From: Iphinoe sp. HA4291-MV1
Lineage (GTDB): Bacteria; Cyanobacteriota; Cyanobacteriia; Cyanobacteriales; Nostocaceae
NCBI GenBank assembly: GCA_019359415.1
Contig: JAHHHH010000022.1
Coordinates: forward strand, 22,489 to 86,488
Length of the DNA: 64,000 nucleotides
Direction of reading: 5' to 3'
Shown: one piece after another, positions 1-64,000 of the stretch
How positions within the stretch are numbered: the first letter of the stretch is position 1
How the letters are laid out: every line of letters starts with the position of its first letter
The notes under the pieces: model-generated
Seen by the model: the letters and a program-made list of their open reading frames with translations, nothing else
Told to the model about the DNA's origin: nothing
The model's database searches: none
Position numbers and translations under genes: made by a program

Positions 1-420
1 GGGAGTTGGTCATCATAGACTCAAGAACCTAAATTACAATTTTTGTGAAAGCAACAAACTTTTCAACTGAAAATTTATGAGCAACAGACACCATAAAGCA
101 GGCTAAAATTGCCCAAAGAGCTATCCTTTCTATAGTCAAGCATTAAGACAATTGACGAGCATGACTACAATTAGTTATTTTCTCTCAAATGTGTGTATGC
201 TTGTGTGTTTGTTGATTTTTTTCAAGTTGTTTATGTTTATGTAAAGCTCTAGGATTGATGCTAAACTCGCAAAAAACAAGTCTACAAGCACTTGCGACAT
301 AGAAAACTCAACACTTATCCAAAGAAGAATCTATGACTACATCCGCACTTAGGAGGCACAAATGCAGATGCTGACGATACCAGAGTTACCAAAAAGCGTG
401 TAGGGAGGAGGAATAGGAAA
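1..420. other. AT-rich upstream region with two tiny overlapping leader ORFs
   Basis: No long gene is visible. Near the end, AGGAGG at 350-355 precedes an ATG at 362 that reads 13 codons to TAG at 401-403. An overlapping frame from ATG 332 encodes a 13-residue peptide ending CRC. Both lie just before the SRPBCC gene at 421 and could be a translated leader or chance. Nothing else is recognisable. Confidence 0.3.
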
Positions 421-945
421 ATGGGAGATTGGTTATCCAAATTCGTCCACCGCAAACGTCGTCGGTTTTGCGCTTCTCTGGTGCGGACGTACCGAGAGAT
501 CAGTTCTGCTTCTGTGGATGAACTTTGGCAAAAAGTGGTTGATATAGCAGATGTTTCTTGGCATCCATTACTCAAAAGCACTAATGTCCCATATGGATTA
601 GTACCTAAACCTGGACTGATCTATCAAGCGGTAACACGCTTGTCACCAATTCCCATTCGCATCTTTGTGGAACGTGTCAATCCTAGAGAGTTGCTAAGTT
701 TCAGAGTGCTAGCAATTCCTGGTGTAGAGGAACGAGTGACTTATAAAGTAGAATCTACAGTCTGTGGCACTTGTTTGTCATATTCTGTAACACTACGTGG
801 TTGGTTGTCGCCTTTTATTTGGCCTTTGTCCCGTCCCTACGCGGATCGCGTAGCACGAGCCTTAGTCGAAGCAGTTGAGGGAGCGACATTACAAGCAGTA
901 TCAGGGAAGCGAAAATCTCTCAAAGACGGTTGTTTAGATTTTTAG
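421..945 (+). CDS. SRPBCC-like (START/polyketide-cyclase fold) protein
   Basis: A 174-residue soluble protein with no signal peptide. The body fits a small SRPBCC lipid- or ligand-binding domain: an N-terminal stretch (REISSASVDELWQKVVDIAD, about residues 25-44), a run of alternating beta strands, and a C-terminal amphipathic helix (about 140-160) that would line the cavity. The ligand cannot be read from sequence. A strong purine-rich ribosome site (GGAGGAG at 404-410) supports the ATG at 421. The N-terminus is Arg/Lys-rich. It stands alone, 280 bp before mrp. The fold assignment is by pattern recognition only. Confidence 0.6.
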   Translation: MGDWLSKFVHRKRRRFCASLVRTYREISSASVDELWQKVVDIADVSWHPLLKSTNVPYGLVPKPGLIYQAVTRLSPIPIRIFVERVNPRELLSFRVLAIPGVEERVTYKVESTVCGTCLSYSVTLRGWLSPFIWPLSRPYADRVARALVEAVEGATLQAVSGKRKSLKDGCLDF

Positions 946-1223
946 TTATTAGTCATTAGGAGCCACTGCGCCCTTCTCCCAAGGGGAGACGCCAAGGGCG
1001 ATGGAGGTTCCTCAGAGGGGCGTGCAAGTGGCGCTCATGAGTCAAAGAGATACTGACTCTCAACTCACTGAATATGGACTATTGACTATTGACCTTAGAC
1101 CCCCCAAAGTAGACTTTGGACTCATTAATTTAACAATCTAAAAGAGGCGCTGGCAGTTAAGACTCTAATAGATAAAAATGACTTTTTGTTAAAAATTATT
1201 GCAGTAGAAAGACTAAAAACATT

Positions 1224-2294
1224 ATGTATGATATCCTTGATACCCATTCAGTCCTAGAAGTGTTGCGACCAGTGCAAGATCCAGAACTTCGCAAAAGTCT
1301 GGTAGACATGAACATGATTCGCAACATCAATATTGATGGTGGTAAGGTTAGTTTTACCTTAGTATTGACAACCCCTGCCTGTCCTTTGCGTGAATTTATT
1401 CTGGAAGACTGCCAAAAAGCTGTGAAACAGCTTCCAGGAGTTACAGAGGTATCCGTGGAGGTCACAGCGGAAACACCTCAACAAAAAGCTTTAAGCGATC
1501 GCACTGGTATTCCTGGTGTTAAGAATATCATTGCAGTTTCCAGTGGCAAAGGAGGCGTTGGGAAAAGCACGATTGCTGTGAATGTAGCAGTTGCTTTAGC
1601 TCAAACAGGGGCAAAGGTCGGTTTGCTTGATGCTGATATCTATGGTCCTAACGACCCTACTATGTTAGGACTAGGTGATGCTCAAATGATAGTGCGGTCA
1701 ACAGAGAAAGGCGAGATTTTGGAACCAGCTTTCAATCACGGCGTCAAGTTAGTCTCAATGGGCTTTTTAATTGACCGAGATCAGCCAGTGATTTGGCGTG
1801 GACCAATGCTCAATGGAGTGATTCGCCAGTTTCTCTATCAAGTGCAATGGGGAGAAATAGACTATCTGATTGTGGATATGCCACCTGGAACAGGCGATGC
1901 TCAGCTAACATTGGCACAAGCAGTACCAATGGCGGGAGCAGTTATTGTTACGACGCCTCAAAATGTAGCACTGTTGGATTCTCGAAAGGGCTTGCGAATG
2001 TTCCAGCAGATGAATGTGCCTATCCTGGGAATAGTAGAAAACATGAGCTATTTTATTCCACCAGATATGCCAGATAAGCAGTATGACATTTTTGGTTCCG
2101 GCGGTGGCTCCAAAACTGCAGATGAGTTAGGAGTGCCGTTGTTGGGGTGTGTACCACTAGAAATTTCTACTAGAATTGGCGGTGATGCAGGTGTACCTGT
2201 CGTTGTTGCCCAAAGCGATTCAGCTAGTGCCCAAGCGTTAAAGGCGATCGCCCAAACAATTGCTGGCAAAGTATCAGTTGCTGCCCTGACATAA
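1224..2294 (+). CDS. mrp: Mrp/NBP35-family P-loop ATPase, Fe-S cluster carrier
   Basis: A 356-residue protein with two parts: an N-terminal MIP18/DUF59 domain (about 1-90, with PACPL in the expected place) and a ParA-like deviant P-loop ATPase. The Walker A is SSGKGGVGKST at about 106-116. DADIYGPN, the IVDMPPGTGD switch II and ENMSY motifs follow. The family holds and transfers [4Fe-4S] clusters to apo-proteins in the cytosol. The C-terminal CxxC that binds the bridging cluster in E. coli ApbC/Mrp is absent after ENMSYFIPPD, where the sequence runs into DIFGSGGG. It may therefore bind a cluster differently or serve mainly as an ATPase. It is single-gene in context, followed by rodA after 121 bp. 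Confidence 0.92.
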   Translation: MYDILDTHSVLEVLRPVQDPELRKSLVDMNMIRNINIDGGKVSFTLVLTTPACPLREFILEDCQKAVKQLPGVTEVSVEVTAETPQQKALSDRTGIPGVKNIIAVSSGKGGVGKSTIAVNVAVALAQTGAKVGLLDADIYGPNDPTMLGLGDAQMIVRSTEKGEILEPAFNHGVKLVSMGFLIDRDQPVIWRGPMLNGVIRQFLYQVQWGEIDYLIVDMPPGTGDAQLTLAQAVPMAGAVIVTTPQNVALLDSRKGLRMFQQMNVPILGIVENMSYFIPPDMPDKQYDIFGSGGGSKTADELGVPLLGCVPLEISTRIGGDAGVPVVVAQSDSASAQALKAIAQTIAGKVSVAALT

Positions 2295-2415
2295 CTTGAC
2301 AGAAAAATTTGAATTTTCACCTGGTTGAAGTTGCTCAGCCTGGAATACAGATTGTTAGTTGTTCCTAAATTTAAAGTCTGACAGTTAAAGTTTTGTTTTA
2401 GTTTAAAAGCATACA

Positions 2416-3729
2416 ATGTTGTTAAAACGTTCGCTCCCCAGAGTTCGTTGGAAGTATTGGGTTAAACCTTGGCAACAAGTAGATTGGTTGTTATTTTGTT
2501 TACCAATTGCTCTCACCATATTTGGCGGTATCATGATCCGCAGTACGGAATTGAATCAGGGACTCACTGATTGGTGGTGGCACTGGCTCATGGGGGGCAT
2601 TGGTTTGACTATTGCCCTATTTATCGCCAGAAGCCGTTACGAACATTTAGTTCAGTGGCACTGGGTAACTTATGCCATAACCAACATTAGCCTGATCGCG
2701 GTCATGGTAGCTGGTCAAAGCGCTAAAGGTGCACAGCGATGGATAAATATTGCTGGCATTGCTGTACAACCTTCAGAATTTGCCAAAATAGGATTGATTA
2801 TCACTCTAGCAGTATTGTTGCATAAACGCACTGCTTCTAGTCTGGATAATATTTTCAGAGCTTTGGCAATCACCGCTGTGCCTTGGGGATTGGTCTTCTT
2901 ACAGCCAGACTTGGCAACATCACTAGTCTTTGGTGCAATTGTTTTAGGAATGTTGTATTGGGCAAATGCCAATCCCGGCTGGTTAATATTACTCGTTTCT
3001 CCGGCTATTGCAGCGATTTTGTTTAGCATACCTTGGCCGTTATCGGAAGAACCGATAGTTGTGTTCAACCAAATATCCCTAACAGCGTTAGGGTTAATCT
3101 GGTCAGCTACTATGGGGCTACTTGGCTTTTTAACTCTACCTGGGAAACAAAATGTCATTGGCGGTATAAGTGCTTTATCTCTGAACCTTTTAGGTGGAGA
3201 ATTAGGAGTCTTTGCCTGGAACCATGTGTTAAAAGACTATCAAAAACTCCGCCTTACTAGTTTTGTTGACCCCGATCAGGATCCTCTGGGGTCTGGATAT
3301 CACCTCATTCAATCTCGCATTGCCATTGGTGCTGGTGAATGGTGGGGATGGGGTCTTTTCAGAGGTCCTATGACCCAATTGAATTTTGTCCCTGAACAAC
3401 ATACAGACTTTATCTTCTCCGCAGTGGGCGAAGAATTTGGTTTTATTGGCTGTTTGGTCGTACTATTTGTCTTCTGCTTAATTTGCCATCGCCTATTGCA
3501 TATTGCCCAAACTGCCAAAGATAACTTTGGTTCTTTGCTGGCTGTAGGTGTTTTGTCTATGATTGTGTTTCAGATGATTGTCAACATTGGTATGACTGTT
3601 GGCTTAGCACCAGTAGCGGGGATTCCCCTTCCTTGGGTGAGTTATGGTCGTTCGGCAATGCTAACAAACTTCATTGCCTTAGGGCTGGTAGAATCGGTAG
3701 CAAATTTTCGACAACGGCAGAAGTATTAG
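2416..3729 (+). CDS. rodA: RodA/FtsW-family peptidoglycan polymerase (SEDS)
   Basis: A 437-residue polytopic inner-membrane protein with about ten hydrophobic segments. The SEDS family polymerises lipid II into glycan strands during elongation, paired with a class B PBP. Visible family signatures are AKGAQRWINIAGIAVQPSE (about 100-118), FLQPDLATS, and near the C-terminus PVAGIPLPWVSYGRSAM, where the family usually has SYGGSS. The position of the conserved Asp (loop 4) corresponds to the QPDLATS motif. RodA is favoured over FtsW because of the WINIAG block and the absence of FtsW-type extensions. It is on the same strand as mrp but separated by an AT-rich gap. Confidence 0.88.
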   Translation: MLLKRSLPRVRWKYWVKPWQQVDWLLFCLPIALTIFGGIMIRSTELNQGLTDWWWHWLMGGIGLTIALFIARSRYEHLVQWHWVTYAITNISLIAVMVAGQSAKGAQRWINIAGIAVQPSEFAKIGLIITLAVLLHKRTASSLDNIFRALAITAVPWGLVFLQPDLATSLVFGAIVLGMLYWANANPGWLILLVSPAIAAILFSIPWPLSEEPIVVFNQISLTALGLIWSATMGLLGFLTLPGKQNVIGGISALSLNLLGGELGVFAWNHVLKDYQKLRLTSFVDPDQDPLGSGYHLIQSRIAIGAGEWWGWGLFRGPMTQLNFVPEQHTDFIFSAVGEEFGFIGCLVVLFVFCLICHRLLHIAQTAKDNFGSLLAVGVLSMIVFQMIVNIGMTVGLAPVAGIPLPWVSYGRSAMLTNFIALGLVESVANFRQRQKY

Positions 3730-3970
3730 TTGATGAGAAGAACACAGAACTCACCAACGCAGAATGCAACTTGGGACCACCAAGATGAATCTAGGGGTTT
3801 GCTGCAAAGACGCGCTCCTTACAAAGCGCTCAGCATGAGCGTTCACTCCCATGTGGTCTCTTGTTCTTTCTTAGGTAATGATTCGTTAATAGCATTGGTA
3901 AATAGTACTAATACAAAGGTAGCTTGAGAAAGATTAAGCTATAAACAGGAAACAAGCAAGGGGAAAGACG

Positions 3971-4171
3971 ATGATATTACCTGGAGCAACTGTTCGTGTC
4001 AAAAATCCACAAGACACCTACTATCGCTTTGAAGGACTTGTGCAACGCTTAAGTGATGGCAAAGTCGCTGTACTGTTTGAAGGTGGTAACTGGGATAAAC
4101 TCGTTACCTTTCGCTTTTCGGAATTGGAAGTTGTAGAAACCACAGCAGGACGCAAAGCAGGTAAAAAGTGA
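3971..4171 (+). CDS. ndhS: NDH-1 (photosynthetic complex I) subunit S
   Basis: A 66-residue basic protein matching NdhS (Ssl0352/CRR31 family). It begins [18 protein letters not shown] and contains [12 protein letters not shown] and [14 protein letters not shown]. The whole protein is one SH3-like beta barrel. NdhS sits on the cytoplasmic arm of cyanobacterial NDH-1 and forms part of the ferredoxin docking site for cyclic electron flow. The tail is short and lysine-rich. A good ribosome site (AGGGGAAAG) precedes the ATG. It stands alone on the plus strand. Confidence 0.88.
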
Positions 4172-4300
4172 GCCAGCGCTGCACCGACGTTTCCTGGAGG
4201 CGACGGGCGTTCCCGAAGGGTAGAAAGTAGAAAGGCAAAAGAAAGAGGAATAACTATCTTTTGCTTTTTGAATTTTGAATGAGCGAATTTTGAATTGCTT

Positions 4301-4957
4301 ATGCGCCTTCCTCTACCACAGTTTGATAGAAGCGATCGCCACCCGAATCATTTTGCGGAGGTTATCCAGACTTCTAGTTGTGAATTTTTAGCTCAGTGTT
4401 TGGAACCCGACGATTTAAGCTTTCCCTCAATGCCTCCCTTTGGAAGCTGGGTACGTTCTGTTGATGAGGAGTCGGGCAATCAAGTTTATGCTGTAGTATA
4501 TTATGCAACTACTATGCCCGTAGATTCCGTACATCGGGCAGTCGCTCTGGGATTGTCACTACAGGATTTACGAGAGGAACAACCTCAGATATTTGCTATG
4601 CTAAAAACAGAATTCCGTGCTGTGATTGTGGGATTTGAGCAACCCGCAGAAACTAGTTTTTCAAATGCTCGGGTGTATCAGTATCTGCCTCCTCGTCCTC
4701 CACAAGTTCATCAAGCGGTTTACCGATGCGAAAGCGAAGCAATTATAAAGTTCACCGAACAGCTAGATTTTTTGCGGACACTACTTTCTGTAAATGGTGC
4801 TCCTGTGGAGCCTTTAACCGCAGCCGCCATTCGAGAGGTTTATCAGTTACGCAAAGCTGATCGACAATGGATTATTAAAGCCGGACGTACCCTGAGCGTG
4901 TTGCTTAAAGACGACTATGATCGCTTGCGGTTCATTTTGAGCCAGATTCACCCATAG
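4301..4957 (+). CDS. HAS-barrel-type conserved cyanobacterial protein
   Basis: A 218-residue soluble protein. The ATG at 4301 (MRLPLPQF) is preferred over a TTG two codons upstream. The N-terminal half (about 1-115) looks like the HAS-barrel domain found at the start of HerA-type ATPases: FGSWVR, YAVVYYATTMPVDSVHRAVA and VIVGFE patterns with strongly alternating strands. The C-terminal half is helical (FTEQLDFLRTLL, VYQLRKADRQWIIKAG). No ATPase domain follows, so this is the stand-alone form seen in cyanobacteria. Its function is not known to me. Confidence 0.55.
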   Translation: MRLPLPQFDRSDRHPNHFAEVIQTSSCEFLAQCLEPDDLSFPSMPPFGSWVRSVDEESGNQVYAVVYYATTMPVDSVHRAVALGLSLQDLREEQPQIFAMLKTEFRAVIVGFEQPAETSFSNARVYQYLPPRPPQVHQAVYRCESEAIIKFTEQLDFLRTLLSVNGAPVEPLTAAAIREVYQLRKADRQWIIKAGRTLSVLLKDDYDRLRFILSQIHP

Positions 4958-5107
4958 GTAGTTAGTTTTTAAATAGTCGTTTAGGTAGCCTAGAGAAAAT
5001 TTTTGGATTTGATTTTTTTTCTAGAAGTAACTTTTGCAATTGAATAGATTCAGCGATTACGCTTAAGGTAATCAAAGCCTCACTATCGCCAATTCTGTGT
5101 CCTACCT

Positions 5108-7258
5108 ATGGAACTCATCTCACAAGTTCTTGCGCTGGAACCAACTTCCCAAGTTCTCGCCAAGGAACCAATCGTTCCCTTTGCTATTTTATTGGTAGTC
5201 ATTTTAGTCGTACCCATCCTGTTTGAGCGGTTGCGATTACCAGGATTAGTAGGTTTGTTAGCTTCCGGAGTCGTACTTGGTCCTTACGGCTGGAATTTAT
5301 TACAAACAGAATCAGCGATGATGACTCTGCTATCAAATATTGGGTTAGTTTACTTAATGTTTGTAGCAGGATTAGAAATAGATATACAGCAGTTTCGTCG
5401 CACTAAAAATCAGTCGTTAGGGTTTGGTAGCTTGAGTTTCTTGGTTCCTCTAGTAGCGGGAACTTTTGTTGGGTGGATTTTTGGCTTTGACTGGAATTCG
5501 TCAATATTAATTGGCTCTTTATTCGCATCTCATACCCTTTTGGCGTATCCCATTATTAATCGCTTGGGAGTCGTCAATAACAAAGCGATAACTGTTACTA
5601 TTGGTTCCACTATTTTTACTGATATTGCTGCCCTGTTAGTGTTAGCCGTCTGTGTAGCCATGAGATCTGAGCAATTCAGCTTTGAGCGGCTCATTATGTT
5701 GGTAAGTTTATTAACACTCTACTCGGTTGTCGTTTTGGTAGGTTTTGATTGGGCAGGTAAAGAATTTTTTCGGCGCTCTGGTGATGATGAAGGAAATCAA
5801 TTTTTATTTGTGTTGCTCTGTGTGTTTCTTGCTGTCGTAGGAGCACAATTCATTGGAGTAGAAAAAATTGTTGGAGCCTTTTTAGCAGGGTTGGCTGTTA
5901 ATGAAACTGTAGGAGAAGGTCCAGTTAAAGAAAAGGTAGTGTTTGTTGGTAGTGTGCTATTTATTCCTATCTTTTTTGTTAACCTTGGCTTGCTCATTAA
6001 TGTGCCTGCCTTTTTACAAAGCATTGATACCTTACAGCTAACTTTCTTCATTATTATCGGTCTTATAGCAAGTAAATTTATCGCTGCTTTTTTGGCAAAA
6101 CTGGTTTATCGCTACAACTGGCAGGAAACGCTAACAATGTGGTCGTTATCTATGCCTCAAGCAGGTGCAACGTTAGCAGCAACGTTAGTGGGATATCGAG
6201 CTGAGCTACTTGATTTTAGGGTATTGAACAGCGTTATTGTCCTCATACTCATCACTGCAACTTTAGGACCGCTCATGACCAGCAGAATCGCTGTAGGTTT
6301 GACTTCCTCTGCAATGAAGGAGCAACGAACTGTCAATCCATCTTACCAAAAGCAAGAAGAAAGAGATAACTCATACACTATAGTGGTACCTGTCTACAAT
6401 CCCCAGACACAGCAGCATCTCATTGAAATGGCGGCATTGTTAGCACGACAATCTAATGGCAAAATTGTACCGCTAGCGATCGCAACAGCTTTTGCTCGCA
6501 TGGATGCACCCCAATTAGAAGCTTCTGTGCAAAGAAGTCAGCGGTTACTGACAAAAGCAACAGCACTTAGTCAAGTATTGGGAGTGGAAGCACAACCATT
6601 GCTGAGAATTGACGATGCTTTTGCCCAAGGAATTAGCAGGGCTTCTCGAGAACAAAAAGCTAGTTTGATTGTTATGGGTTGGGGTAAACGTACTGGATTC
6701 AAAGCACGTTTATTTGGTAACGTCATTGATAATGTTTTATGGGCATCCCATTGTCCGGTGGCGGTGACGCGTCTAGTGGAATCACCAAAAAAAATTCAGC
6801 GCATCTTGGTACCATTGGAAAATTTGATGACACCTTCATTGCAGCCTGTAAAATTTGCCCAAATTTTAGCAGATGCAAATGAAGCACAAGTTACCGTGCT
6901 GAATGTCTGCGAACGCCGTACGAGTTCAAGTAAAATTGCTTGGAGGCGATCGCAACTCTCTCTACTGATTTCTAGATTGGCACTGCAAAATCCACCAGAA
7001 ATCCAAATTATAGCTCATGAAAATACTGCTCAAGCGATTTTGCAAGCAGCAAGACTATATGACTTAGTTGTATTACCTTTTATACGTAATCGCACTGTTC
7101 CTGGGGGGTTAGCTATTAGCGATGTCACAACTCAATTGGCGAAGCAACTCACCTGCTCAATTGTCATGCTTGGAGAACCTCAACGTACTCAAGCTGTTGT
7201 TATACCAACTGAAGTGACTAGTAGTACCACAGCTACCATATCAGAGGGAATTGTGTGA
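5108..7258 (+). CDS. CPA2-type cation:proton antiporter with C-terminal universal-stress-protein domains
   Basis: A 716-residue protein. Residues about 20-400 form a Kef/NapA-type antiporter with a dozen membrane spans. AGLEIDIQQF, ASHTLLAYPI, FTDIAALLVLAV and GAFLAGLAVNETV include the acidic residues expected for cation/proton exchange. Residues about 425-690 are cytosolic and carry two UspA-like units: TIVVPVYNP with LIVMGWGKRTGFKARLFGNVIDNVLWASHCPVAV, then RILVPLENL with a second, more diverged half. The GWG-(x)n-G-N run is the UspA nucleotide-binding pattern. Likely role: Na+ or K+/H+ homeostasis with nucleotide gating. The substrate cannot be decided from sequence. Confidence 0.82.
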   Translation: MELISQVLALEPTSQVLAKEPIVPFAILLVVILVVPILFERLRLPGLVGLLASGVVLGPYGWNLLQTESAMMTLLSNIGLVYLMFVAGLEIDIQQFRRTKNQSLGFGSLSFLVPLVAGTFVGWIFGFDWNSSILIGSLFASHTLLAYPIINRLGVVNNKAITVTIGSTIFTDIAALLVLAVCVAMRSEQFSFERLIMLVSLLTLYSVVVLVGFDWAGKEFFRRSGDDEGNQFLFVLLCVFLAVVGAQFIGVEKIVGAFLAGLAVNETVGEGPVKEKVVFVGSVLFIPIFFVNLGLLINVPAFLQSIDTLQLTFFIIIGLIASKFIAAFLAKLVYRYNWQETLTMWSLSMPQAGATLAATLVGYRAELLDFRVLNSVIVLILITATLGPLMTSRIAVGLTSSAMKEQRTVNPSYQKQEERDNSYTIVVPVYNPQTQQHLIEMAALLARQSNGKIVPLAIATAFARMDAPQLEASVQRSQRLLTKATALSQVLGVEAQPLLRIDDAFAQGISRASREQKASLIVMGWGKRTGFKARLFGNVIDNVLWASHCPVAVTRLVESPKKIQRILVPLENLMTPSLQPVKFAQILADANEAQVTVLNVCERRTSSSKIAWRRSQLSLLISRLALQNPPEIQIIAHENTAQAILQAARLYDLVVLPFIRNRTVPGGLAISDVTTQLAKQLTCSIVMLGEPQRTQAVVIPTEVTSSTTATISEGIV

Positions 7259-7682
7259 TTCAAGATGCTTATTCTTTGTGTTTTTAATGAAAAATCAAAG
7301 TGGGAAAAAACGAATTGTGTATAATTTGTTATTTGTTGAATAGCTAAAAATATTTACTGAAAGGCAAAGTATTTAGTCAAGAAATTGACTACCTTTACAT
7401 ACGTAAAAACAACTTTGTATTTTATACGAGAAACTTCATTTTTTAAAGATTTGGTAAATTCTTGCTTAAAAGCCTACATTTTCCTAGAAGATTTTGTTAT
7501 TTTTCTAGTTGATATTTGAAGTCAAAAGGTACATATAACAAAAAAGCATTCACGGGCAAATTACTATGTTTAACAAAGCCTTCTCAATTACCCACACTGT
7601 AATTTGTTTGAGTTTGAAGGCTGGGTAGTTTAAAATACAAGCGCAATTACCACTGCAAATATCTGTAAATAACTGGGGAACT
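7259..7682. other. Intergenic region without recognised gene
   Basis: 424 bp of AT-rich sequence between the antiporter and the UDP-glucuronate decarboxylase. It must hold the promoter of the sugar-nucleotide genes. I see no gene, repeat array or clear operator. Confidence 0.5.
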
Positions 7683-8621
7683 ATGAGAATTTTGGTCACG
7701 GGCGGTGCTGGGTTTATTGGCTCCCATCTCATCGACCGATTAATAGCTGGTGGGCATGAAGTCATTTGCTTGGATAACTTTTACACAGGACACAAACGAA
7801 ACATACTCAAGTGGTTGGATCATCCTTTCTTTGAAATGATCCGCCATGACATTACTGAACCAATTCGCTTGGAAGTTGATCAAATCTACCATCTGGCTTG
7901 TCCAGCTTCCCCAGTGCATTACCAGTACAACCCTGTGAAAACAGTTAAAACTAACGTCATGGGGACGCTAAATATGTTGGGGTTGGCTAAACGTGTAAAA
8001 GCACGACTTTTGTTAGCTTCAACTAGTGAAGTCTATGGTGATCCAGAAGTTCATCCTCAAAGCGAGGAATACTGGGGTAACGTTAATCCCATTGGAATTC
8101 GTTCGTGTTACGACGAAGGTAAAAGAATTGCTGAAACTTTGACATTTGATTATTACAGACAAAATAAAGTTGATATTCGAGTAGCCCGCATATTTAACAC
8201 TTACGGACCTAGAATGCTAGAAAACGATGGTCGAGTCGTGAGCAACTTTATCGTTCAAGCATTGCGGGGTATTCCTTTAACCGTTTACGGAGATGGTTCG
8301 CAAACCCGTAGTTTTTGCTACGTATCAGATTTGGTAGACGGACTGATACGACTCATGAATAATGAATACATTGGTCCAGTCAATTTGGGAAATCCTGATG
8401 AATACACGATATTAGAATTGGCGAAAACAGTGCAAGACTTGGTGAACCCCGACGCACAAATAAAGTTTGAGCCATTACCTTCTGACGATCCACGTCGCCG
8501 TCGTCCCGACATTACAAGAGCAAAAAGTTGGTTAAATTGGGAACCTACTATTCCTTTGCAACAGGGGTTGAAACTAACTGTAGAAGATTTCCGGAACCGC
8601 CTCAAGAATGCTAAGTCCTGA
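7683..8621 (+). CDS. UDP-glucuronate decarboxylase (UDP-xylose synthase), SDR family
   Basis: A 312-residue extended short-chain dehydrogenase. The Rossmann motif GGAGFIGSH lies at residues 7-15, the catalytic Ser in [10 protein letters not shown] at about 111-120, and the catalytic pair Tyr143/Lys147 in SCYDEGKR. The family converts UDP-glucuronate to UDP-xylose with tightly bound NAD+. [20 protein letters not shown] and [11 protein letters not shown] are typical of the UXS group rather than of 4-epimerases. The next gene makes UDP-glucuronate, so the two form a pathway from UDP-glucose to UDP-xylose, probably for exopolysaccharide or sheath. The genes are 77 bp apart on the same strand. Confidence 0.88.
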
Positions 8622-8698
8622 GTCCTATACTCACCAACTTCAAAGAGAAAAATGTCTTCTGAAAAACTCTAACCCCAAAAAGCGAGGATTTGCACAAA

Positions 8699-10099
8699 AT
8701 GCGTGTTTGCGTCATCGGTACTGGTTATGTAGGTTTGGTAACAGGTGCTTGCTTAGCTCACATCGGACATGATGTTATTTGTGTAGATAACAACGAAGAG
8801 AAAGTCAAGATAATGAAGTCTGGGCAGTCGCCTATCTTTGAGCCTGGACTATCAGACATTATGCAGTCTACCATTAACACAGGTAAAATTCAGTTCTCAA
8901 CGGACTTGGCAGCAGGAGTCGCCCACGGAGAAATTTTATTTATTGCAGTGGGAACACCACCTTTACCAACTGGAGAGAGTGATACCCGTTATGTTGAAGC
9001 GGTAGCCCGTGGTATTGGTGCTCATTTAGACGGTGGGTATAAGGTGATTGTGAATAAGTCCACAGTGCCCATTGGTTCGGGAGACTGGGTGCGGATGATT
9101 GTCTTGGATGGCATAGCCGAACGCCAAAACACACTCATCACTGCAGGTGGATCGCCAAGCTACGATAAATTGCCTGAGATTACAGCTGAGTTTGATGTCG
9201 TCAGTAATCCAGAGTTTTTGCGGGAAGGTTCGGCAGTGTATGATACCTTCAACCCTGACCGCATTGTTCTGGGAGGCAACTCTCCAAGAGCGATCGCCAT
9301 GATGCAAGAACTGTATGCCCCGATTGTTCAGCGCAAGTTTGCAACTGACTCATCTCTACCCCCAGTGTCAGTGCTGGTTACAGACTTGAGTTCAGCAGAG
9401 ATGATTAAGTATGCTGCTAATGCTTTCTTAGCAACCAAGATTAGTTTCATTAACGAAGTTGCAAACATTTGCGATCGCGTTGGTGCTGATGTTACCCAAG
9501 TGGCAAAAGGTATCGGTTTAGACTCCCGTATTGGTAACAAATTCTTAAATGCTGGCATTGGTTGGGGTGGTTCCTGCTTCCCCAAAGATGTTGCTGCACT
9601 CATTCATACCGCAGATGACTACGGTTACGAGACACAGTTGCTCAAAGCTGCAGTCAGTGTTAACGAACGCCAGCGTGTGCTTGCTATTGAAAAACTCCAG
9701 CAAGCCCTGAAAATTCTTAAAGGGAAAACTGTGGGATTGCTAGGTTTAACCTTCAAGCCTGATACTGATGATATGCGTGATGCTCCAGCGCTCAACATCA
9801 TTGAACAGTTGAATAGATTAGGAGCTAGAGTTAAGGCATATGACCCAATTGTTTCTCAAACAGGTATGCGTCATGGTCTTTCTGGTGTGCTGGTAGAAAC
9901 CGATGCTGAAAGACTTGCTGATGGCTGCGACGCTTTGGTGCTTGTGACAGAATGGCAGCAGTTCAAAAACTTGGACTACGTTAAAATGGCACAATTGATG
10001 AGTCATCCTGTCATGATTGACGGTCGTAACTTCCTTGATCCTGAGACGATGGTTAGGGCAGGCTTCCAATATGTAGGTATTGGTCGCTCTAATCGCTAA
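8699..10099 (+). CDS. ugd: UDP-glucose 6-dehydrogenase
   Basis: 466 residues from ATG 8699, which sits 11 nt after a GCGAGG ribosome site; a TTG three codons upstream is less likely. The NAD-binding motif GTGYVGLVTG is at the N-terminus. NKSTVPIGSG and NPEFLREGSAVYD follow, then the catalytic cysteine in GWGGSCFPKD (about Cys293). It ends with the C-terminal UDP-binding domain (GLTFKPDTDDMRDAPAL). The enzyme oxidises UDP-glucose twice to UDP-glucuronate. It pairs with the decarboxylase immediately upstream. Confidence 0.93.
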   Translation: MRVCVIGTGYVGLVTGACLAHIGHDVICVDNNEEKVKIMKSGQSPIFEPGLSDIMQSTINTGKIQFSTDLAAGVAHGEILFIAVGTPPLPTGESDTRYVEAVARGIGAHLDGGYKVIVNKSTVPIGSGDWVRMIVLDGIAERQNTLITAGGSPSYDKLPEITAEFDVVSNPEFLREGSAVYDTFNPDRIVLGGNSPRAIAMMQELYAPIVQRKFATDSSLPPVSVLVTDLSSAEMIKYAANAFLATKISFINEVANICDRVGADVTQVAKGIGLDSRIGNKFLNAGIGWGGSCFPKDVAALIHTADDYGYETQLLKAAVSVNERQRVLAIEKLQQALKILKGKTVGLLGLTFKPDTDDMRDAPALNIIEQLNRLGARVKAYDPIVSQTGMRHGLSGVLVETDAERLADGCDALVLVTEWQQFKNLDYVKMAQLMSHPVMIDGRNFLDPETMVRAGFQYVGIGRSNR

Positions 10100-10196
10100 C
10101 TTTATATTTTCTTAGTTGCATGCATCACAAGGTAGGGGCACAGGAGGCTCCATTGGTGTCAACTTAACGTTCAAGCCTTGACTCCACGTTGATTTG

Positions 10197-10235
10197 ACCT
10201 CACCCTGCCCTGTCGGGCATCCCTCTCCTTCAAGG
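10197..10235. repeat. Copy of the CCTCACCC...GGGCACCCCTCTCC dispersed repeat (partial)
   Basis: It begins GACCTCACCCTGCCCTGTCG and resembles copies at 10554-10612, 35107-35169, 35602-35640 and 35901-35948. These are short palindromic intergenic repeats that can fold as hairpins (CTCTCCTT pairing with AAGGAGAG in fuller copies). Confidence 0.6.
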
Positions 10236-10346
10236 ATACTGCTGGCGAATGAGGGGTGTGACCCCTCAATAGGATAAAGGTAATAAGCAAAATGCAACTT
10301 TTAGAGAGATGATACAAAAAGTTGAGTAAGGGAGTTGCATCTGCGT

Positions 10347-10499
10347 ATGACACTGCATCCAAGAAACCATTGGGTTGTACCAGAAGAAACAGCACGAGTG
10401 GCACGTGCGTCGTTCCCAAAAGGTAATGTGTACATGACAATGTACGACGAATTAGGGACATTATATACCTGCGTCAAAGTACGCAAAAAGCAGTCTTGA
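10347..10499 (+). pseudogene. IS1182-like transposase, N-terminal remnant
   Basis: A 50-codon open frame begins MTLHPRNHWVVPEETARVAR and continues SFPKGNVYM..YDELGTLY. This matches the start of IS1182-family transposases (VPEETARVARAAFPKGN, then MRDELGTIY). Homology then stops: the tail (KVRKKQS) is unrelated and the DDE domain is missing. A MITE begins 15 bp after the stop. It is a scar of a past insertion, not an active element. Confidence 0.6.
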
Positions 10500-10513
10500 T
10501 TGATTTTGGTCTG

Positions 10514-10650
10514 ATATCAAGTTCGGATGATTAGTTATCATTGCAGTCCTCGTGTTACCCCTCCCCAACCCTCCCCTTGCTAAGGGGAGGGTGCCCGATA
10601 GGGCGGGTGGGGTATTTCGGGATTTATAAGTGATTAAGCGAACTTGATAT
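10514..10650. mobile_element. MITE-like element with 12-bp perfect inverted ends
   Basis: ATATCAAGTTCG at 10514-10525 is repeated inverted at 10639-10650 (CGAACTTGATAT). The 137-bp interior carries the CCTCACCC-type palindromic repeat. It has no coding capacity. It lies beside the transposase remnant, so the whole 10.1-11.0 kb stretch is a landing zone. Confidence 0.6.
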
Positions 10651-10807
10651 AATGAGTCCTTGCAAATAATCGAACTCATCCTGTTCCAAGAAATATTCAA
10701 CTTTTGCCATAAAATTATTGGTTAACCCATACTGGCGGATTCCTAACCGCTCAAGGCGCATTTGTAACACAACCTCAATGTAGTTAATGATGCTCACATG
10801 ATTGCAA

Positions 10808-10930
10808 ATGGGGCAACACGCGATCAATGAAGAATCTGTTTTTACGGATAAGCAGCGCATCGCCTCTCACATTTTTCCAGAGTTGACTTTTTCCGTAGAG
10901 CAAGTTTTAGCAGCAGGTAAGGTTGGTTAA
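10808..10930 (+). pseudogene. Possible C-terminal scrap of a Uma2-type nuclease
   Basis: A 40-residue open frame ends with SHIFPELTFSVEQVLAAGK, which resembles the last strand and helix of Uma2-family proteins. Nothing upstream in frame restores the catalytic core. An opposite-strand frame (10624-10860) also looks protein-like (RLGIRQYGLTNNFMAKVEYF) but ends inside the MITE. Both are unproven. Confidence 0.25.
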
Positions 10931-11001
10931 TGAGTTGTTAGACGCATGACAACCCTTAACAATGAGAGAAAGAACTAACAACTAACCGCTAACATCTACT
11001 T

Positions 11002-12519
11002 ATGAGCTTCCGTGACGAGTTTAAACTGCTGCTACGCGCCCGCTACCCCTTAATTTACATTCCAACATATGAAGAGGAGCGCCTTGAGGGGGCTATCAGG
11101 GAAGAAGCAACGAATCAAGGTAATCGTCCAGTGTATACTTGGGATTTTGTGGATGGTTATCAAGGTAATCCCAATGATGCAGGTTTTGGTGTGCGTAACC
11201 CTCTACAAGCTTTGGAATTTGTCGAAAAACTCCCAGCTTCTGTGCCTGCAGTGTTTATTTTACGAGATTATCATCGGTTTTTAGAAGATGTGGCGATCGC
11301 CCGCAAACTCCGCAACCTCGCCCAACTCCTGAAGTCCCAACCAAAAAATATCGTGTTACTGTCGCCAAGAATTGCCATTCCTGACGACTTAACGGAGGTT
11401 CTGACAGTCCTCGAATTCCCCTTACCCGCAGCAGCTGAAATTAGAGTAGAAGTAGAACGCCTGTTAGCTGCGACTGGTCACTCTCTTCCTGGTAGAGTTT
11501 TAGATGACTTGGTGCGCTCCTGTCAAGGGCTATCGATGGAACGCATTCGTCGAGTTTTGGCAAGAGCAATAGCTACCCATGGAGAACTACAACCAGAAGA
11601 CGTCGATTTGGTTTTGGAAGAAAAGCGTCAAACGATTCGCCAAACTCAAATCCTCGACTTTTACCCCGCCACAGAGCAAATTTCTGATATTGGTGGATTG
11701 GATAACCTCAAAGACTGGCTTTTGCGTCGGGGTGGCGCTTTTACCGAAAAGGCGCGACAATACGGTTTACCGCACCCCCGTGGTTTGCTGTTGGTAGGAA
11801 TTCAGGGAACTGGAAAATCGTTAACCGCCAAAGCGATCGCTCATCACTGGCACTTACCTTTGTTGCGTTTGGATGTGGGAAGATTATTTGGGGGTTTAGT
11901 CGGTGAGTCGGAATCCCGCACGCGACAAATGATACAAGTCGCCGAAGCCCTTGCTCCTTGTGTTTTGTGGATAGATGAGATAGACAAAGCCTTTTCGGGA
12001 CTTGGTAGCAAAGGTGATGCAGGAACAACGAGCCGTGTTTTTGGTACATTTATTACCTGGTTAGCCGAAAAAACCTCACCCGTGTTTGTTGTTGCTACCG
12101 CCAACGATATCCAAGCACTACCACCAGAAATGCTGCGAAAAGGGCGGCTTGATGAAATTTTCTTTGTTGGTTTACCCACCCAAGAAGAGAGAAAAGCAAT
12201 TTTTACTGTACATTTATCTCGACTGCGCGCCCATAACTTGAAAAATTATGATATCGACAGGTTAGCTTACGAAACACCTGATTTTTCTGGCGCAGAAATT
12301 GAGCAAACTCTGATTGAAGCAATGCACATCGGATTTAGCCAAAATAGGGACTTCACCACAGATGACATTTTAGAATCTGCCAGTCAGATCATACCTTTAG
12401 CACGAACTGCCACTGAACAAATTCAGAAATTGCAAGAATGGGCTGCTGCTGGTAGAGCACGTCTGGCTTCCAAACACAGTCCTTTAAGCGATCGCATTCA
12501 ACGCCAGCTCCAAGAATGA
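11002..12519 (+). CDS. Ycf46-like AAA+ ATPase
   Basis: A 505-residue cytosolic protein. An N-terminal domain (about 1-215, opening FKLLLRARYPLIYIPTYEEE) is followed by one AAA+ module. The Walker A is GIQGTGKSLT (about 267-276), the Walker B is CVLWIDEIDKAF, the sensor 1 is VVATAN, and the arginine-finger/box VII region is MLRKGRLDE. A C-terminal helical lid follows. The start and architecture match plastid Ycf46 and cyanobacterial homologues such as Slr0374, linked in the literature to photosynthetic acclimation; its precise substrate is unknown to me. The gene is isolated. Confidence 0.85.
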   Translation: MSFRDEFKLLLRARYPLIYIPTYEEERLEGAIREEATNQGNRPVYTWDFVDGYQGNPNDAGFGVRNPLQALEFVEKLPASVPAVFILRDYHRFLEDVAIARKLRNLAQLLKSQPKNIVLLSPRIAIPDDLTEVLTVLEFPLPAAAEIRVEVERLLAATGHSLPGRVLDDLVRSCQGLSMERIRRVLARAIATHGELQPEDVDLVLEEKRQTIRQTQILDFYPATEQISDIGGLDNLKDWLLRRGGAFTEKARQYGLPHPRGLLLVGIQGTGKSLTAKAIAHHWHLPLLRLDVGRLFGGLVGESESRTRQMIQVAEALAPCVLWIDEIDKAFSGLGSKGDAGTTSRVFGTFITWLAEKTSPVFVVATANDIQALPPEMLRKGRLDEIFFVGLPTQEERKAIFTVHLSRLRAHNLKNYDIDRLAYETPDFSGAEIEQTLIEAMHIGFSQNRDFTTDDILESASQIIPLARTATEQIQKLQEWAAAGRARLASKHSPLSDRIQRQLQE

Positions 12520-12604
12520 GCTATAAATTTATGAATTATGAATAATCAAAAATTTCATAATTCATAATTTATAATTCATAAATTTGTAGGGCGAGGTTGT
12601 CACT

Positions 12605-13144
12605 ATGGTAATTGTTAACGTACTAAAATATACACTTGGGATTTTATTGGCGATCGCTATTTTAGCTGGCAGCGGATTCGCTACTGCTCTGTATTTAATG
12701 AATCGAACTTCTGCACCCCCCGCCAAACCCATTTTCGCCAATGATAGCTCTTCTGTGAAAGGGCAAAATCCAAAAGCGACTGTGGCTAAAGGAACCAAAG
12801 AAACCTCTGCGACTCAAGCTAAGAGTGAAACCTCACCCAAACCAACTCCCACGCCTACGCCATCTCCAAAGTCATTACCACCAGGAGCTTATCAAGCGCG
12901 TATCACTTGGAATCAAGGCTTGGTTTTGCGAGCCGAACCAAAGCAAGATGCTGAACGTGTTGGTGGGATTGGGTTTAATTCAAAAGTGATTGTTTTGGAA
13001 CAAAGCGATGATAATCTCTGGCAAAAGATTCGCTTGAAAGGTAGTGAAAAAGAAGGTTGGGTAAAAGCAGGTAACACCCGAAAAGTTAACGAGGAGGATT
13101 CACAGCGGACAGAACAGACTGAGCAAACAGACCAAGAACAGTAA
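12605..13144 (+). CDS. Membrane-anchored bacterial SH3-domain protein
   Basis: 179 residues. One N-terminal hydrophobic segment (about 8-30, LGILLAIAILAGSGFATALYL) acts as a signal anchor. A Lys/Ser/Thr/Pro-rich linker (TPTPTPSPK) leads to an SH3b domain at about 98-160 (LVLRAEPKQDAERVGGIGF, VIVLEQ, WQKIRLKG...EGWVKA). Such domains bind peptidoglycan or other envelope ligands in the periplasm. The last 18 residues (SQRTEQTEQTDQEQ) are encoded by a segment found again at about 14537, so the C-terminus is repeat-derived. Confidence 0.72.
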   Translation: MVIVNVLKYTLGILLAIAILAGSGFATALYLMNRTSAPPAKPIFANDSSSVKGQNPKATVAKGTKETSATQAKSETSPKPTPTPTPSPKSLPPGAYQARITWNQGLVLRAEPKQDAERVGGIGFNSKVIVLEQSDDNLWQKIRLKGSEKEGWVKAGNTRKVNEEDSQRTEQTEQTDQEQ

Positions 13145-13220
13145 AATTTTACATAATTATACAAAATTTAACACCAAAATTCACACCAATTGTTGGAGAT
13201 GAAATGTATCCGGAAAGTAT
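13096..13220. repeat. Diverged direct repeat, copy A
   Basis: This segment (GGATTCACAGCGGACAGAAC ... AATGTATCCGGAAAGT) recurs at 14537-14626. It starts inside the 3' end of the SH3 gene. A short 36-codon open frame from ATG 13199 (MKCIRKVSAWREF...) begins in the repeat and ends at 13309. I cannot assign it. Confidence 0.65.
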
Positions 13221-13322
13221 CTGCTTGGCGCGAGTTCACGGGTGAAGATTGTGCTGGACAAGTGCGCGAGGCAGTTTGGGCAGCGCGGGATAGGCTAGAA
13301 GCAGAGTGATACGAGAAATATT

Positions 13323-13607
13323 ATGCAAGCTTACAAACTCAAGAGGAAAGTCGATACAGCAGGTAACTTAGTGATTACCGAACCCGTTCAAATCCCAGCC
13401 GGAGATGTGGAAGTGATTGTGTTGCAGGCTGTTGAAACGGCTGCTAATTCCACAGTTCTAGAAACCGAGTCACAACCAGAAACACCCAAGAGAAAGTCAA
13501 GAGTGAAAGCATTTGAGGGTTTATTTGAAAATGCTCCTCCCGTTCCACCTGACTTTGATCCAGATCAGGCTAAGTGGGAGTATTTAAAGGAAAAACATAA
13601 CTTGTGA
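13323..13607 (+). CDS. Small antitoxin-like protein
   Basis: A 94-residue acidic protein. The N-terminal strand pattern (YKLKRKVDTAGNLVITEPVQIPAGDVEVIVL) resembles AbrB-like or prevent-host-death-type cyanobacterial antitoxins. The C-terminus (FEGLFENAPPVPPDFDPDQAKWEYLKEKH) is the kind of tail that wraps a PIN-domain toxin. No toxin gene follows: 29 bp after the stop the 21-bp tandem array begins. It may be an orphan antitoxin whose toxin has been lost. Confidence 0.5.
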   Translation: MQAYKLKRKVDTAGNLVITEPVQIPAGDVEVIVLQAVETAANSTVLETESQPETPKRKSRVKAFEGLFENAPPVPPDFDPDQAKWEYLKEKHNL

Positions 13608-13635
13608 AAGTCCTGCTAAACACTGACATCACAAC

Positions 13636-13887
13636 AAGCTGTCGTTAGGAATGCACAAGCTGTCGTTAGATCACAACAAGCTGTCGTTAGGAATGCACAA
13701 GCTGTCGTTAGATCACAACAAGCTGTCGTTAGGAATGCACAAGTTGTCGTTAGATCACAACAAGCTGTCGTTAGGAATGCACAAGTTGTCGTTAGATCAC
13801 AACAAGCTGTCGTCACATCACAATAAGTTGTCGTTAGATCACAACAAGCTGTCGTCACATCACAATAAGTTGTCGTTAGATCCGAAT
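13636..13887. repeat. 21-bp tandem array (12 units)
   Basis: Twelve head-to-tail 21-bp units beginning AAGCTGTCGTTAG. Types alternate: GGAATGCAC and GATCACAAC versions make a 42-bp higher-order period, and the last four units are diverged (TCACATCACAAT). Because 21 is a multiple of three, frames stay open on both strands (for example MHKLSLDHNKLSLG), but there is no convincing ribosome site. It is not a CRISPR, as no unique spacers are present. Confidence 0.95.
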
Positions 13888-14104
13888 AATATGTTTATTT
13901 AACTGCATTCGATATCAGTAATATATAGCAATCCTAAATCATTTGTAAAATTCTCTCTTCTCTCTTTTCTTGGCGCTCTTCTCCTGGCGGAGACGCTGCT
14001 TTGTAAGTCCTGCGGACAGGCTTGCGCCAACGCCTCTGGCGTCGCCCTTTGGGCGAAGGCGTCTTGGCGGTTGATAATTTTTACAACTCAAATAGGACTG
14101 CTAT
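13888..14104. other. Intergenic stretch after the 21-bp array
   Basis: Contains a GC-rich palindromic cyanobacterial repeat around 13975-14065 (AGACGCTGCTTTG..., GGCGTCGCCCTTTGGGCGAAG). No gene is visible. Confidence 0.5.
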
Positions 14105-14533
14105 ATGGAAACCCAACTCACCGCCAGCGAAATCAACGAAAAGCGGCAATTGTTGCACGATTACAGCCCTGCAATTGAGGCGTTGGTTATCTTAGAAAAA
14201 AACAATGGTAGCCTTGATACCAGTTTTGATGAACTGTGGGAACAGAAAAACAGGATTCAAACTTATGGCAAAAAATCTCTCTGGCGAGTCACGCTTGGTG
14301 AACTCCGCAAAGAACTCTGCGGAGATGATGGGTTTCGCATTAAGGTAAAAGAATACACTAATAATCCTGGCAGTGCGCCTTTGTTGACGGGGTTAATTGT
14401 CTCGCTTATCGGTATAGCAGGGGCACACGGATTGCCAATTGATCCAGCGATCGCTACTATTGTTGTTTTATACATTGTCAAAATCGGACTCAATATTTTT
14501 TGCGAATACACTGAGGCTGATAGGAAATCGTGA
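14105..14533 (+). CDS. Hypothetical membrane protein
   Basis: 142 residues that I do not recognise. The N-terminal 90 residues are soluble and helical (EINEKRQLLHDYSPAIEALVILE, FDELWEQKNRI, WRVTLGELRKELC). The C-terminal third has two hydrophobic helices (APLLTGLIVSLIGIAGAHGL and IATIVVLYIVKIGLNIF) and a short polar end. The gene ends exactly where copy B of a direct repeat starts. Codon use is like its neighbours. Confidence 0.5.
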   Translation: METQLTASEINEKRQLLHDYSPAIEALVILEKNNGSLDTSFDELWEQKNRIQTYGKKSLWRVTLGELRKELCGDDGFRIKVKEYTNNPGSAPLLTGLIVSLIGIAGAHGLPIDPAIATIVVLYIVKIGLNIFCEYTEADRKS

Positions 14534-14536
14534 GGG

Positions 14537-14626
14537 GGATTCACAGCAGACAGAACAGACTGAGCAAATAGAGCAGAAAAAGTAAAAATTGACACAAAGC
14601 TTCACCATCAAATGTATCCGGAAAGT
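14537..14626. repeat. Diverged direct repeat, copy B
   Basis: Partner of 13096-13220. Both contain GGATTCACAG, a GACAGAACAGACTGAGCAAA core and AATGTATCCGGAAAGT. The two copies bracket the antitoxin-like gene, the 21-bp array and the hypothetical membrane protein. Confidence 0.65.
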
Positions 14627-14662
14627 CTGTGCTCTTGCGCTCTGGCTGTACTAATGGTTAGT

Positions 14663-15220
14663 TCACTGCATTTGATTCAGCAACGGACGAGCTAGGAAAA
14701 AGCTAGAAATTGATTTAGCATCTACAAGCTCGCCTTCCAGAATAGATTTCTCCAGTTCTTCTGGTGTGAAAAACACTGTTTCCAAATCCTCGTCTTCGTC
14801 TTGTGCTAGTGCTCCCTCCAACTTTTCCAAATCTTGTGCTAAGTAAGCATAAATGATTTCATCAGAATAGCCTGGAGCGAGGAAAAACTCTCCTAGCTTT
14901 TGCCACTTTTGAGCGCGGTAACCAGTTTCTTCCTCTATTTCACGCTGAATTGTCTCTAGGGGATCTTCGTTTGGTTCCACTGTACCTGCAGGAAACTCTA
15001 ACACTCTTCCTTGAACCGCAAAACGATACTGGCGCACGAGTATCAGTTTACCTTCTGAAGTTATGGGTACAGCCAGAGCGCCACCTGGATGACGAATGCA
15101 TTCCCACTCTCCCTCTGATGTGTTAGGTAAACGTAAGCGATTGACCTCAAAATCAAATCTGCGCCCTTTATAGTACAAGCGCTGTTTCAACAGCTGGGGT
15201 AATTCTCTACCTAATGGCAT
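14663..15220 (-). CDS. NUDIX hydrolase, ADP-ribose pyrophosphatase-like
   Basis: 185 residues. The Nudix box is complete: G-x5-E-x7-REIEEETGY, in GTVEPNEDPLETIQREIEEE followed by TGY (about 97-119), with the metal-binding glutamates present. The preceding RQYRFAVQGRVLEFPAG is the ADP-ribose/NDP-sugar pyrophosphatase signature. It hydrolyses nucleoside-diphosphate derivatives in the cytosol. The neighbour folK is on the same strand about 290 bp away, separated by repeat arrays, so they are probably not an operon. Confidence 0.85.
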   Translation of the reverse strand: MPLGRELPQLLKQRLYYKGRRFDFEVNRLRLPNTSEGEWECIRHPGGALAVPITSEGKLILVRQYRFAVQGRVLEFPAGTVEPNEDPLETIQREIEEETGYRAQKWQKLGEFFLAPGYSDEIIYAYLAQDLEKLEGALAQDEDEDLETVFFTPEELEKSILEGELVDAKSISSFFLARPLLNQMQ

Positions 15221-15240
15221 AGTTCAGTTATCAGTTATCA

Positions 15241-15271
15241 ATGGGCAATGGGCAATGGGCAATGGGCAATG
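15241..15271. repeat. Heptamer array (ATGGGCA)n
   Basis: About four perfect 7-bp units, a typical cyanobacterial short tandemly repeated repeat. Confidence 0.85.
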
Positions 15272-15405
15272 CTAGATAAGCTAAAACATATTTAACTTGC
15301 ATATTGTTAATTTTGGAGAAAAAGCGTCAATCCTTCTCCCCTGCTCCTCTGCTCCTCCGCCCCTCTGCTGTCTAAATGTGCAAATTAGATGCGTAACAGC
15401 TTAAC

Positions 15406-15453
15406 TGTTCCCTGTTCCCTGTTCCCTGTTCCCTGTTCCCTGTTCCCTGTTCA
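15406..15453. repeat. Heptamer array (GTTCCCT)n
   Basis: Six to seven perfect 7-bp units upstream of a pyrimidine-rich stretch. Confidence 0.85.
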
Positions 15454-15513
15454 CTGATTTAACACTTTAGGAGGATGTTGAAATTAGTGTTATCTGTATT
15501 AGGGTTGGTAAAA

Positions 15514-16014
15514 TCAGTAGCCTACTAATAAGTGTACTTCAGTACAGTCTACATCTTTAACCAGCTCTTTAATAGTACAACCAGAAATTGGTTCTACCCA
15601 ATCTGGAGCAATTTCTACGAGTGGTACTAACACAAACGCTCGCTCCCGCATTCTTGGATGGGGAATCTGTAGGTTTGGTGTGTTCAAAATTAAGTCATCA
15701 TATAGCAATAAATCCAAATCTAGGGTGCGTGGTCCCCAACGTTGTTGTCGCACACGTCCAAATTTATTTTCTATTTGTAATAAAGTTTTTAATAACAACT
15801 GTGGTATCATTTCTACTCGCAGTATTACGGCTCCGTTGATGTAATCTGGTTGTGGCGGACCTACAGCTTTCGTTTTGTACCAACTGGATTTGGCTTCTAA
15901 GATAATTCCAGGTGTTTGAGCTAAAGTTTCTATCGCTGCTTCCAAAATGGCACGAGAATCACCAAGATTACTGCCAAGGGCAATTGCACTACTCATCTTC
16001 ATGAAGCAAGGCAT
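15514..16014 (-). CDS. folK: 6-hydroxymethyl-7,8-dihydropterin pyrophosphokinase
   Basis: Up to 166 residues. GSNLGDS near the N-terminus is the first HPPK motif, and the signature RWGPRTLDLDLLLYDD (about 112-127) contains the two magnesium-binding aspartates. IPHPRMRERAFVLVPL is the terminal substrate loop. It transfers pyrophosphate from ATP to the pterin in folate synthesis. Three in-frame ATGs lie within seven codons (16014, 16002, 15996) and none has a clear ribosome site. The first is given here; the third (MSSAIALGSN) fits homologue lengths best. Confidence 0.9.
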   Translation of the reverse strand: MPCFMKMSSAIALGSNLGDSRAILEAAIETLAQTPGIILEAKSSWYKTKAVGPPQPDYINGAVILRVEMIPQLLLKTLLQIENKFGRVRQQRWGPRTLDLDLLLYDDLILNTPNLQIPHPRMRERAFVLVPLVEIAPDWVEPISGCTIKELVKDVDCTEVHLLVGY

Positions 16015-16233
16015 TCTGTTTTTTTTGTTTCAGATTTTTTTACAAAACTATTGCTTGAAACAAGAATCAAAGATAAACTTTGTATAAATAATAACGCCAA
16101 ATTTCAACAAGGATTCTGCCAAAAAGAGCATATCCAATCATTCGTGGAGTGATATACTATCACGGATGTGGTGCAATAATCTAAAAACTTTTCATGGTGG
16201 TTAGATTGCAACTGCTTGAAGCGAGGAATTAAC

Positions 16234-18684
16234 GTGGTTAAGTTTACCTCCTGGTTCAAGGAACGACCAGCAAAGTCGAGTGACGCTGATAAGGAGCAAC
16301 CAGGATCGCCGCCTGGGAATCAAAACGAGAACGAGGAATCGATAAATGAGAAGACAACATCATCAACAAAGCTGATAAGGCTAAACCAATTGCTGAACCA
16401 GATACTTTCCAAACTTCCGCTCAGTAATAAACCGCTTTATCGTCGCTACTGGTTTTGGGCAGGTTTGGGTATAAGTAGTGGAATGATTGCGATCGCTTAT
16501 GGTATTCGGGCAATAGACCAAAGTTTACCAGATAAAGCTGAACTCAACGCAATTGTTCGAGAGCGTACACTGACTATTAAAGCTGCTGACGGTAGGATAA
16601 TACAACAGCAAGGTGAAGCAACTAGAGAACAGTTAAAGATAGAGGAAATACCAGATAAACTCATAAAGGCTTTTATTGCTTCAGAAGATAGAAGATTCAA
16701 CGAACACAATGGAGTTGATCCTCAAGGAATTGTGAGAGCAGTTTTAAATAATGTGCGATCGCAAAACGTGGTGGAAGGTGGTAGTACCATCACGCAACAG
16801 CTGACAAGAATTCTCTTCCTCAAACAAGAGAAAACTTTCTGGCGCAAGCTTAAAGAAGCTCGTTTAGCACAAAAAATGGAAGAGCAATTATCCAAGGACG
16901 AGATTCTGGAACGTTACCTGAATTTGGTGTATCTGGGTTCTGGAGCTTACGGTATCGCAGATGCAGCATGGGTTTACTTTAGTAAATCTGTGAATGAACT
17001 CACATTGGGTGAAATGGCGATCATTGCAGCATTACCTCCTGCCCCAAATCGCTTTTCACCACAAGTAAATGCAGAAGCGGCAAAACAGCGACGAAATTTG
17101 GTACTGCAACGGATGCTGGAAGATAAATACATTACAGCAGCCGAAAAACAAACAGCAACTGCAGAACCAATTAACCTCAAACCCAGTTCACCCAAGCGAT
17201 GGCAAGTAGAGGCTCCTTACTTTATTGGCTACATTCAGAAAGAATTGCCCAAGTATGTTTCCCCTGAAGCACTCAAAGCAGGTGGTTTTACCGTGGAAAC
17301 AAGCCTAAACTTGAATTGGCAGAAGGCGGCAGAAGCGACTGTGGCAAAAACGCTACGAAATGAAGGTCGTTGGGAGAACTTTAAGCAGGCGGCTTTGGTT
17401 GCTATTGATCCCCGTAATGGCGAAATTAAGGCAATGGTTGGGGGAAAAGATTTTGGCAAGAACCAGTTTAATCGCGTGACTCAAGCACAACGTCAGCCAG
17501 GATCAACGTTCAAGGGGTTTGTTTATGCTGCTGCTATAGCAAGCGGGAAAAACCCCTACGATAACTACCTTGATGCGCCCCTAGTGATAGATGGTTATGA
17601 ACCAAAAAACTTCGATGAAGGCTACCGAGGCTGGTTAACCATGAGAGACGCCCTCACCAAATCAGTCAACATTGTTGCTGTGAGAGTGCTCATGAAAGTA
17701 GGTTTTGACCCAACTATCCAACTTGCTCACAAGATGGGGATTCAATCTGAACTGAGACCAATGTATTCCTTGGCACTTGGTTCCTCAGAAGTGAATCTGC
17801 TGGAGTTAAGCAGTGCTTATGGTTCCTTTGCGACGAGAGGGTTGCACGTAGAACCTCATGGTATTACCCGCATCCTTGACCGTCGCGGTAAGGTCATTTG
17901 GTCTGCTAACTTCAAGCAACAGCGTGCGATCGACGCTGAAAGTGCGGCTATTATGACCTGGATGCTCCGCAACGTGGTGCAAAATGGAACTGGTCGTGCT
18001 GCTCAATTAAGTAGACCTGTTGCTGGCAAAACTGGCACAACTGATGATGCGCGCGATTTGTGGTTCATTGGCTATATTCCTCAGATGGTAGCAGGGGTTT
18101 GGTTAGGAAATGATGACAATAAACCTACTTGGGGTAGCAGTGGGAGCGCTGCTTACACTTGGCATGAATTTATGGAAAAAGTGGTCAAGGAAATACCCGT
18201 GGAAAAGTTTCCTGAAAAACCCAAGTTAGAAGGTCGAAAAGGCACGATTAAAGCAAAACCTATCAAGCCCAGGCGAATTGTCAATCACTCTATCAGCTCT
18301 TACCAGCAATCTGATGAAGAAGATAATAGCAGGTCATATAGACGACGAAATCAACAAGTAAGTTCTGATGATAGTGATGAAGAGCGTTCATCTAGAAGAC
18401 GCAGATATAGAAGAGCCAATTATCAGGAGGAGCAACAACAGGAAAGACCAAGAAGGCGCTATAGTCGTCGTTATCGTAGCGAAGAATCAAGTTCTAGTAG
18501 TGAGTCATCCTCACAATCGTATCGTCGCTCACGGCGCAATAGAACAGTAGACTCTGATTCTTCAACTCCAACAAGGCGTAGACAAGAGTATACATCCCCT
18601 GCAAACACTTCTTCACCTCCAACACGTTCTTGGCGGGAAAGACTTAGACCTACGCCATCTTCACACACAGGTTCTGAACGCTAA
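16234..18684 (+). CDS. Class A penicillin-binding protein (PBP1A family)
   Basis: 816 residues from GTG 16234, which follows AGCGAGGA by seven bases; a TTG at 16216 is the alternative. There is a short cytoplasmic leader and one membrane anchor (about 70-90). The glycosyltransferase-51 domain has EDRRF and GGSTITQQLTR. The transpeptidase domain has STFK at about residue 424, SVN in TKSVNI, and KTGTT. It builds and cross-links peptidoglycan in the periplasm. The last 150 residues are unusual: low-complexity Arg/Ser/Glu-rich sequence (RRRNQQVSS, SSSSESSSQS), probably disordered and possibly wall- or partner-binding. Confidence 0.92.
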   Translation: MVKFTSWFKERPAKSSDADKEQPGSPPGNQNENEESINEKTTSSTKLIRLNQLLNQILSKLPLSNKPLYRRYWFWAGLGISSGMIAIAYGIRAIDQSLPDKAELNAIVRERTLTIKAADGRIIQQQGEATREQLKIEEIPDKLIKAFIASEDRRFNEHNGVDPQGIVRAVLNNVRSQNVVEGGSTITQQLTRILFLKQEKTFWRKLKEARLAQKMEEQLSKDEILERYLNLVYLGSGAYGIADAAWVYFSKSVNELTLGEMAIIAALPPAPNRFSPQVNAEAAKQRRNLVLQRMLEDKYITAAEKQTATAEPINLKPSSPKRWQVEAPYFIGYIQKELPKYVSPEALKAGGFTVETSLNLNWQKAAEATVAKTLRNEGRWENFKQAALVAIDPRNGEIKAMVGGKDFGKNQFNRVTQAQRQPGSTFKGFVYAAAIASGKNPYDNYLDAPLVIDGYEPKNFDEGYRGWLTMRDALTKSVNIVAVRVLMKVGFDPTIQLAHKMGIQSELRPMYSLALGSSEVNLLELSSAYGSFATRGLHVEPHGITRILDRRGKVIWSANFKQQRAIDAESAAIMTWMLRNVVQNGTGRAAQLSRPVAGKTGTTDDARDLWFIGYIPQMVAGVWLGNDDNKPTWGSSGSAAYTWHEFMEKVVKEIPVEKFPEKPKLEGRKGTIKAKPIKPRRIVNHSISSYQQSDEEDNSRSYRRRNQQVSSDDSDEERSSRRRRYRRANYQEEQQQERPRRRYSRRYRSEESSSSSESSSQSYRRSRRNRTVDSDSSTPTRRRQEYTSPANTSSPPTRSWRERLRPTPSSHTGSER

Positions 18685-18710
18685 AGCTGAGATGATCCTC
18701 GCTTACGCTC

Positions 18711-18765
18711 AAATTCAAAATTCACGGATTCAAAAAAATTAATGAATTTTGAATTTTTCTTTTTT
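18711..18765 (+). terminator. Rho-independent-type terminator after the PBP gene
   Basis: AAATTCAAAATTC (18711-18723) pairs perfectly with GAATTTTGAATTT (18744-18756), followed by TTCTTTTTT. The stem is AT-rich, so strength is uncertain. Confidence 0.5.
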
Positions 18766-18875
18766 GAATTCTTTTACCTTAAAGTTGAGCGAAGCGTGTA
18801 TCATAAACGCTAAATCTTTATTTGTAGTAATTAATGACTAATGACCAATGACTATTACAGTTATCTCAAATTCTC

Positions 18876-20261
18876 GTGACGCAAGTTGTTTTAGAAAACG
18901 TTTATAAAAGTTTTTCCCCTCGTAGAGGAGAAAGTGTTGCATCCCAAATACAACCCTCTGTTACATCTGGGAAGCAAGACGATATAGTTGTTCACCGTGG
19001 AGAAAGTGTCAATGTTTTACGACGGATTAACCTAACAGTAGCAGATGGTGAATTTATGGTGCTGGTGGGACCTTCCGGTTGTGGGAAAAGCACTCTTCTG
19101 CGGATAATTGCTGGGTTGGAAGTGATGACAGGAGGCAATATTTGGATAGGCGATCGCCTAGTCAATGATTTGCCCCCCAAGGAACGAGACATCGCAATGG
19201 TGTTTCAAAATTACGCCCTCTATCCCCACATGAGCGTGTATGACAACATTGCTTTTGGGCTGCGACGCCGGAGTGCAGGACAAGGGGCAATGGGCAATGG
19301 GCAACGGGTAATGGGCAATGCTCGATTAAGAGTTCCCAGTTCTGGGTTTCCAATGCCCAATTCCCAATTCCCAATTCCCAATTCCCATCTTCGTGATTGG
19401 GTAGAAAACTTGTTCGTGGGAATGACAAAGGGGCTTCCCAAGGGATTGAGATATATTTCTGACAGAGAACGGGTTGTGGATGAGCAGGTGCGTACTGTTG
19501 CTCAACTGTTGCAAATTGAAGCGCTGTTAAATCGGTTACCTAAGCAACTGTCTGGGGGACAAAGGCAAAGAGTCGCATTGGGAAGAGCGATCGCACGTAA
19601 TCCCCAAGTGTTTTTGATGGATGAGCCGCTTTCTAACTTGGATGCGAAACTCCGCGCTCAAACCCGCGCCCAAATTGTGAAACTACAACGTCAGTTGGGT
19701 GTCACGACAATTTATGTGACTCACGACCAAACAGAAGCTATGACGATGGGCGATCGCATTGCTATCCTCAATCACGGTCAACTACAACAAGTTGCATCTC
19801 CCTTAGAACTTTACAATCATCCTGTCAACGTCTTTGTTGCGGAATTTATTGGCTCACCACCGATGAATTTTATCCCTGTGGAATTCCATGCTCCTCTGTT
19901 GATTACCAATGGTGATTTTCGCCTTACTTTACCAGAAGTATGGGGAAATGCATTGCAAAAATACGATGGGCGAACACTCATTTTAGGCATTCGTCCAGAA
20001 CACCTCATTTTGAGTGTACCTGCAAATAAGAATTGGAGTGTGCAAGTGGAATTAGTAGAAAATCTGGGAAATGAGACATATATTTCCACAAAACTTCTCG
20101 AACCAGGTTTTCAAAAATCTGCCTTTGAGACTAACGAAGTGCAAGTGCGAGTTCCTCCAGAGCGTTTTGTGTCTTGTGGCGAGCAACTGTGGTTATCTTT
20201 GACACCAGAAAAACTGCACTTTTTTGACCCAGAAACGGAATTGGCGATATTTCCAAAGTAG
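18876..20261 (+). CDS. ABC transporter ATPase (MalK/UgpC-like) with repeat-derived insertion
   Basis: 461 residues from GTG 18876. The Walker [10 protein letters not shown] is at about 65-73, the Q-loop at [12 protein letters not shown], the signature LSGGQRQR at 225-232, the Walker [14 protein letters not shown], and the H-loop [11 protein letters not shown]-terminal TOBE/OB domain follows (GIRPEHLIL). It powers uptake of a sugar or sugar phosphate. Between the Q-loop and the signature lie about 65 extra residues; those at about 136-172 ([24 protein letters not shown]) are translated heptamer repeats. A second insertion (about 14-45) lies after the first strand. No permease is adjacent. Confidence 0.85.
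19283..19393. repeat. Heptamer repeats inside the ABC ATPase reading frame
   Basis: GGGCAAT-type units (19286-19322) followed about 30 bp later by CCCAATT-type units (19353-19390). The two blocks are roughly complementary and could fold as a hairpin in the mRNA. All codons stay open. Confidence 0.85.
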
Positions 20262-20274
20262 TCAATAGTCGCGC

Positions 20275-20967
20275 TTATAGCGACTGTTGACTGTTCAAAC
20301 TTTTCACAAAGGCTTGATGCTCTTGTGTTTGTAGCCCCTGCTGAAGAACAGCTAAAACTTCAATCATATTCCCCTCTCGCAAAGCAGGGACTGCTAACCA
20401 TAATCCAGGGAAAATATAAGAGCGAATCACTCCAGCTGCATCCGGTTCTAACGAGATATATAACCCTTCCTTAAGCCTGAACCAATCCAGGCGGTTTTCA
20501 TAAATTTGCCAAACAATATATTCTTGTACTCCATTGCGGCGATAGGCATTAAGTTTGTCTTTTAAGTCATAAGAGGCACTACTGGCAGCAATTTCTACAA
20601 TCAGTTCTGGTGCTCCTTCAACATAATCATCATCACTGATGCGAGAATTGCCTCCCACCTCTGGTTCTAATCGTAATAGAGCATCAGGTTGAGGTTCATT
20701 ATCAACATCAAGACGTACAGTGGCGTTGTCACCCATGTCTACTCCTGGTGTTGCAACCCAGTAAGTCGTCAACCAAGCCATAACTTGGGCATGAGGTCTA
20801 CCGTGATTTCTAATCCGCACTGGTGAAGCCAAGTACACAACTCCTTCAATTAATTCTGCTTTCTTAATATGTGGCATTTTTGTATAGCGTCGCTCGAATT
20901 CTTGGCGAGTGAGGCGATCGCCACTTTCCAACGGGGGAAGTTTGAAATTAGTAGACGTAGCTGACAT
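20275..20967 (-). CDS. Uma2-family endonuclease-like protein
   Basis: 230 residues of the Uma2 family (PD-(D/E)XK fold), which is hugely expanded in cyanobacteria. Family landmarks are TRQEFERRYTKMPHIKKAELIEGVVYLAS at the N-terminus, QPDALLRLEPE, the core PELIVEIAASSASYDLKDKL with the acidic and lysine residues of the nuclease site, and YRRNGVQEYIVW. The biological role of the family is unclear; a restriction or defence link is only suggested. It converges with the ABC ATPase gene 13 bp away. Decayed relatives lie at 28732, 34832 and possibly 10808. Confidence 0.85.
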   Translation of the reverse strand: MSATSTNFKLPPLESGDRLTRQEFERRYTKMPHIKKAELIEGVVYLASPVRIRNHGRPHAQVMAWLTTYWVATPGVDMGDNATVRLDVDNEPQPDALLRLEPEVGGNSRISDDDYVEGAPELIVEIAASSASYDLKDKLNAYRRNGVQEYIVWQIYENRLDWFRLKEGLYISLEPDAAGVIRSYIFPGLWLAVPALREGNMIEVLAVLQQGLQTQEHQAFVKSLNSQQSL

Positions 20968-21274
20968 AGAAAATACTCATCTCTACGCTTTTATTTTCGC
21001 TCAGTCATGACCTAGTACCGCAAGGCGGAATTCGCTCATTCAAAATTCAAAATTCAAAATGAAGACAGCGTAAGCGTTTCATCGATTTGGAATGGGTGGT
21101 TTATTTACGCCGTGCTGTACTAGTGCGATGAAAAATCAAGGTTTGGTAGGAAGTAGAGACAAAGGAGTCGTAACCAAAAAACGCGATCGCTTGTTAAATG
21201 TTTAAACATTATTACCGTCAGTTTGGGGAGAGATGACCAATGGCTCATAGCCATTAGTCATTAGTAGTAACTAA
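20968..21274. other. Intergenic region with dispersed repeats
   Basis: 307 bp with AATTCAAAATTCAAAAT repeats near 21040-21060 and a HIP1 site near 21184. No gene is visible. Confidence 0.5.
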
Positions 21275-23803
21275 CTATACCTCAGCCACCACTTGTTCCT
21301 GTTCTCTTTCAACAAACATCTGCACACGAGCACGATACTGTCTTAAAGATTCATCTACCCAGTCGCGATCATTACTGTTGGCATACAAGTGTACTATTGG
21401 TTCACTGGCATCTGGCAACACTAACACCCAACTGTCATCATAGAACTGACAAATTTTCACCCCATCAATTAATTCTAGATTTTGAGCTGGGTGAGTTTCC
21501 ACTAAGTAGCGCATCAATGCTCCCTTGACAGTCCAAGGACAACGTACTGTATAAGCTTTGTGAACCACACGAGGTAATTCTGATCGTACAGAGGCGAGAG
21601 AGCGCTCCTGTATCGTCAACATTTCAATCAGTTTTGCCGTGCAGAACATAGCATCAAATCCTGGATGCAATTGCGGGAAAATAAAGCCAATTTCGCCACT
21701 ACCTCCCAACACCACATTGGAATTTTTCTGACAAGCCTCCATTAATGCTGTGGGATTTGCCTTCGTGCGAATGACCTTACCATCATGGCGACGAGCAATT
21801 AGTTCCACAGCACTAGAAGCATGAACTGGTACAACAACCGTTCCTCTGGGGTGAGCAGTTAACATCATGTCTACCATCAGCGCTGTTAACATTTCCCCAC
21901 GAATAGGAATACCAGATTCATCAACCAAAATGAGTTGTTCTCCATTTGCCGAAACCTGAACGCCAAAGTTTGCCTTTAACGCCTCTACCACATGACCTAG
22001 CTGAGTCAAAAGTGCTTCGCGATCAGCTGTGGACATGGCGGATTTATTGAGACTGGCATTCAACACCACCGCATCAGCCCCAAAATTATCTAGCATTTGC
22101 GGCAATACAGCTCCAGATACCGCATAAACGTAATCAATGACAACTTTTGCCCGACTGTTGCGAATACTATGAATATGCAACAGCTTTTCAAAAGCAGTGC
22201 AGTATCGATCCATTACCTGACTGGGATAAGCAACATCACCAATTTCATGAAGTTGCGCCCGCCGCATATCTTCCTTGAAGTAAGCCCCTTCAATTTTCTT
22301 TTCCAAGGATTTGGTGACATTAATTCCCTTAGTATCCATAAACTCAATTAGAATGTAGTCGGGGCGGTCTGGATGCATCCGCACATGAATTCCACCACTG
22401 ACGCTCATGGTAGGTATCACCGTACGAGCGATTGGAATAGCTGTGGCATCTAGGTTCTGAATATCGACACCCACTGACATCAAACCAGCAATTAATGAGC
22501 GAGTAACCATGCGAGAGATATTGCGTTGGTCACGGGAAACTGTGACTCGAGAACCTGGTTTCAAGGTTGAACCGTATGCTGCTCCCAACTTCACAGCAAA
22601 TTCTGGGGTAATGTCAATATTGGCTAGTCCTTGGACGCCTCGTTGCCCAAATAAATTACGTTGAGCAGTGTTACCCCAAATCAAATTTATGTTCAAGATT
22701 GCCCCAGACTCAATCTTTTTACTGGGCCAAACGCGCACAAATGGGCTAATTTGAGCTTCTTCTCCCACAGTTGACAGCGAACCAACCACAGCACCTTCCA
22801 AGACATGGGCGCGACGATCGACACGCGCACCACGGCAAATGACACAAGCACTGAGCTGTGCTTCATCGCCAGCGATCGCTCCATTCCAAACAATCGGACG
22901 CTTGAGATTGGCATCAGAGCCAATGGTGACGTTATCCCCAATGACACTTCCGGCTTCAATCTGCACTCTTGCGCCAATGCGGCAATTATCACCAATGACT
23001 GCTGGAGCTTCTATCTCCGCTGTTGGGTCAATATAAGTGTTTTGACCTACCCACAATTCCGGAGAAACTTCTTTGTAGGCAAAGTCAAGTTTTACTTTGT
23101 TGTATAATGCATCGTACTGCGCCTCACGATAAGCATCTAAGTGACCGACATCGCACCAATAACCTTGGGCAATGTAGCCATACATCGGCTCATTTTTTGT
23201 GAGTAGCAAGGGGAACAACTCTTTGGAAAAGTCAGATTCTTGATTGACTGGTAAGTATTCCAAAACTTCTGGTTCTAGAATGTATGTGCCAGTGTTAACA
23301 GTGTCGGAGAAAATTTCACTCGTAGAGGGTTTTTCTAAAAATCTACGAATCCGACTTTCTTCATCAATAATCACCACCCCAAACTCTATTGGGTTGGGGA
23401 CACGAGTCAAAACCAAAGTCGCTTTTGACTTCTTTTGTTTATGAAATTCAATAGCTGCTGTCAGGTCGAAATCGGTTATACTATCACCGCTAATGACTAA
23501 AAAGGTGTCATCAAGAAGTTCGGCAATATTTTTCACACAGCCTGCAGTACCTAAGGGCTGGTCTTCTTCTACAGCATAGGTCATCTGCACGCCAAAGTCG
23601 CTGCCATCTTGAAAGTAATCTCGCATGACATCAGGTAAATAATGCAGTGTGGCAACCACTTCTGTAATTTGATGCCTTTTGAGAAGATTGATGATATGTT
23701 CGGCAATGGGTCGATTCAGGATGGGTACCATTGGTTTGGGCAGGTCACAAGTCAGCGGACGAAGCCGTGTTCCTGAACCACCTGCCATCAGTACTGCACG
23801 CAT
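21275..23803 (-). CDS. Mannose-1-phosphate guanylyltransferase / phosphomannomutase fusion
   Basis: 842 residues in three parts. Residues 1-235 are a nucleotidyltransferase ([18 protein letters not shown] at 8-25 is the signature). Residues about 245-375 are a left-handed beta-helix of hexapeptide repeats ([20 protein letters not shown]). Residues about 380-830 are a phosphohexomutase domain. In the mutase the usual catalytic TASHN-type loop is not obvious ([13 protein letters not shown] stands in the right area), so mutase activity is uncertain. The protein should make GDP-mannose for polysaccharides. A ribosome site (AAGGAGG) lies just before the ATG. Confidence 0.85.
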
Positions 23804-24230
23804 AAATCCTCCTTAGCTGTTTGCACCACTTGCTGCGTTAATACCCACAAGAGTAGCTATGTTTTCTTTAGTCTCCTATGGATCTTGAAGTTTAGGGAAC
23901 TTTCGCAAGATGCATCTGAATCAGGACTAGGAATATCTACTCGACACACTAGCCTGTTTATCTGTACAAAATCAAGGAGGGAAATAGTTGGAAAGTCAAA
24001 CATAAAAAGTAAAAAAACTCTTGTGACTTTGTTATATTTGACTTTCCTCATCTCCTAATATCGAGAAGCTGTTTGTTAATGCTCATGAAGCAGCCTCACT
24101 ATAAATAAGGTGTGGTCAAAATCTGTTGGTGAAGGAATGGACAAGGGGACAATGCCCAATGCCCATTGCCCATTGCTAACCAACTACTTATGACCACACC
24201 CAATGAATATGTTTATTTGCTACTTCTCAT
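23804..24230. other. Divergent intergenic region
   Basis: 427 bp separating two divergent genes, so both promoters must lie here. A heptamer-type array (CAATGCCCAATGCCCATTGC) is at 24150-24177. No gene is recognised. Confidence 0.5.
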
Positions 24231-25400
24231 ATGCGAACAATTGCGGAAATTAATAACAAAATCAGCCGCAAGCTGGCGGTGGTGTTAACCGCTGAGGAAT
24301 TAAAGGCAAGAGTTGCAGAAGTTGGTGTTGCCAAAGTTGCTAAGGAAGTTGATGTCATCACCACTGGCACTTTTGAGCCGATGGAATCTAGTGGTGCAAT
24401 TCTTAACCTAGGTCATACTGACCCGCCGATAAAAATTCGCCGTTGCTGGTTAGATGGTGTTCCAGCATACTCTGGTTTTGGAGCCGTAGATTTGTACTTA
24501 GGTGCGAGTTGCGCGGTAGAAGCGATGGACGGTGAAGAAGTTCGGGAACGAGGTGGCGGTCATGTCATTGAAGATTTGATAGCTGGTAAAGCCGTACATG
24601 TACGAGCACAAGGACAGGTGACAGATTGCTATCCCAGAGCTACTTTTGAAACTACGATTACTCGTGAAACAATCAATCAGTTTTATTTATTCAATCCACG
24701 CAATCTTTACCAAAACTTTATAGTAGGTGTCAATGGGGGTGAGCGGCTATTACACACATACCTCGGTCCTTTGCAACCGCGTTTGGGCAATGCTGTTTAC
24801 TCTAACCCAGGTGCCATCTCCCCCCTACTCAACGACCCAGATCTACAACTCATTGGGATTGGCACACGAATTTTTCTGGGAGGTGGTGTTGGTTATGTTG
24901 CTTGGGAAGGCACTCAGCACTTTCCTTTACAAAAGCGGTTACCCAACCGTACACCCGTTGGACCTGCTGCAACTTTAGCTTTAATTGGTAATGCCAAGCA
25001 AATGGATGCTCGCTGGGTGCGTGGGTGTTACTTTAAAAGTTACGGTCCTTCTTTGATGTTGGGAGTGGGTGTACCATTCCCTGTGTTGAACGAAGAAGTC
25101 GTTGCAAGATGTGCAATTCAAGATAAAGACTTAGTAGCCCCAATAGTAGACTTTTCCATTCCCCGGCGTGTCCGTCCTACCTTTGGTTTAGTCAGTTACG
25201 CCCAACTCAAATCTGGACGTATCACCATAGAAGGCAGAACTGTGCGCGTTGCACCCCTTGCTAGTTTATTCCTCTCTAAGAAAGTTGCCGTGGAGTTGAA
25301 ACAATGGATTGAATCAGGTGATTTTACCTTAGCAGAGCTTGTTGCCCCAATTGAAATGGAGCGGTCTTTTCTTCCGCAAGACCGCTGGACGGAATTTTAA
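24231..25400 (+). CDS. DUF39 homocysteine-biosynthesis protein
   Basis: 389 residues of the DUF39 family. Archaeal members convert aspartate semialdehyde and sulfide to homocysteine, with a catalytic cysteine. Cysteines in the conserved blocks here are in IKIRRCWLDG (about 66-75) and LGASCAVEAMDGEE (about 90-103). GGGVGYVAWEGTQHFP and GVGVPFPVLNEE are other family blocks. No CBS or ferredoxin partner domain is attached. With metH 11.7 kb away, the window holds a possible sulfide-to-methionine route. Confidence 0.8.
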   Translation: MRTIAEINNKISRKLAVVLTAEELKARVAEVGVAKVAKEVDVITTGTFEPMESSGAILNLGHTDPPIKIRRCWLDGVPAYSGFGAVDLYLGASCAVEAMDGEEVRERGGGHVIEDLIAGKAVHVRAQGQVTDCYPRATFETTITRETINQFYLFNPRNLYQNFIVGVNGGERLLHTYLGPLQPRLGNAVYSNPGAISPLLNDPDLQLIGIGTRIFLGGGVGYVAWEGTQHFPLQKRLPNRTPVGPAATLALIGNAKQMDARWVRGCYFKSYGPSLMLGVGVPFPVLNEEVVARCAIQDKDLVAPIVDFSIPRRVRPTFGLVSYAQLKSGRITIEGRTVRVAPLASLFLSKKVAVELKQWIESGDFTLAELVAPIEMERSFLPQDRWTEF

Positions 25401-25402
25401 GA

Positions 25403-25440
25403 GGGCAATGGGCAATGGGCAATGGGCATTGCCCAATTCC
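25403..25440. repeat. Heptamer array between convergent genes
   Basis: GGGCAAT-type units, then GGGCATTGCCCAATTCCC, which is a near-palindrome. It fills the 41-bp gap between the DUF39 gene and the next convergent gene. Confidence 0.8.
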
Positions 25441-25441
25441 C

Positions 25442-26455
25442 TTACTCTTCGGGAGCCTTCGGACGTTTAACGGGCTTAGGAATGGGTTTTGAGGATGTAG
25501 GTCTTGACGCCGCAGAGGAGTCGCTTATTTTCCGAATTGGGCGTGGAGTTTCGCTGTTGCGTGGTCTTGGGGGAAATGGTTTCTTTCCACCAGGACGATA
25601 ACCTCCAACGCCGCCTTTCCTTGTTTGTGGTGGTCTGCGCTTTTTGGGCAAATCAGCGATCGCCTCAGCGCTTTCTACCACCAATCCCTCAGCTTCCCGC
25701 TTGACTTGCAAGTCCCAAAACTTACCAACTGCTCTGGCTTGAAGCTTACCTTTAATTTTCAACTTGAAATACTTTGGTTTGTCATCTTGTTTGCGAGCAG
25801 CCTGCTTAATTTTGATCACTAGGTGATCATCTTCAAAAGACTGGTAAACAACCTCGCCACGAACAGAAAAACCACCATCTGGAAGTTCTGATGAGGGGAC
25901 AAGGGCACTGGATGAACTATTAGCGGATGTTGGTGAATCTTGTAAAGCTGAATTTTGCTCATCATTGGCTATTTGATGTTTAGCCAAGTTCTCCGGCTCC
26001 CAAACTCCAACAATTTGTAGGTGCAATTTGTCATTTTCCTGCTGAGTACGGGGATAAACGACCCACAGATGTTCTTTTTCCAAGTCCAAATGATTTTTGA
26101 CTAAACTCATAATCCGACCCAAAAGGACGGCATCAAGTTGCATACCATCTGTGGTTACCATTGAACCTTGAGTAAATTGTTCGCTACTAACAACGTAGCG
26201 ACCTCGCACTAAGCCAATAGCTCGGTACTGCATTGGTTCGCTGGGAGGTGGAATCGGTTGCTGCCGGTTTTTTAAGTTCTCATCTCTATGAGCAGTCTCA
26301 TTGGAGAGAATAACAGATGAATTTTCTTTTTGAGAAGCGGGGTTTGCTGCATTGACATTATTCGTGACAGCAGCTGTGTCTGGGTTATTTAAAACCTCTT
26401 GAGAAGCAGTTGAATTGAACGATTCAGAAGAAGACGGCATCAGGTCGGAATTCAT
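25442..26455 (-). CDS. Conserved cyanobacterial hypothetical protein
   Basis: 337 residues from ATG 26455, chosen because AAGGAG lies five bases upstream. The N-terminal 90 residues are Ser/Asn-rich and likely disordered. A folded core (about 92-270) begins MQYRAIGLVRGRYVVSSEQF, with DGMQLDAVLLGRIMSLVKNHLDL and LWVVYPRTQQE, and continues with a strand-rich part (FSVRGEVVYQS, KYFKLKIKGKLQ). The last 60 residues are Pro/Lys/Arg-rich (KKRRPPQTRKGGVGGYRPGG), suggesting nucleic-acid binding. I know similar proteins in cyanobacteria but not their function. Confidence 0.65.
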   Translation of the reverse strand: MNSDLMPSSSESFNSTASQEVLNNPDTAAVTNNVNAANPASQKENSSVILSNETAHRDENLKNRQQPIPPPSEPMQYRAIGLVRGRYVVSSEQFTQGSMVTTDGMQLDAVLLGRIMSLVKNHLDLEKEHLWVVYPRTQQENDKLHLQIVGVWEPENLAKHQIANDEQNSALQDSPTSANSSSSALVPSSELPDGGFSVRGEVVYQSFEDDHLVIKIKQAARKQDDKPKYFKLKIKGKLQARAVGKFWDLQVKREAEGLVVESAEAIADLPKKRRPPQTRKGGVGGYRPGGKKPFPPRPRNSETPRPIRKISDSSAASRPTSSKPIPKPVKRPKAPEE

Positions 26456-26799
26456 AAAAACTCCTTGTGGCGGAGACACATCCCATTGTGGGATTTTCTT
26501 TCGGCAGCTGGAAAGAGCGTTTGTGCGGCGTTTATAAGTATATTTCCTTTCAAGACAGTCACACCTTAACGCTCTGTGCGATACTAAAGACGCAAAATTT
26601 TACATATCGCTAAATGTGTAATTTAGCGTCTTTACACTAGTTTCGGAAGCATATCATAGCTAAAATTCAGACAGTTCCTCCTAAAGTGAAAACTTGCATG
26701 GAGTGCGTATATTGCTTTTTGTTATAAAATTCACAAATAATTCACGGCATTCCGCAAAGTTTTAAAATTTTTAACTTTCATGTTTTCACTTCAACGATA
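26456..26799. other. Divergent intergenic region with long hairpin
   Basis: 344 bp between divergent genes. TAAAGACGC (26585-26593) pairs with GCGTCTTTA (26626-26634), enclosing CGCTAAAT/ATTTAGCG (26608-26628), so two alternative stems compete. It could be a small MITE, an operator or an RNA element. Nothing else is recognised. Confidence 0.45.
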
Positions 26800-27681
26800 A
26801 TGTCATTAGAGTTTAAGGACGGTTTTGTGTCTCAACCTCGCAAACACTGGATAGTCAATGTCGTGTTGGTACTGGCAATTCTTGCTTTTGTCGGAGTTTC
26901 AATGGTGCCAATCATTGGGGCGTTTAATCAAACGGAAAGCTCCACCCAGAAATCCGTAAATACAAGAAGTCGCTCACCTTCCTCTGACGAAAAATCGAAA
27001 CTGGAAGAGGCAGCACGGGGTTATGCACAGGTTTTGCAGCGAGAAAGCGAAAACCAAACGGCGCTGCGAGGCTTGCTCGATACTCGACTACGATTACTCA
27101 GCTTGGGTGTGGGTGATGTCAAGGGTGTTATTGAACCTTTAGAAAAATTAGCTCAGCTGAATCCAGAACAAACAAGATACACAGTGCTACTGGCTCAAGC
27201 CAAACAGCAAATTGGCGACAAGGAAGGAGCCGTTCAAGCATACCGTTCTATTCTAGAAAAAAAACCTGGCAACCTAGAGGCTTTACAAGGTATGGTAGCT
27301 CTCTTAATAGCTCAAAAACACCCCGAAGCAGCTATCAACTTGCTACAAGATACTCTCAATACTGCAAGCAAAGCAAATAAAATTCAGCCTGGAAGTGTGG
27401 ATACAGTCGCTGTACAAGTGCTCTTAGGCAATGTACACGCCTCCCAAAAAAGCTATGCTCAAGCTCTTAGCGTCTATGACCAAGCAATGAGCAACGATAA
27501 ACAGGATTTTCGTCCGGTTCTCGCCAAGGCAATGCTCCTGAAAGAACAAGGAAAAACTGAGGAGGCAAAACTTTTGTTTACCAGAGCTGCGGCTTTAGCA
27601 CCAACTCAGTATGTAGATGAAATTAATAAGCGCTCAAGTGAATCCTCTACTTCCGCTCCTACGCCAACGCCGACGAAATGA
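26800..27681 (+). CDS. Membrane-anchored tetratricopeptide-repeat protein
   Basis: 293 residues. One N-terminal membrane helix (about 19-40, VVLVLAILAFVGVSMVPIIGAF) is followed by a Ser-rich linker and about five TPR units (LEEAARGYAQVLQRESEN, YTVLLAQAKQQIGDKEGAVQAYRSILEKKPGN, ALSVYDQAMSNDKQD). It is similar in layout to Ycf37-type assembly factors, but I cannot confirm that. The C-terminus is Ser/Thr/Pro-rich. Confidence 0.75.
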   Translation: MSLEFKDGFVSQPRKHWIVNVVLVLAILAFVGVSMVPIIGAFNQTESSTQKSVNTRSRSPSSDEKSKLEEAARGYAQVLQRESENQTALRGLLDTRLRLLSLGVGDVKGVIEPLEKLAQLNPEQTRYTVLLAQAKQQIGDKEGAVQAYRSILEKKPGNLEALQGMVALLIAQKHPEAAINLLQDTLNTASKANKIQPGSVDTVAVQVLLGNVHASQKSYAQALSVYDQAMSNDKQDFRPVLAKAMLLKEQGKTEEAKLLFTRAAALAPTQYVDEINKRSSESSTSAPTPTPTK

Positions 27682-27701
27682 GGGGATGGGGAGATGAGGG
27701 G

Positions 27702-27822
27702 GATGGGCAATGGGCAATGGGCAATGGGCAATGGGCATTGGGCATTGGGCAAAAATTATTCTTCTCCTCTGCTCCTCTGCTCCTCTGCTCCCCTTGCTCC
27801 CCCTGCTCCCCCTGCTCCTCCA
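27702..27822. repeat. Heptamer array plus CTGCTCC-rich array
   Basis: GGGCAAT/GGGCATT units at 27702-27750, then CTCCTCTG and CTCCCCCTG-type units at 27764-27822. They fill the gap between two convergent genes. Confidence 0.85.
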
Positions 27823-27829
27823 TCTTTGT

Positions 27830-28450
27830 TCACGCTCCCTCAATGGCGGCGACGACGCCAAACAATAGAAACAAAAATCCACCTACAAAGGTGAGTTTCC
27901 GCTCAGAAATCTGCCCTGCCAACATTCTGCCACCAATGACAGCAAGGACAGCACAAATGGCGTGTCCTAAAATGGCACCCGTTATCACCTCAATGGTGTT
28001 ATTTCCTGCGGCGAGGGTAATTGTGGCAATTTGTGTGCGATCGCCCCACTCTGCCATAAATGTCAGCACAAAGGCTTCTGTTAAAATTGCCAAAGCATTT
28101 GTCTTTTTCGGCAGTTGCATATCTGCCTGTTTCACAGCAGCTTTTGCCTCTTCCACAACTTCTGTATCACAACTAGAAGCAGGCATTCGAATTGCATCTG
28201 TAACCAGCTTAATACCAAAGCCAATAAATAAAGCTATCTCCGCAAAATGAATATAAGCTTTTGGAAGTATGGAAGCCGCTTGTCCTACGACAACAGAAAG
28301 TATTGTCATTGCAGCTAAAGCTGCTATCACACCTGCAAAGACCAGTCGCCGTGAGTGATGCATCGCTAAAATGACGGCGATAAAAAATGTTTTATCTCCT
28401 AGTTCCGAAATCGTAATCAGTAATAGACTTGCAGTGAAAGCTGTTAACAC
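27830..28450 (-). CDS. mnx: GDT1/TMEM165 (UPF0016) family manganese exporter
   Basis: 206 residues from GTG 28450, which lies nine bases after AAGGAG and gives the same length as Synechocystis Mnx; an upstream in-frame ATG (28561) would start inside the riboswitch and is rejected. There are six to seven membrane spans with the two hallmark motifs ELGDKT (about 15-20) and EWGDRT, whose acidic residues bind Mn2+ or Ca2+. Synechocystis Mnx moves Mn2+ out of the cytoplasm. A central cytosolic loop (EAKAAVKQADMQLPKK) separates the halves. The upstream Mn riboswitch independently supports a manganese role. Confidence 0.9.
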   Translation of the reverse strand: MLTAFTASLLLITISELGDKTFFIAVILAMHHSRRLVFAGVIAALAAMTILSVVVGQAASILPKAYIHFAEIALFIGFGIKLVTDAIRMPASSCDTEVVEEAKAAVKQADMQLPKKTNALAILTEAFVLTFMAEWGDRTQIATITLAAGNNTIEVITGAILGHAICAVLAVIGGRMLAGQISERKLTFVGGFLFLLFGVVAAIEGA

Positions 28451-28500
28451 TCTCTCAAGCTCCTTCAAGAATTGTCTGCCTGTGTGAGCTTGATGTGAGC

Positions 28501-28556
28501 AGTGAGACTCCACCAAGCTCACACTCGTGCTGTGTGAACTTAGTGAAGGTCTCACT
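28501..28556 (-). promoter_or_regulatory. Candidate expression platform of the Mn riboswitch
   Basis: AGTGAGAC (28556-28549), which includes the ligand-loop GUGAGAC, is exactly complementary to GTCTCACT (28508-28501). The 40-nt loop itself holds a stem, AGTTCACAC with GTGTGAGCT. Formation of the outer stem would destroy the aptamer. No long U-run follows, so control of translation or of a Rho-type event is more likely than a simple terminator. Confidence 0.6.
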
Positions 28557-28662
28557 TCCAAGAAGCTAATTGCTTACTTGTCACCTGAACCAGGCTTATT
28601 GCCAGTATGTTGACTCAGGTGTACTGGCTAGTATGATTGCCAGCAGCTACTCCCCTTCTGTT
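28543..28662 (-). promoter_or_regulatory. yybP-ykoY manganese riboswitch
   Basis: In the 5' leader of the exporter gene, read on the minus strand: GAAGGGGAGTAGC (from 28660) is the conserved 5' element, TCAACAT (about 28614-28608) and CTGGTTCAGG lie in the middle arms, and GTGAGACCTT (28555-28546) is the conserved 3' loop. AAGG pairs with CCTT to close P1. These blocks match the family consensus (GGGGAGUAGC ... GAGACCUU). Mn2+ normally stabilises the aptamer and switches the downstream gene on. A competing stem lies downstream. Confidence 0.88.
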
Positions 28663-28731
28663 AAAAAATTATACATCTATCCAAAGTTATAGTAAAGTAG
28701 TCATGGCTTGTTAATCACTGGTGGCAATATA

Positions 28732-28896
28732 TCAGCAATTGTGAGCATCCGCCTGACCTTGTAATTTATCACGCAGAACATTAGCAATACGCCTGACGGT
28801 AGTAGTATGGATAGTTCTTTTTGCACTCATCTTAACAATCTGTCCTGCGATTAATTCCACTCGTTCTTCCGGGTGAAAAATTCCCAACTCTGCCAT
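28732..28896 (-). pseudogene. Uma2-family N-terminal remnant
   Basis: A 54-codon frame beginning MAELGIFHPEERVELIAGQI and continuing VKMSAKRTIHTTTVRRIANVL. This is the Uma2 opening (PEERVELIEGQIIKMSAKGTAH in good copies). It stops at TGA 28732-28734 before any catalytic residue. The start abuts a possible MITE. Confidence 0.6.
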
Positions 28897-29233
28897 TTTA
28901 TCTCACATTCCGCATGAGTAAATGTGCTTAAACAATCTGCTCTCCGCAGGTTGTCGCGTCAAAACCAGAATTTTTCGGAATCGTCTAAAATCCAGTTTGG
29001 ATAAACATTTCACTCTTTTCTCATATATGGGGGTGTATAGAAGCGTTTTAGGTAAAACCGACTAACACGCCCGATGAATTATTGAGAATAGAGTCAACAA
29101 ACCTGATTTTGACACTTTCATTCGAGGCAAAGCTGAGTGTAGAATTTTGGTTTTCATGGCTGAACCCCTTGTTTTAGCTAGATTCTGGAAAATACCAAAA
29201 TCTGAAAATTAACCTGCGGAATGTGGGTTTTAT
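28896..29233. mobile_element. Possible 326-bp MITE or IS remnant with target duplication
   Basis: CACATTCCGCA (28904-28914) is repeated inverted at 29215-29225. Two more bases on each side nearly match, and TTTTAT flanks both ends (28896-28901 and 29228-29233) as a possible 6-bp target duplication. The interior has no recognisable transposase. Confidence 0.45.
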
Positions 29234-29567
29234 GGTATTCATTGACTGTCCAAAGCCGAAGAGTGAAAGGCGCTTCTTTTATGTGCATAGTGTTATGTAC
29301 TGAAGGTATTTATTAATAGAGTTGAAACTATCTTAGTGAGCGTTGCTTGCAGGAAATATTAGGTAATTCTCTACTATAAGTTTTTCTTTTCTCGATTTAT
29401 CAAGCTGAGCAAAAAACTTAGTTATTCCATTTCGCCAAATGTTTTTGGTTTCGGTTTAGCTATGAAACATAGAGGAACTATTGTAGCTGCTGAGACAGCA
29501 AAGATAGGAATAAACTGTAACATCTGGTAGTTCAGCTATATCCTTAAGCTTACAAGTACTGAAGACT
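29234..29567. other. Intergenic region, one possible micro-ORF
   Basis: 334 bp. On the minus strand, ATG 29523 opens a 33-codon frame to TAA 29422 with a hydrophobic start (MLQFIPIFAVSAATIVPLCF) and a polar end. No ribosome site is visible, so it may be chance. Nothing else is seen. Confidence 0.25.
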
Positions 29568-31211
29568 CTAAAACTTACAGATTTCTGCGAACTGAGGAAA
29601 TTCTACCCTTCGAACTAAGCCAACAGTTACTGGTAGATGTCCAGGTTCAGGGTTTTTAAAATCTGGTTCCATTCCCGCTTTATATCGTATTCTTCTAGTT
29701 TGCCAGTCGAAATCTTGCTCTACAATCTTCCTAAAGTTTCCATCTATCAAGCTTCCCCATCTAACTTCTTCATACATCTTTCGCCAGTTTTTTCCTTGGT
29801 TTTCGTAAATCAATTGCTGAGCGCTGAAACCGAACTTTCCATCACTTGCTGCACGCCAGAGATTATCAATTGTTTTTAAATCAGTACATGATAGTCTTTT
29901 TATCTCATCGTAATTAATATAGCCTCGTGATTGTGATTTTTCTCCTCCTAATTTCAAGAGAACTTCATAAGTTTCTGTATCAGATAATTGCCAGTTTTTC
30001 TGTCGCAAATAATCACGTAATTTGCTATAGTCTATACCTTGCTTTGAAGAGATAGATACCTTATCAAGTGCATCTGTTGCTGTAGAAGGAGTAAAAGCTT
30101 TAATTAACCCTAAAGCAATACCCAAAGCTACTAATGCTGCCAATCCTTGCGCTCCTGTTCCTAATGATGTTATCTTCTCCCAAATTGTTAGTTTTTGTAT
30201 GGTATTTTTGCTTGAAGGTCGATTTGAATTACCTACTGATTTTTTTGCTGCTCCTCGTTTCTGGGATAATGCAGCTATGTCTTGTATGACTTCATCTGCC
30301 GATGAATAACGTTTTTTAGTGCCTAATTCCACTAAATTGTCCAAAATTTTAGCTAAACTGTCACTAATATTCTTGCAGCGACTTCTCCACTCCCAAGAAT
30401 TACTGCCATCATCAAAAAGTTGAGGTGGATAGGTATTAGTTAATAAGCGAATACAAGTGACACCCAAACCATATAAATCACTCGCGAAAACTTCTCTGCC
30501 TTTTTGTTGTTCTGGAGCCATATAGTTTGGGGTTCCTATACCAGTTCCCATTTGAGCAGTACCTCTGTTAGTTGTAGTGACTGTAGGTCTAGGTACAACC
30601 AGTTTAGCTGCACCAAAATCAACTAGAACTAGCGGCTTCTTTCCCACAGGTCTAATAATATTCTCAGGTTTGATATCTCTGTGAATTACATTTTTGTCGT
30701 GAATAAATTTGAGGACTGGTAGCAACTCATTCAGAACTTGCCATATTTGAGATTCTGTGAATGCTCCTTGCCGGTTTACATCAACCTCTAGATTTACCCC
30801 ATCAATAAACTCTTGTACTATATAGGCATAACCATCTTGTTCAAAATGCGTTATTAATGAAGGAATTTGAGGATGTTTTAGCTGAGCTAGTTGAGTCACT
30901 TCTGTACGATATATGTCGGGGATTTGATTTATAGCTTGCTGTCCTGGAATTATAGTGTTGGATTGAAGATTAATCTTGCTATTTGGAATACCGGCTGTGT
31001 TTTGAAGATAAAACTGTTTAATTAAGCATTTCGATTCATAAACACTGTGTTCATCTACAGCCTTAAATGTCCTACCAAACCCTCCTTGACCAATCATTTC
31101 AATCGGACGGAAGCGATTGCTAAGGAGTAATCCTGAGCCACAACTTAGGCAGAACTTAACTGTATCAGGATTTTGCGGATTTTGACATAACGGATTGACA
31201 CAAATTTTCAT
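29568..31211 (-). CDS. Serine/threonine protein kinase with C-terminal GUN4 domain
   Basis: 547 residues. An N-terminal zinc-ribbon (CVNPLCQNPQNPDTVKFCLSC, two Cys pairs) precedes a Hanks-type kinase domain (about 35-310): IGQGGFGRTF, lysine in CLIKQF, catalytic HRDIKPEN, DFG in VDFGAAK, and APE in YMAPEQQ. A single hydrophobic segment (about 345-365) follows. Residues about 390-545 are a GUN4 domain (YSKLRDYLRQKNW, DLKTIDNLWRAASDGKFGFSAQQLIY). GUN4 binds porphyrins and activates Mg-chelatase, so tetrapyrrole-responsive signalling is an inference. The N-terminus is cytosolic. Confidence 0.88.
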   Translation of the reverse strand: MKICVNPLCQNPQNPDTVKFCLSCGSGLLLSNRFRPIEMIGQGGFGRTFKAVDEHSVYESKCLIKQFYLQNTAGIPNSKINLQSNTIIPGQQAINQIPDIYRTEVTQLAQLKHPQIPSLITHFEQDGYAYIVQEFIDGVNLEVDVNRQGAFTESQIWQVLNELLPVLKFIHDKNVIHRDIKPENIIRPVGKKPLVLVDFGAAKLVVPRPTVTTTNRGTAQMGTGIGTPNYMAPEQQKGREVFASDLYGLGVTCIRLLTNTYPPQLFDDGSNSWEWRSRCKNISDSLAKILDNLVELGTKKRYSSADEVIQDIAALSQKRGAAKKSVGNSNRPSSKNTIQKLTIWEKITSLGTGAQGLAALVALGIALGLIKAFTPSTATDALDKVSISSKQGIDYSKLRDYLRQKNWQLSDTETYEVLLKLGGEKSQSRGYINYDEIKRLSCTDLKTIDNLWRAASDGKFGFSAQQLIYENQGKNWRKMYEEVRWGSLIDGNFRKIVEQDFDWQTRRIRYKAGMEPDFKNPEPGHLPVTVGLVRRVEFPQFAEICKF

Positions 31212-31422
31212 AAAAGTAATAAAAGCAACTCTTTTTTACTCAAGAATTATTGTAACAAATAGGCTTTTTGCTCTTTTGGTTGTTGTGTTATAAATAAAAC
31301 TTAATAGTTTTTATAATTCTGCAACACTTTGATAACCAGCAACTTGAGTTAAGATAAAACTTTTGTCAGAACTCTTTGTTGAGGTAAGATGTCGGGAAAA
31401 AGAAATAGAAATAGAAATAAGT

Positions 31423-31444
31423 AAGGATGAAAATTTTCATCCTT
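31423..31444 (-). terminator. Palindrome downstream of sdhA
   Basis: AAGGATGAAAA followed by TTTTCATCCTT forms a perfect 11-bp arm palindrome 24 bp after the sdhA stop. It has no long U-tract, so it is only a candidate. Confidence 0.4.
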
Positions 31445-31467
31445 GAGCTTTGACACTTTAGCCTTTC

Positions 31468-33195
31468 CTAATACTTCCGCTCTTGTGGCTGAAACATGGT
31501 AATTGCGACTGGGCGATATTGGATATCAATCCCTGCTGGCGAATAATAAGCCATTGTGTGCTTTAAGAAGTTAACATCATCCCGTTGGGGACAATCTTCA
31601 CGGAAGTGAGCACCACGACTTTCCTGACGATTTAAGGCTGATTCCAAAATGATACGCCCTACCACCATCAAACTCCGCGTTTCAAATGCTTCTATGATTT
31701 CTGTATTCCAGCAACTGCCTTTATCATCTAAATATATCTGCGAATATTGTTGTTCTAATTCTTGCACTTTATTTAGACCTTCACGCATTAATTCCTCGGT
31801 GCGGAAAACGCCACAATACTGAGTCATGGAATCTTGGAAGGCTTGACGGACTTGATTAATGCGGTACTTCCCAGACTGTTCTAGCAGGACTTGAATTTGT
31901 TGCTGAGCTTCGGTGATGTAGCGTTGCTCGTCCACTGTTGGCAGCTTGCGTTTTTGCACAATTTGTGCTATGATTGCTCCGGTTCTACGTCCATAAACCA
32001 CACATTCCAACAAGGAATTACTGCCGAGGCGATTTGCACCATGTACGGAAACACAAGCAGTTTCTCCAGCAGCAAAGAAGCCATCAATCAGACTATCGCC
32101 ACTACTACGAACTTGACCATTGGTATTTACCGGGATACCACCCATGCAATAATGAATTGTAGGACGGACAGGCATAGGTTGAGTCACTGCGTCAACACCA
32201 ACCAGACGATGTGCTTCCTCCCAACAGAAGGGAACGCGACTCATAATTTTTTCCTTACCCATGTGCCGCAAGTCAAGATAGACAAAGGGACCACCTGCAC
32301 TCCCATCAGGATAAACACCGCGACCAGCACGAATTTCGTAAGCGATCGCTCGTGAAGTAATATCACGCGGAGCAAGTTCCATGCGACTGGGAGCGTATCT
32401 TTCCATAAAGCGTTCTCCCTCAGAGTTGATGAGATACGCTCCTTCCCCGCGCACTGCTTCTGAAATCAGCACTCCTACCGGATATAATCCTGTAGGATGA
32501 AATTGCACAAATTCCATATCTTCTAAGGGTAAACCAGCCAAAGCAGTCATTGCCAAACCATCACCCGTGGAAGCAAAATCATTAGACGTGGTATTATACA
32601 CCCGCCCATAGCCACCAGTCGCAAACATCACTGCTTTAGCCCGTACCACCTCTATATGTCCATCTAAGATGCGGTACATCACCAAACCTTTCGCCTGACT
32701 CTCTTCTAAAATCAGGCGCATCACGTACCACTCTTGATAAATTTGGACACCATATCGTCGTAAGTTGTTCACGAGTTCATGCAAAATGGCGTGACCAGTT
32801 TTATCAGCAGCGTAGCAAGTACGATTGTGAGAATGTCCGCCAAAAGCGCGTTGAGCAATGCGACCATCGCTTAAACGGGAGAACAAAACACCCATGTGTT
32901 CTAGGTCAATGACTACATCTGGTGCTTCACGAGTGAGAATTTCTACTGCATCTTGGTCAGCTAAATAATCGGAACCCTTCACAGTGTCAAAAGCATGAGC
33001 TTCCCAACTGTCCTCTGAATCAACATTTTTCAGAGACGCAGCCATACCACCTTGTGCTGCGACCGAGTGAGAACGAATCGGGTGAGTTTTAGCAACTACT
33101 GCTACATTCAAACTAGGGTCAATGCGAGCAATTTCTACTGCAGCGCGACACCCGGCTAAGCCACCTCCGACAATAATCACATCGTGTTCAAGCAT
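31468..33195 (-). CDS. sdhA: Succinate dehydrogenase / fumarate reductase flavoprotein subunit
   Basis: 575 residues. The FAD-binding motif is [13 protein letters not shown] at the N-terminus. SHSVAAQGG (about 42-50) carries the histidine (His43) that is covalently flavinylated in the family. The substrate-binding loop has [13 protein letters not shown], and the active-site arginine block is [20 protein letters not shown] and [11 protein letters not shown] complete the signature. It oxidises succinate and passes electrons to the SdhB iron-sulfur subunit. No sdhB or sdhC lies nearby, as is common in cyanobacteria. Confidence 0.93.
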
Positions 33196-33484
33196 AACAA
33201 GTCCCTAACTAAGCAATTTAAAATCCAGAAAAAACAAGCGTGCTAGTAAAGTAGTCTATCCTTTCACTGTATGCACTTCTTTTTGCGTGACAGCTTATCA
33301 AAACTGGACTTTAGACTAAAATGCAATATGTGGCGTCTGTAAAAAAAATTCCCCGCCAGCAGACAGGGATATGGTGTCAATTCTGGATTTTGGTTTGGTG
33401 CAATGGGGATTGTTTAGTTATTAGCTATTCTTTACCACTAGCCACTAACAACTAACCACAAAGGAGTCCTCAATCTAAAATCCA

Positions 33485-33799
33485 TCAGCTAGATGCTTGT
33501 ACAGGTTGTTGCTGCGAAACATTACCTGGTATTGGTTCCAATCTAGTTCCTGGTTCTACAGGAGACACTTCAATATGATTTAGCAGAGTAGTCACGAAGG
33601 CAAAAAGCAAGAAAGGCAAAGATAGTAGAACTACGAGTCCAACAGTGGCTAAAGCATAAACAGGTTTTTTGGCACCCATCAACGCTAAAGCTGACGCCAA
33701 ACTTATTGTAATGGTAATCAACCAAACAATGATTTGACCATAGATGTCGCCGAAGGTAAGGGTACAGACAAATCGATACTTTTGAATGTTACTCGTCAT
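33485..33799 (-). CDS. Small two-span membrane protein
   Basis: 104 residues that I do not recognise. Two hydrophobic segments (about 21-42 and 49-72) are followed by a polar, Pro/Gln-rich C-terminus (EPIPGNVSQQQPVQ). AGAGG seven bases before the ATG supports the start. It lies between sdhA and another small membrane protein. Confidence 0.55.
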   Translation of the reverse strand: MTSNIQKYRFVCTLTFGDIYGQIIVWLITITISLASALALMGAKKPVYALATVGLVVLLSLPFLLFAFVTTLLNHIEVSPVEPGTRLEPIPGNVSQQQPVQASS

Positions 33800-34116
33800 A
33801 AATTGCCTCTAGTATCTTCTTAGGTTCTACGTTAGAGCCATGTTTGCTTTTCAGACGATTTCTAAATATTTTTGAAACAATTGTAATATCACTTCACAAT
33901 TAACCGCCTTTTTTTTCGTATGAACATGGTAATGTGACTGAGAACCCATAAACAGTTAAACAATTATAATAAAACGAAGGACAATCAAATGAAGAATTTT
34001 GAACAAACAGTTATAAAAACTTAATGGTGAATTCAGGTAATTCTCGAAAATTGCTAAAATAGAGTTGTACCTTACACAAGATCGGTGAGTTGGATGAAAG
34101 TGATTTAACTGGTGAT
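33800..34116. other. Intergenic region
   Basis: 317 bp, AT-rich. No gene, array or clear hairpin is seen. Confidence 0.5.
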
Positions 34117-34470
34117 TTAATTATCAGTTTTGCCGTCACTAGATTCTAGCTGTTTAATTTTCATCAGCAAGTCAAAATCATCACTACTCACAATTGTTTC
34201 CAAGTTAGCGATTCTTTGCTCTAACAGTTCTACCTTCTGCTGAGGTAAAGAGTTGTTTTTTGATTTTTTGTCATCAGAACGCCACACAGCAACTGTACCG
34301 ACGGCTGCACCTGTGATAGCAGCTAAAGGTAAAATAGGACCACTTTTTGTGACAGCAGAAAGCGGAATACAAATTGCTAGTATTCCTACAGTAAGACCCC
34401 AAATTCTTGAGGTTGCAGCAACACGCACATCTTTATATTCTTCCAGGCTTTCTTTAAATTTTTTAGCCAT
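34117..34470 (-). CDS. Small membrane protein with C-terminal coiled coil
   Basis: 117 residues. Two hydrophobic helices (about 23-42 and 46-62, ending AVWRSDDKKSK) are followed by a heptad-patterned helix (LPQQKVELLEQRIANLETIV) and an acidic end. Probable role: membrane-tethered oligomer. I do not recognise a family. Confidence 0.55.
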   Translation of the reverse strand: MAKKFKESLEEYKDVRVAATSRIWGLTVGILAICIPLSAVTKSGPILPLAAITGAAVGTVAVWRSDDKKSKNNSLPQQKVELLEQRIANLETIVSSDDFDLLMKIKQLESSDGKTDN

Positions 34471-34578
34471 AAATTTATTTTAGAGTCATTATCTAATACC
34501 TTGACATGAACCTCTACAAATCTACCTCCTACTATTGGGTTAAGTAGATTTGCTTGTTTGATAAGGGAGATCCAAAAA

Positions 34579-34651
34579 ATAAAATGTCCCGCCGTGTATT
34601 AAGTTAACGGGTTGGTGTAGAGGATCTGGGTTTGACGGCGGGACATTTTAT
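34579..34651. repeat. 73-bp element with 17-bp perfect inverted repeats
   Basis: ATAAAATGTCCCGCCGT at 34579-34595 is exactly complementary to 34635-34651, with a 39-bp loop. It may be a mini-MITE. As RNA it could also act as a bidirectional terminator because the stems end in T/A runs. Confidence 0.7.
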
Positions 34652-34831
34652 TACGCTTAAGTGCCTAAAGATGATCATGAAAATGACTTGTGTGGAAAGA
34701 AGATAGAAAGAGGTGCTTTTTTATACTAAAAAAGTTCGGCTTAGAGCGATCGCATCTTACAACAGTTATAGCAGCACATCACTTCACTGGAATAAGCTAA
34801 ATTTAGATTTAAACTGCTAGGAGTGGAGATA

Positions 34832-34960
34832 ATGTTATTAGAATTGAAGCGCATCCATGTTCCACCGGGACAACGAGTGCTGTTTTCTGATGTCACCTGG
34901 CAAGAATTTGAAACAATTCTAGAGGATTTAGGGGAGCACCGTTTTGGGTGCAACATATAG
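34832..34960 (+). pseudogene. Uma2-family N-terminal remnant
   Basis: A 42-codon frame with a good ribosome site (GGAG) starting MLLELKRIHVPPGQRVLFSD and continuing VTWQEFETILEDLGEHR, a classic Uma2 opening. After EHR the family consensus breaks off (FGCNI, stop). The junction meets an xisI remnant coming from the other strand. Confidence 0.7.
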
Positions 34961-35079
34961 TAGTCGTGTCTTGTATCAAAAATTAATTCTGTTTCCACAT
35001 CTCCACGCTTGGATTTGAAGCTGCCGTGTTTAGTTAAAATGGTCTGGATACATTGGCGATAATGCTCTAAATCTGCCAT
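34961..35079 (-). pseudogene. xisI: xisI N-terminal remnant
   Basis: From ATG 35079 the minus strand reads MADLEHYRQCIQTILTKHGS then KRGDVETELIFDTRHDYYML, the start of XisI (fdxN-element excision controlling factor family). Downstream the frame runs on as antisense of the Uma2 remnant and is not XisI-like. No xisH partner is adjacent. XisH/XisI pairs are common throughout cyanobacteria, so this does not imply an fdxN element here. Confidence 0.65.
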
Positions 35080-35106
35080 TGCACTATGACCTACATGATA
35101 GGTTAA

Positions 35107-35169
35107 TTACCTCTCCTTGCCCTTCAGGCACCCCTCTCCTTAATAAGGAGAGGAGCTGGGAGTGAGGTT
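35107..35169. repeat. CCTCTCC...GGAGAGG palindromic dispersed repeat
   Basis: Contains ACCCCTCTCCTTAATAAGGAGAGG, split here as CCTCTCCTTA and TAAGGAGAGG, a perfect hairpin. Related copies flank the DUF559 gene on the other side (35602-35640) and lie at 35901-35948. Confidence 0.75.
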
Positions 35170-35183
35170 CAACAAACATCATA

Positions 35184-35552
35184 CTATTTCCTTAAATTTC
35201 GTATATTCTGAGCAATACTTTCTAACACCTCAGACAAATTTCCATACACATCATTATTAGTAAATCTAATAAAATTAATTCCTGCTGATTCAAGAAATTC
35301 TTGTATTGCCTGATCGTATTCAGCAGCACCATTTTCAAAATGGCTTTCACAGTCAATTTCTATCGCTAGCCTCAACTCAGGACTATAGAAATCTATAACA
35401 AACTTATCTACACTATATTGTCTGCGAAACTTGCAGTTTTCAAGCTGCCTATCTCTAAGTTTATCCCAAATAAGTTTCTCGGCTTTTGTAATATTTTGGC
35501 GCAATAGTCGCCTTTTATCTTTTTCACTATCTTTGTTATAAAGTTGAGTCAT
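35184..35552 (-). CDS. DUF559 (Vsr-like) endonuclease-domain protein
   Basis: 122 residues from ATG 35552; a TTG ten codons upstream is the alternative. LRQNITKAEKLIWDKLRDRQL opens the family. KFRRQYSVDKFVIDFYSPELRLAIEIDCESHF carries the D-x(n)-E-x-D catalytic acidic pattern of the PD-(D/E)XK fold. The C-terminus (INFIRFTNNDVYGNLSEVLESI) is typical. The function of these stand-alone nucleases is unknown. The gene is bracketed by copies of one palindromic repeat, suggesting arrival as a cassette. Confidence 0.82.
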   Translation of the reverse strand: MTQLYNKDSEKDKRRLLRQNITKAEKLIWDKLRDRQLENCKFRRQYSVDKFVIDFYSPELRLAIEIDCESHFENGAAEYDQAIQEFLESAGINFIRFTNNDVYGNLSEVLESIAQNIRNLRK

Positions 35553-35960
35553 TCTAACTTCAATATTTTTAAACTTATACAAAAAAAGCTTATTTATTTC
35601 CAGTTCCCTCTCCTTTATAAGGAGAGGGTTAGGGTGAGGTAAAGCAAGAACTATAAACGTAAGGATTCAGGTATTTGAAACCCAGTCACAGAGACAGTTT
35701 CAAAATTAAGTTTGGCTTATTAACATAGCTTTAGTCGCAATAATGTACGAAAAAATAAGCTTTACGTGATTCTTATTGAGAATATAAATTTGTGGCTAAT
35801 CCCCGGAACCCCTTATCACGAAACGATTTTAGAGATTTTAGTATGACCTGAATCCTTACCTATAAACCTTTATCCAGTCTTGTATTGCCGACAATCTAAT
35901 TACCTCACCCCGCCCTTCGGGCACCCCTCTCCTTATTAAGGAGAGGGGAAAAGGAATAGA
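35553..35960. other. Intergenic region with two palindromic repeats
   Basis: Holds repeat copies at 35602-35640 (CCTCTCCTTTATAAGGAGAG) and 35901-35948 (CACCCCGCCCTTCGGGC, then CTCTCC/GGAGAG). No gene is visible. Confidence 0.65.
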
Positions 35961-38900
35961 TTACGCGCTAAAGTACTTCGCTACTGGGTGATAAGTGATA
36001 ATCGCAGTCGTAGACTGTTCAGGATAAAGCTGTTCACTTTCATCCATGTGCAAATCTATACGCTCTGCTCCCAACAACTCCAGCTGCTTGTATTGATCCT
36101 GAATATTCGGACAAGCCGGATACCCAAAACTATACCGCGAGCCACGATAGCGCTGAGCCAAAACATCCCGAATATTATCCGGTTCCTCAGCCGCAAAACC
36201 CAACTCTCGACGGATACGGGCGTGTGTCCACTCCGCCAGCGCTTCTGCCATCTGCACTGCAAAACCGTGGAAATACAGGTAATCTGTGTATTGATTGCTT
36301 GCAAACAGCTTTTGAGCATATTCCGTAGCAATATGCCCAACCGTCACCGCCTGCATTGGAAACACGTCAATAATACCCGTTTCCTTCGGCGCAAAAAAAT
36401 CTGCAATGCATAGTCTCCTTAACGACTTTTGCCGAGGAAACTCAAACTTTCCTATCTCCTCTGCGACGCCAGTCGCTACAACGGGGGTAACCCCCGCAAC
36501 GTGCTGGCTCCTCTGTGCGCCTCTGCGGTTCGTATCATAAAGATACAAAGTATTTCCCTCCGCCTGACAAGGGAAATATCCATAAATCACCTGCAGATGC
36601 AGCAACTTCTCTTCAATAATCCGCTGCTTCCACTCCTCCAAAATCGGATACACCTTCTCATCCAAGAAAACCTGATACTCTTCCTTAGATTGCTCTTTCG
36701 GCTTGCGGAATTGCCATTGTCCCACAATCAAAGCTTGTAAATCTAAATACCAGAAAACCTCCTCCAAAGGAATATCCTCTGGCTGCAGTATCTTCGTTCC
36801 CCACAAAGGCGGCGTTGGACGTTCAATATCTACCGCCACAGCTTCAGAACGACGGGTATCCACTTCTTTTGGTTCAGGAGATTTTTCCTCAACCGCCTCC
36901 GCTACAGGTTGTTTGTGACCATTTCCTGACACTTGGGCAGTTTCAGCGGTTTCATTCAAAAATCCCCGCAAATCATCCCATTGACTCGCAGCCTTGGCTG
37001 GCATTAACTTATCCATGAAGTGCAAATCAGAAAATGCATCTTTGCCGTAAACCACTTTACCTTTATAGGTATTTTGGCAATCTTGATCAACAAACTTGGG
37101 TGTCAGCGCTGCACCGCCTAAAATCACAGGGACGGTGATTCCCTTTTCGTTGAATACTCCCAAATTCTCTTTCATGAAAGCAGTGGATTTCACCAGTAAC
37201 CCGCTCATGGCAATACAATCAGCTTTGTGCTGTTCGTATGCATTGATGATGTTCTCCACTGGCTGCTTAATTCCCAGATTAATCACCCTGTAACCGTTAT
37301 TTGACAAGATGATATCCACCAGGTTTTTACCAATGTCGTGAACATCGCCTTTCACCGTGGCAATTATAAATGTACCTTTGGCATTGTTAAGCGATTCTGA
37401 CTTTTCCATGAAAGGTTCCAAATAAGCCACCGCTGCTTTCATGGTTTCCGCTGACTGTAAGACGAAGGGAAGCTGCATTTGTCCAGAACCGAACAACTCA
37501 CCGACAACTTTCATCCCATCCAACAGGAAAGTGTTGATAATTTCCAGTGGAGGATACTTTTCTAAAGCTTTGGTGAGTTGTTCTTCTAAACCGATGCGTT
37601 CGCCATCAATAATATGGCGCTTGAGACGTTCTTCAATGGGGAGATTTTCGTCAATACCTTTGTCGCGTTTCGTCGTCACCCCTTCAAATAATCTCGTCAG
37701 TTCTCCCAAGGGATCATAAACGCAGACATCTCCCTCAAATTTCCGCTCATCGTAAATCAACTGGTGACAAACTTCTTGATGGCGTTCCTCAATCCGCGAC
37801 AGTGGTAAAATCTTGCTAGCGCTGACAATTGCCGCATCCATCCCAGCTGCCATTGCTTCGTGCAGGAACATGGAGTTGAGGACGATACGTGATGCAGGGT
37901 TAAGACCAAAGGAGATATTGGAAACACCTAAAACGACATGACATCCAGGTAACTCTTGACGAATCCGGCAGATTGCTTCAATTGTTGCTTTACCGTTAGT
38001 ACGGTCTTCTTCAATCCCCGTGGAAATGGGTAGTGCTAAGGTATCAAAAAATATTTCTGTCGCCGGAATCCCGTATTCAACAGCTTGACGATAGGCGCGT
38101 TGAGCGATCGCAAACTTTTTGTCTGCTGTCCGTGCCATTCCTTCTTCGTCTATTGTACCAATAACAACACCAGCACCGTATTTTTTTGCCAGTTCCAACA
38201 CCTTCAAGAAACGCGGCTCTCCATCTTCATAGTTGGTAGAGTTCAACATACACTTACCACCAGCAACTTTCAGTCCTGCTTCCATCTTTTCCCATTCGGT
38301 GGAGTCGAGCATTAATGGTAGTGTCACATTATTGACTAGACGTGAAACCACCTCGTGCATATCACGTACACCGTCACGTCCGACATAGTCAACGTTGACA
38401 TCCAGAATGTGTGCGCCTTCCTTGACTTGTGCCCTCGCCATTGATACCAGCCCATCCCAATCTTCTGCATTGAGTAACTCGCGGCATTTTTTGGAACCAC
38501 TGGCGTTGAGGCGTTCGCCGATAATTAAGAATGAATTGTCTTGCTCGTAAGGTTGGGTGTTGTATATTGACGCTGCGGCTGGTTCAAGTTCAGGATGTCT
38601 GACTTTTGGCGTCAGGTCTTTGGTAATTTCTGCTAATTGTTGAATGTGTTCTGGACGTGTCCCACAGCAACCCCCAATCACTTGGACACCCAAATCTTCA
38701 ACAAAATGCATTAATGACATCCGTAATTCCATTGGTGTAACGCGGTAATGAGCTTGACCGCCAACATTCTCAGGCAAACCAGCGTTAGGAATACAGGAAA
38801 CGACGAAAGGCGAATGTTCGCAAAGATACTTGATGTGCGGTTTCATCAAGTCTGGACCTGTGGCACAGTTCAGACCGAGAACGTCAATTGGATAGGGTTC

Positions 38901-39548
38901 CAGAATTGTTAGTACAGCGTTGATTTCTGTCCCAACCAGCATTGTGCCCATTGTTTCTATTGTGACAGACACCATGAGCGGACGGCGATCGCTTTTTTTA
39001 GCAAAAACTTCTTCAATTCCATTCAGCGCCGCTTTGATTTGCAGCACATCTTGGCAAGTTTCAACAATGAATAAATCGACCCCACCATCGAAAAGTCCTT
39101 CTGCTTGTTCAGCGTAGGAGGACTTCATTGTGTCAAAATCGATATGTCCCAAAGTTGGTAGTTTCGTGGTTGGTCCCACAGAACCCGCAACAAACCGGGG
39201 TTTTTCTGGAGTAGAAAATTCTGCAGCAACACGCTTGGCGAGTTCTGCTGCTGTCTTGTTGAGATCATACGCCTTATCAGCTAGGTCGTATTCTGCCAAG
39301 ACGATCGATGTTGCTCCGAAAGTATCCGTTTCAATCACATCTGCACCAGCGGCGAGAAAGTCCTGGTGAACTTTTGCGATCGCTTCTGGTTTAGTGTAAA
39401 CGAGGTACTCGTTACAACCTTCGTATTGTGCGCCACCGAAGTCTTCGGCACTCAGGTTTTGCGTTTGCAAGTTAGTTCCCATTGCACCGTCGAAGACGAT
39501 AACTGGGCGTGTAGGACTATGCAAGCGTTCTAAGAAGGTAGAAGTCAT
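35961..39548 (-). CDS. metH: Cobalamin-dependent methionine synthase
   Basis: 1195 residues from ATG 39548; a TTG three codons upstream is the alternative. Modules in order: homocysteine-binding barrel (about 1-330) with zinc cysteines in GLNCATGP and [10 protein letters not shown]; methyltetrahydrofolate barrel (about 345-620; [24 protein letters not shown]); cobalamin cap and Rossmann domain (about 660-880) with DVHDIGKN, whose histidine is the lower cobalt ligand; a variable linker; and the AdoMet reactivation domain (about 940-1195) with [11 protein letters not shown]. It methylates homocysteine with methyl-folate in the cytosol. No cobalamin riboswitch is seen upstream. Confidence 0.95.
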
Positions 39549-39654
39549 ATTCTCCAAGAGAAAATAGGGTTAGTCTTGAGATGTTCGACTACATATACTA
39601 TTTTCCAAAATTTTGAGTGCTTATACCATTTCACGATCAAGTCTGATACAAAAG

Positions 39655-39688
39655 GGCAATGTGCAATTCCCAATTCCCAATTCCCAAT
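39655..39688. repeat. Short CCCAATT heptamer array
   Basis: About four units of TTCCCAA between metH and the tRNA gene. Confidence 0.75.
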
Positions 39689-39702
39689 CACTTTTCAATA
39701 AC

Positions 39703-39736
39703 AAATCCCTACAACCTTTTACGATTGTAGGGATTT
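39703..39736 (-). terminator. Hairpin downstream of tRNA-fMet
   Basis: AAATCCCTACAA (39703-39714) pairs perfectly with TTGTAGGGATTT (39725-39736). It lies 16 bp past the tRNA 3' end on its strand, followed by a T-rich run. Confidence 0.6.
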
Positions 39737-39751
39737 GCTTTATCTTCTATT

Positions 39752-39828
<77 letters not shown>

Positions 39829-39877
39829 TCGTCATTTCACTTTCCTCAGTATAACAACAAGCTCAGAAATTTGGCAA

Positions 39878-40831
39878 CTATAAAATCGATAATTCTCCAA
39901 TAACTTCTAAACGCCTGTATTTACCGAAGTTCATAAACTTTTCTGACAGGACTTCGGCAACGCTGGGATCAATCCAGCCCAACTGCTTAAGTAAGTGAAT
40001 GGCAACGGCATATTTTGCTCGCTTTGCTCCATCCATAACTTTAATTGCCAATCCCATGCCCTCACCCAATCTGGCAATGCATTGTACTCCTTCAGCACCA
40101 GCTTTACTGACGAGTTCTCCAGAGGCTAAATGCATCAGTTCCGTATCAAATTCTCCAACTCCAGCCACCATTACGGGGTGATGAGTCATGGCACGGATAA
40201 TGCGTTCCATATCTAAACTGCTACGGGAAGCAAGCTGAGCGTATAATGACGCCATTTGACCGAGTTGCATCAAATACGTAGGTGCGCCACAGTCATCATG
40301 AGCACTAATGAATTCCTCTGCTGGCATTCGCAGCAATTCTGATACTTTGGTGAGAATCAGCTGCTGCACTGGGTGTTTCCGCTGTAAGTAGTTATTTAAT
40401 GACCAATTGTATTGTTGACAAACGGCTAGCATTCCTGCGTGTTTGCCAGAGCAATTGTGTTCCAAACGACTGCGCTTATCTTCTGGGATTGGACATTGGA
40501 GTGCTGAAGGATCTACATCAGCTCGCCAGAGTATGTTAAATGCCTGTCGCACTTGCTCTATTGTTCCTCTGTGGGAACTTGTGATAATCGCTAGGTCTTT
40601 ATCGCTCAGTTTGTAGCGTTCTAAAGTCCCTGTACTCGTGACAGCAAGTGCCTGAAATGGTTTGAGCGCGGAACGGACAAATGTGGCGGTTTCAGCGTTC
40701 CCAGCCACAGAAAGGACTCGTCCTCGTTCGTCACATACGACAGCTTGGATGATATGCTTTGATTCTATAATGCCTTCACGCAGTAACCTGACTTCTAATG
40801 CGGCGGCTTGTGTTCGTTTTCCCATTGTCAT
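39878..40831 (-). CDS. L-asparaginase II-type amidohydrolase
   Basis: 317 residues of the Rhizobium-type asparaginase II family, structurally distinct from E. coli asparaginases and related to serine-beta-lactamase-like or thermolabile types. Landmarks are ATFVRSALKPFQAL (the SxxK motif, about 45-58), SSHRGT, the HNCSGKHAGML block (about 128-138), HDDCGAPTYLM and VMVAGVGEFDT. It hydrolyses asparagine to aspartate and ammonia. Its monocistronic position next to the tRNA gives no further clue. Confidence 0.85.
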   Translation of the reverse strand: MTMGKRTQAAALEVRLLREGIIESKHIIQAVVCDERGRVLSVAGNAETATFVRSALKPFQALAVTSTGTLERYKLSDKDLAIITSSHRGTIEQVRQAFNILWRADVDPSALQCPIPEDKRSRLEHNCSGKHAGMLAVCQQYNWSLNNYLQRKHPVQQLILTKVSELLRMPAEEFISAHDDCGAPTYLMQLGQMASLYAQLASRSSLDMERIIRAMTHHPVMVAGVGEFDTELMHLASGELVSKAGAEGVQCIARLGEGMGLAIKVMDGAKRAKYAVAIHLLKQLGWIDPSVAEVLSEKFMNFGKYRRLEVIGELSIL

Positions 40832-40917
40832 GGGTTAAAATTTACCACCTTTTTAAATTATGAGTTTTCTGTTCTGAGTTAGAAGCTATCACTAATAAAT
40901 TCTTAACTTCTAACTAT

Positions 40918-41418
40918 TTACACTAGGTGCCAAACTATCGTACCAGCAACGAACAACACAGCCAAGCCAGCAAAGGTCATTTGCAACCGACTCATAATTG
41001 GTTTTATAGAGTAGGAAACAATGAGGCGATCGCGCATCAGTACTTCCTGTGGTTTCATCCAGGTTTGACCATCATACCATCCTGACTCTTCGTAAAAGAT
41101 GATTGGACTCATCAGGCGATCGCGGATATAAGACCAACCCAAGTATAATCGTACTAGTACCAGTACGATCCCCACACTTGCTCCTGCTATACTACTGAGA
41201 AGAAACTGTGCAGTTTGCTTGTGTGGGGGAAAGCTTGCTGCTGCGACAGGGAATGCCACCAACCACAATACTCCCCATATCCAAGCGATTTTTGCGATAT
41301 ACTCGCGCCAATTTAAGGTACAGTCACGAAACAGCCAGGAGGATTTTAACTCTTCATACTCATTGAGTGGTTGCTGTTCAGTGGGAACTGGGCAATTTGA
41401 GACCGAAGATTTAATCAT
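40918..41418 (-). CDS. CGLD27-family membrane protein
   Basis: 166 residues from ATG 41418. The start overlaps the rsfS stop by eight bases, suggesting translational coupling. [20 protein letters not shown] is the green-lineage family opening. Three membrane spans follow ([56 protein letters not shown]), with the block [22 protein letters not shown] between the second and third. Plant and algal homologues are plastid proteins of poorly known function. Confidence 0.82.
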
Positions 41419-41875
41419 GTGGTTTACCCCCACCGTCAAAGGATGTTGGAAACTCGATACGTTCCGCATGTCCCCAGAACGCTTCTAGATCATAAAACTC
41501 CCGCTCATGAGGCAACATGATGTGAACAATGACTTCGCCGTAGTCTTGCACCACCCAATTTGCCTCAGATTTTCCCTCTACCCGCAGGGGACGCCGTTGC
41601 CATTCTTGTTCCACTTTTTCTGCAATTGCGTCGGCGATCGCCCTAACTTGTACCCTCGAGTAGCCCGTCACTACTACAAAATAATCCGCCAAGTAAGAGA
41701 CATCTGCTACCCTCAGCAGTAGAATATCACCTGCTTTACGGTCTGATGCCGCTTCGGCGACGGTTAATGCTATTTTTCCACTCACGTCGTTGGTATCAAC
41801 CAGTAGGCTTCCTACCGTACTGTTTGTCACTGCGACAGATTGTCTTGGGAAATTGATTTGGAAATAATCAGACAT
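41411..41875 (-). CDS. rsfS: Ribosome silencing factor RsfS
   Basis: 154 residues. After a variable N-terminus of about 35 residues comes the DUF143 fold: [68 protein letters not shown]. RsfS binds L14 on the 50S subunit and blocks subunit joining when nutrients are low. It is the first gene of a pair with CGLD27. yqeK lies about 120 bp upstream on the same strand, the usual bacterial neighbour of rsfS. Confidence 0.92.
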
Positions 41876-41993
41876 TAAACCTCAGCTGCTCTAGTTTTTT
41901 TTGTAACTGTTTTTTACAATGACTGACGAAATAAAAATTGAATTGCAACTGTGATAATTGGTTTTTTTGAATACTAACAAAAAAAACAGGTGT

Positions 41994-42590
41994 CTACGCA
42001 GTTTGTTGTACAATTGGCTGCTTGGCTTTCCATCTTTGTAGGAACCAGTTGCGCGTGAAGACGACTCGCGGGTGAACTAAACAAGAACTCTCGAGCAAAA
42101 ATTTGAGAGTATAGTCACAGGTCAACCAAACAGCATGATTAATATTTTGACGGCTAATTTGTCGTAAGGCTTGTAATTGGGGTGTGTCGCCTCGTCCTGG
42201 CTCTATGCTGTCTGCTAAAAACACGATACTGCATAGCAGACTCATGCCTGGTCTACCTAGAGTGTGATTGGCAATAGCTTGTAATACTTCTTCATCGTCC
42301 ACGCCAAATGTCTCTCTTGCTACGATAGCGCTCACGTCCGCATGCAACAAATGAGGATTTGCTTCCATCACTTCGTCTACTTCCAATCCCTCTGTGTGTG
42401 CCATCTGCAAAAGTTTGTGTGGTTTAAAATATTTTGCTAAATCGTGCATTAATCCCGCCATAGCTGCTTTTTCTTGATCTACTCTATAATGAAGCGCGAG
42501 ATCCATTGCCATTTGCTCGACCCTGAGAATATGGTTGACTCTGGGAGCTGGAACATTCTCTGTTAACCAGGCTAAGACTTTTTTACGCAT
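41994..42590 (-). CDS. yqeK: YqeK-type HD-domain hydrolase
   Basis: 198 residues. The HD phosphohydrolase metal ligands are visible: HILRVEQMAMDLA, then the HD pair in LMHDLAKY (about 48-55), HADVSA and HTLGRPGMSLL, with the final Asp in VFLADSIEPGRG. YqeK enzymes cleave diadenosine tetraphosphate symmetrically. The order yqeK-rsfS-CGLD27 forms a likely operon. Confidence 0.9.
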   Translation of the reverse strand: MRKKVLAWLTENVPAPRVNHILRVEQMAMDLALHYRVDQEKAAMAGLMHDLAKYFKPHKLLQMAHTEGLEVDEVMEANPHLLHADVSAIVARETFGVDDEEVLQAIANHTLGRPGMSLLCSIVFLADSIEPGRGDTPQLQALRQISRQNINHAVWLTCDYTLKFLLESSCLVHPRVVFTRNWFLQRWKAKQPIVQQTA

Positions 42591-43374
42591 AATGGCTGTA
42601 CTCTTTAAAGTGCAGGCTTGTAGCAGGAATAGAGTTTAGTGATGAATATATAACTTTATTCCTATTCTAACGAAGTTTCACTTTGGATTCGGGGGCACTC
42701 AGAAGATGTTTGGAAAATGTCGTCTTGTACCAAAATTTATTGACGATCCCCCTGAATCCACACCAGTTGCTCATGGGGAGGCAGTGCGTTGGGCGGGTTT
42801 CCCGGAGGATGAACCAGCGCGAATGACGGTAAGTTCAGCGCCTTTTGGGTTACCTCCGTTGAAACAACTGCCATCCAGGCTTTCAGTTCCTGAGAGTGAA
42901 TAAAGAATAAAGCGCAGCTTCAGAACTGATTTATAAAGTAAATCTTAAAAGAATAGGGTGCGTTATAGCGCTAACAGTGACATCTTGTTAAGAACTTGTC
43001 TAAAATAAACGCCTAACGCACCTTACAACAATTTAATATTGTCGGGCTTTTTGTTTTTCACGAATGATTTAGGATTGCTATATAAAAACAATTAATAAAT
43101 ATGAGTTGCGTATATTTTCAATATATTTATGACAATAAAAAACCTGGCACTCATGCCAGGAGATGAAACATTGGTTATGGAGTAAAGTTAAAGATGTATT
43201 TCGCGCTTCGTAGCGGCACGCAGTGCGATACGTAGTATGAGAAATACGGCGTCCTTGTTCAAATCTCCGCTCATTTATTTATGGGGATGTATTCTGTTAG
43301 CGTAGCGGGGCAAAGCCCGTTCTGAGTTCTGACTACTGAGTTCTTCTTAATTCTTTACACCCCTAAAAATATAT
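42591..43374. other. 784-bp repeat-rich intergenic region
   Basis: Between yqeK and the STAS-glycosyltransferase gene. An inverted pair GGTGCGTTA (42957-42965) and TAACGCACC (43014-43022) marks a small palindromic element. A 65-codon frame at 42706-42903 looks repeat-derived and is not credible as a gene. The terminator at 43137-43160 is listed separately. Confidence 0.6.
43137..43160 (-). terminator. Terminator downstream of the STAS-glycosyltransferase gene
   Basis: On the minus strand CCTGGCA, loop TGAG, TGCCAGG, then TTTTTTATT. A compact GC stem with a U-run, about 215 bp after the stop codon. Confidence 0.75.
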
Positions 43375-44391
43375 TTAAACAGCGCCACTACTTTTGTGAA
43401 ACAAGATAGCTACTGTTTTAAAAATCAACTTCAAATCGTACATTAAGTTCCAGTTTTTTTGATACTGCAAATCTAGGCGAATAACGTCCTCAAATTTACG
43501 TATAGTAGACCGTCCATTCACCTGCCATTCACCTGTCATTCCTGGTTTCACATCCAAACGTTGCCACTCTGGAACTTCATAACGCTCCACTTCATCTGGT
43601 GTAGGTGGTCTGGTACCTACTAAACTCATCTCTCCTTTTAAAACATTCCAAAATTGGGGCAGTTCATCTAGACTTGTTCGACGTAAAAAGCGTCCAATCT
43701 TGGTAATTCGTGGGTCGTTATCTATCTTGAAAAATGCTCCTTGAACCTGATTCTGCTTTTCTAGTTCGGCTTTCTTTGCTTCTGCATCAATATACATTGA
43801 GCGAAATTTCCAAATCCGAAAGCGCTTACCCATCCAACCACAACGAATTTGACTGAAGAAAATTGGACCGGGACTATCGAGTCTAATAGCAGCAGCAATA
43901 GGGATAAATAAAACACTTGTAATGACCAAACCGACTAGTGATCCAACTATATCAATAAACCGTTTCATCCAAGAACAAATAGAAGGATGTGTTGTTGGTA
44001 GTTCTTCTAATTGGCTATTTGGTGGTGTTTTCCCTTGAGACTCAATAGAAAAAACTTTATCCAGTCCTGTCAGGTTAAGTACTGACATAACCTGAGGAGT
44101 TACATTCCGCAGTATAAATTCGATATTTTTTTCCCGAGCAATTTTCAAATTGTTGACCAAGGCACCTAAACCACTACTATCCATAAAAGTCGTTTGGTGA
44201 AAGTCAATGATAATTTGTTTAGTATCAGAATCTACTAGAGTTATTTCTTGACAGGTTTGCTTAAAGGCTACAGCCTCAAGCACGCTCAACCGCGTGGGTA
44301 CCTGCACAATTGCCGTGTCATTTGAGAACGTCACTGGAAAATTTACCTCTTTAGGTTGGCTAGTCATGAAACCCTGCACTTTCGTTGCCAT
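43375..44391 (-). CDS. STAS-domain / polyprenyl glycosylphosphotransferase fusion
   Basis: 338 residues from ATG 44391 (a TTG lies six codons upstream). Residues about 12-115 are a STAS (anti-sigma antagonist) domain with the phospho-acceptor motif DSSGLGALV. After a linker, one membrane helix (about 145-165) leads into the sugar-transferase domain: SPGPIFFSQIRCGWMGKRFRIWKFRSM, TSLDELPQFWNVLKGEMSLVGTRPP and VKPGMTGEWQVNGRST. The second part adds a sugar-1-phosphate to undecaprenyl phosphate to start exopolysaccharide synthesis. The STAS part suggests control by partner-switching phosphorylation. Nostocalean heterocyst-envelope genes include related proteins, but I cannot assign this one. Confidence 0.85.
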   Translation of the reverse strand: MATKVQGFMTSQPKEVNFPVTFSNDTAIVQVPTRLSVLEAVAFKQTCQEITLVDSDTKQIIIDFHQTTFMDSSGLGALVNNLKIAREKNIEFILRNVTPQVMSVLNLTGLDKVFSIESQGKTPPNSQLEELPTTHPSICSWMKRFIDIVGSLVGLVITSVLFIPIAAAIRLDSPGPIFFSQIRCGWMGKRFRIWKFRSMYIDAEAKKAELEKQNQVQGAFFKIDNDPRITKIGRFLRRTSLDELPQFWNVLKGEMSLVGTRPPTPDEVERYEVPEWQRLDVKPGMTGEWQVNGRSTIRKFEDVIRLDLQYQKNWNLMYDLKLIFKTVAILFHKSSGAV

Positions 44392-44613
44392 GTCGATATA
44401 ATCTGCCAAACACTATTTAGTCCAAGCGAATCGATAGTTACTTCGGTTAAGATTGGATATCGTCAGGGACGATTCACAATAAAACAAGAAGCTAACTAAA
44501 GAATGAAAGTGTAAATGATGAAGTATGTCAAGAAAGGATAGAGGGTAAAAAATAAATAATTTCATACTTTATTCTTCACTTCATATACTTCATATTTCTG
44601 ACGTTTGCCGTAT

Positions 44614-44652
44614 CTTCATACTTCATACTTCATACTTCATACTTCATACTTC
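44614..44652. repeat. Heptamer array (CTTCATA)n
   Basis: Five to six units upstream of the STAS fusion gene, with degenerate CTTCATAT copies in front. Confidence 0.85.
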
Positions 44653-44721
44653 TTTAGTGAAAAACATTTTTGATTTTGTGCCAACGTAGCATATACGAAT
44701 TGCTATCATCACATAACTGTT

Positions 44722-45076
44722 AAGACTACTGTTACACCTACCGCACACCTGATAGAGGTCTTTTCCGCTATACAAAGGGAAGGACTGAATGTAGAAACAC
44801 GCCAAATTTTTATTTGCTTTGCTCTTTGTGACTTGCGCTGCCACTTTTGCGAGTGATCGCCCTTGGCTGCTCCAGCAGGAGCATTGCGCACACACTTGGA
44901 ATACACCCGCCACTTGTAGGATAGAGCAAACTCCTGGCTTACGTGACTTTAAAATTTACTCAAATTCTGTTTCACTACCCATGTTACTAGAATGGGTTGA
45001 GCAGCAAAACCTGCCTTGTCTACACGATACCATTAGCTTGACAGGCGGCGAACCTCTTGTGCATACCCCATTCTTA
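44722..45076 (+). pseudogene. Radical SAM (QueE-like) pseudogene
   Basis: Two frames together read a radical SAM protein. Frame one (44722-44853): HLIEVFSAIQREGLNVETRQ, then CDLRCHFC, an intact Cx3Cx2C iron-sulfur motif, then TGA at 44854. Frame two resumes at 44891: HTWNTPATCRIEQTPGLRDF ... HDTISLTGGEPLVHTPFL, with the conserved GGEP. About 40 bp (44851-44890) of foreign sequence causes the break, and the C-terminal half is missing. It resembles 7-carboxy-7-deazaguanine synthase paralogues. It is surely non-functional. Confidence 0.72.
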
Positions 45077-45215
45077 GTCGTTAGTTGTCCTATTCACCAC
45101 TAACTACTCATCACTTTATGAAGATGTCATCAAGCAAACGTCCAATAGTATAAATTTTTGATGTCAAAAACATGACGAAATCAGAGAATTAACCTGTTCT
45201 TAATACGGAAATCAG

Positions 45216-46800
45216 ATGCTGAAAAAGTCATTCATCATTCTTTGTATCTTACACATGATTCAAGCAAGGTATCTGTTTTCTCTATTAGGCTGCTCCTTAA
45301 TAATGTCCACTGTAAGTATTGCAGGATACGCAACATCGGCATACGGTATTTCCTTGACCAATACCCTCACCCTCAGTAGTGAAAGTACAGATTTTTATCC
45401 TTATAGTGGTAATAGTGCCAACGTTAATCGTTTAGGATTTTTCTCAGATCTCTACTATGATCGCTTCAACAATGTGTACTATGCATTGAGCGATCGCGGT
45501 CCTGGTGGTGGCAAAATCTCATACAATACGCGAGTACAGAAATTTTCTTTAGATGTTGATTCCAATACAGGAGCAATTGCAAACTTTCAAGTACTAGAAA
45601 CGATTTTATTCACAAAAGATGGTAAAAATTTTAACGGTTTAAACCCAGCATTGCTGAATGGCAATGGAGGAACTCTTGGTTTGAGTTTCGACCCAGAGGG
45701 GTTTGCTGTTGCTCCTAATGGCAATTTCTACGTTTCTGATGAGTATGGTCCCTCTGTGTATGAATTCAAACGTGATGGTTCGTTCTTACGAGCGTTTACG
45801 CTCCCTGAAAATCTAATCCCTAAAGAAGCTAATGGCAACCTCAACTATGTTGATGGTCGTCCAACCATTACCAGTGGACGCCAAGATAATCGAGGATTTG
45901 AAGGTTTGACTCTTAGCGCAGATGGTAGCAAACTTTATGCTATGCTACAAGACCCCTTAGTGAACGAAGGTTCTAATGATGGTTCCCCAGACGGGCGGCG
46001 CAGTCGCAATTTGAGGATAGTAGAATTTGACACGCAAACTGGTCAAAGTAAAGCTCAGTACATCTATCAGCTAGAAAGTTTGACAGAAATTAATGGGCGC
46101 ATTCCTGGAGAAGATGACGATTTTGGGGCAAATTCCCAAGGGCGTAACATTGGTATCAGTTCTATTATTGCCCTCAATGATAAAGAATTTTTAGTCTTAG
46201 AAAGAGATAATCGCGGGTTTGGGGTGGACGCACTGAATGGATTAGTGGATGATTCAACCGAGACACCACCATCTGTTGCTAGCAAGCGAGTTTACAAGAT
46301 TGACCTAACGGATGCAACTGATGTCAGTAGGATCAGTTTGGCAAACACCAACACATTACCGACAGGTATCAACCCAGTCAGTAAATCCCTATTTCTAGAT
46401 ATTGCTGCAGCTTTGAGTCCTGAAAATCCAGGTGATTGGACTAAGATAGCAGAAAAGATGGAAGGTCTTGCAATTGGTCCTCAACTCAATGATGGTTCCT
46501 ACGCGCTGCTAATTGGCACGGACAATGATTTTAGTGTGACTCAAGAGGAAGATTCCACCACTCAATTTGACATTTGTACCAATGCCAACGGTACCAGCTA
46601 TAGCCGTAGATCGATTGACAGTGGCTGCCCAGAGGGTCAAAAGTTAATTCCTGGGTTCCTTTACTCGTTTAAGGTGAGTTCCGCTGAACTTGGCAAATTT
46701 ATCCCACCACAAAAAGTGCCAGAAGCAACAACTACAACTGGACTCATATTGCTAAGTTTAAGCGGTTTATGGCTGAAACGGCGATGTCAATCCTTAAGTC

Positions 46801-46805
<5 letters not shown>
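45216..46805 (+). CDS. Exported phytase-like esterase with PEP-CTERM-type anchor
   Basis: 529 residues. The N-terminal signal region (about 1-45) has two hydrophobic runs. The body is the 'esterase-like activity of phytase' domain, a predicted six-bladed propeller: GFFSDLYYDRFNNVYYALSDRG, DPEGFAVAPNGNFYVSDEYG, NRGFEGLTLSADGSKLYAMLQ, EFLVLERDNRGFG. The C-terminus (VPEATTTTGLILLSLSGLW, then KRR) has the PEP-CTERM pattern of motif, helix and basic end, implying processing at the outer surface. Calcium-dependent phosphate release from organic phosphate is the family inference. A PiT phosphate transporter lies 3.5 kb away. Confidence 0.82.
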
Positions 46806-46870
<65 letters not shown>

Positions 46871-46970
46871 AAAACTAAATTTTTTATTTCTTCCTTCTGC
46901 TGAATCAAGAATTGCAGAATTGCTGAATTCTTCTTCAAATTGACAACTGATAACTGGTAACTGATGACTG

Positions 46971-47615
46971 TTAAATTCCGCCCTCATCCATATTCTTGGA
47001 TTTTGCTTTTGCCTTATTGGCACTACGCTTGAGAGCGGAGAGCCGTGCTTCGTATTTAGAGCGCTGGCGCTTGCTGGGTGTAGTGTCAATAAGGGTTTTC
47101 AAGGCGCTCCCTAAACTTTTGTAAGCATTAGGGAGAGTATAACCGAAGCGAGTTGCCAGAGCGATCGCTTTATCGTCAGCATCAACTAATTCTCTTAATT
47201 GCTTTCCGCCATTATTTTTTTGATATAGCCGCCAGCCAGAAACTCCGCACAGAGCTAGAGCTAATACTAGCAATAATCCATCTTGTACCCACAACTCACC
47301 GACAGCACCGCCTAAACCAATCGCCAGAGCCGCCATTTCCCAACCATCTTTGGGAATGGAGTCATTTTGAATGCGGGCGACTTCGTGCCAGAATAGTAGA
47401 TTACGCTGATCCATCGCCAGTGAATCCCATTTTGCCAAGTCGATTTGAATTTCTGCTTGATCTTTGCCAATTTCTTCGCAGCGGATCATGGGTGGATTGA
47501 CCTCAGTCGTACCTTCAACCGTGACCCAGCTGTGCAATTCTGGTGGTAGTAAGCCCTTTAACCGTCGTAGTTCACTCATTTCTGCTTTAGCAGAGGAGGT
47601 TACATAGGATGTCAT
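46971..47615 (-). CDS. DUF3318-domain membrane protein
   Basis: 214 residues. The N-terminus SSAKAEMSELRRLKGLLPPE and the block IDLAKWDSLAMDQRNLLFWHEVARIQNDS match the cyanobacterial DUF3318 family; the HEVARI element resembles a metalloprotease-type HExxx but lacks the second His. Two hydrophobic segments (about 96-113 and 116-130) follow, then a basic tail rich in Lys/Ala. Function unknown. Confidence 0.78.
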   Translation of the reverse strand: MTSYVTSSAKAEMSELRRLKGLLPPELHSWVTVEGTTEVNPPMIRCEEIGKDQAEIQIDLAKWDSLAMDQRNLLFWHEVARIQNDSIPKDGWEMAALAIGLGGAVGELWVQDGLLLVLALALCGVSGWRLYQKNNGGKQLRELVDADDKAIALATRFGYTLPNAYKSLGSALKTLIDTTPSKRQRSKYEARLSALKRSANKAKAKSKNMDEGGI

Positions 47616-47690
47616 AATATCCAGCCCTAGAAAACTTCAGTATATTGAGGGTATCACTTTGGAGTATAGCGATTTCACTGGCACTCCGAC

Positions 47691-48248
47691 TCATTCGCCA
47701 GGAAAACTTCCCCTTCTTTTACGAGCTTCCATCGCTTTTTCTAAAAGTTCTAGCAATCCAGGAGCCTGTTCTTGAATGCTGAGTAAAATTCTCTCACCAA
47801 GTTCTAAATTCCCTGGATCATAACCCGTTTCCATCACCTCCATCAGGCGAGGTATTGCTACAGAATCAACAAGCTGAACTAACCCGTGCAAACAACGGTT
47901 AAATTGCTTTTCCGTGAGAATCGAATCTTCCAAGGGAAACTCAATTATGGCACGGATCTCTCCATCTGATGGGTCATACTCCCATTGCAGCATTTTGGTT
48001 TCCCAAGAAATAGAAAGCATTGTTTGAAGAATCGCTGCTTTGTGAGGGTGATCTGTCACCCCTGATAGCACTTGGGGTGCAAATAGCCGGAAAAATTTTC
48101 CCTCTTCGTCCAGCTGGACAACAATCAGGAAATCTTCGACGTAATCACTTTCTACACCTGTGACAATACGGTCTTCTTCTTCGTCAATACGGTAGTCCCA
48201 ACCAAGGTTGTCTAAGTAATAAGCAATCTGTTGCAGATCAGCTGCCAT
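47691..48248 (-). CDS. YbjN-like conserved protein
   Basis: 185 residues from ATG 48248, five bases after GAGG; an upstream in-frame ATG (48314) would add a hydrophobic leader and is judged spurious. The fold follows the YbjN/type III chaperone-like pattern (LQQIAYYLDNLGWDYRIDEEEDRIVTG, FLIVVQLDEEGKFFRLFAPQVL, EIRAIIEFPLEDSILTEKQFNRCLHGLV). The C-terminus is helical and ends ARKRRGSFPGE. Conserved in cyanobacteria; function not established. Confidence 0.65.
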   Translation of the reverse strand: MAADLQQIAYYLDNLGWDYRIDEEEDRIVTGVESDYVEDFLIVVQLDEEGKFFRLFAPQVLSGVTDHPHKAAILQTMLSISWETKMLQWEYDPSDGEIRAIIEFPLEDSILTEKQFNRCLHGLVQLVDSVAIPRLMEVMETGYDPGNLELGERILLSIQEQAPGLLELLEKAMEARKRRGSFPGE

Positions 48249-48481
48249 AAAAGCCTCATAAGTTAACAGAGCGGCTGTTATCAGACCTAGTTTAACCTGC
48301 AAGGGTAGGAGCATAGAATGCTATTGCTACCTTCTTTTCTCTTGTCTTCTGTTCTTCACATACAAAATATTTTTTAAGAAGAACAAAGAATACAGAACGC
48401 AGAACACAGAATATTCCCACAATTGGAGGACAAGGAGACAAGAGAGACAAGGAAGAGAACAGATAATTCCTTGTCTCCCTT

Positions 48482-48754
48482 ACCAAACACTCGTCCGTGA
48501 GTACCAAACACTCGTCCGCGAGTACCAAACACTCGTCCGTGAGTATCAAACACTCCTCCGTGAGTACCAAACACTCGTCCGTGAGTACCAAACACTCGTC
48601 CGTGAGTATCAAACACTCCTCCGTGAGTACCAAACACTCGTCCGTGAGTACCAAACACTCGTCCGTGAGTACCAAACACTCGTCCGTGAGTATCAAACAC
48701 TCCTCCGTGAGTATCAAACACTCCTCCGCGAGTATCAAACACTCCTCCGCGAGT
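48482..48754. repeat. 21-bp tandem array (13 units)
   Basis: Thirteen units beginning ACCAAACACTCGTCCGTGAGT, unrelated in sequence to the array at 13636 but of the same length. Two main variants (ACC...CGTCC and ATC...CCTCC) alternate. Frames stay open on both strands through the array (for example repeated STKHSSV in one and GRVFGTH in another). No ribosome site is convincing. Confidence 0.95.
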
Positions 48755-48768
48755 ATCAAGAGCTTCCC

Positions 48769-48789
48769 GTGCTTATCCGAACCGTATTG
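48769..48789. repeat. Solo MITE end
   Basis: GTGCTTATCCGAACCGTATT here is identical to the right end of the small MITE at 58197-58288. The matching left end is not visible, so the array may have replaced it or the element is truncated. Confidence 0.6.
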
Positions 48790-48993
48790 AGTCCAGTGCT
48801 ATGCCTGCTGCTCCTTCGCTCTCAAGAAACACAGGGAACTCTTAACAGGGAACTCTTAACAGGGAAGAAGGAAAAGAGGTGTTTCTTTCATTCGTTGCGG
48901 GCGTGTAATCGCGCCCCTTGGGCGCTCACATCTTGCACCAAGAAAAATTTATGGTATTTTCACACTCAGTACATGCTACAACGGGACGCTAGC

Positions 48994-49875
48994 TTAATAC
49001 GGTGGATAAGCATAATCATCTTCATCTGGATAGATGTAGGAACTAGAAACCCCCGCCATCTCCATCCGAGGTGTTTCAGCTTTTATGGTGTCCTTTCCAA
49101 AGTCTTTGTACTCTTCAAAAGTCTTGGTGATAATTTCAGACTCTTGTGAGTCGGAAGCAACCAGATACTGTGTTAGAGTAGCAACTGTGGGATGTTTGTA
49201 GTCTACAGTTGAAGCTACCAAAACTGTGTTGGGTTCAATTCCTCTTTCTTCACAGTTGATAATAGGAGAGAACATCCCGTGAGCGTGGAATAGTGGACCT
49301 TTTGGTGTCAAAGGTTGCTTGCGGTATCCAGCATAAGCCTTTTCTAGTTCAGCAAGGAATCCGCTAGTGACTTTACCTTGTTGGTACTCACAGTAAGCTT
49401 TACTGAAACTTGCTCCAGCTGCTCCATTGAGAGTTAACTGTAGCGGCGATTCATGTAAAAACTTTTTGTCCTCTCCTACTAAATAAATTAAATAGCGAGT
49501 AAATGTTTTAAATTTAAGTTTGTCTGCTAAAAAAGCATCGTAATTGTCTTTAAGTGTACCTAATTTCACACCAGTTTCCCGGTCTTTAACAGATAATGGT
49601 CCCCGACGCACTACGACTATACGAGGAGTAGTGGTGATATACACCGTCTCAACTCCAGAGCTAAATTCATGCTCTACCTCATGCCAATTTTCATCGGGCG
49701 CAAAGCCCACAGCATTAGCGTTATCCAGCTTAATTGCCAAACCGTGAGGTTGTAAGCCATTTGTGCCATAGCGAGGATTAATCATCTGACACCAAGGGAT
49801 GACTTGAGAAGCTGGTGCGTTGTACTTCTCGTCCTCAAAGTCGAATGTTGCAGATGGTTTCATCGTCTTAGGCAT
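48994..49875 (-). CDS. DUF5895-type hypothetical protein
   Basis: 293 residues. Conserved opening: EDEKYNAPASQVIPWCQMIN, then PRYGTNGLQPHGLAI. The body is strand-rich (ETVYITTTPRIVVVRRGPLSV, FKTFTRYLIYLVGEDKKFLHESPLQLTLNG), followed by a helical stretch (SGFLAELEKAYAGYRKQPLTPKG) and a low-complexity Tyr/Asp/Glu end. I associate it with the DUF5895 family of cyanobacteria. No function is known; its single-strand-binding-like use of aromatic strands is only a thought. Confidence 0.55.
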   Translation of the reverse strand: MPKTMKPSATFDFEDEKYNAPASQVIPWCQMINPRYGTNGLQPHGLAIKLDNANAVGFAPDENWHEVEHEFSSGVETVYITTTPRIVVVRRGPLSVKDRETGVKLGTLKDNYDAFLADKLKFKTFTRYLIYLVGEDKKFLHESPLQLTLNGAAGASFSKAYCEYQQGKVTSGFLAELEKAYAGYRKQPLTPKGPLFHAHGMFSPIINCEERGIEPNTVLVASTVDYKHPTVATLTQYLVASDSQESEIITKTFEEYKDFGKDTIKAETPRMEMAGVSSSYIYPDEDDYAYPPY

Positions 49876-50265
49876 AGTAACTAATTATTCAAAACTTTAC
49901 TTTTTTTTGCTACAATTTCCATCTGTCTGTGTTTTGCATATCAAGTTTATCAAATAAGGAAGAGGGAAGAGAGAAGAAAGAAAAGGTCTTCTTCCCTCTT
50001 TCCAGACGGATTTAACAAAAAAAGAAGAATGAAAAATGAAGACTTCTTTCTTCTTTTTTTCGTTCAACATTCATCTAAAATATCACGTACATACTGAATT
50101 AGATTTTAACAACAGCTTGTCCTTCGTCTAAATAAAGTATTTAAGGGAGGCGGTAGGCAAGTGCGTTATTGAGCACAGTCAGGACTTGTAAAGTATACAT
50201 TAATTATCAGGAAGCTTAAGCATAACTCAGGATTCATTGCTCGCAACTCTAAACTTTTTCGGGAC
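49876..50265. other. Intergenic region, purine-rich
   Basis: 390 bp with AGAAGAAAG-type runs around 49960-50060 and a partial hairpin (GGAAGAG with CTCTTCC-type sequence). No gene is recognised. Confidence 0.5.
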
Positions 50266-51552
50266 TTATAACTTTATTCTCAGCACTGAGAAGATAGCAG
50301 CGCTAAGGGCTGCACTTACTGGGACTGTGATAAACCATGCTGTGGCAATTCCTTGAAGAGTTTTGAATTGAATAGACTTAATGTTTTGTACCAGTCCAAT
50401 GCCAACAACACCACCAACGAGAGCATGGGAGGTAGACACAGGTAAACCCAGTCGGGAGGCAAGTAGGATCGTTGTGGCAGTTGCCAGCTCAGCGCAAAAT
50501 CCACTACTGGGTTGCAAAGGAATAATACTTTCGCCAATAGTGGTGATAACTTTTTTACCCCAAATGGCTAAACCAGCGACAATGCCAACGCCACCAAGTA
50601 TTATAATCCATAGGGGGATGTTAATGCCATCTATAGGTACTGTGCCAGTGTGGTTAATGTAAGCAATAGCAGCTAGAGGAGCGATCGCATTCCCTACATC
50701 ATTAGAACCATGAGCAAAAGCAACAAAACAAGCACTGAGCAATTGAAATCGAGCAAATAACGCTTCAGTTAGTAGGGATGAGGGAGATGAGGGAGATGAG
50801 GGGGATTTGACTGCCTTATCTCCACTATCTTCTACTTTGTTCTCTAACTGTCGCCAGCTGTACAAAGTGAGTCCAACTGCTGCTACAGCACCTGTTATCA
50901 GCGGAACATCATGAGCAGGTATTTTGAAACCAACTTGCTCAATGAGAAAAGTTGCTAGTCCCTGAGTCAGTGGCGGTAGCACAATCACACCAAATATCCC
51001 CAGTAAAACAGCACTCAACCAAGGAATCCATTCGTCTAACTGTACCAATGGATTTGGTTGCTCTAAAATCCAGCGCTTAATTTGACTGTAAAATAAAGCA
51101 GCAATTGCGCCACTTATGACTGGAGTGACAATCCAACCTACAGTAATTCGTCCAATTATTGACCAATCGATCGCATTCACTCCCAAAGCAACCCAGCTAA
51201 ATCCAGCGATCGCACCAACAATTGCATGGGAAGAAGAGACAGGCAAACCTCGTGATGTGGAAATTTGCAACCACAAACCGCCAGAAAGCAGCACCGCCAC
51301 CATTCCGGTAACTAGCATTTGGGGTGTATTCGCAAATAAAGCTGGATTAGCAATTTTCGTCGCCAGGGTTTGCGATACTTCTTGTCCAAACAGGACTGCA
51401 CCTGCAAACTCTAACACCCCAGCAATAATCAGTGCTTGTTTTAGAGTAACAGCTTTGGAACCAACCGAAGTTCCCATTGAGTTAGCAACATCATTGGCTC
51501 CGAGATTCCATGCGACGTAGAAGGCGAGAACTGCGACTATGATGACAAGCAT
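50266..51552 (-). CDS. PiT-family low-affinity inorganic phosphate transporter
   Basis: 428 residues from ATG 51552 (MLVIIVAVLAFYVAWNLGAN). An upstream in-frame ATG at 51735 would add 61 residues of translated heptamer repeats and is rejected. There are about ten spans in two inverted halves, each with the family motif: GANDVANSMGTSVGS near the N-terminus and GSNDVGNAIAPLAAI in the second half. SHAIVGAIAGF and SHALVGGVVGIG are the paired substrate-loop motifs. It imports phosphate with H+ or Na+. A large repeat array sits where its promoter should be. Confidence 0.9.
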   Translation of the reverse strand: MLVIIVAVLAFYVAWNLGANDVANSMGTSVGSKAVTLKQALIIAGVLEFAGAVLFGQEVSQTLATKIANPALFANTPQMLVTGMVAVLLSGGLWLQISTSRGLPVSSSHAIVGAIAGFSWVALGVNAIDWSIIGRITVGWIVTPVISGAIAALFYSQIKRWILEQPNPLVQLDEWIPWLSAVLLGIFGVIVLPPLTQGLATFLIEQVGFKIPAHDVPLITGAVAAVGLTLYSWRQLENKVEDSGDKAVKSPSSPSSPSSLLTEALFARFQLLSACFVAFAHGSNDVGNAIAPLAAIAYINHTGTVPIDGINIPLWIIILGGVGIVAGLAIWGKKVITTIGESIIPLQPSSGFCAELATATTILLASRLGLPVSTSHALVGGVVGIGLVQNIKSIQFKTLQGIATAWFITVPVSAALSAAIFSVLRIKL

Positions 51553-51566
51553 TTTATTTCTGTGGA

Positions 51567-51738
51567 ATGGGCAATGGGCAATGGGCAATGGGCAATGGGC
51601 AAGGGGCAATGGGCAAGGGGCAATGGGCAAGGGGCAAGGGGCAAGGGGCAAGGGGCAAGGGGCAAGGGGCAAGGGGCAATGGGCAATGGGCAATGGGCAA
51701 GGGGCAAGGGGCAAGGGGCAATGGGCAATGGGCAATGG
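51567..51738. repeat. Long heptamer array (GGGCAAT/GGGCAAG)
   Basis: About two dozen 7-bp units, the largest such array here, of two variants that alternate in runs. It begins 15 bp upstream of the phosphate-transporter start codon. Confidence 0.95.
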
Positions 51739-51764
51739 AAATTAGGAATTAGTCAAAAATTATT

Positions 51765-51872
51765 CTGCTCCCCTGCTCCCCTGCTCCCCTGCTCCCCTGC
51801 TCCCCTGCTCCCCTGCTCCTCTGCTCCCCTGCTCCCCTGCTCCTCTGCTTCCCCTGCTTCCCCTGCTTCCCT
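51765..51872. repeat. Octamer array (CTGCTCCC)n
   Basis: About a dozen 8-bp units with CTCCTCTG and CTTCCC variants. It lies between the transporter promoter region and the zinc-dehydrogenase stop codon. Confidence 0.9.
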
Positions 51873-51883
51873 TTGTCTCTTCT

Positions 51884-52930
51884 CTATGGATAAATCAAAA
51901 TTTTGTATGTTTCCGCAGTAGGAGCGATCGCCTGTTCTACTGCTGCTGATAAATCTTGTAATGGATAGCGATCGCTAATCAATGCCTGTACGTCTATGCG
52001 CCGATTAAAGACAATATCAGCCGCTAGACTTTGAATGCGGTATGATGAACTGTAACTGCCCATAAGGTCAATTTCTCTACGGTAGAGAATATTTGGGTTA
52101 ACCGGAATCTCCACCTCATCAGGAAATTCAGCGAAAAAGAGAATTTTGCCACCTTTGCGAGTACAGTCGAGGGCTTGGAAGAAAGCTTTTTCACTTGGGA
52201 CAGCAAGTAGAGTAACATCAACACCCATGCCATTGGTTAAGGCATGAATTTTTGTGGGTAAATTGGCATCACGGGCATCAAATGCTGCTTCTGCACCTAC
52301 ATTCAAAGCTTTTTCGATGCGGGAGGGGAGTAAGTCGGTGGCGATCGCTCTCGCCCCAAAATACTTCACCAACATGATAAACATTAACCCAATTGGTCCA
52401 GCACCAGTAATCAAAACTGTTTGACCTGGGGCAATTTGGGCTTTGTTCACTGCTTTGAGGCAGCAGTTCGTTGGTTCTACAAAACTTGCTTCTTCAAAAC
52501 TGATATTATCAGGAATGGGAATCAATCCCCCATTTTGCACAATATGACCAGGAACCTTGACATATTCAGCAAAACCGCCACCGCTTGGTGCAAACCCTGC
52601 TGTCGTGCAGATGTTTTTGTAGGTATCGCACATTGAGAAATTGTCATTTAGACAGTAGGCGCAACGCATACAGGGGATATGATGCATCAGCGCCACCCGT
52701 TGTCCAACTTTCCAGCCTGTTACCTCAGAACCCACCGCTGATATGGTTCCAGCAGTTTCATGTCCAAAAATTCGCGGCGGTTCATACAAGGGATAACGAA
52801 TTTTTTTGATATCGGACTGACACAACCCAACAACCTGCACCTGTACCAGCACTTCATCGGGTTCCAGTGTAGGTACGGGAATCTCTTCGTAAGAGAGTTG
52901 ATTAACGCCTCTAAATATCTGTGCTTTCAC
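51884..52930 (-). CDS. Zinc-dependent medium-chain alcohol/polyol dehydrogenase
   Basis: 348 residues. Catalytic zinc ligands are in VGLCQSDIKK (Cys near 37) and FGHETAG (His-Glu near 56). The structural zinc lobe has four cysteines in CMRCAYCLNDNFSMC (about 86-100). The Rossmann motif is GAGPIGLMFI. It resembles sorbitol/threonine dehydrogenase-like MDR enzymes; the substrate is not predictable. The start codon is ATG. The gene is on the same strand as the phosphate transporter, but a large repeat region separates them. Confidence 0.85.
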   Translation of the reverse strand: MKAQIFRGVNQLSYEEIPVPTLEPDEVLVQVQVVGLCQSDIKKIRYPLYEPPRIFGHETAGTISAVGSEVTGWKVGQRVALMHHIPCMRCAYCLNDNFSMCDTYKNICTTAGFAPSGGGFAEYVKVPGHIVQNGGLIPIPDNISFEEASFVEPTNCCLKAVNKAQIAPGQTVLITGAGPIGLMFIMLVKYFGARAIATDLLPSRIEKALNVGAEAAFDARDANLPTKIHALTNGMGVDVTLLAVPSEKAFFQALDCTRKGGKILFFAEFPDEVEIPVNPNILYRREIDLMGSYSSSYRIQSLAADIVFNRRIDVQALISDRYPLQDLSAAVEQAIAPTAETYKILIYP

Positions 52931-53203
52931 GTTGACTTTTCACCACTCAACGATAATAGATTTAACACTTAGAGGCGTTGTTTATGCTAATTGCTACAAA
53001 ATTTTAGCGAAAATCGAGGAGCGGAAGCCCTTGGTTTTAGACATCTATATTATGAGTCACATCTTTCTTAACAATCTTGAAACTCTTGCTATACAAAGTT
53101 GATAAAGATTGACTTTGAGGCAATGCTTGACAATTGACCACTCATTCTTCTCAGGAAAAGAGCTTTTTTATTGAGAATATGTCACGTAGGTATAAAGGTT
53201 TGT

Positions 53204-53692
53204 TCAATGACCGAGCGCGATGGTTAGCGATGCTGCTGCCGCAAGTGCCGCTATCGTCCGAACATGGTTCCAGACCGTCCAGTTAGTAAGGTAGCTAGCC
53301 CATAGGCTCGCGCCTTCAGTGCTACTCGGCTCGACTTTCGCCAGCGCATCGTTCAATGGTATATTGAACACGATGGTCACGCCTAATGCGCCGACGAGAT
53401 AGAGTAGGCTGCCGATGAGCAAGTAAGCGGCACCGGGTTGATGCCACTTTAACAGCGAGGAGACTAAAAGAAAGATGCAAGCCGCAGCCGTTCCAAAGAG
53501 CGCTATCATGAACAATGGATTGATCGCTGTGATATTCATGGATTGCATAGCAGCAATACCTTGTGCTGGCTGGAGTCGAGCAAGGCCGCTCATCACGAAG
53601 GTCGAGAAGGCAAAGAAAACTCCAGCCATCAGTCCACAACCCAGTGCCGCGATAAGCTTCAATGCGAAAAGCGAGTGATTAGTAATTGCCAT
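53204..53692 (-). CDS. DUF1772 membrane protein
   Basis: 162 residues from ATG 53692, eight bases after GGAG. Four hydrophobic helices occur in the family pattern (LKLIAALGCGLMAGVFFAFSTFVM, NPLFMIALFGTAAACIFLL, AAYLLIGSLLYLVGALGVTIVF, WNHVRTIAALAAAASLTIAL), with the conserved NIPLND block. Fungal relatives include anthrone oxygenases, but bacterial members have no assigned reaction. It lies head-to-tail with azoR about 85 bp away and is probably co-transcribed with it. Confidence 0.8.
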   Translation of the reverse strand: MAITNHSLFALKLIAALGCGLMAGVFFAFSTFVMSGLARLQPAQGIAAMQSMNITAINPLFMIALFGTAAACIFLLVSSLLKWHQPGAAYLLIGSLLYLVGALGVTIVFNIPLNDALAKVEPSSTEGASLWASYLTNWTVWNHVRTIAALAAAASLTIALGH

Positions 53693-53776
53693 AAAGTCTG
53701 CTCCATAAAACTTATACAAATCGCTCAAATTTGAGCAAATCGATGTTGTTGAGTTATCAGATGTTGCTGCATCGCC

Positions 53777-54409
53777 TTATCTTCCCACCAATTGAGCAAC
53801 TTGGGTACGCGCCGCCGCGATCGATTCAGCCAAACTTGTGCCACCAAACTCGTCATTCTCAACATGGACAAAGGTGATGTCGGTGATGCCAATAAATCCA
53901 AAGATCGTTCTTAAATACGGATCTTGATAATTCAGCTTTTCGTTGCGCTCACCAGGTCCAAAGCCAGAATCACCGCGCGCTGTGATGATAAACATTTTCT
54001 TACCCAGTACGAGGGGTTTGTAAGGGTTTGCAGCATCCTCTGGTTCAAACGCAAAGGTGCGCCCAATCCGCACAATTTGGTCGATATATGCTTTGAACGT
54101 ACTAGGAACGCTGAAATTGTACATGGGAGTGCCGATGACGTAGAGATCAGCCGCTAAGAATTCATCCACTAGCTGATCGCTGATGCGAATCGCTTCCTGT
54201 AACTCAGGGGTTTGTTGCTCTGGCGGTGTATAAGCTGCTGCAATCCACGGTTCATCCACATGGGGAACAGGATTGCGACCAACATCCCGATAGGTGACGA
54301 CATCAGCCGGATGAGCCAGCTTCCAAGCTTCAACGAATTCTCTGGTGAGTCTCTTCGAGTGCGATCGCTCACCACGCGGACTGGAATCAATGTGTAATAG
54401 ATGTGCCAT
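53777..54409 (-). CDS. azoR: FMN-dependent NADH-azoreductase (flavodoxin-fold quinone reductase)
   Basis: 210 residues from ATG 54409, preceded by AGAGGAAC. HIDSSPRGERSHSKRLTREF at the N-terminus is the phosphate-binding loop for FMN. GTPMYNFSVPSTFKAYIDQIVRIGRTF and FIITARGDSGF are the family's flavin and nicotinamide contacts. It reduces quinones and azo compounds by two electrons, protecting against electrophile stress. The divergent control region it should share with an AraC regulator is duplicated (see 54374-54617 and 55515-55760). Confidence 0.9.
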   Translation of the reverse strand: MAHLLHIDSSPRGERSHSKRLTREFVEAWKLAHPADVVTYRDVGRNPVPHVDEPWIAAAYTPPEQQTPELQEAIRISDQLVDEFLAADLYVIGTPMYNFSVPSTFKAYIDQIVRIGRTFAFEPEDAANPYKPLVLGKKMFIITARGDSGFGPGERNEKLNYQDPYLRTIFGFIGITDITFVHVENDEFGGTSLAESIAAARTQVAQLVGR

Positions 54410-54617
54410 AGTTCCTCTTGAACAATTACCCTTCCAGCTTAGGTAAACGAACCATGCTCGGCTATCTAATTCCTGTGTTACTGTCAAAATCTTGCGGTCA
54501 ATTTTCAGGCTTCCCGGTGGAAATCATCCAAACATTGAATACAATCGGAACTAGACGCATTGGGTTTGCATCATGAAGACGACCGCCACCCATCACACTG
54601 AGCTTACGGACAAGTAG
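54374..54617. repeat. azoR/araC control region, copy 1
   Basis: From the azoR start codon across the intergenic DNA to a truncated regulator start. ATG 54573 reads MKTTATHHTELTDK then TAG, matching the first codons of the AraC gene at 55716. Shared blocks with copy 2 include TGCTCGGCTATCT, TCAAAATCTTGCG, TCAATTTTCAG and GAACTAGACG. Confidence 0.85.
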
Positions 54618-54700
54618 CAATTTTGGGGATTTCTTAGCTGAACTCCTTACTCTCCTGTCTTTTTCACAATCATCTCCAATTACCTGTTTCTCCAAGGTTC

Positions 54701-54992
54701 TTAGGTTGCCATACTCGGCTGAGAAACACTTTGCCTTTTTCGCAGAGTAAAGCCAACGGCAATCAGCCAAACGAAAGCCGGAAATCTACCCAACGGCAAT
54801 AAAATCGAAGCTGCCGGGAAAACCAGACTTAAAATCGACGAGAGCGCGATCGCTGCGATAACGAATCCTAACCCAGCCACCCAACGGGACGTCAGCCAGA
54901 AAACCAGACAGGGCAAGGATACACCTGCGAGCAGACGAGTGAGACACGAATGCCCATTCGTTTACCAATTGTTCTAATTCCTGCTCCGCCAT
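54701..54992 (-). pseudogene. Frameshifted small membrane protein
   Basis: ATG 54992 has a strong ribosome site (AGGAG, seven-base spacing) and starts MAEQELEQLVNEWAF. The frame soon loses hydrophobic character, while the adjacent frame over 54701-54916 reads a membrane protein (LVFWLTSRWVAGLGFVIAAI, ILLPLGRFPAFVWLIAVGF). One frameshift near 54900 would join them into a protein of about 95 residues. The assignment is tentative. Confidence 0.45.
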
Positions 54993-55184
54993 CTTTTTTC
55001 TCCTTTTTATTTATTAAACAAGCGCTCTTGCAGTGGAAACATCAAGTGTTATGCCGGTTATCTAAGCAGAAGCGTTGGATATCAGAAACGCCGCGCCTAG
55101 GCAATATCCAGGAATGGTTCGCTGGTTCTAACGAACGGAAAAGTTTTTCTCGGATCTTCCACCTGGCAGGATGCGAAAGCCGGA

Positions 55185-55394
55185 CTAACGTGTTGATCGC
55201 TTCAACAAGCTACGGAGTAGGTGACCCTTCCACATCCAAAGTCCAGATAATATCACTACTGGAATAAATACGAATCTCGTGGCAAATGCCACATCAGGTC
55301 TTTCAGTCACTGGTCCATAGATGTAGTCAACGATCGGTATGCTTAAAATGATGTGAATCCACCGCATTATTTTTCGTTCAGTGCTTGCCTTCAT
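55185..55394 (-). CDS. Small two-span membrane protein
   Basis: 69 residues: MKASTERKIMRWIHIILSIP, then DYIYGPVTERPDVAFATRF and VFIPVVILSGLWMWKGHLLR. The conserved-looking W-I-H-I and G-L-W-M-W-K-G-H blocks resemble a small family of bacterial membrane proteins often found beside redox enzymes. It lies inside the DNA bracketed by the duplicated azoR/araC control regions. Confidence 0.6.
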   Translation of the reverse strand: MKASTERKIMRWIHIILSIPIVDYIYGPVTERPDVAFATRFVFIPVVILSGLWMWKGHLLRSLLKRSTR

Positions 55395-55514
55395 CAGAAT
55401 TGCCTCATGACAGGGACAATGATTCGTTCGAGTTTTGATTAGCTGTCATTTCGTTAGCTCCTCCCTTGGATTTGGTATGGTAAAAATAAAAACGATGGGT
55501 TTGGAAGCTACGAC

Positions 55515-55760
55515 TCAACAGGTAGGACCGGAATCAATATGTAGAATGGGTGCCATAATTTCTCTTGCTTAATAATTCCAGCGTAGGCAAACGCTTCTTG
55601 CTCGGCTATCTGATTCCTGCGCGACTATCAAAATCTTGCGATCAATTTTCAGAATGTTTGATGAAATGCGAAAATGAATACAATTGGATGGAACTAGACG
55701 AATTGGGTGTGCCTGATGAAGACTCCAGCCACAGATCAGACTGAAACGACCTGCTTACCC
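55515..55760. repeat. azoR/araC control region, copy 2
   Basis: Direct-orientation partner of 54374-54617. On the minus strand ATG 55556 reads MAPILHIDSGPTC then TGA (55515), a truncated azoR start. On the plus strand it leads into the intact AraC gene. Confidence 0.85.
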
Positions 55761-56588
55761 ATCCTGTCTAGCCAAGCTCAGGGTTGGGAAAATATTCTGG
55801 TCGAGCAATTCCAACACCCGACCGGTGAGGCGAGGGGTGATTACAGCAATGAACATGTGATTTATCTGTCTCTTGCCCGCCGTCCAGTTCGCTTGCTCCA
55901 AATTCAGGGAGGCAAAACCCACGCAGGACTGTACGGGAAAGGCGACATTTCTATAACGCCTGCAATGACCCCGTTTTTTGCCCGTTGGGATGGAGATGAC
56001 CACTACTTGCAGATTCGCATTGCGTCTCGTTTCATCCAGAGTGTTGCTAGAGAAACCCTTGATAGGAATCCCGACTCGCTTGAACTAATCCCCGAATTTC
56101 GGACTCGCGATCCACACATTGAGTCTATTGGCATGCTGCTGCTCTCTGAACTAAAACACGAGAATTTAGGCGGCAGGCTCTACATCGAATCACTGACGAA
56201 TGTCTTAGCAGTACATTTGCTCAGACAATACGCTGCTGCCAAACCTCGTCTGGCAATTTACGAGGGTGGTTTACCTGAACGCCAACTGCTTCAAGTCTTG
56301 GAATACATCAACGAACATCTGAATCAAGACATCAAGCTTGCAGATTTGGCTGCATTGCTAGGCATGAGTCAATTTCATTTCAGCCATCTGTTCAAGCAGG
56401 CGATCGGCACGGCTCCCTACCAATACCTACTCCAACAACGGGTAGAACGGGCAAAGCAGTTATTGAAACAAACAGACCAATCGATTATGGACATTGCCTT
56501 CCTATGTGGATTCAGTAGTCACAGCCATTTGAGCAAACAGTTTCGGCAATTTACAGGCATAACACCGAAAGCCTACAGAGCGAATTAA
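55716..56588 (+). CDS. AraC-family transcriptional regulator
   Basis: 290 residues from ATG 55716; the homologous truncated copy at 54573 supports this start. Residues about 1-175 are the effector/dimerisation part (HVIYLSLARRPVRLLQIQGG, GDISITPAMTPFFARWDGDD). Residues about 185-290 are the double helix-turn-helix: LLQVLEYINEHLNQDIKLADLAALLGMSQFHFSHLFKQ, then SIMDIAFLCGFSSHSHLSKQFRQFTGITPKAYR. It likely regulates the azoR-DUF1772 operon from the divergent region. The ligand may be an electrophile or quinone (inference). Confidence 0.9.
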   Translation: MKTPATDQTETTCLPILSSQAQGWENILVEQFQHPTGEARGDYSNEHVIYLSLARRPVRLLQIQGGKTHAGLYGKGDISITPAMTPFFARWDGDDHYLQIRIASRFIQSVARETLDRNPDSLELIPEFRTRDPHIESIGMLLLSELKHENLGGRLYIESLTNVLAVHLLRQYAAAKPRLAIYEGGLPERQLLQVLEYINEHLNQDIKLADLAALLGMSQFHFSHLFKQAIGTAPYQYLLQQRVERAKQLLKQTDQSIMDIAFLCGFSSHSHLSKQFRQFTGITPKAYRAN

Positions 56589-57194
56589 ACAACCATGCTT
56601 TTGTACAATACGCAGGCTAACGGCACATTAATGAAGTCGGGATGGATTGGGTGCGGCGAAATTTTGAGAGTTTTCCAATGGTTGTTGAACCGAATTTTTC
56701 TCGGTAACAGTTCACTTAGCGTGCCAAAACGCGGCAATTATTCCATTATTGAATTTGCTACCAAAAGATCCGGATTGGTTGCATTGGCAACTGTACTATT
56801 TAGTAGAACCAGAATTATATCCAGTTAATGACTATTGCCCTTTTTTATTGCTTCGTCAATATTATAACGTTGATAGTGATAGTACCGTAACTATACGGAA
56901 TACCTGCTGTTTCCAGGGCATCTTTCACCGCATATCTGAGCAAGATGACAAATTCACTATCACTGCGGCAAGTATATATAAGGGGCATACTTGGCTAGTA
57001 GTGGCTGTGCGCGATCGCCCTTGGGTGAACGCACATAGATGAGCAGTTGCAAACTCTTTGTAATGAGCAACTGCTCACAGTTTGGGGTCGAATGAATAAC
57101 GCTCTTAATTGGTTAATAGTTGAAAACATCAATAGATAGCATCGACAGATGATAGAAATTTTTATAGTAAAAAAAAATACTATTTAATAAATTA
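56589..57194. other. Intergenic region with possible gene debris
   Basis: 606 bp before the patX promoter. On the plus strand a stretch reads LLPKDPDWLHWQLYYLVEPELYP (56752-56826). On the minus strand, 56965-56862 reads SEFVILLRYAVKDALETAGI, which looks like the tail of a membrane-channel or enzyme gene. Neither has a plausible full frame. Both may be remnants. Confidence 0.3.
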
Positions 57195-57231
57195 TCCGGA
57201 TGCACTAAAGAAAACTCAGTATCAGTAAAAT
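57195..57231 (+). promoter_or_regulatory. DIF-type promoter motif upstream of patX
   Basis: TCCGGA at 57195-57200, the core of the DIF element found at -35 of heterocyst-differentiation promoters. Candidate -10 boxes are TATCAGT (57220) and TAAAAT (57226-57231). The start codon of patX is at 57258, giving a leader of about 20-30 nt. Confidence 0.65.
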
Positions 57232-57257
57232 GAAGAGTTCTAAAATAGACATTTACT

Positions 57258-57470
57258 ATGCGTGCTGCCATTTCACTTCTCATTACAGGATTGTTCTTTG
57301 GCTCCATAGCTGTTAACAACCAAGCACTTGACGTACACATATCCAACTCTGGCTCACAACAGTTGATGGCGGCAACAGGCAATACCAGCAAACTTCCTCG
57401 CAGATCCTATCGTGGTAGTGGTCGCAAACAATTGGTGCAATACATCAAGAGTACATATCCTGTTGCCTAA
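57258..57470 (+). CDS. patX: PatX-family heterocyst-pattern peptide precursor
   Basis: 70 residues. An N-terminal hydrophobic signal (MRAAISLLITGLFFGSIAV, 1-19) precedes a polar linker and, near the C-terminus, RGSGR at residues 52-56 (codons 57411-57425), flanked by RRSY and KQLVQYIK. RGSGR is the pentapeptide of PatS and PatX-type inhibitors that bind HetR. PatX proteins are small, exported-looking and carry this motif near the end, exactly as here; PatS is much shorter. A TCCGGA (DIF) motif lies 58 bp upstream. It should limit heterocyst formation in neighbouring cells after processing. HetR is not in the window. Confidence 0.85.
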   Translation: MRAAISLLITGLFFGSIAVNNQALDVHISNSGSQQLMAATGNTSKLPRRSYRGSGRKQLVQYIKSTYPVA

Positions 57471-57769
57471 CAACACCAAAGTCAATGCTATTTGTGGCAA
57501 GCGTCTTGTATTAAGGGAATCAAAGTACCATAAACCAGGGTGTTTTGAAAATCTGTTACACACCCTTCCTAGCAAAGACGTGACATCAAAGATACAAAAA
57601 ATCTAAGTAATAGCTCGGCGTTTTATCCGTAAGCTTCTGTATACTTAGTTATCTGTTAACTTTTGCATTGAAATATGAAGCAAGTTAGCTGCCTGTATCA
57701 CAAGCATTAAGAGCTACTTAAAATAAGCAAGAAATTTCTGAGTGCAATCTTCATATTATCTCTTGAAAG
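57471..57769. other. Intergenic region downstream of patX
   Basis: About 300 bp. A plus-strand frame at 57412-57606 overlaps patX out of frame and looks spurious. No terminator or gene is recognised. Confidence 0.4.
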
Positions 57770-57893
57770 AGCGTTGCATAAACAGGGGATGAAGTATGAA
57801 CCGTCTTCGCGAACGCTCATGCTGAGCGCCAAGAAAGGAGTTTTCTAGTAAGCAAAGAAAATAAAATCATCCATCCCGCAAATATGCAACGCT
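57770..57893. mobile_element. MITE with AGCGTTGCATA ends
   Basis: AGCGTTGCATA (57770-57780) is inverted exactly at 57883-57893. Subterminal GGGATG matches extend the similarity. 124 bp, non-coding. Confidence 0.65.
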
Positions 57894-58104
57894 TTTGAAT
57901 GGGTGTTATTGGGCTGGCTTCAGTTAGGTAGGATCTCTGCCCTTTGAGGATTAGGGCAAGGTGGTTTTAGCGTCAGCCAAAGTTGGGGTGAGGTTCCGAC
58001 TGTATTAAGTACCTAAGCAAAATGAATTTCACACTTACTTCTCGCTGAATAAGCGTTTGAGGTGATTTTGATGGGTAATTTCATTTGCATGAGTACTTAC
58101 AACT

Positions 58105-58381
58105 AGGACTTACGCGAACGCAACCCGCTCTTTTTCGTAGCGTGTCCGTTGGCGCAGCCTCTGGGATAGGAGAAGGACAAGGAAAGAACCTATGCCAATA
58201 CGGTTCGGTTAAGGTAATTGTCAATCAGAGAAACCCGGTTTCTTCAAGAAACCGGGTTTCTGTCAAGCGTGCTTATCCGAACCGTATTTGGACCTATGCT
58301 TCCCTTCCCTGCGGACGCTACCGCGAACGGTCGCAATGACTATAGTAATGACTATAGTTACGTTGTTCGTGCGTAAGTCCT
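58105..58381. mobile_element. MITE with AGGACTTACGC ends, containing a second MITE
   Basis: AGGACTTACGC (58105-58115) is inverted at 58371-58381, and GAAC/GTTC extends the ends inward. 277 bp, non-coding, with the smaller element at 58197-58288 inside. Confidence 0.7.
58197..58288. mobile_element. Nested 92-bp MITE with hairpin core
   Basis: Ends AATACGGTTCGG and CCGAACCGTATT are perfect inverts. The core is the hairpin AGAAACCCGGTTTCT, TCAA, then GAAACCGGGTTTCT. Its right end recurs alone at 48769-48789. Confidence 0.72.
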
Positions 58382-58428
58382 GACAACGAAGTGAAAAGTG
58401 CTATAGAACTAATGTTCTACACCGTCGT

Positions 58429-59316
58429 TTAAGAGTGCTTATTTTTCACCCTTTTTATACCATTGAGAAATATCGGCACAAAGTTTTCCATCAATGCCTG
58501 TGGATCTCGCTTCCAAGCTCGCTGAATGGTATTAATGCGAGTCATTTGCAAATCTGGTGCCAAGAGAGTTTGTGGTAAGCGCTCCATAAGGTACTGAGGA
58601 CGTTGCCATATAGGCATTGTGTTTGCCACTTCCAGCAGGTTGGCAACTCTACGCAGTTCTGCACCCAAAGTAATATCCAGTCCTGCTTCAAAAGCTGCTT
58701 GTTCAATGGCAGCATACTTCCGCTTTGCTTGCTCAACCTTTTGGCGATGTTCGGGGCTTTTATTCGCTAATTGCGCTAACCAACGGTTACCCCAGCGAAC
58801 GTGTCCTGCTTCTTCTGGCAGAATTTTTTCAATTGTTTCGCAGATTTTGGTGTTTTCTTCGGTTTGCGGCGCTTGCTTAAGAGCATGAATATGGGCGGAA
58901 AAATACTCACATCCGCGTTTTTCCGTTACGTTAATTGCAGCAAGGGTCGAAATCAGAAACTCCTCTAGGTCTTTGCTTGGATCTCTTTGTTCTCGGTCAT
59001 ATAGCCTTTCAAACTCACTAATATAAGAAGATCCAGGAGGTGTTCCCACATTTGCTCCCAGTTCCACTAACAAATCAGTCAGCCACATAGCATGACGAGC
59101 TTCATCAGAGATATGGTGAGATAAATCTCGTATCAGTTCGGATGGCTGTCCGTCGAGTTGTTCAATAACTTCGGTAAGGTCTTTGCAACTGCGTTGCTCG
59201 CTGTAGCGGTAGCGGTTGAGGGTAATGAGATGGATTTCGCGATCGCGGACAAATTGTATCAAGATGTCCCTTGCACCTATAGCGTTTTGAAATTTGCGTG
59301 GGTAAGCAACAGCCAT
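58429..59316 (-). CDS. Ferritin-like diiron-domain protein
   Basis: 295 residues, all helical. Metal-ligand pairs of the ferritin-like fold are visible: HISDEARHAMW (Glu...His, about 67-77), EKRGCEYFSAHIH (about 132-144) and LPEEAGHVRWGNRW (Glu...His, about 169-182). The extra C-terminal helices (about 210-295) are specific to the group. It could be an oxygenase, oxidase or iron-binding protein; the substrate is unknown. A methyltransferase scrap and the gifA promoter lie upstream. Confidence 0.75.
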   Translation of the reverse strand: MAVAYPRKFQNAIGARDILIQFVRDREIHLITLNRYRYSEQRSCKDLTEVIEQLDGQPSELIRDLSHHISDEARHAMWLTDLLVELGANVGTPPGSSYISEFERLYDREQRDPSKDLEEFLISTLAAINVTEKRGCEYFSAHIHALKQAPQTEENTKICETIEKILPEEAGHVRWGNRWLAQLANKSPEHRQKVEQAKRKYAAIEQAAFEAGLDITLGAELRRVANLLEVANTMPIWQRPQYLMERLPQTLLAPDLQMTRINTIQRAWKRDPQALMENFVPIFLNGIKRVKNKHS

Positions 59317-59391
59317 AACTTTTTATAGAATTATGTAAATTAGTATTAATACTACATTAATTTTCTCTACCTACCGTAGCTATTCTTCACA

Positions 59392-59481
59392 TCAAGCAGT
59401 CTTTCGAGCAATAAGATACTTGCTCATAAAATGAACCTGCATATTCTCAAAACCTGCTTTCTCTAAACACTCAAGAGTCAT
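59392..59481 (-). pseudogene. C-terminal scrap of a methyltransferase-like gene
   Basis: Minus-strand frame of 29 codons: TLECLEKAGFENMQVHFMSK, then YLIARKTA, stop. The LEKAGFENxxV...YLIARK pattern is the usual last strand-helix unit of class I SAM methyltransferases. The catalytic part is absent. The rest of 59317-59577 shows no gene. Confidence 0.4.
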
Positions 59482-59577
59482 TGGTTATAATTTCTCCTCC
59501 TTTTACTCCCTTCACTCACCTATCTCTCTTGCTCCTGCTCACTAAATATTAATTTTTGTTAATAAGTATCGCATTCC

Positions 59578-59614
59578 GTAACTTTGGATACAGAATTTTT
59601 TGCTATAGTATAAT
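59578..59614 (+). promoter_or_regulatory. NtcA site and promoter of gifA
   Basis: GTA (59578-59580), eight bases, TAC (59589-59591): a perfect NtcA palindrome GTA-N8-TAC. The -10 box TATAAT is at 59609-59614, only 17 bp after the site, so NtcA would cover the -35 region. That fits repression of gifA under nitrogen starvation, as known for this gene. Confidence 0.8.
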
Positions 59615-59670
59615 TAAAGAAAAAATCAGCTAATCATAACATTACTCAAACTATTAGGAAGGACTTTGCT

Positions 59671-59871
59671 ATGTCTACTCAAGAAAAAGCCCGTGCTCTG
59701 ATGATGCGTCACTATCAGCTCATTAAGAATCGTCAACAATCGATGCTGGGACGTACTGGTGAGGAATTAGGTCTTCCCGGAGAAGTTTCTAACTACTGGA
59801 ACCCCATTCAAGGAAAAATAGATCCTACCGCTCGCATGACTTATGATCGCAGCAATGCGACTATGAGCTAG
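59671..59871 (+). CDS. gifA: Glutamine synthetase inactivating factor IF7
   Basis: 66 residues, basic and probably disordered when free. It begins MSTQEKARALMMRHYQLIKN, then RQQSMLGRTGEELGL. Arg8, Arg21 and Arg28 sit at the positions known to contact GlnA in Synechocystis IF7. GKIDPTARMTYDRSNATMS is the conserved tail. It binds and inactivates glutamine synthetase when ammonium is plentiful. glnA is convergent 250 bp away, as in Anabaena. The AGGAAGG ribosome site is well placed. The TAG stop lies in the CTAG that borders a MITE. Confidence 0.92.
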   Translation: MSTQEKARALMMRHYQLIKNRQQSMLGRTGEELGLPGEVSNYWNPIQGKIDPTARMTYDRSNATMS

Positions 59872-59994
59872 AACACCGATTCATTAATGCCATAAACCCG
59901 GTTTCTGTTGCTGGAAAGACTGATATTTCGTTATTTCAATGAGAAGAAACCGGGTTTTTTATCACAATTGGTGAATACTGAATCGGTGTTCTAG
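59868..59994. mobile_element. MITE inserted at the gifA stop codon
   Basis: CTAGAACACCGATTCA (59868-59883) is inverted perfectly at 59979-59994. If CTAG is a 4-bp target duplication, the ends are 13 bp. The core hairpin AAACCCGGTTTCT (59895-59907) with AGAAACCGGGTTT (59945-59957) is followed by TTTTTT and can terminate gifA transcription. Confidence 0.8.
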
Positions 59995-60047
59995 TTATCA
60001 GACGTTGTTGAATTTTGTAAAGATTGCGATGTATCGCGTCTATATAC

Positions 60048-60081
60048 GTTAAAAAAGCCACCCATTCTGTAGTGGTGGCTT
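60048..60081 (-). terminator. glnA terminator
   Basis: On the minus strand AAGCCACC pairs with GGTGGCTT over an 11-nt loop, followed by TTTTAA. It lies 44 bp past the glnA stop. Confidence 0.8.
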
Positions 60082-60124
60082 AACTTATGCTCTTTATGCG
60101 CTCAAATTCAAGTAGCGCTCTCAA

Positions 60125-61540
60125 TTAAACATCGTAATAGAGAGCGAATTCGTAGGGATGAGGACGTAACCGCATAGGGTTGACTTCATTATCCAACTTG
60201 TAGGAAATCCAAGTTTGAATGAGGTCTTCGGTGAACACGCCTGGTTTTGTCAAGAAGGCATGGTCTTTCTCCAGCGCTTCCAACGCTAATTCGAGAGAAC
60301 CCGGAGTTGAAGGAACCTTCGCCAGTTCTTCTAGAGAAAGTTCATAAATGTTCTTATCCAGAGGTTCACCTGGGTCGATTTTGTTCTGAATACCATCTAA
60401 ACCAGCGCACAGCATCGCAGCAAATGCCAGGTAGGGGTTAGAAGTCGCATCAGGACAGCGGAACTCTAACCGCTTGGCTTTGGGGTTGGTACCAGAAAGA
60501 GGAATACGGATAGAAGCAGAACGGTTACCTTGGGAGTAAGCCAAGTTTACGGGTGCTTCATAGCCAGGTACCAAGCGCTTGTAAGAGTTGGTGGTGGGGT
60601 TAGTGATTGCCAGCAATGCTGGTGCATGCTTAAGGATACCGCCAATGTAGTGCAATGCCGTTTCGCTCAAGCCTGCGTATTTATCTCCAGCAAACAGGGG
60701 TTGACCATCTTTCCAAATGGACTGGTGAGTGTGCATTCCAGAACCATTGTCTTGGAATACTGGCTTAGGCATGAAGGTAACGGTCTTGCCGTACTTCTTG
60801 GCTACGTTCTTGATGACATATTTGTAAGTCAACAGCCAGTCCGCTGCTTCAATCAACTTACCAAAACGGACGCCCAATTCGCACTGACCGCCAGTCGCGA
60901 CTTCGTGGTGATGCTTTTCAATGGGGACTCCACACTCTAACATTGTCAGCAGCATTTCTGTCCGCATATCTTGCAGCGTGTCTGTTGGGGAGACTGGAAA
61001 GTAGCCCTCTTTGTAGCGAGGTTTGTAACCCAGGTTGGGACCTTCTTCTTTACCAGAATTCCAACGACCTTCAACTGCATCCACGTAGTAATAGCCGGAC
61101 TGCTGGTTTTGGTCAAAGCGGACATCATCAAAGATGAAGAACTCAGCTTCCGGACCAAAGAAAGCTGTATCACCAATACCTGTGGAAACCAAATAGTCTA
61201 TTGCTTTCTGGGCAATAACACGAGGACAACGGCTGTACCACTCACCTGTCCGTGGTTCCTTAATGCTACAAATGATGCTTAGAGTTGGCTCTTGCATGAA
61301 AGGGTCAATCCAAGCTGTATCTGGATCAAGTACCATCGCCATGTCTGATTCATTGATGGCTTTCCAACCCCGGATACTAGAACCGTCGAAAGGTACGCCG
61401 TCTGTAAAGGAACTCTCATCAATTTGGTTTTGGAAAACCGTCAGATGCTGCCAGATTCCTGGTAAATCAATGAATTTCAGATCAATCATCTGAATGTTTT
61501 TGTCCTGAATCAGCTTCAGAACTTCTTGGGGGGTTGTCAT
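60125..61540 (-). CDS. glnA: Glutamine synthetase type I
   Basis: 471 residues, a standard dodecameric GSI. Visible motifs are [21 protein letters not shown] (substrate-domain start), FFGPEAEFF and ETLL-type metal ligands in [32 protein letters not shown] (ATP site), [12 protein letters not shown] and [17 protein letters not shown]. It condenses ammonium with glutamate in the cytosol and is the entry point of nitrogen. In cyanobacteria activity is set by IF7/IF17 binding rather than adenylylation. An NtcA-type site lies about 127 bp upstream. It is divergent from apcF. Confidence 0.97.
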
Positions 61541-61637
61541 GGTTACTCCTTATCTGCCGATTTTTCAATAGTAAAACCAGAGTGTTCAAAGCATGCTGAC
61601 CTTACTTGTAAACCCAAATCCATGAGACACCTGGAAT

Positions 61638-61680
61638 ATCGTAAAGATTTAAAATTAGATTATTTTGTATTGTTTATCAC
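61638..61680 (-). promoter_or_regulatory. Candidate NtcA-activated glnA promoter
   Basis: On the minus strand GTGATAAACAATAC (61680-61667) fits GT-N10-AC, one base off the GTA-N8-TAC consensus. TACGAT (61643-61638), a TAN3T -10 box, follows after 23 bp, the spacing of class II NtcA-activated promoters. The leader would be about 90 nt. Confidence 0.6.
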
Positions 61681-61907
61681 AGAATATCAATTTAAAAGAT
61701 TAAATATAACCTTTCCTTAATTAGTTTCACAAAAGTAGACAGTTTATCTCGCAGGGGTCAACTTTGGCATAGAATCCATAATTAGCGCTATAGATTGTTT
61801 TTGTGCTGGGGCTTATTTTACAAGAGGCACTATTATACAGTTGCAGCTTGCTAAAAGCAGTCAAATTAATATCAAACCATAGAAAGGATTGATTTGGAGA
61901 AAAAGGA

Positions 61908-62417
61908 ATGCGGGATGCAGTAACCAGCTTAATTAAGAATTATGACGTTGCAGGTCGATATTTCGACCGGAATGCCATAGACAGTCTCAAGTCCTACTTT
62001 GAAAGCGGTACGGCACGTGTACAAGCAGCAGTTGCAGTCAATGCAAATGCGGCGTCGATTGTCAAGCAGGCTGGCTCTCAATTATTTGATGAACTGCCAG
62101 AGTTGATTCGCCCAGGTGGAAATGCTTACACAACTCGTCGTTATGCAGCTTGTCTGCGTGATATGGACTACTACCTACGCTATGCTACCTATGCCCTTGT
62201 TGCTGGTAGTATGGATGTCCTAGATGAGCGAGTGTTGCAAGGGCTACGGGAAACTTACAATTCTCTGGGGGTACCAATTGGTCCAACAGTTCGCGGTATC
62301 CAGATTATGAAGGATATTGTGAAGGAGCAAGTGGCTACAGCGGGTGTTACCGATACTTCCTTTGTCGATGAGCCATTTGACCACATAACTAGAGAGTTCA
62401 GCGAAATAGATATCTAG
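61908..62417 (+). CDS. apcF: Allophycocyanin beta-18 subunit (core)
   Basis: 169 residues of the phycobiliprotein family. The chromophore-binding cysteine is in RRYAACLRDMDYYLRYATYAL (about Cys81-82). RPGGNAYTTRR, ERVLQGLRETYNSLGVPIGPTV and the ending FDHITREFSEIDI distinguish ApcF from the major ApcB (which starts MQDAI and ends differently). It sits in the phycobilisome core next to ApcE and ApcD, passing energy to photosystems. A GGAG ribosome site precedes the ATG by eight bases. It is divergent from glnA; their promoters share a 367-bp gap. Confidence 0.93.
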   Translation: MRDAVTSLIKNYDVAGRYFDRNAIDSLKSYFESGTARVQAAVAVNANAASIVKQAGSQLFDELPELIRPGGNAYTTRRYAACLRDMDYYLRYATYALVAGSMDVLDERVLQGLRETYNSLGVPIGPTVRGIQIMKDIVKEQVATAGVTDTSFVDEPFDHITREFSEIDI

Positions 62418-62442
62418 ATTACTCTTTTGGTTTTAAAATAAG

Positions 62443-62473
62443 GCGAGTCTCCTCAAGGAAACTCGCTTTTTTT
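62443..62473 (+). terminator. apcF terminator
   Basis: GCGAGT, then TCC/GGA, closing with ACTCGC, followed by TTTTTTT. A classic Rho-independent hairpin 25 bp after the stop. Confidence 0.9.
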
Positions 62474-62545
62474 ACAAACCGCACCAGGAGAGGAAAGCCG
62501 AAAATCCGCCACAATAGAAGTGATCCAACGGTTGAGGCGCACCTT

Positions 62546-62992
62546 ATGGAAGAGTTACTAGAGTTAAAAGATTTGCTGCTCAAAGGAGATGTACCAGGAG
62601 CGTTGGTCATTGTTGAAGAATTAGAAGAGATGAGCCGTAAGGATATAATCAAGACAATTCGTAGCTATGCCGTAATTCTGCTGCTACATCTCATTAAACA
62701 ACAAGCTGAAAATCGTACAACTCGCTCGTGGAATGTCTCTATTCGCAATTCAGTTCGGGAAATTCAAAGGGAAAATAAGCGTCGTAAAGCAGGGGGCTAC
62801 TACCTATCTCCAGAAGAATTATTTGAAACTTTAGAAGAAGCGTACTTAAATGCCATTGATGAGGCTTCCCTAGAAGTAGAAGAAGGACGTTATGAACCAG
62901 AAGAATTAGAACAACTGGTTAATCGAGAAGAAATTATAAATCGTGCAGTGACGTTGATTTCACTACAAGAGCAGATAAAGAGAATTGGCTAA
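62546..62992 (+). CDS. DUF29-family protein
   Basis: 148 residues, acidic and helical. EELLELKDLLLKGDVPGALV, SYAVILLLHLIKQQAENRTTRSWNVSIRNSVREIQRENK matches the DUF29 family common in cyanobacteria. The C-terminus is coiled (EEAYLNAIDEASLEVEEGRYEPEELEQ split into repeats of Glu-rich helix). Function unknown. Its stop overlaps the TTG start of tlyA by eight bases, so the two are translationally coupled. Confidence 0.75.
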   Translation: MEELLELKDLLLKGDVPGALVIVEELEEMSRKDIIKTIRSYAVILLLHLIKQQAENRTTRSWNVSIRNSVREIQRENKRRKAGGYYLSPEELFETLEEAYLNAIDEASLEVEEGRYEPEELEQLVNREEIINRAVTLISLQEQIKRIG

Positions 62993-63845
62993 ACAACGAC
63001 TCGATAATCTACTAGTAGAACTCAATTTATGTTCGTCTCGCGCCTGGGCGCAGCGACTGATTCAGGCAGGGGAAGTGACTGTTGATAGTCAGATAATTGA
63101 CAAAGCAGGTACGGAGGTTGATGTTGCAGCTCAAATTCAGATCAAGGAGCGATCGCGTTTTGTTTCCCGAGGAGGAGAGAAGTTAGCGAAAGCGATCGAT
63201 GTGTTTGCAATTCCTGTAGAAGGACGAATTTGTTTGGATGGTGGTATTTCGACAGGTGGCTTCACTGATTGTTTGCTGCAAGCTGGTGCAGAGCGAGTTT
63301 ATGGTGTTGACGTTGGTTATGGGCAAGTTGACTGGCGTTTGCGAAATGATTCTCGGGTGATTTTGAAGGAACGCACTAATTTACGGTATTTAACACCAGA
63401 TGAGTTGTATGCTTCACCCTCTCAATCTTCCCCTTCAGAAGAGGGAGCCTATGCTGATTTAGCAGTGGTAGATGTCTCATTTATTTCTTTAACCAAAATT
63501 CTATCTGCTCTTTGGGGGCTGCTGCAATTTCCTCGAGAGGCGGTGTTGTTGGTGAAACCCCAGTTTGAAGTGGGGAAAAACCGTGTGGGTAAAAAAGGTG
63601 TTGTGCATGACCCTAAAGACCAGGCTGATGCTATCTTTCAGGTGTTACAAGCGGCTAGTGAGTTAGGATGGAAGTATAAAGGTTTGACTTGGTCGCCTAT
63701 CACTGGTCCTGCTGGTAATATTGAGTATTTGTTGTGGGTGGGAATAGAGAGTCAAACTTTGCCGCCTGATTTAGAGGCAGTTCATCAAATAACGAAATCA
63801 GCAGTCCGTGAACTTCGCACTTCAACCCCATCTTCTAAGCGCTAG
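62985..63845 (+). CDS. tlyA: TlyA-family rRNA (cytidine-2'-O)-methyltransferase
   Basis: 286 residues from TTG 62985. The N-terminal S4 RNA-binding domain (QRLDNLLVELNLCSSRAWAQ, about 3-60) is followed by an RrmJ-like SAM methyltransferase: CLDGGISTGGFTDCLLQAGA (about 77-96; the SAM loop, with GIS where homologues have GAS), VYGVDVGYGQVDWRLR, ADLAVVDVSFISLTKIL, and LLVKPQFEVGK with the catalytic Lys. It methylates 2'-OH groups of rRNA. The start overlaps the DUF29 gene. Confidence 0.9.
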   Translation: MAKQRLDNLLVELNLCSSRAWAQRLIQAGEVTVDSQIIDKAGTEVDVAAQIQIKERSRFVSRGGEKLAKAIDVFAIPVEGRICLDGGISTGGFTDCLLQAGAERVYGVDVGYGQVDWRLRNDSRVILKERTNLRYLTPDELYASPSQSSPSEEGAYADLAVVDVSFISLTKILSALWGLLQFPREAVLLVKPQFEVGKNRVGKKGVVHDPKDQADAIFQVLQAASELGWKYKGLTWSPITGPAGNIEYLLWVGIESQTLPPDLEAVHQITKSAVRELRTSTPSSKR

Positions 63846-64000
63846 GCAATTCACGCATCTGAGCGGTGACAAGTCAGGGTAAGCGCGTCTCAAATGCTAT
63901 TGACAAGCGGATTTAGAGATATCATTATGTAGGGATAAACAAGCAGCAAGAATAGTAAGCATATAATTATTATCCATTGCGGCTCGATTCGACTTTTGGC
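63846..64000. other. Window edge, no gene seen
   Basis: 155 bp after tlyA with no open frame of note or recognisable element. Confidence 0.5.

Follow-up and report, generated by a model that had tools for sequence, protein, structure and literature searches.

The closest described counterpart of the locus considered here is PatX (asl2332) of Anabaena/Nostoc PCC 7120, a small exported precursor which carries an RG(S/T)GR motif and is governed by a DIF1 promoter. PatX contributes to the spacing of nitrogen-fixing cells in the filament. In Nostoc PCC 7120, the export of PatX, the inhibition of HetR and the suppression of heterocysts have been shown, PatX acting only once out of the cytosol and PatP being its peptidase (PMC12756182). 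The affinity between the PatX hexapeptide of this strain and HetR has been estimated at a KD of 88 nM, and DNA binding was abolished (PMC12756182). The evidence for cleavage by PatP comes from an E. coli reporter and peptides on either side of the hexapeptide; the same source gives the exact sites in Nostoc as unconfirmed, which counts against the explanation proposed below. The mechanism of PatX action is also drawn from PMC7377430. Passages of PMC7761841 describe the patX promoter as NtcA-dependent and report that a patX mutant of Anabaena PCC 7120 in nitrogen-free medium displayed no discernible change, a result counted against a simple account of the gene.

Two other inhibitors share part of this chemistry. 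PatS is a 17-residue peptide which ends in RGSGR and has no export signal; the pentapeptide and the HetR target are common to PatS and the gene described here. RGSGR is also present in HetN, a far larger, enzyme-like protein unlike the short reading frame of the present locus.

The window, meaning the whole stretch of 64,000 nucleotides from 'Iphinoe' sp. HA4291-MV1 that was analysed, contains the following features, numbered from its first letter:

57167..57180, forward strand: NtcA-type box GTA-N8-TAC (gtaaaaaaaaatac), from the sequence and its recurrence in the family
57195..57200, forward strand: DIF1 (DIF+) motif TCCGGA, predicted -35 element, from the sequence and conserved spacing (role of the motif: PMC7377430, PMC7761841)
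57220..57225, forward strand: TATCAG, candidate -10 element, placed by its distance from DIF1
57233..57257, forward strand: predicted short 5' leader, strongly conserved, with a putative start site
57258..57470, forward strand: patX, encoding a 70-residue precursor, from the NCBIfam PatX match, the translation of the open reading frame (ORF) and homologues
57258..57326, forward strand: hydrophobic N-terminal export signal, from the sequence (end approximate, judged by eye)
57411..57425, forward strand: RGSGR codons, residues 52-56 (YRGSGR as hexapeptide), from the translation
57426..57467, forward strand: 14-residue C-terminal tail KQLVQYIKSTYPVA, from the translation
58429..59316, reverse strand: DUF455-family protein, a frequent neighbour, from Pfam
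59671..59871, forward strand: gifA, glutamine synthetase inactivating factor IF7A (NCBIfam, 126.4 bits, cut-off 70)
60125..61540, reverse strand: glnA, glutamine synthetase, from NCBIfam and Pfam

The 70-residue ORF was matched by the NCBIfam equivalog model NF047413 (heterocyst-inhibiting protein PatX) with 53.3 bits against a cut-off of 30, residues 1-58 aligning to positions 1-68 of the 69 in the profile. A preliminary description of this DNA had proposed a complete patX with a DIF promoter motif at 57195-57470 and suggested such a profile search as a check; the score above the cut-off, the alignable homologues and the lack of an internal stop bear the proposal out, and the translation, which has a hydrophobic N-terminus, agrees with the exported-looking peptide of 70 residues and the RGSGR at residues 52-56 that it had listed. 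Zero Pfam matches to the ORF were obtained up to E = 1, which is counted against the identification. The accompanying remark that annotation often overlooks genes this small has lost some of its force, since NCBI holds a PatX model.

The window patX is the sole NF047413 match in its own genome of 7,360,925 bases. A PatX match at E up to 0.001 was recorded in 70 of the 100 genomes searched, the present one included, with 69 of the 70 over the cut-off, and within this search all seven other genomes of the genus had one. In an order-wide draw, the match was found in 178 of 388 genomes, again counting the present one, and in none of 14 control genomes. Most translated homologues feature an MRAAISLL-like N-terminus, the RGSGR motif and a tail beyond it, and the nearest named loci among the matches listed belong to two Scytonema and to Tolypothrix campylonemoides, at 64-67% identity. 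The gene is an ordinary patX, a fresh member of a known family.

The hydrophobic N-terminus of the window PatX, visible by eye, is common to its homologues and, together with the 14 residues beyond RGSGR, distinguishes the ORF from PatS, as which it was ruled out. The motif itself differs slightly from that of strain 7120, which has RGTGR preceded by H, whereas the window has RGSGR preceded by Y. This Y is shared by 12 of 42 genera, H being found in 27, and since the tested hexapeptides have H or E at this position it is counted against the explanation. In 24 of 42 genera the tail has a length of exactly 14 residues, though an active hexapeptide would not need one. Across the loci, codons 2-8 vary less than those of RGSGR (pairwise identity of codons about 0.88 vs 0.59 on average, calculated by hand), an observation which is only suggestive because relatedness is uncontrolled and, among the five codons of RGSGR, two are nearly fixed (0.97 and 0.85). 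In other families, the homologues L149, L156, L029, L192 and L193 carry several RGSGR repeats per precursor, in the manner of multi-copy peptide precursors, with eleven counted by eye in L149.

The surroundings of the gene are conserved as well. Among 86 loci for which the downstream sequence extends over 4.8 kb or more (the window counted, and at least two pairs, L039/L119 and L040/L052, representing one genome twice), gifA lies downstream on the patX strand in 72 and glnA on the opposite strand in 64, with neither in 14, while the DUF455 gene was detected downstream of patX in 36. In Anabaena, we take asl2329 to be gifA and alr2328 to be glnA. The order asl2332-alr2331-asl2329-alr2328 of Anabaena PCC 7120 (PMC7761841) fits that of the window. 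Relatives without PatX homologues at syntenic loci, which the preliminary description had named as grounds for abandoning its proposal, are not what was found, as the homologues adjoin gifA/glnA.

The TCCGGA motif lies at 57195-57200, where it had been placed; the 58 bp given for its distance from the gene is correct if counted from the last base of the motif to the A of the ATG, whereas the gap itself comprises 57 bases. Taken alone, the hexamer is uninformative, because its frequency in the window is at chance level (8 occurrences vs 8.37 expected, with at least 8 in 60 of 100 shuffles), and it was rejected as stand-alone evidence; what counts is its placement. Over 122 loci the gap to the ATG is 57 nt in 115, 56 nt in five and 60 nt in one, with the motif absent in one; this set includes the window, omits the duplicate L001, the other-family L029 and also L014, and has at least two genomes present twice. 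With one locus per genus, the figures are 35 at 57 nt, five at 56 nt, one at 60 nt and one absent, for 42 of the family's 51 genera with a match (L014, G043, later L157, and seven genomes being left out).

Conservation extends across the whole control region. Over 115 distinct loci, all six TCCGGA columns are conserved at 93% or more, the six TATCAG columns at 73-96%, and 20 of the 25 leader columns at 85% or more, and the patX transcript would start approximately 25 nt before the ATG, near 57233. The core of the leader has one exact match in the genome. A role for the leader as a genome-wide element was rejected, as 43 sites with up to 3 mismatches were found vs 52 for a reversed control, and no known RNA families were detected at 56600-58450 at E up to 1.

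The shortness of the ORF and the chance-level frequency of TCCGGA within the window would both suit a reading frame that arose by chance or has decayed and contains RGSGR by coincidence. Such an origin is extremely improbable in view of the equivalog match, the homologues sharing N-terminus and motif, the conservation of promoter spacing and synteny, and the single match in the genome, free of internal stops.

Upstream of DIF1, at 28 nt from start to start, sits a box of the form GTA-N8-TAC, which we take to be the NtcA consensus. When each genus of the family is represented by a single locus, the box is found within -130..-64 in 29 of 42, and its position is exactly -91 in 23 of these, against a base-shuffled expectation of 1.7%. 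Of the 115 distinct family loci, 87 have it. When the 13 loci missing the exact box were inspected by eye, eight had one base changed in the GTA half and two in the TAC half, and three were without a box. None of 36 patX loci from other families has the box in the region searched there (-110..-1). A description of this box was not found in the literature searched, a set to which the original account of PatX by Elhai and Khudyakov (2018, Mol. Microbiol.) does not belong, and no priority is claimed. The leader and the NtcA-type box are conserved features of the control region which go beyond the preliminary account.

The presumed target of the peptide is encoded in the same genome. HetR_C has one match, with 166.8 bits, and the corresponding ORF of 299 residues can be aligned over its full length with HetR chains of solved structure, residues 217-299 aligning with 4ynl, which we take to be the Hood domain with the PatS hexapeptide. 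In the 846 bases upstream of this hetR (L179) there is no exact TCCGGA; in Anabaena PCC 7120, hetR is under a DIF1 promoter (PMC7377430). A codon-pattern search for RG(S/T)GR-like peptides followed by a stop gave 14 sites in the genome vs 11 for the reversed control, and the true RG(S/T)GR-stop sites were two, located in stretches of 8 and 20 residues between stops, neither with an ATG. No PatS was recognised by this codon-pattern search in the assembly, which is 95.35% complete, and therefore, as judged against PatS-like genes, PatX may be the main early heterocyst inhibitor in this organism.

An orthologue of patX could also serve mainly another HetR or filament function, e.g. in necridia or in fragmentation, a role that has been put forward for relatives lacking heterocysts. 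Such a function would accord with the co-occurrence of PatX and HetR in Oscillatoriales (PMC12756182) and with the effects of PatX on expression in Leptolyngbya BL0902, which looked basically HetR-independent (PMC11298460) and are counted against the heterocyst explanation. For the present organism it is very unlikely, as HetR and the DIF1 motif are present, the NtcA-type box is common in its own family, and nifH matches above the cut-off occur at three places in the genome, although 3 of 14 control genomes exceed this cut-off too; one of the three matches has an internal stop. That one, the third nifH-like match above the cut-off (G000:C41:28895-29713, L182), is interrupted by one TAG.

The explanation favoured for the locus as a whole, held with high confidence, is that of the genome's single-copy patX acting on HetR via an exported RGSGR peptide. 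Gene identity, motif, conserved promoter layout, synteny and the presence of a full-length HetR in the same genome are established from the sequence, and the equivalog match, the synteny, the DIF1 spacing and the full-length HetR support the earlier proposal of a precursor of a HetR-inhibiting peptide under a DIF1 promoter. By orthology with the gene studied in Anabaena PCC 7120, the window PatX would likewise be induced, exported, processed and inhibitory to HetR. Nitrogen stepdown would activate transcription from the DIF1 promoter, with TCCGGA as -35 element, in a HetZ-dependent manner in Anabaena, and NtcA would probably be bound at the GTA-N8-TAC box directly upstream. The 70-residue precursor would then be exported via the Sec route and undergo processing beyond the cytosol, which in Nostoc PCC 7120 is the task of PatP, into an RGSGR-containing peptide, whose putative binding to HetR would stop DNA binding and keep neighbouring cells from becoming heterocysts.

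The control region often has a different layout in the other families of the order, which are presumed to be without heterocysts. Among 36 of their patX loci (39 less L140, L147 and L205, which yielded no ORF; several share genus or genome and are not independent), 16 have an inverted repeat whose arms pair at 8 or more of 10 positions and whose centre lies at -28 to -22 relative to the ATG, whereas none of the 42 loci of the window's family reaches 8 of 10 pairs at the same centre. With four further copies found by repeat search the count rises to 20 of 40, and six control positions gave 0-4 of 40. When the strongest repeat within the final 60 nt was compared with dinucleotide shuffles, p was up to 0.05 in 16 of the 36 loci, two of these centred elsewhere (-18), and in one of the 42 loci of the window's family. 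The promoter of the window patX showed no such repeat, the best arms there being of 4 bp and no better than shuffles.

Comparison by script and by eye shows that the two arms vary in step, with TCCGTATCAGG ... CCTGATACGGA accompanied by compensated variants. These include CCGTATCAGG/CCTGATACGG (L204), TTAGAG/CTCTAA (L190, L206), AGTCCG/CGGACT vs AGCCCG/CGGGCT (L208b, L209b) and, with two mismatches, CTGTAACAGG/CCTGAAACAG (L196); an A-C mismatch is kept within the arm in several loci, e.g. L191, L194 and L201. Loops of 8 to 14 occur, a range that coincides with the limits set for the search, and a variable loop length would suit an action of the repeat as RNA. A scan of 12 genomes with a fixed 12-base spacer and up to 2 mismatches returned 89 strand matches vs 90 for the reversed control, and loose matches therefore amount to noise. 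At 0-1 mismatch, 13 sites were found in 9 of the 12 genomes; of the 12 sites examined (all but G201 C11:246807), 11 precede patX-like ORFs and one, G280 C432 (L220), does not. In 26 of the 36 other-family loci the ATG is preceded, at a distance of 52-58 nt, by a DIF-like TCC[TGC]GA, a count favoured by the choice of start, and this position argues that transcription starts inside the repeat.

Two genomes, G122 (L208, about 980-1740) and G201 (L209, about 977-1770), have two tandem patX-like genes with an inverted repeat before each. The product of one gene in the pair is a peptide of 30 residues with HRGSGR at its end, PatS-like by form and lacking a clear hydrophobic signal; that of the other has a hydrophobic N-terminus without RGSGR. 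The arrangement looks like a patX split between two copies. A similar 30-residue form is present in G316 (L210, minus strand).

patX is held to predate heterocysts. A rewiring of its control when heterocysts arose, with the repeat of the other families set against the NtcA-type box and conserved leader of the heterocystous lineage, is a tentative and unproven reading that we consider rather less probable than not. On this reading, that lineage, the window included, is without the repeat and has instead the box 28 nt upstream of DIF1 together with the leader. The repeat would serve patX specifically as an operator covering the start site or, should transcription begin further upstream, as a hairpin in the RNA, and the direction of the change, with loss of the repeat and gain of the box, is inferred. 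As one more PatX, the gene itself matters little beyond annotation. Of more weight is the visible difference in patX control elements that separates heterocystous families from those presumed to lack heterocysts, since it suggests, in testable form, how a peptide signal of greater age may have come under nitrogen control.
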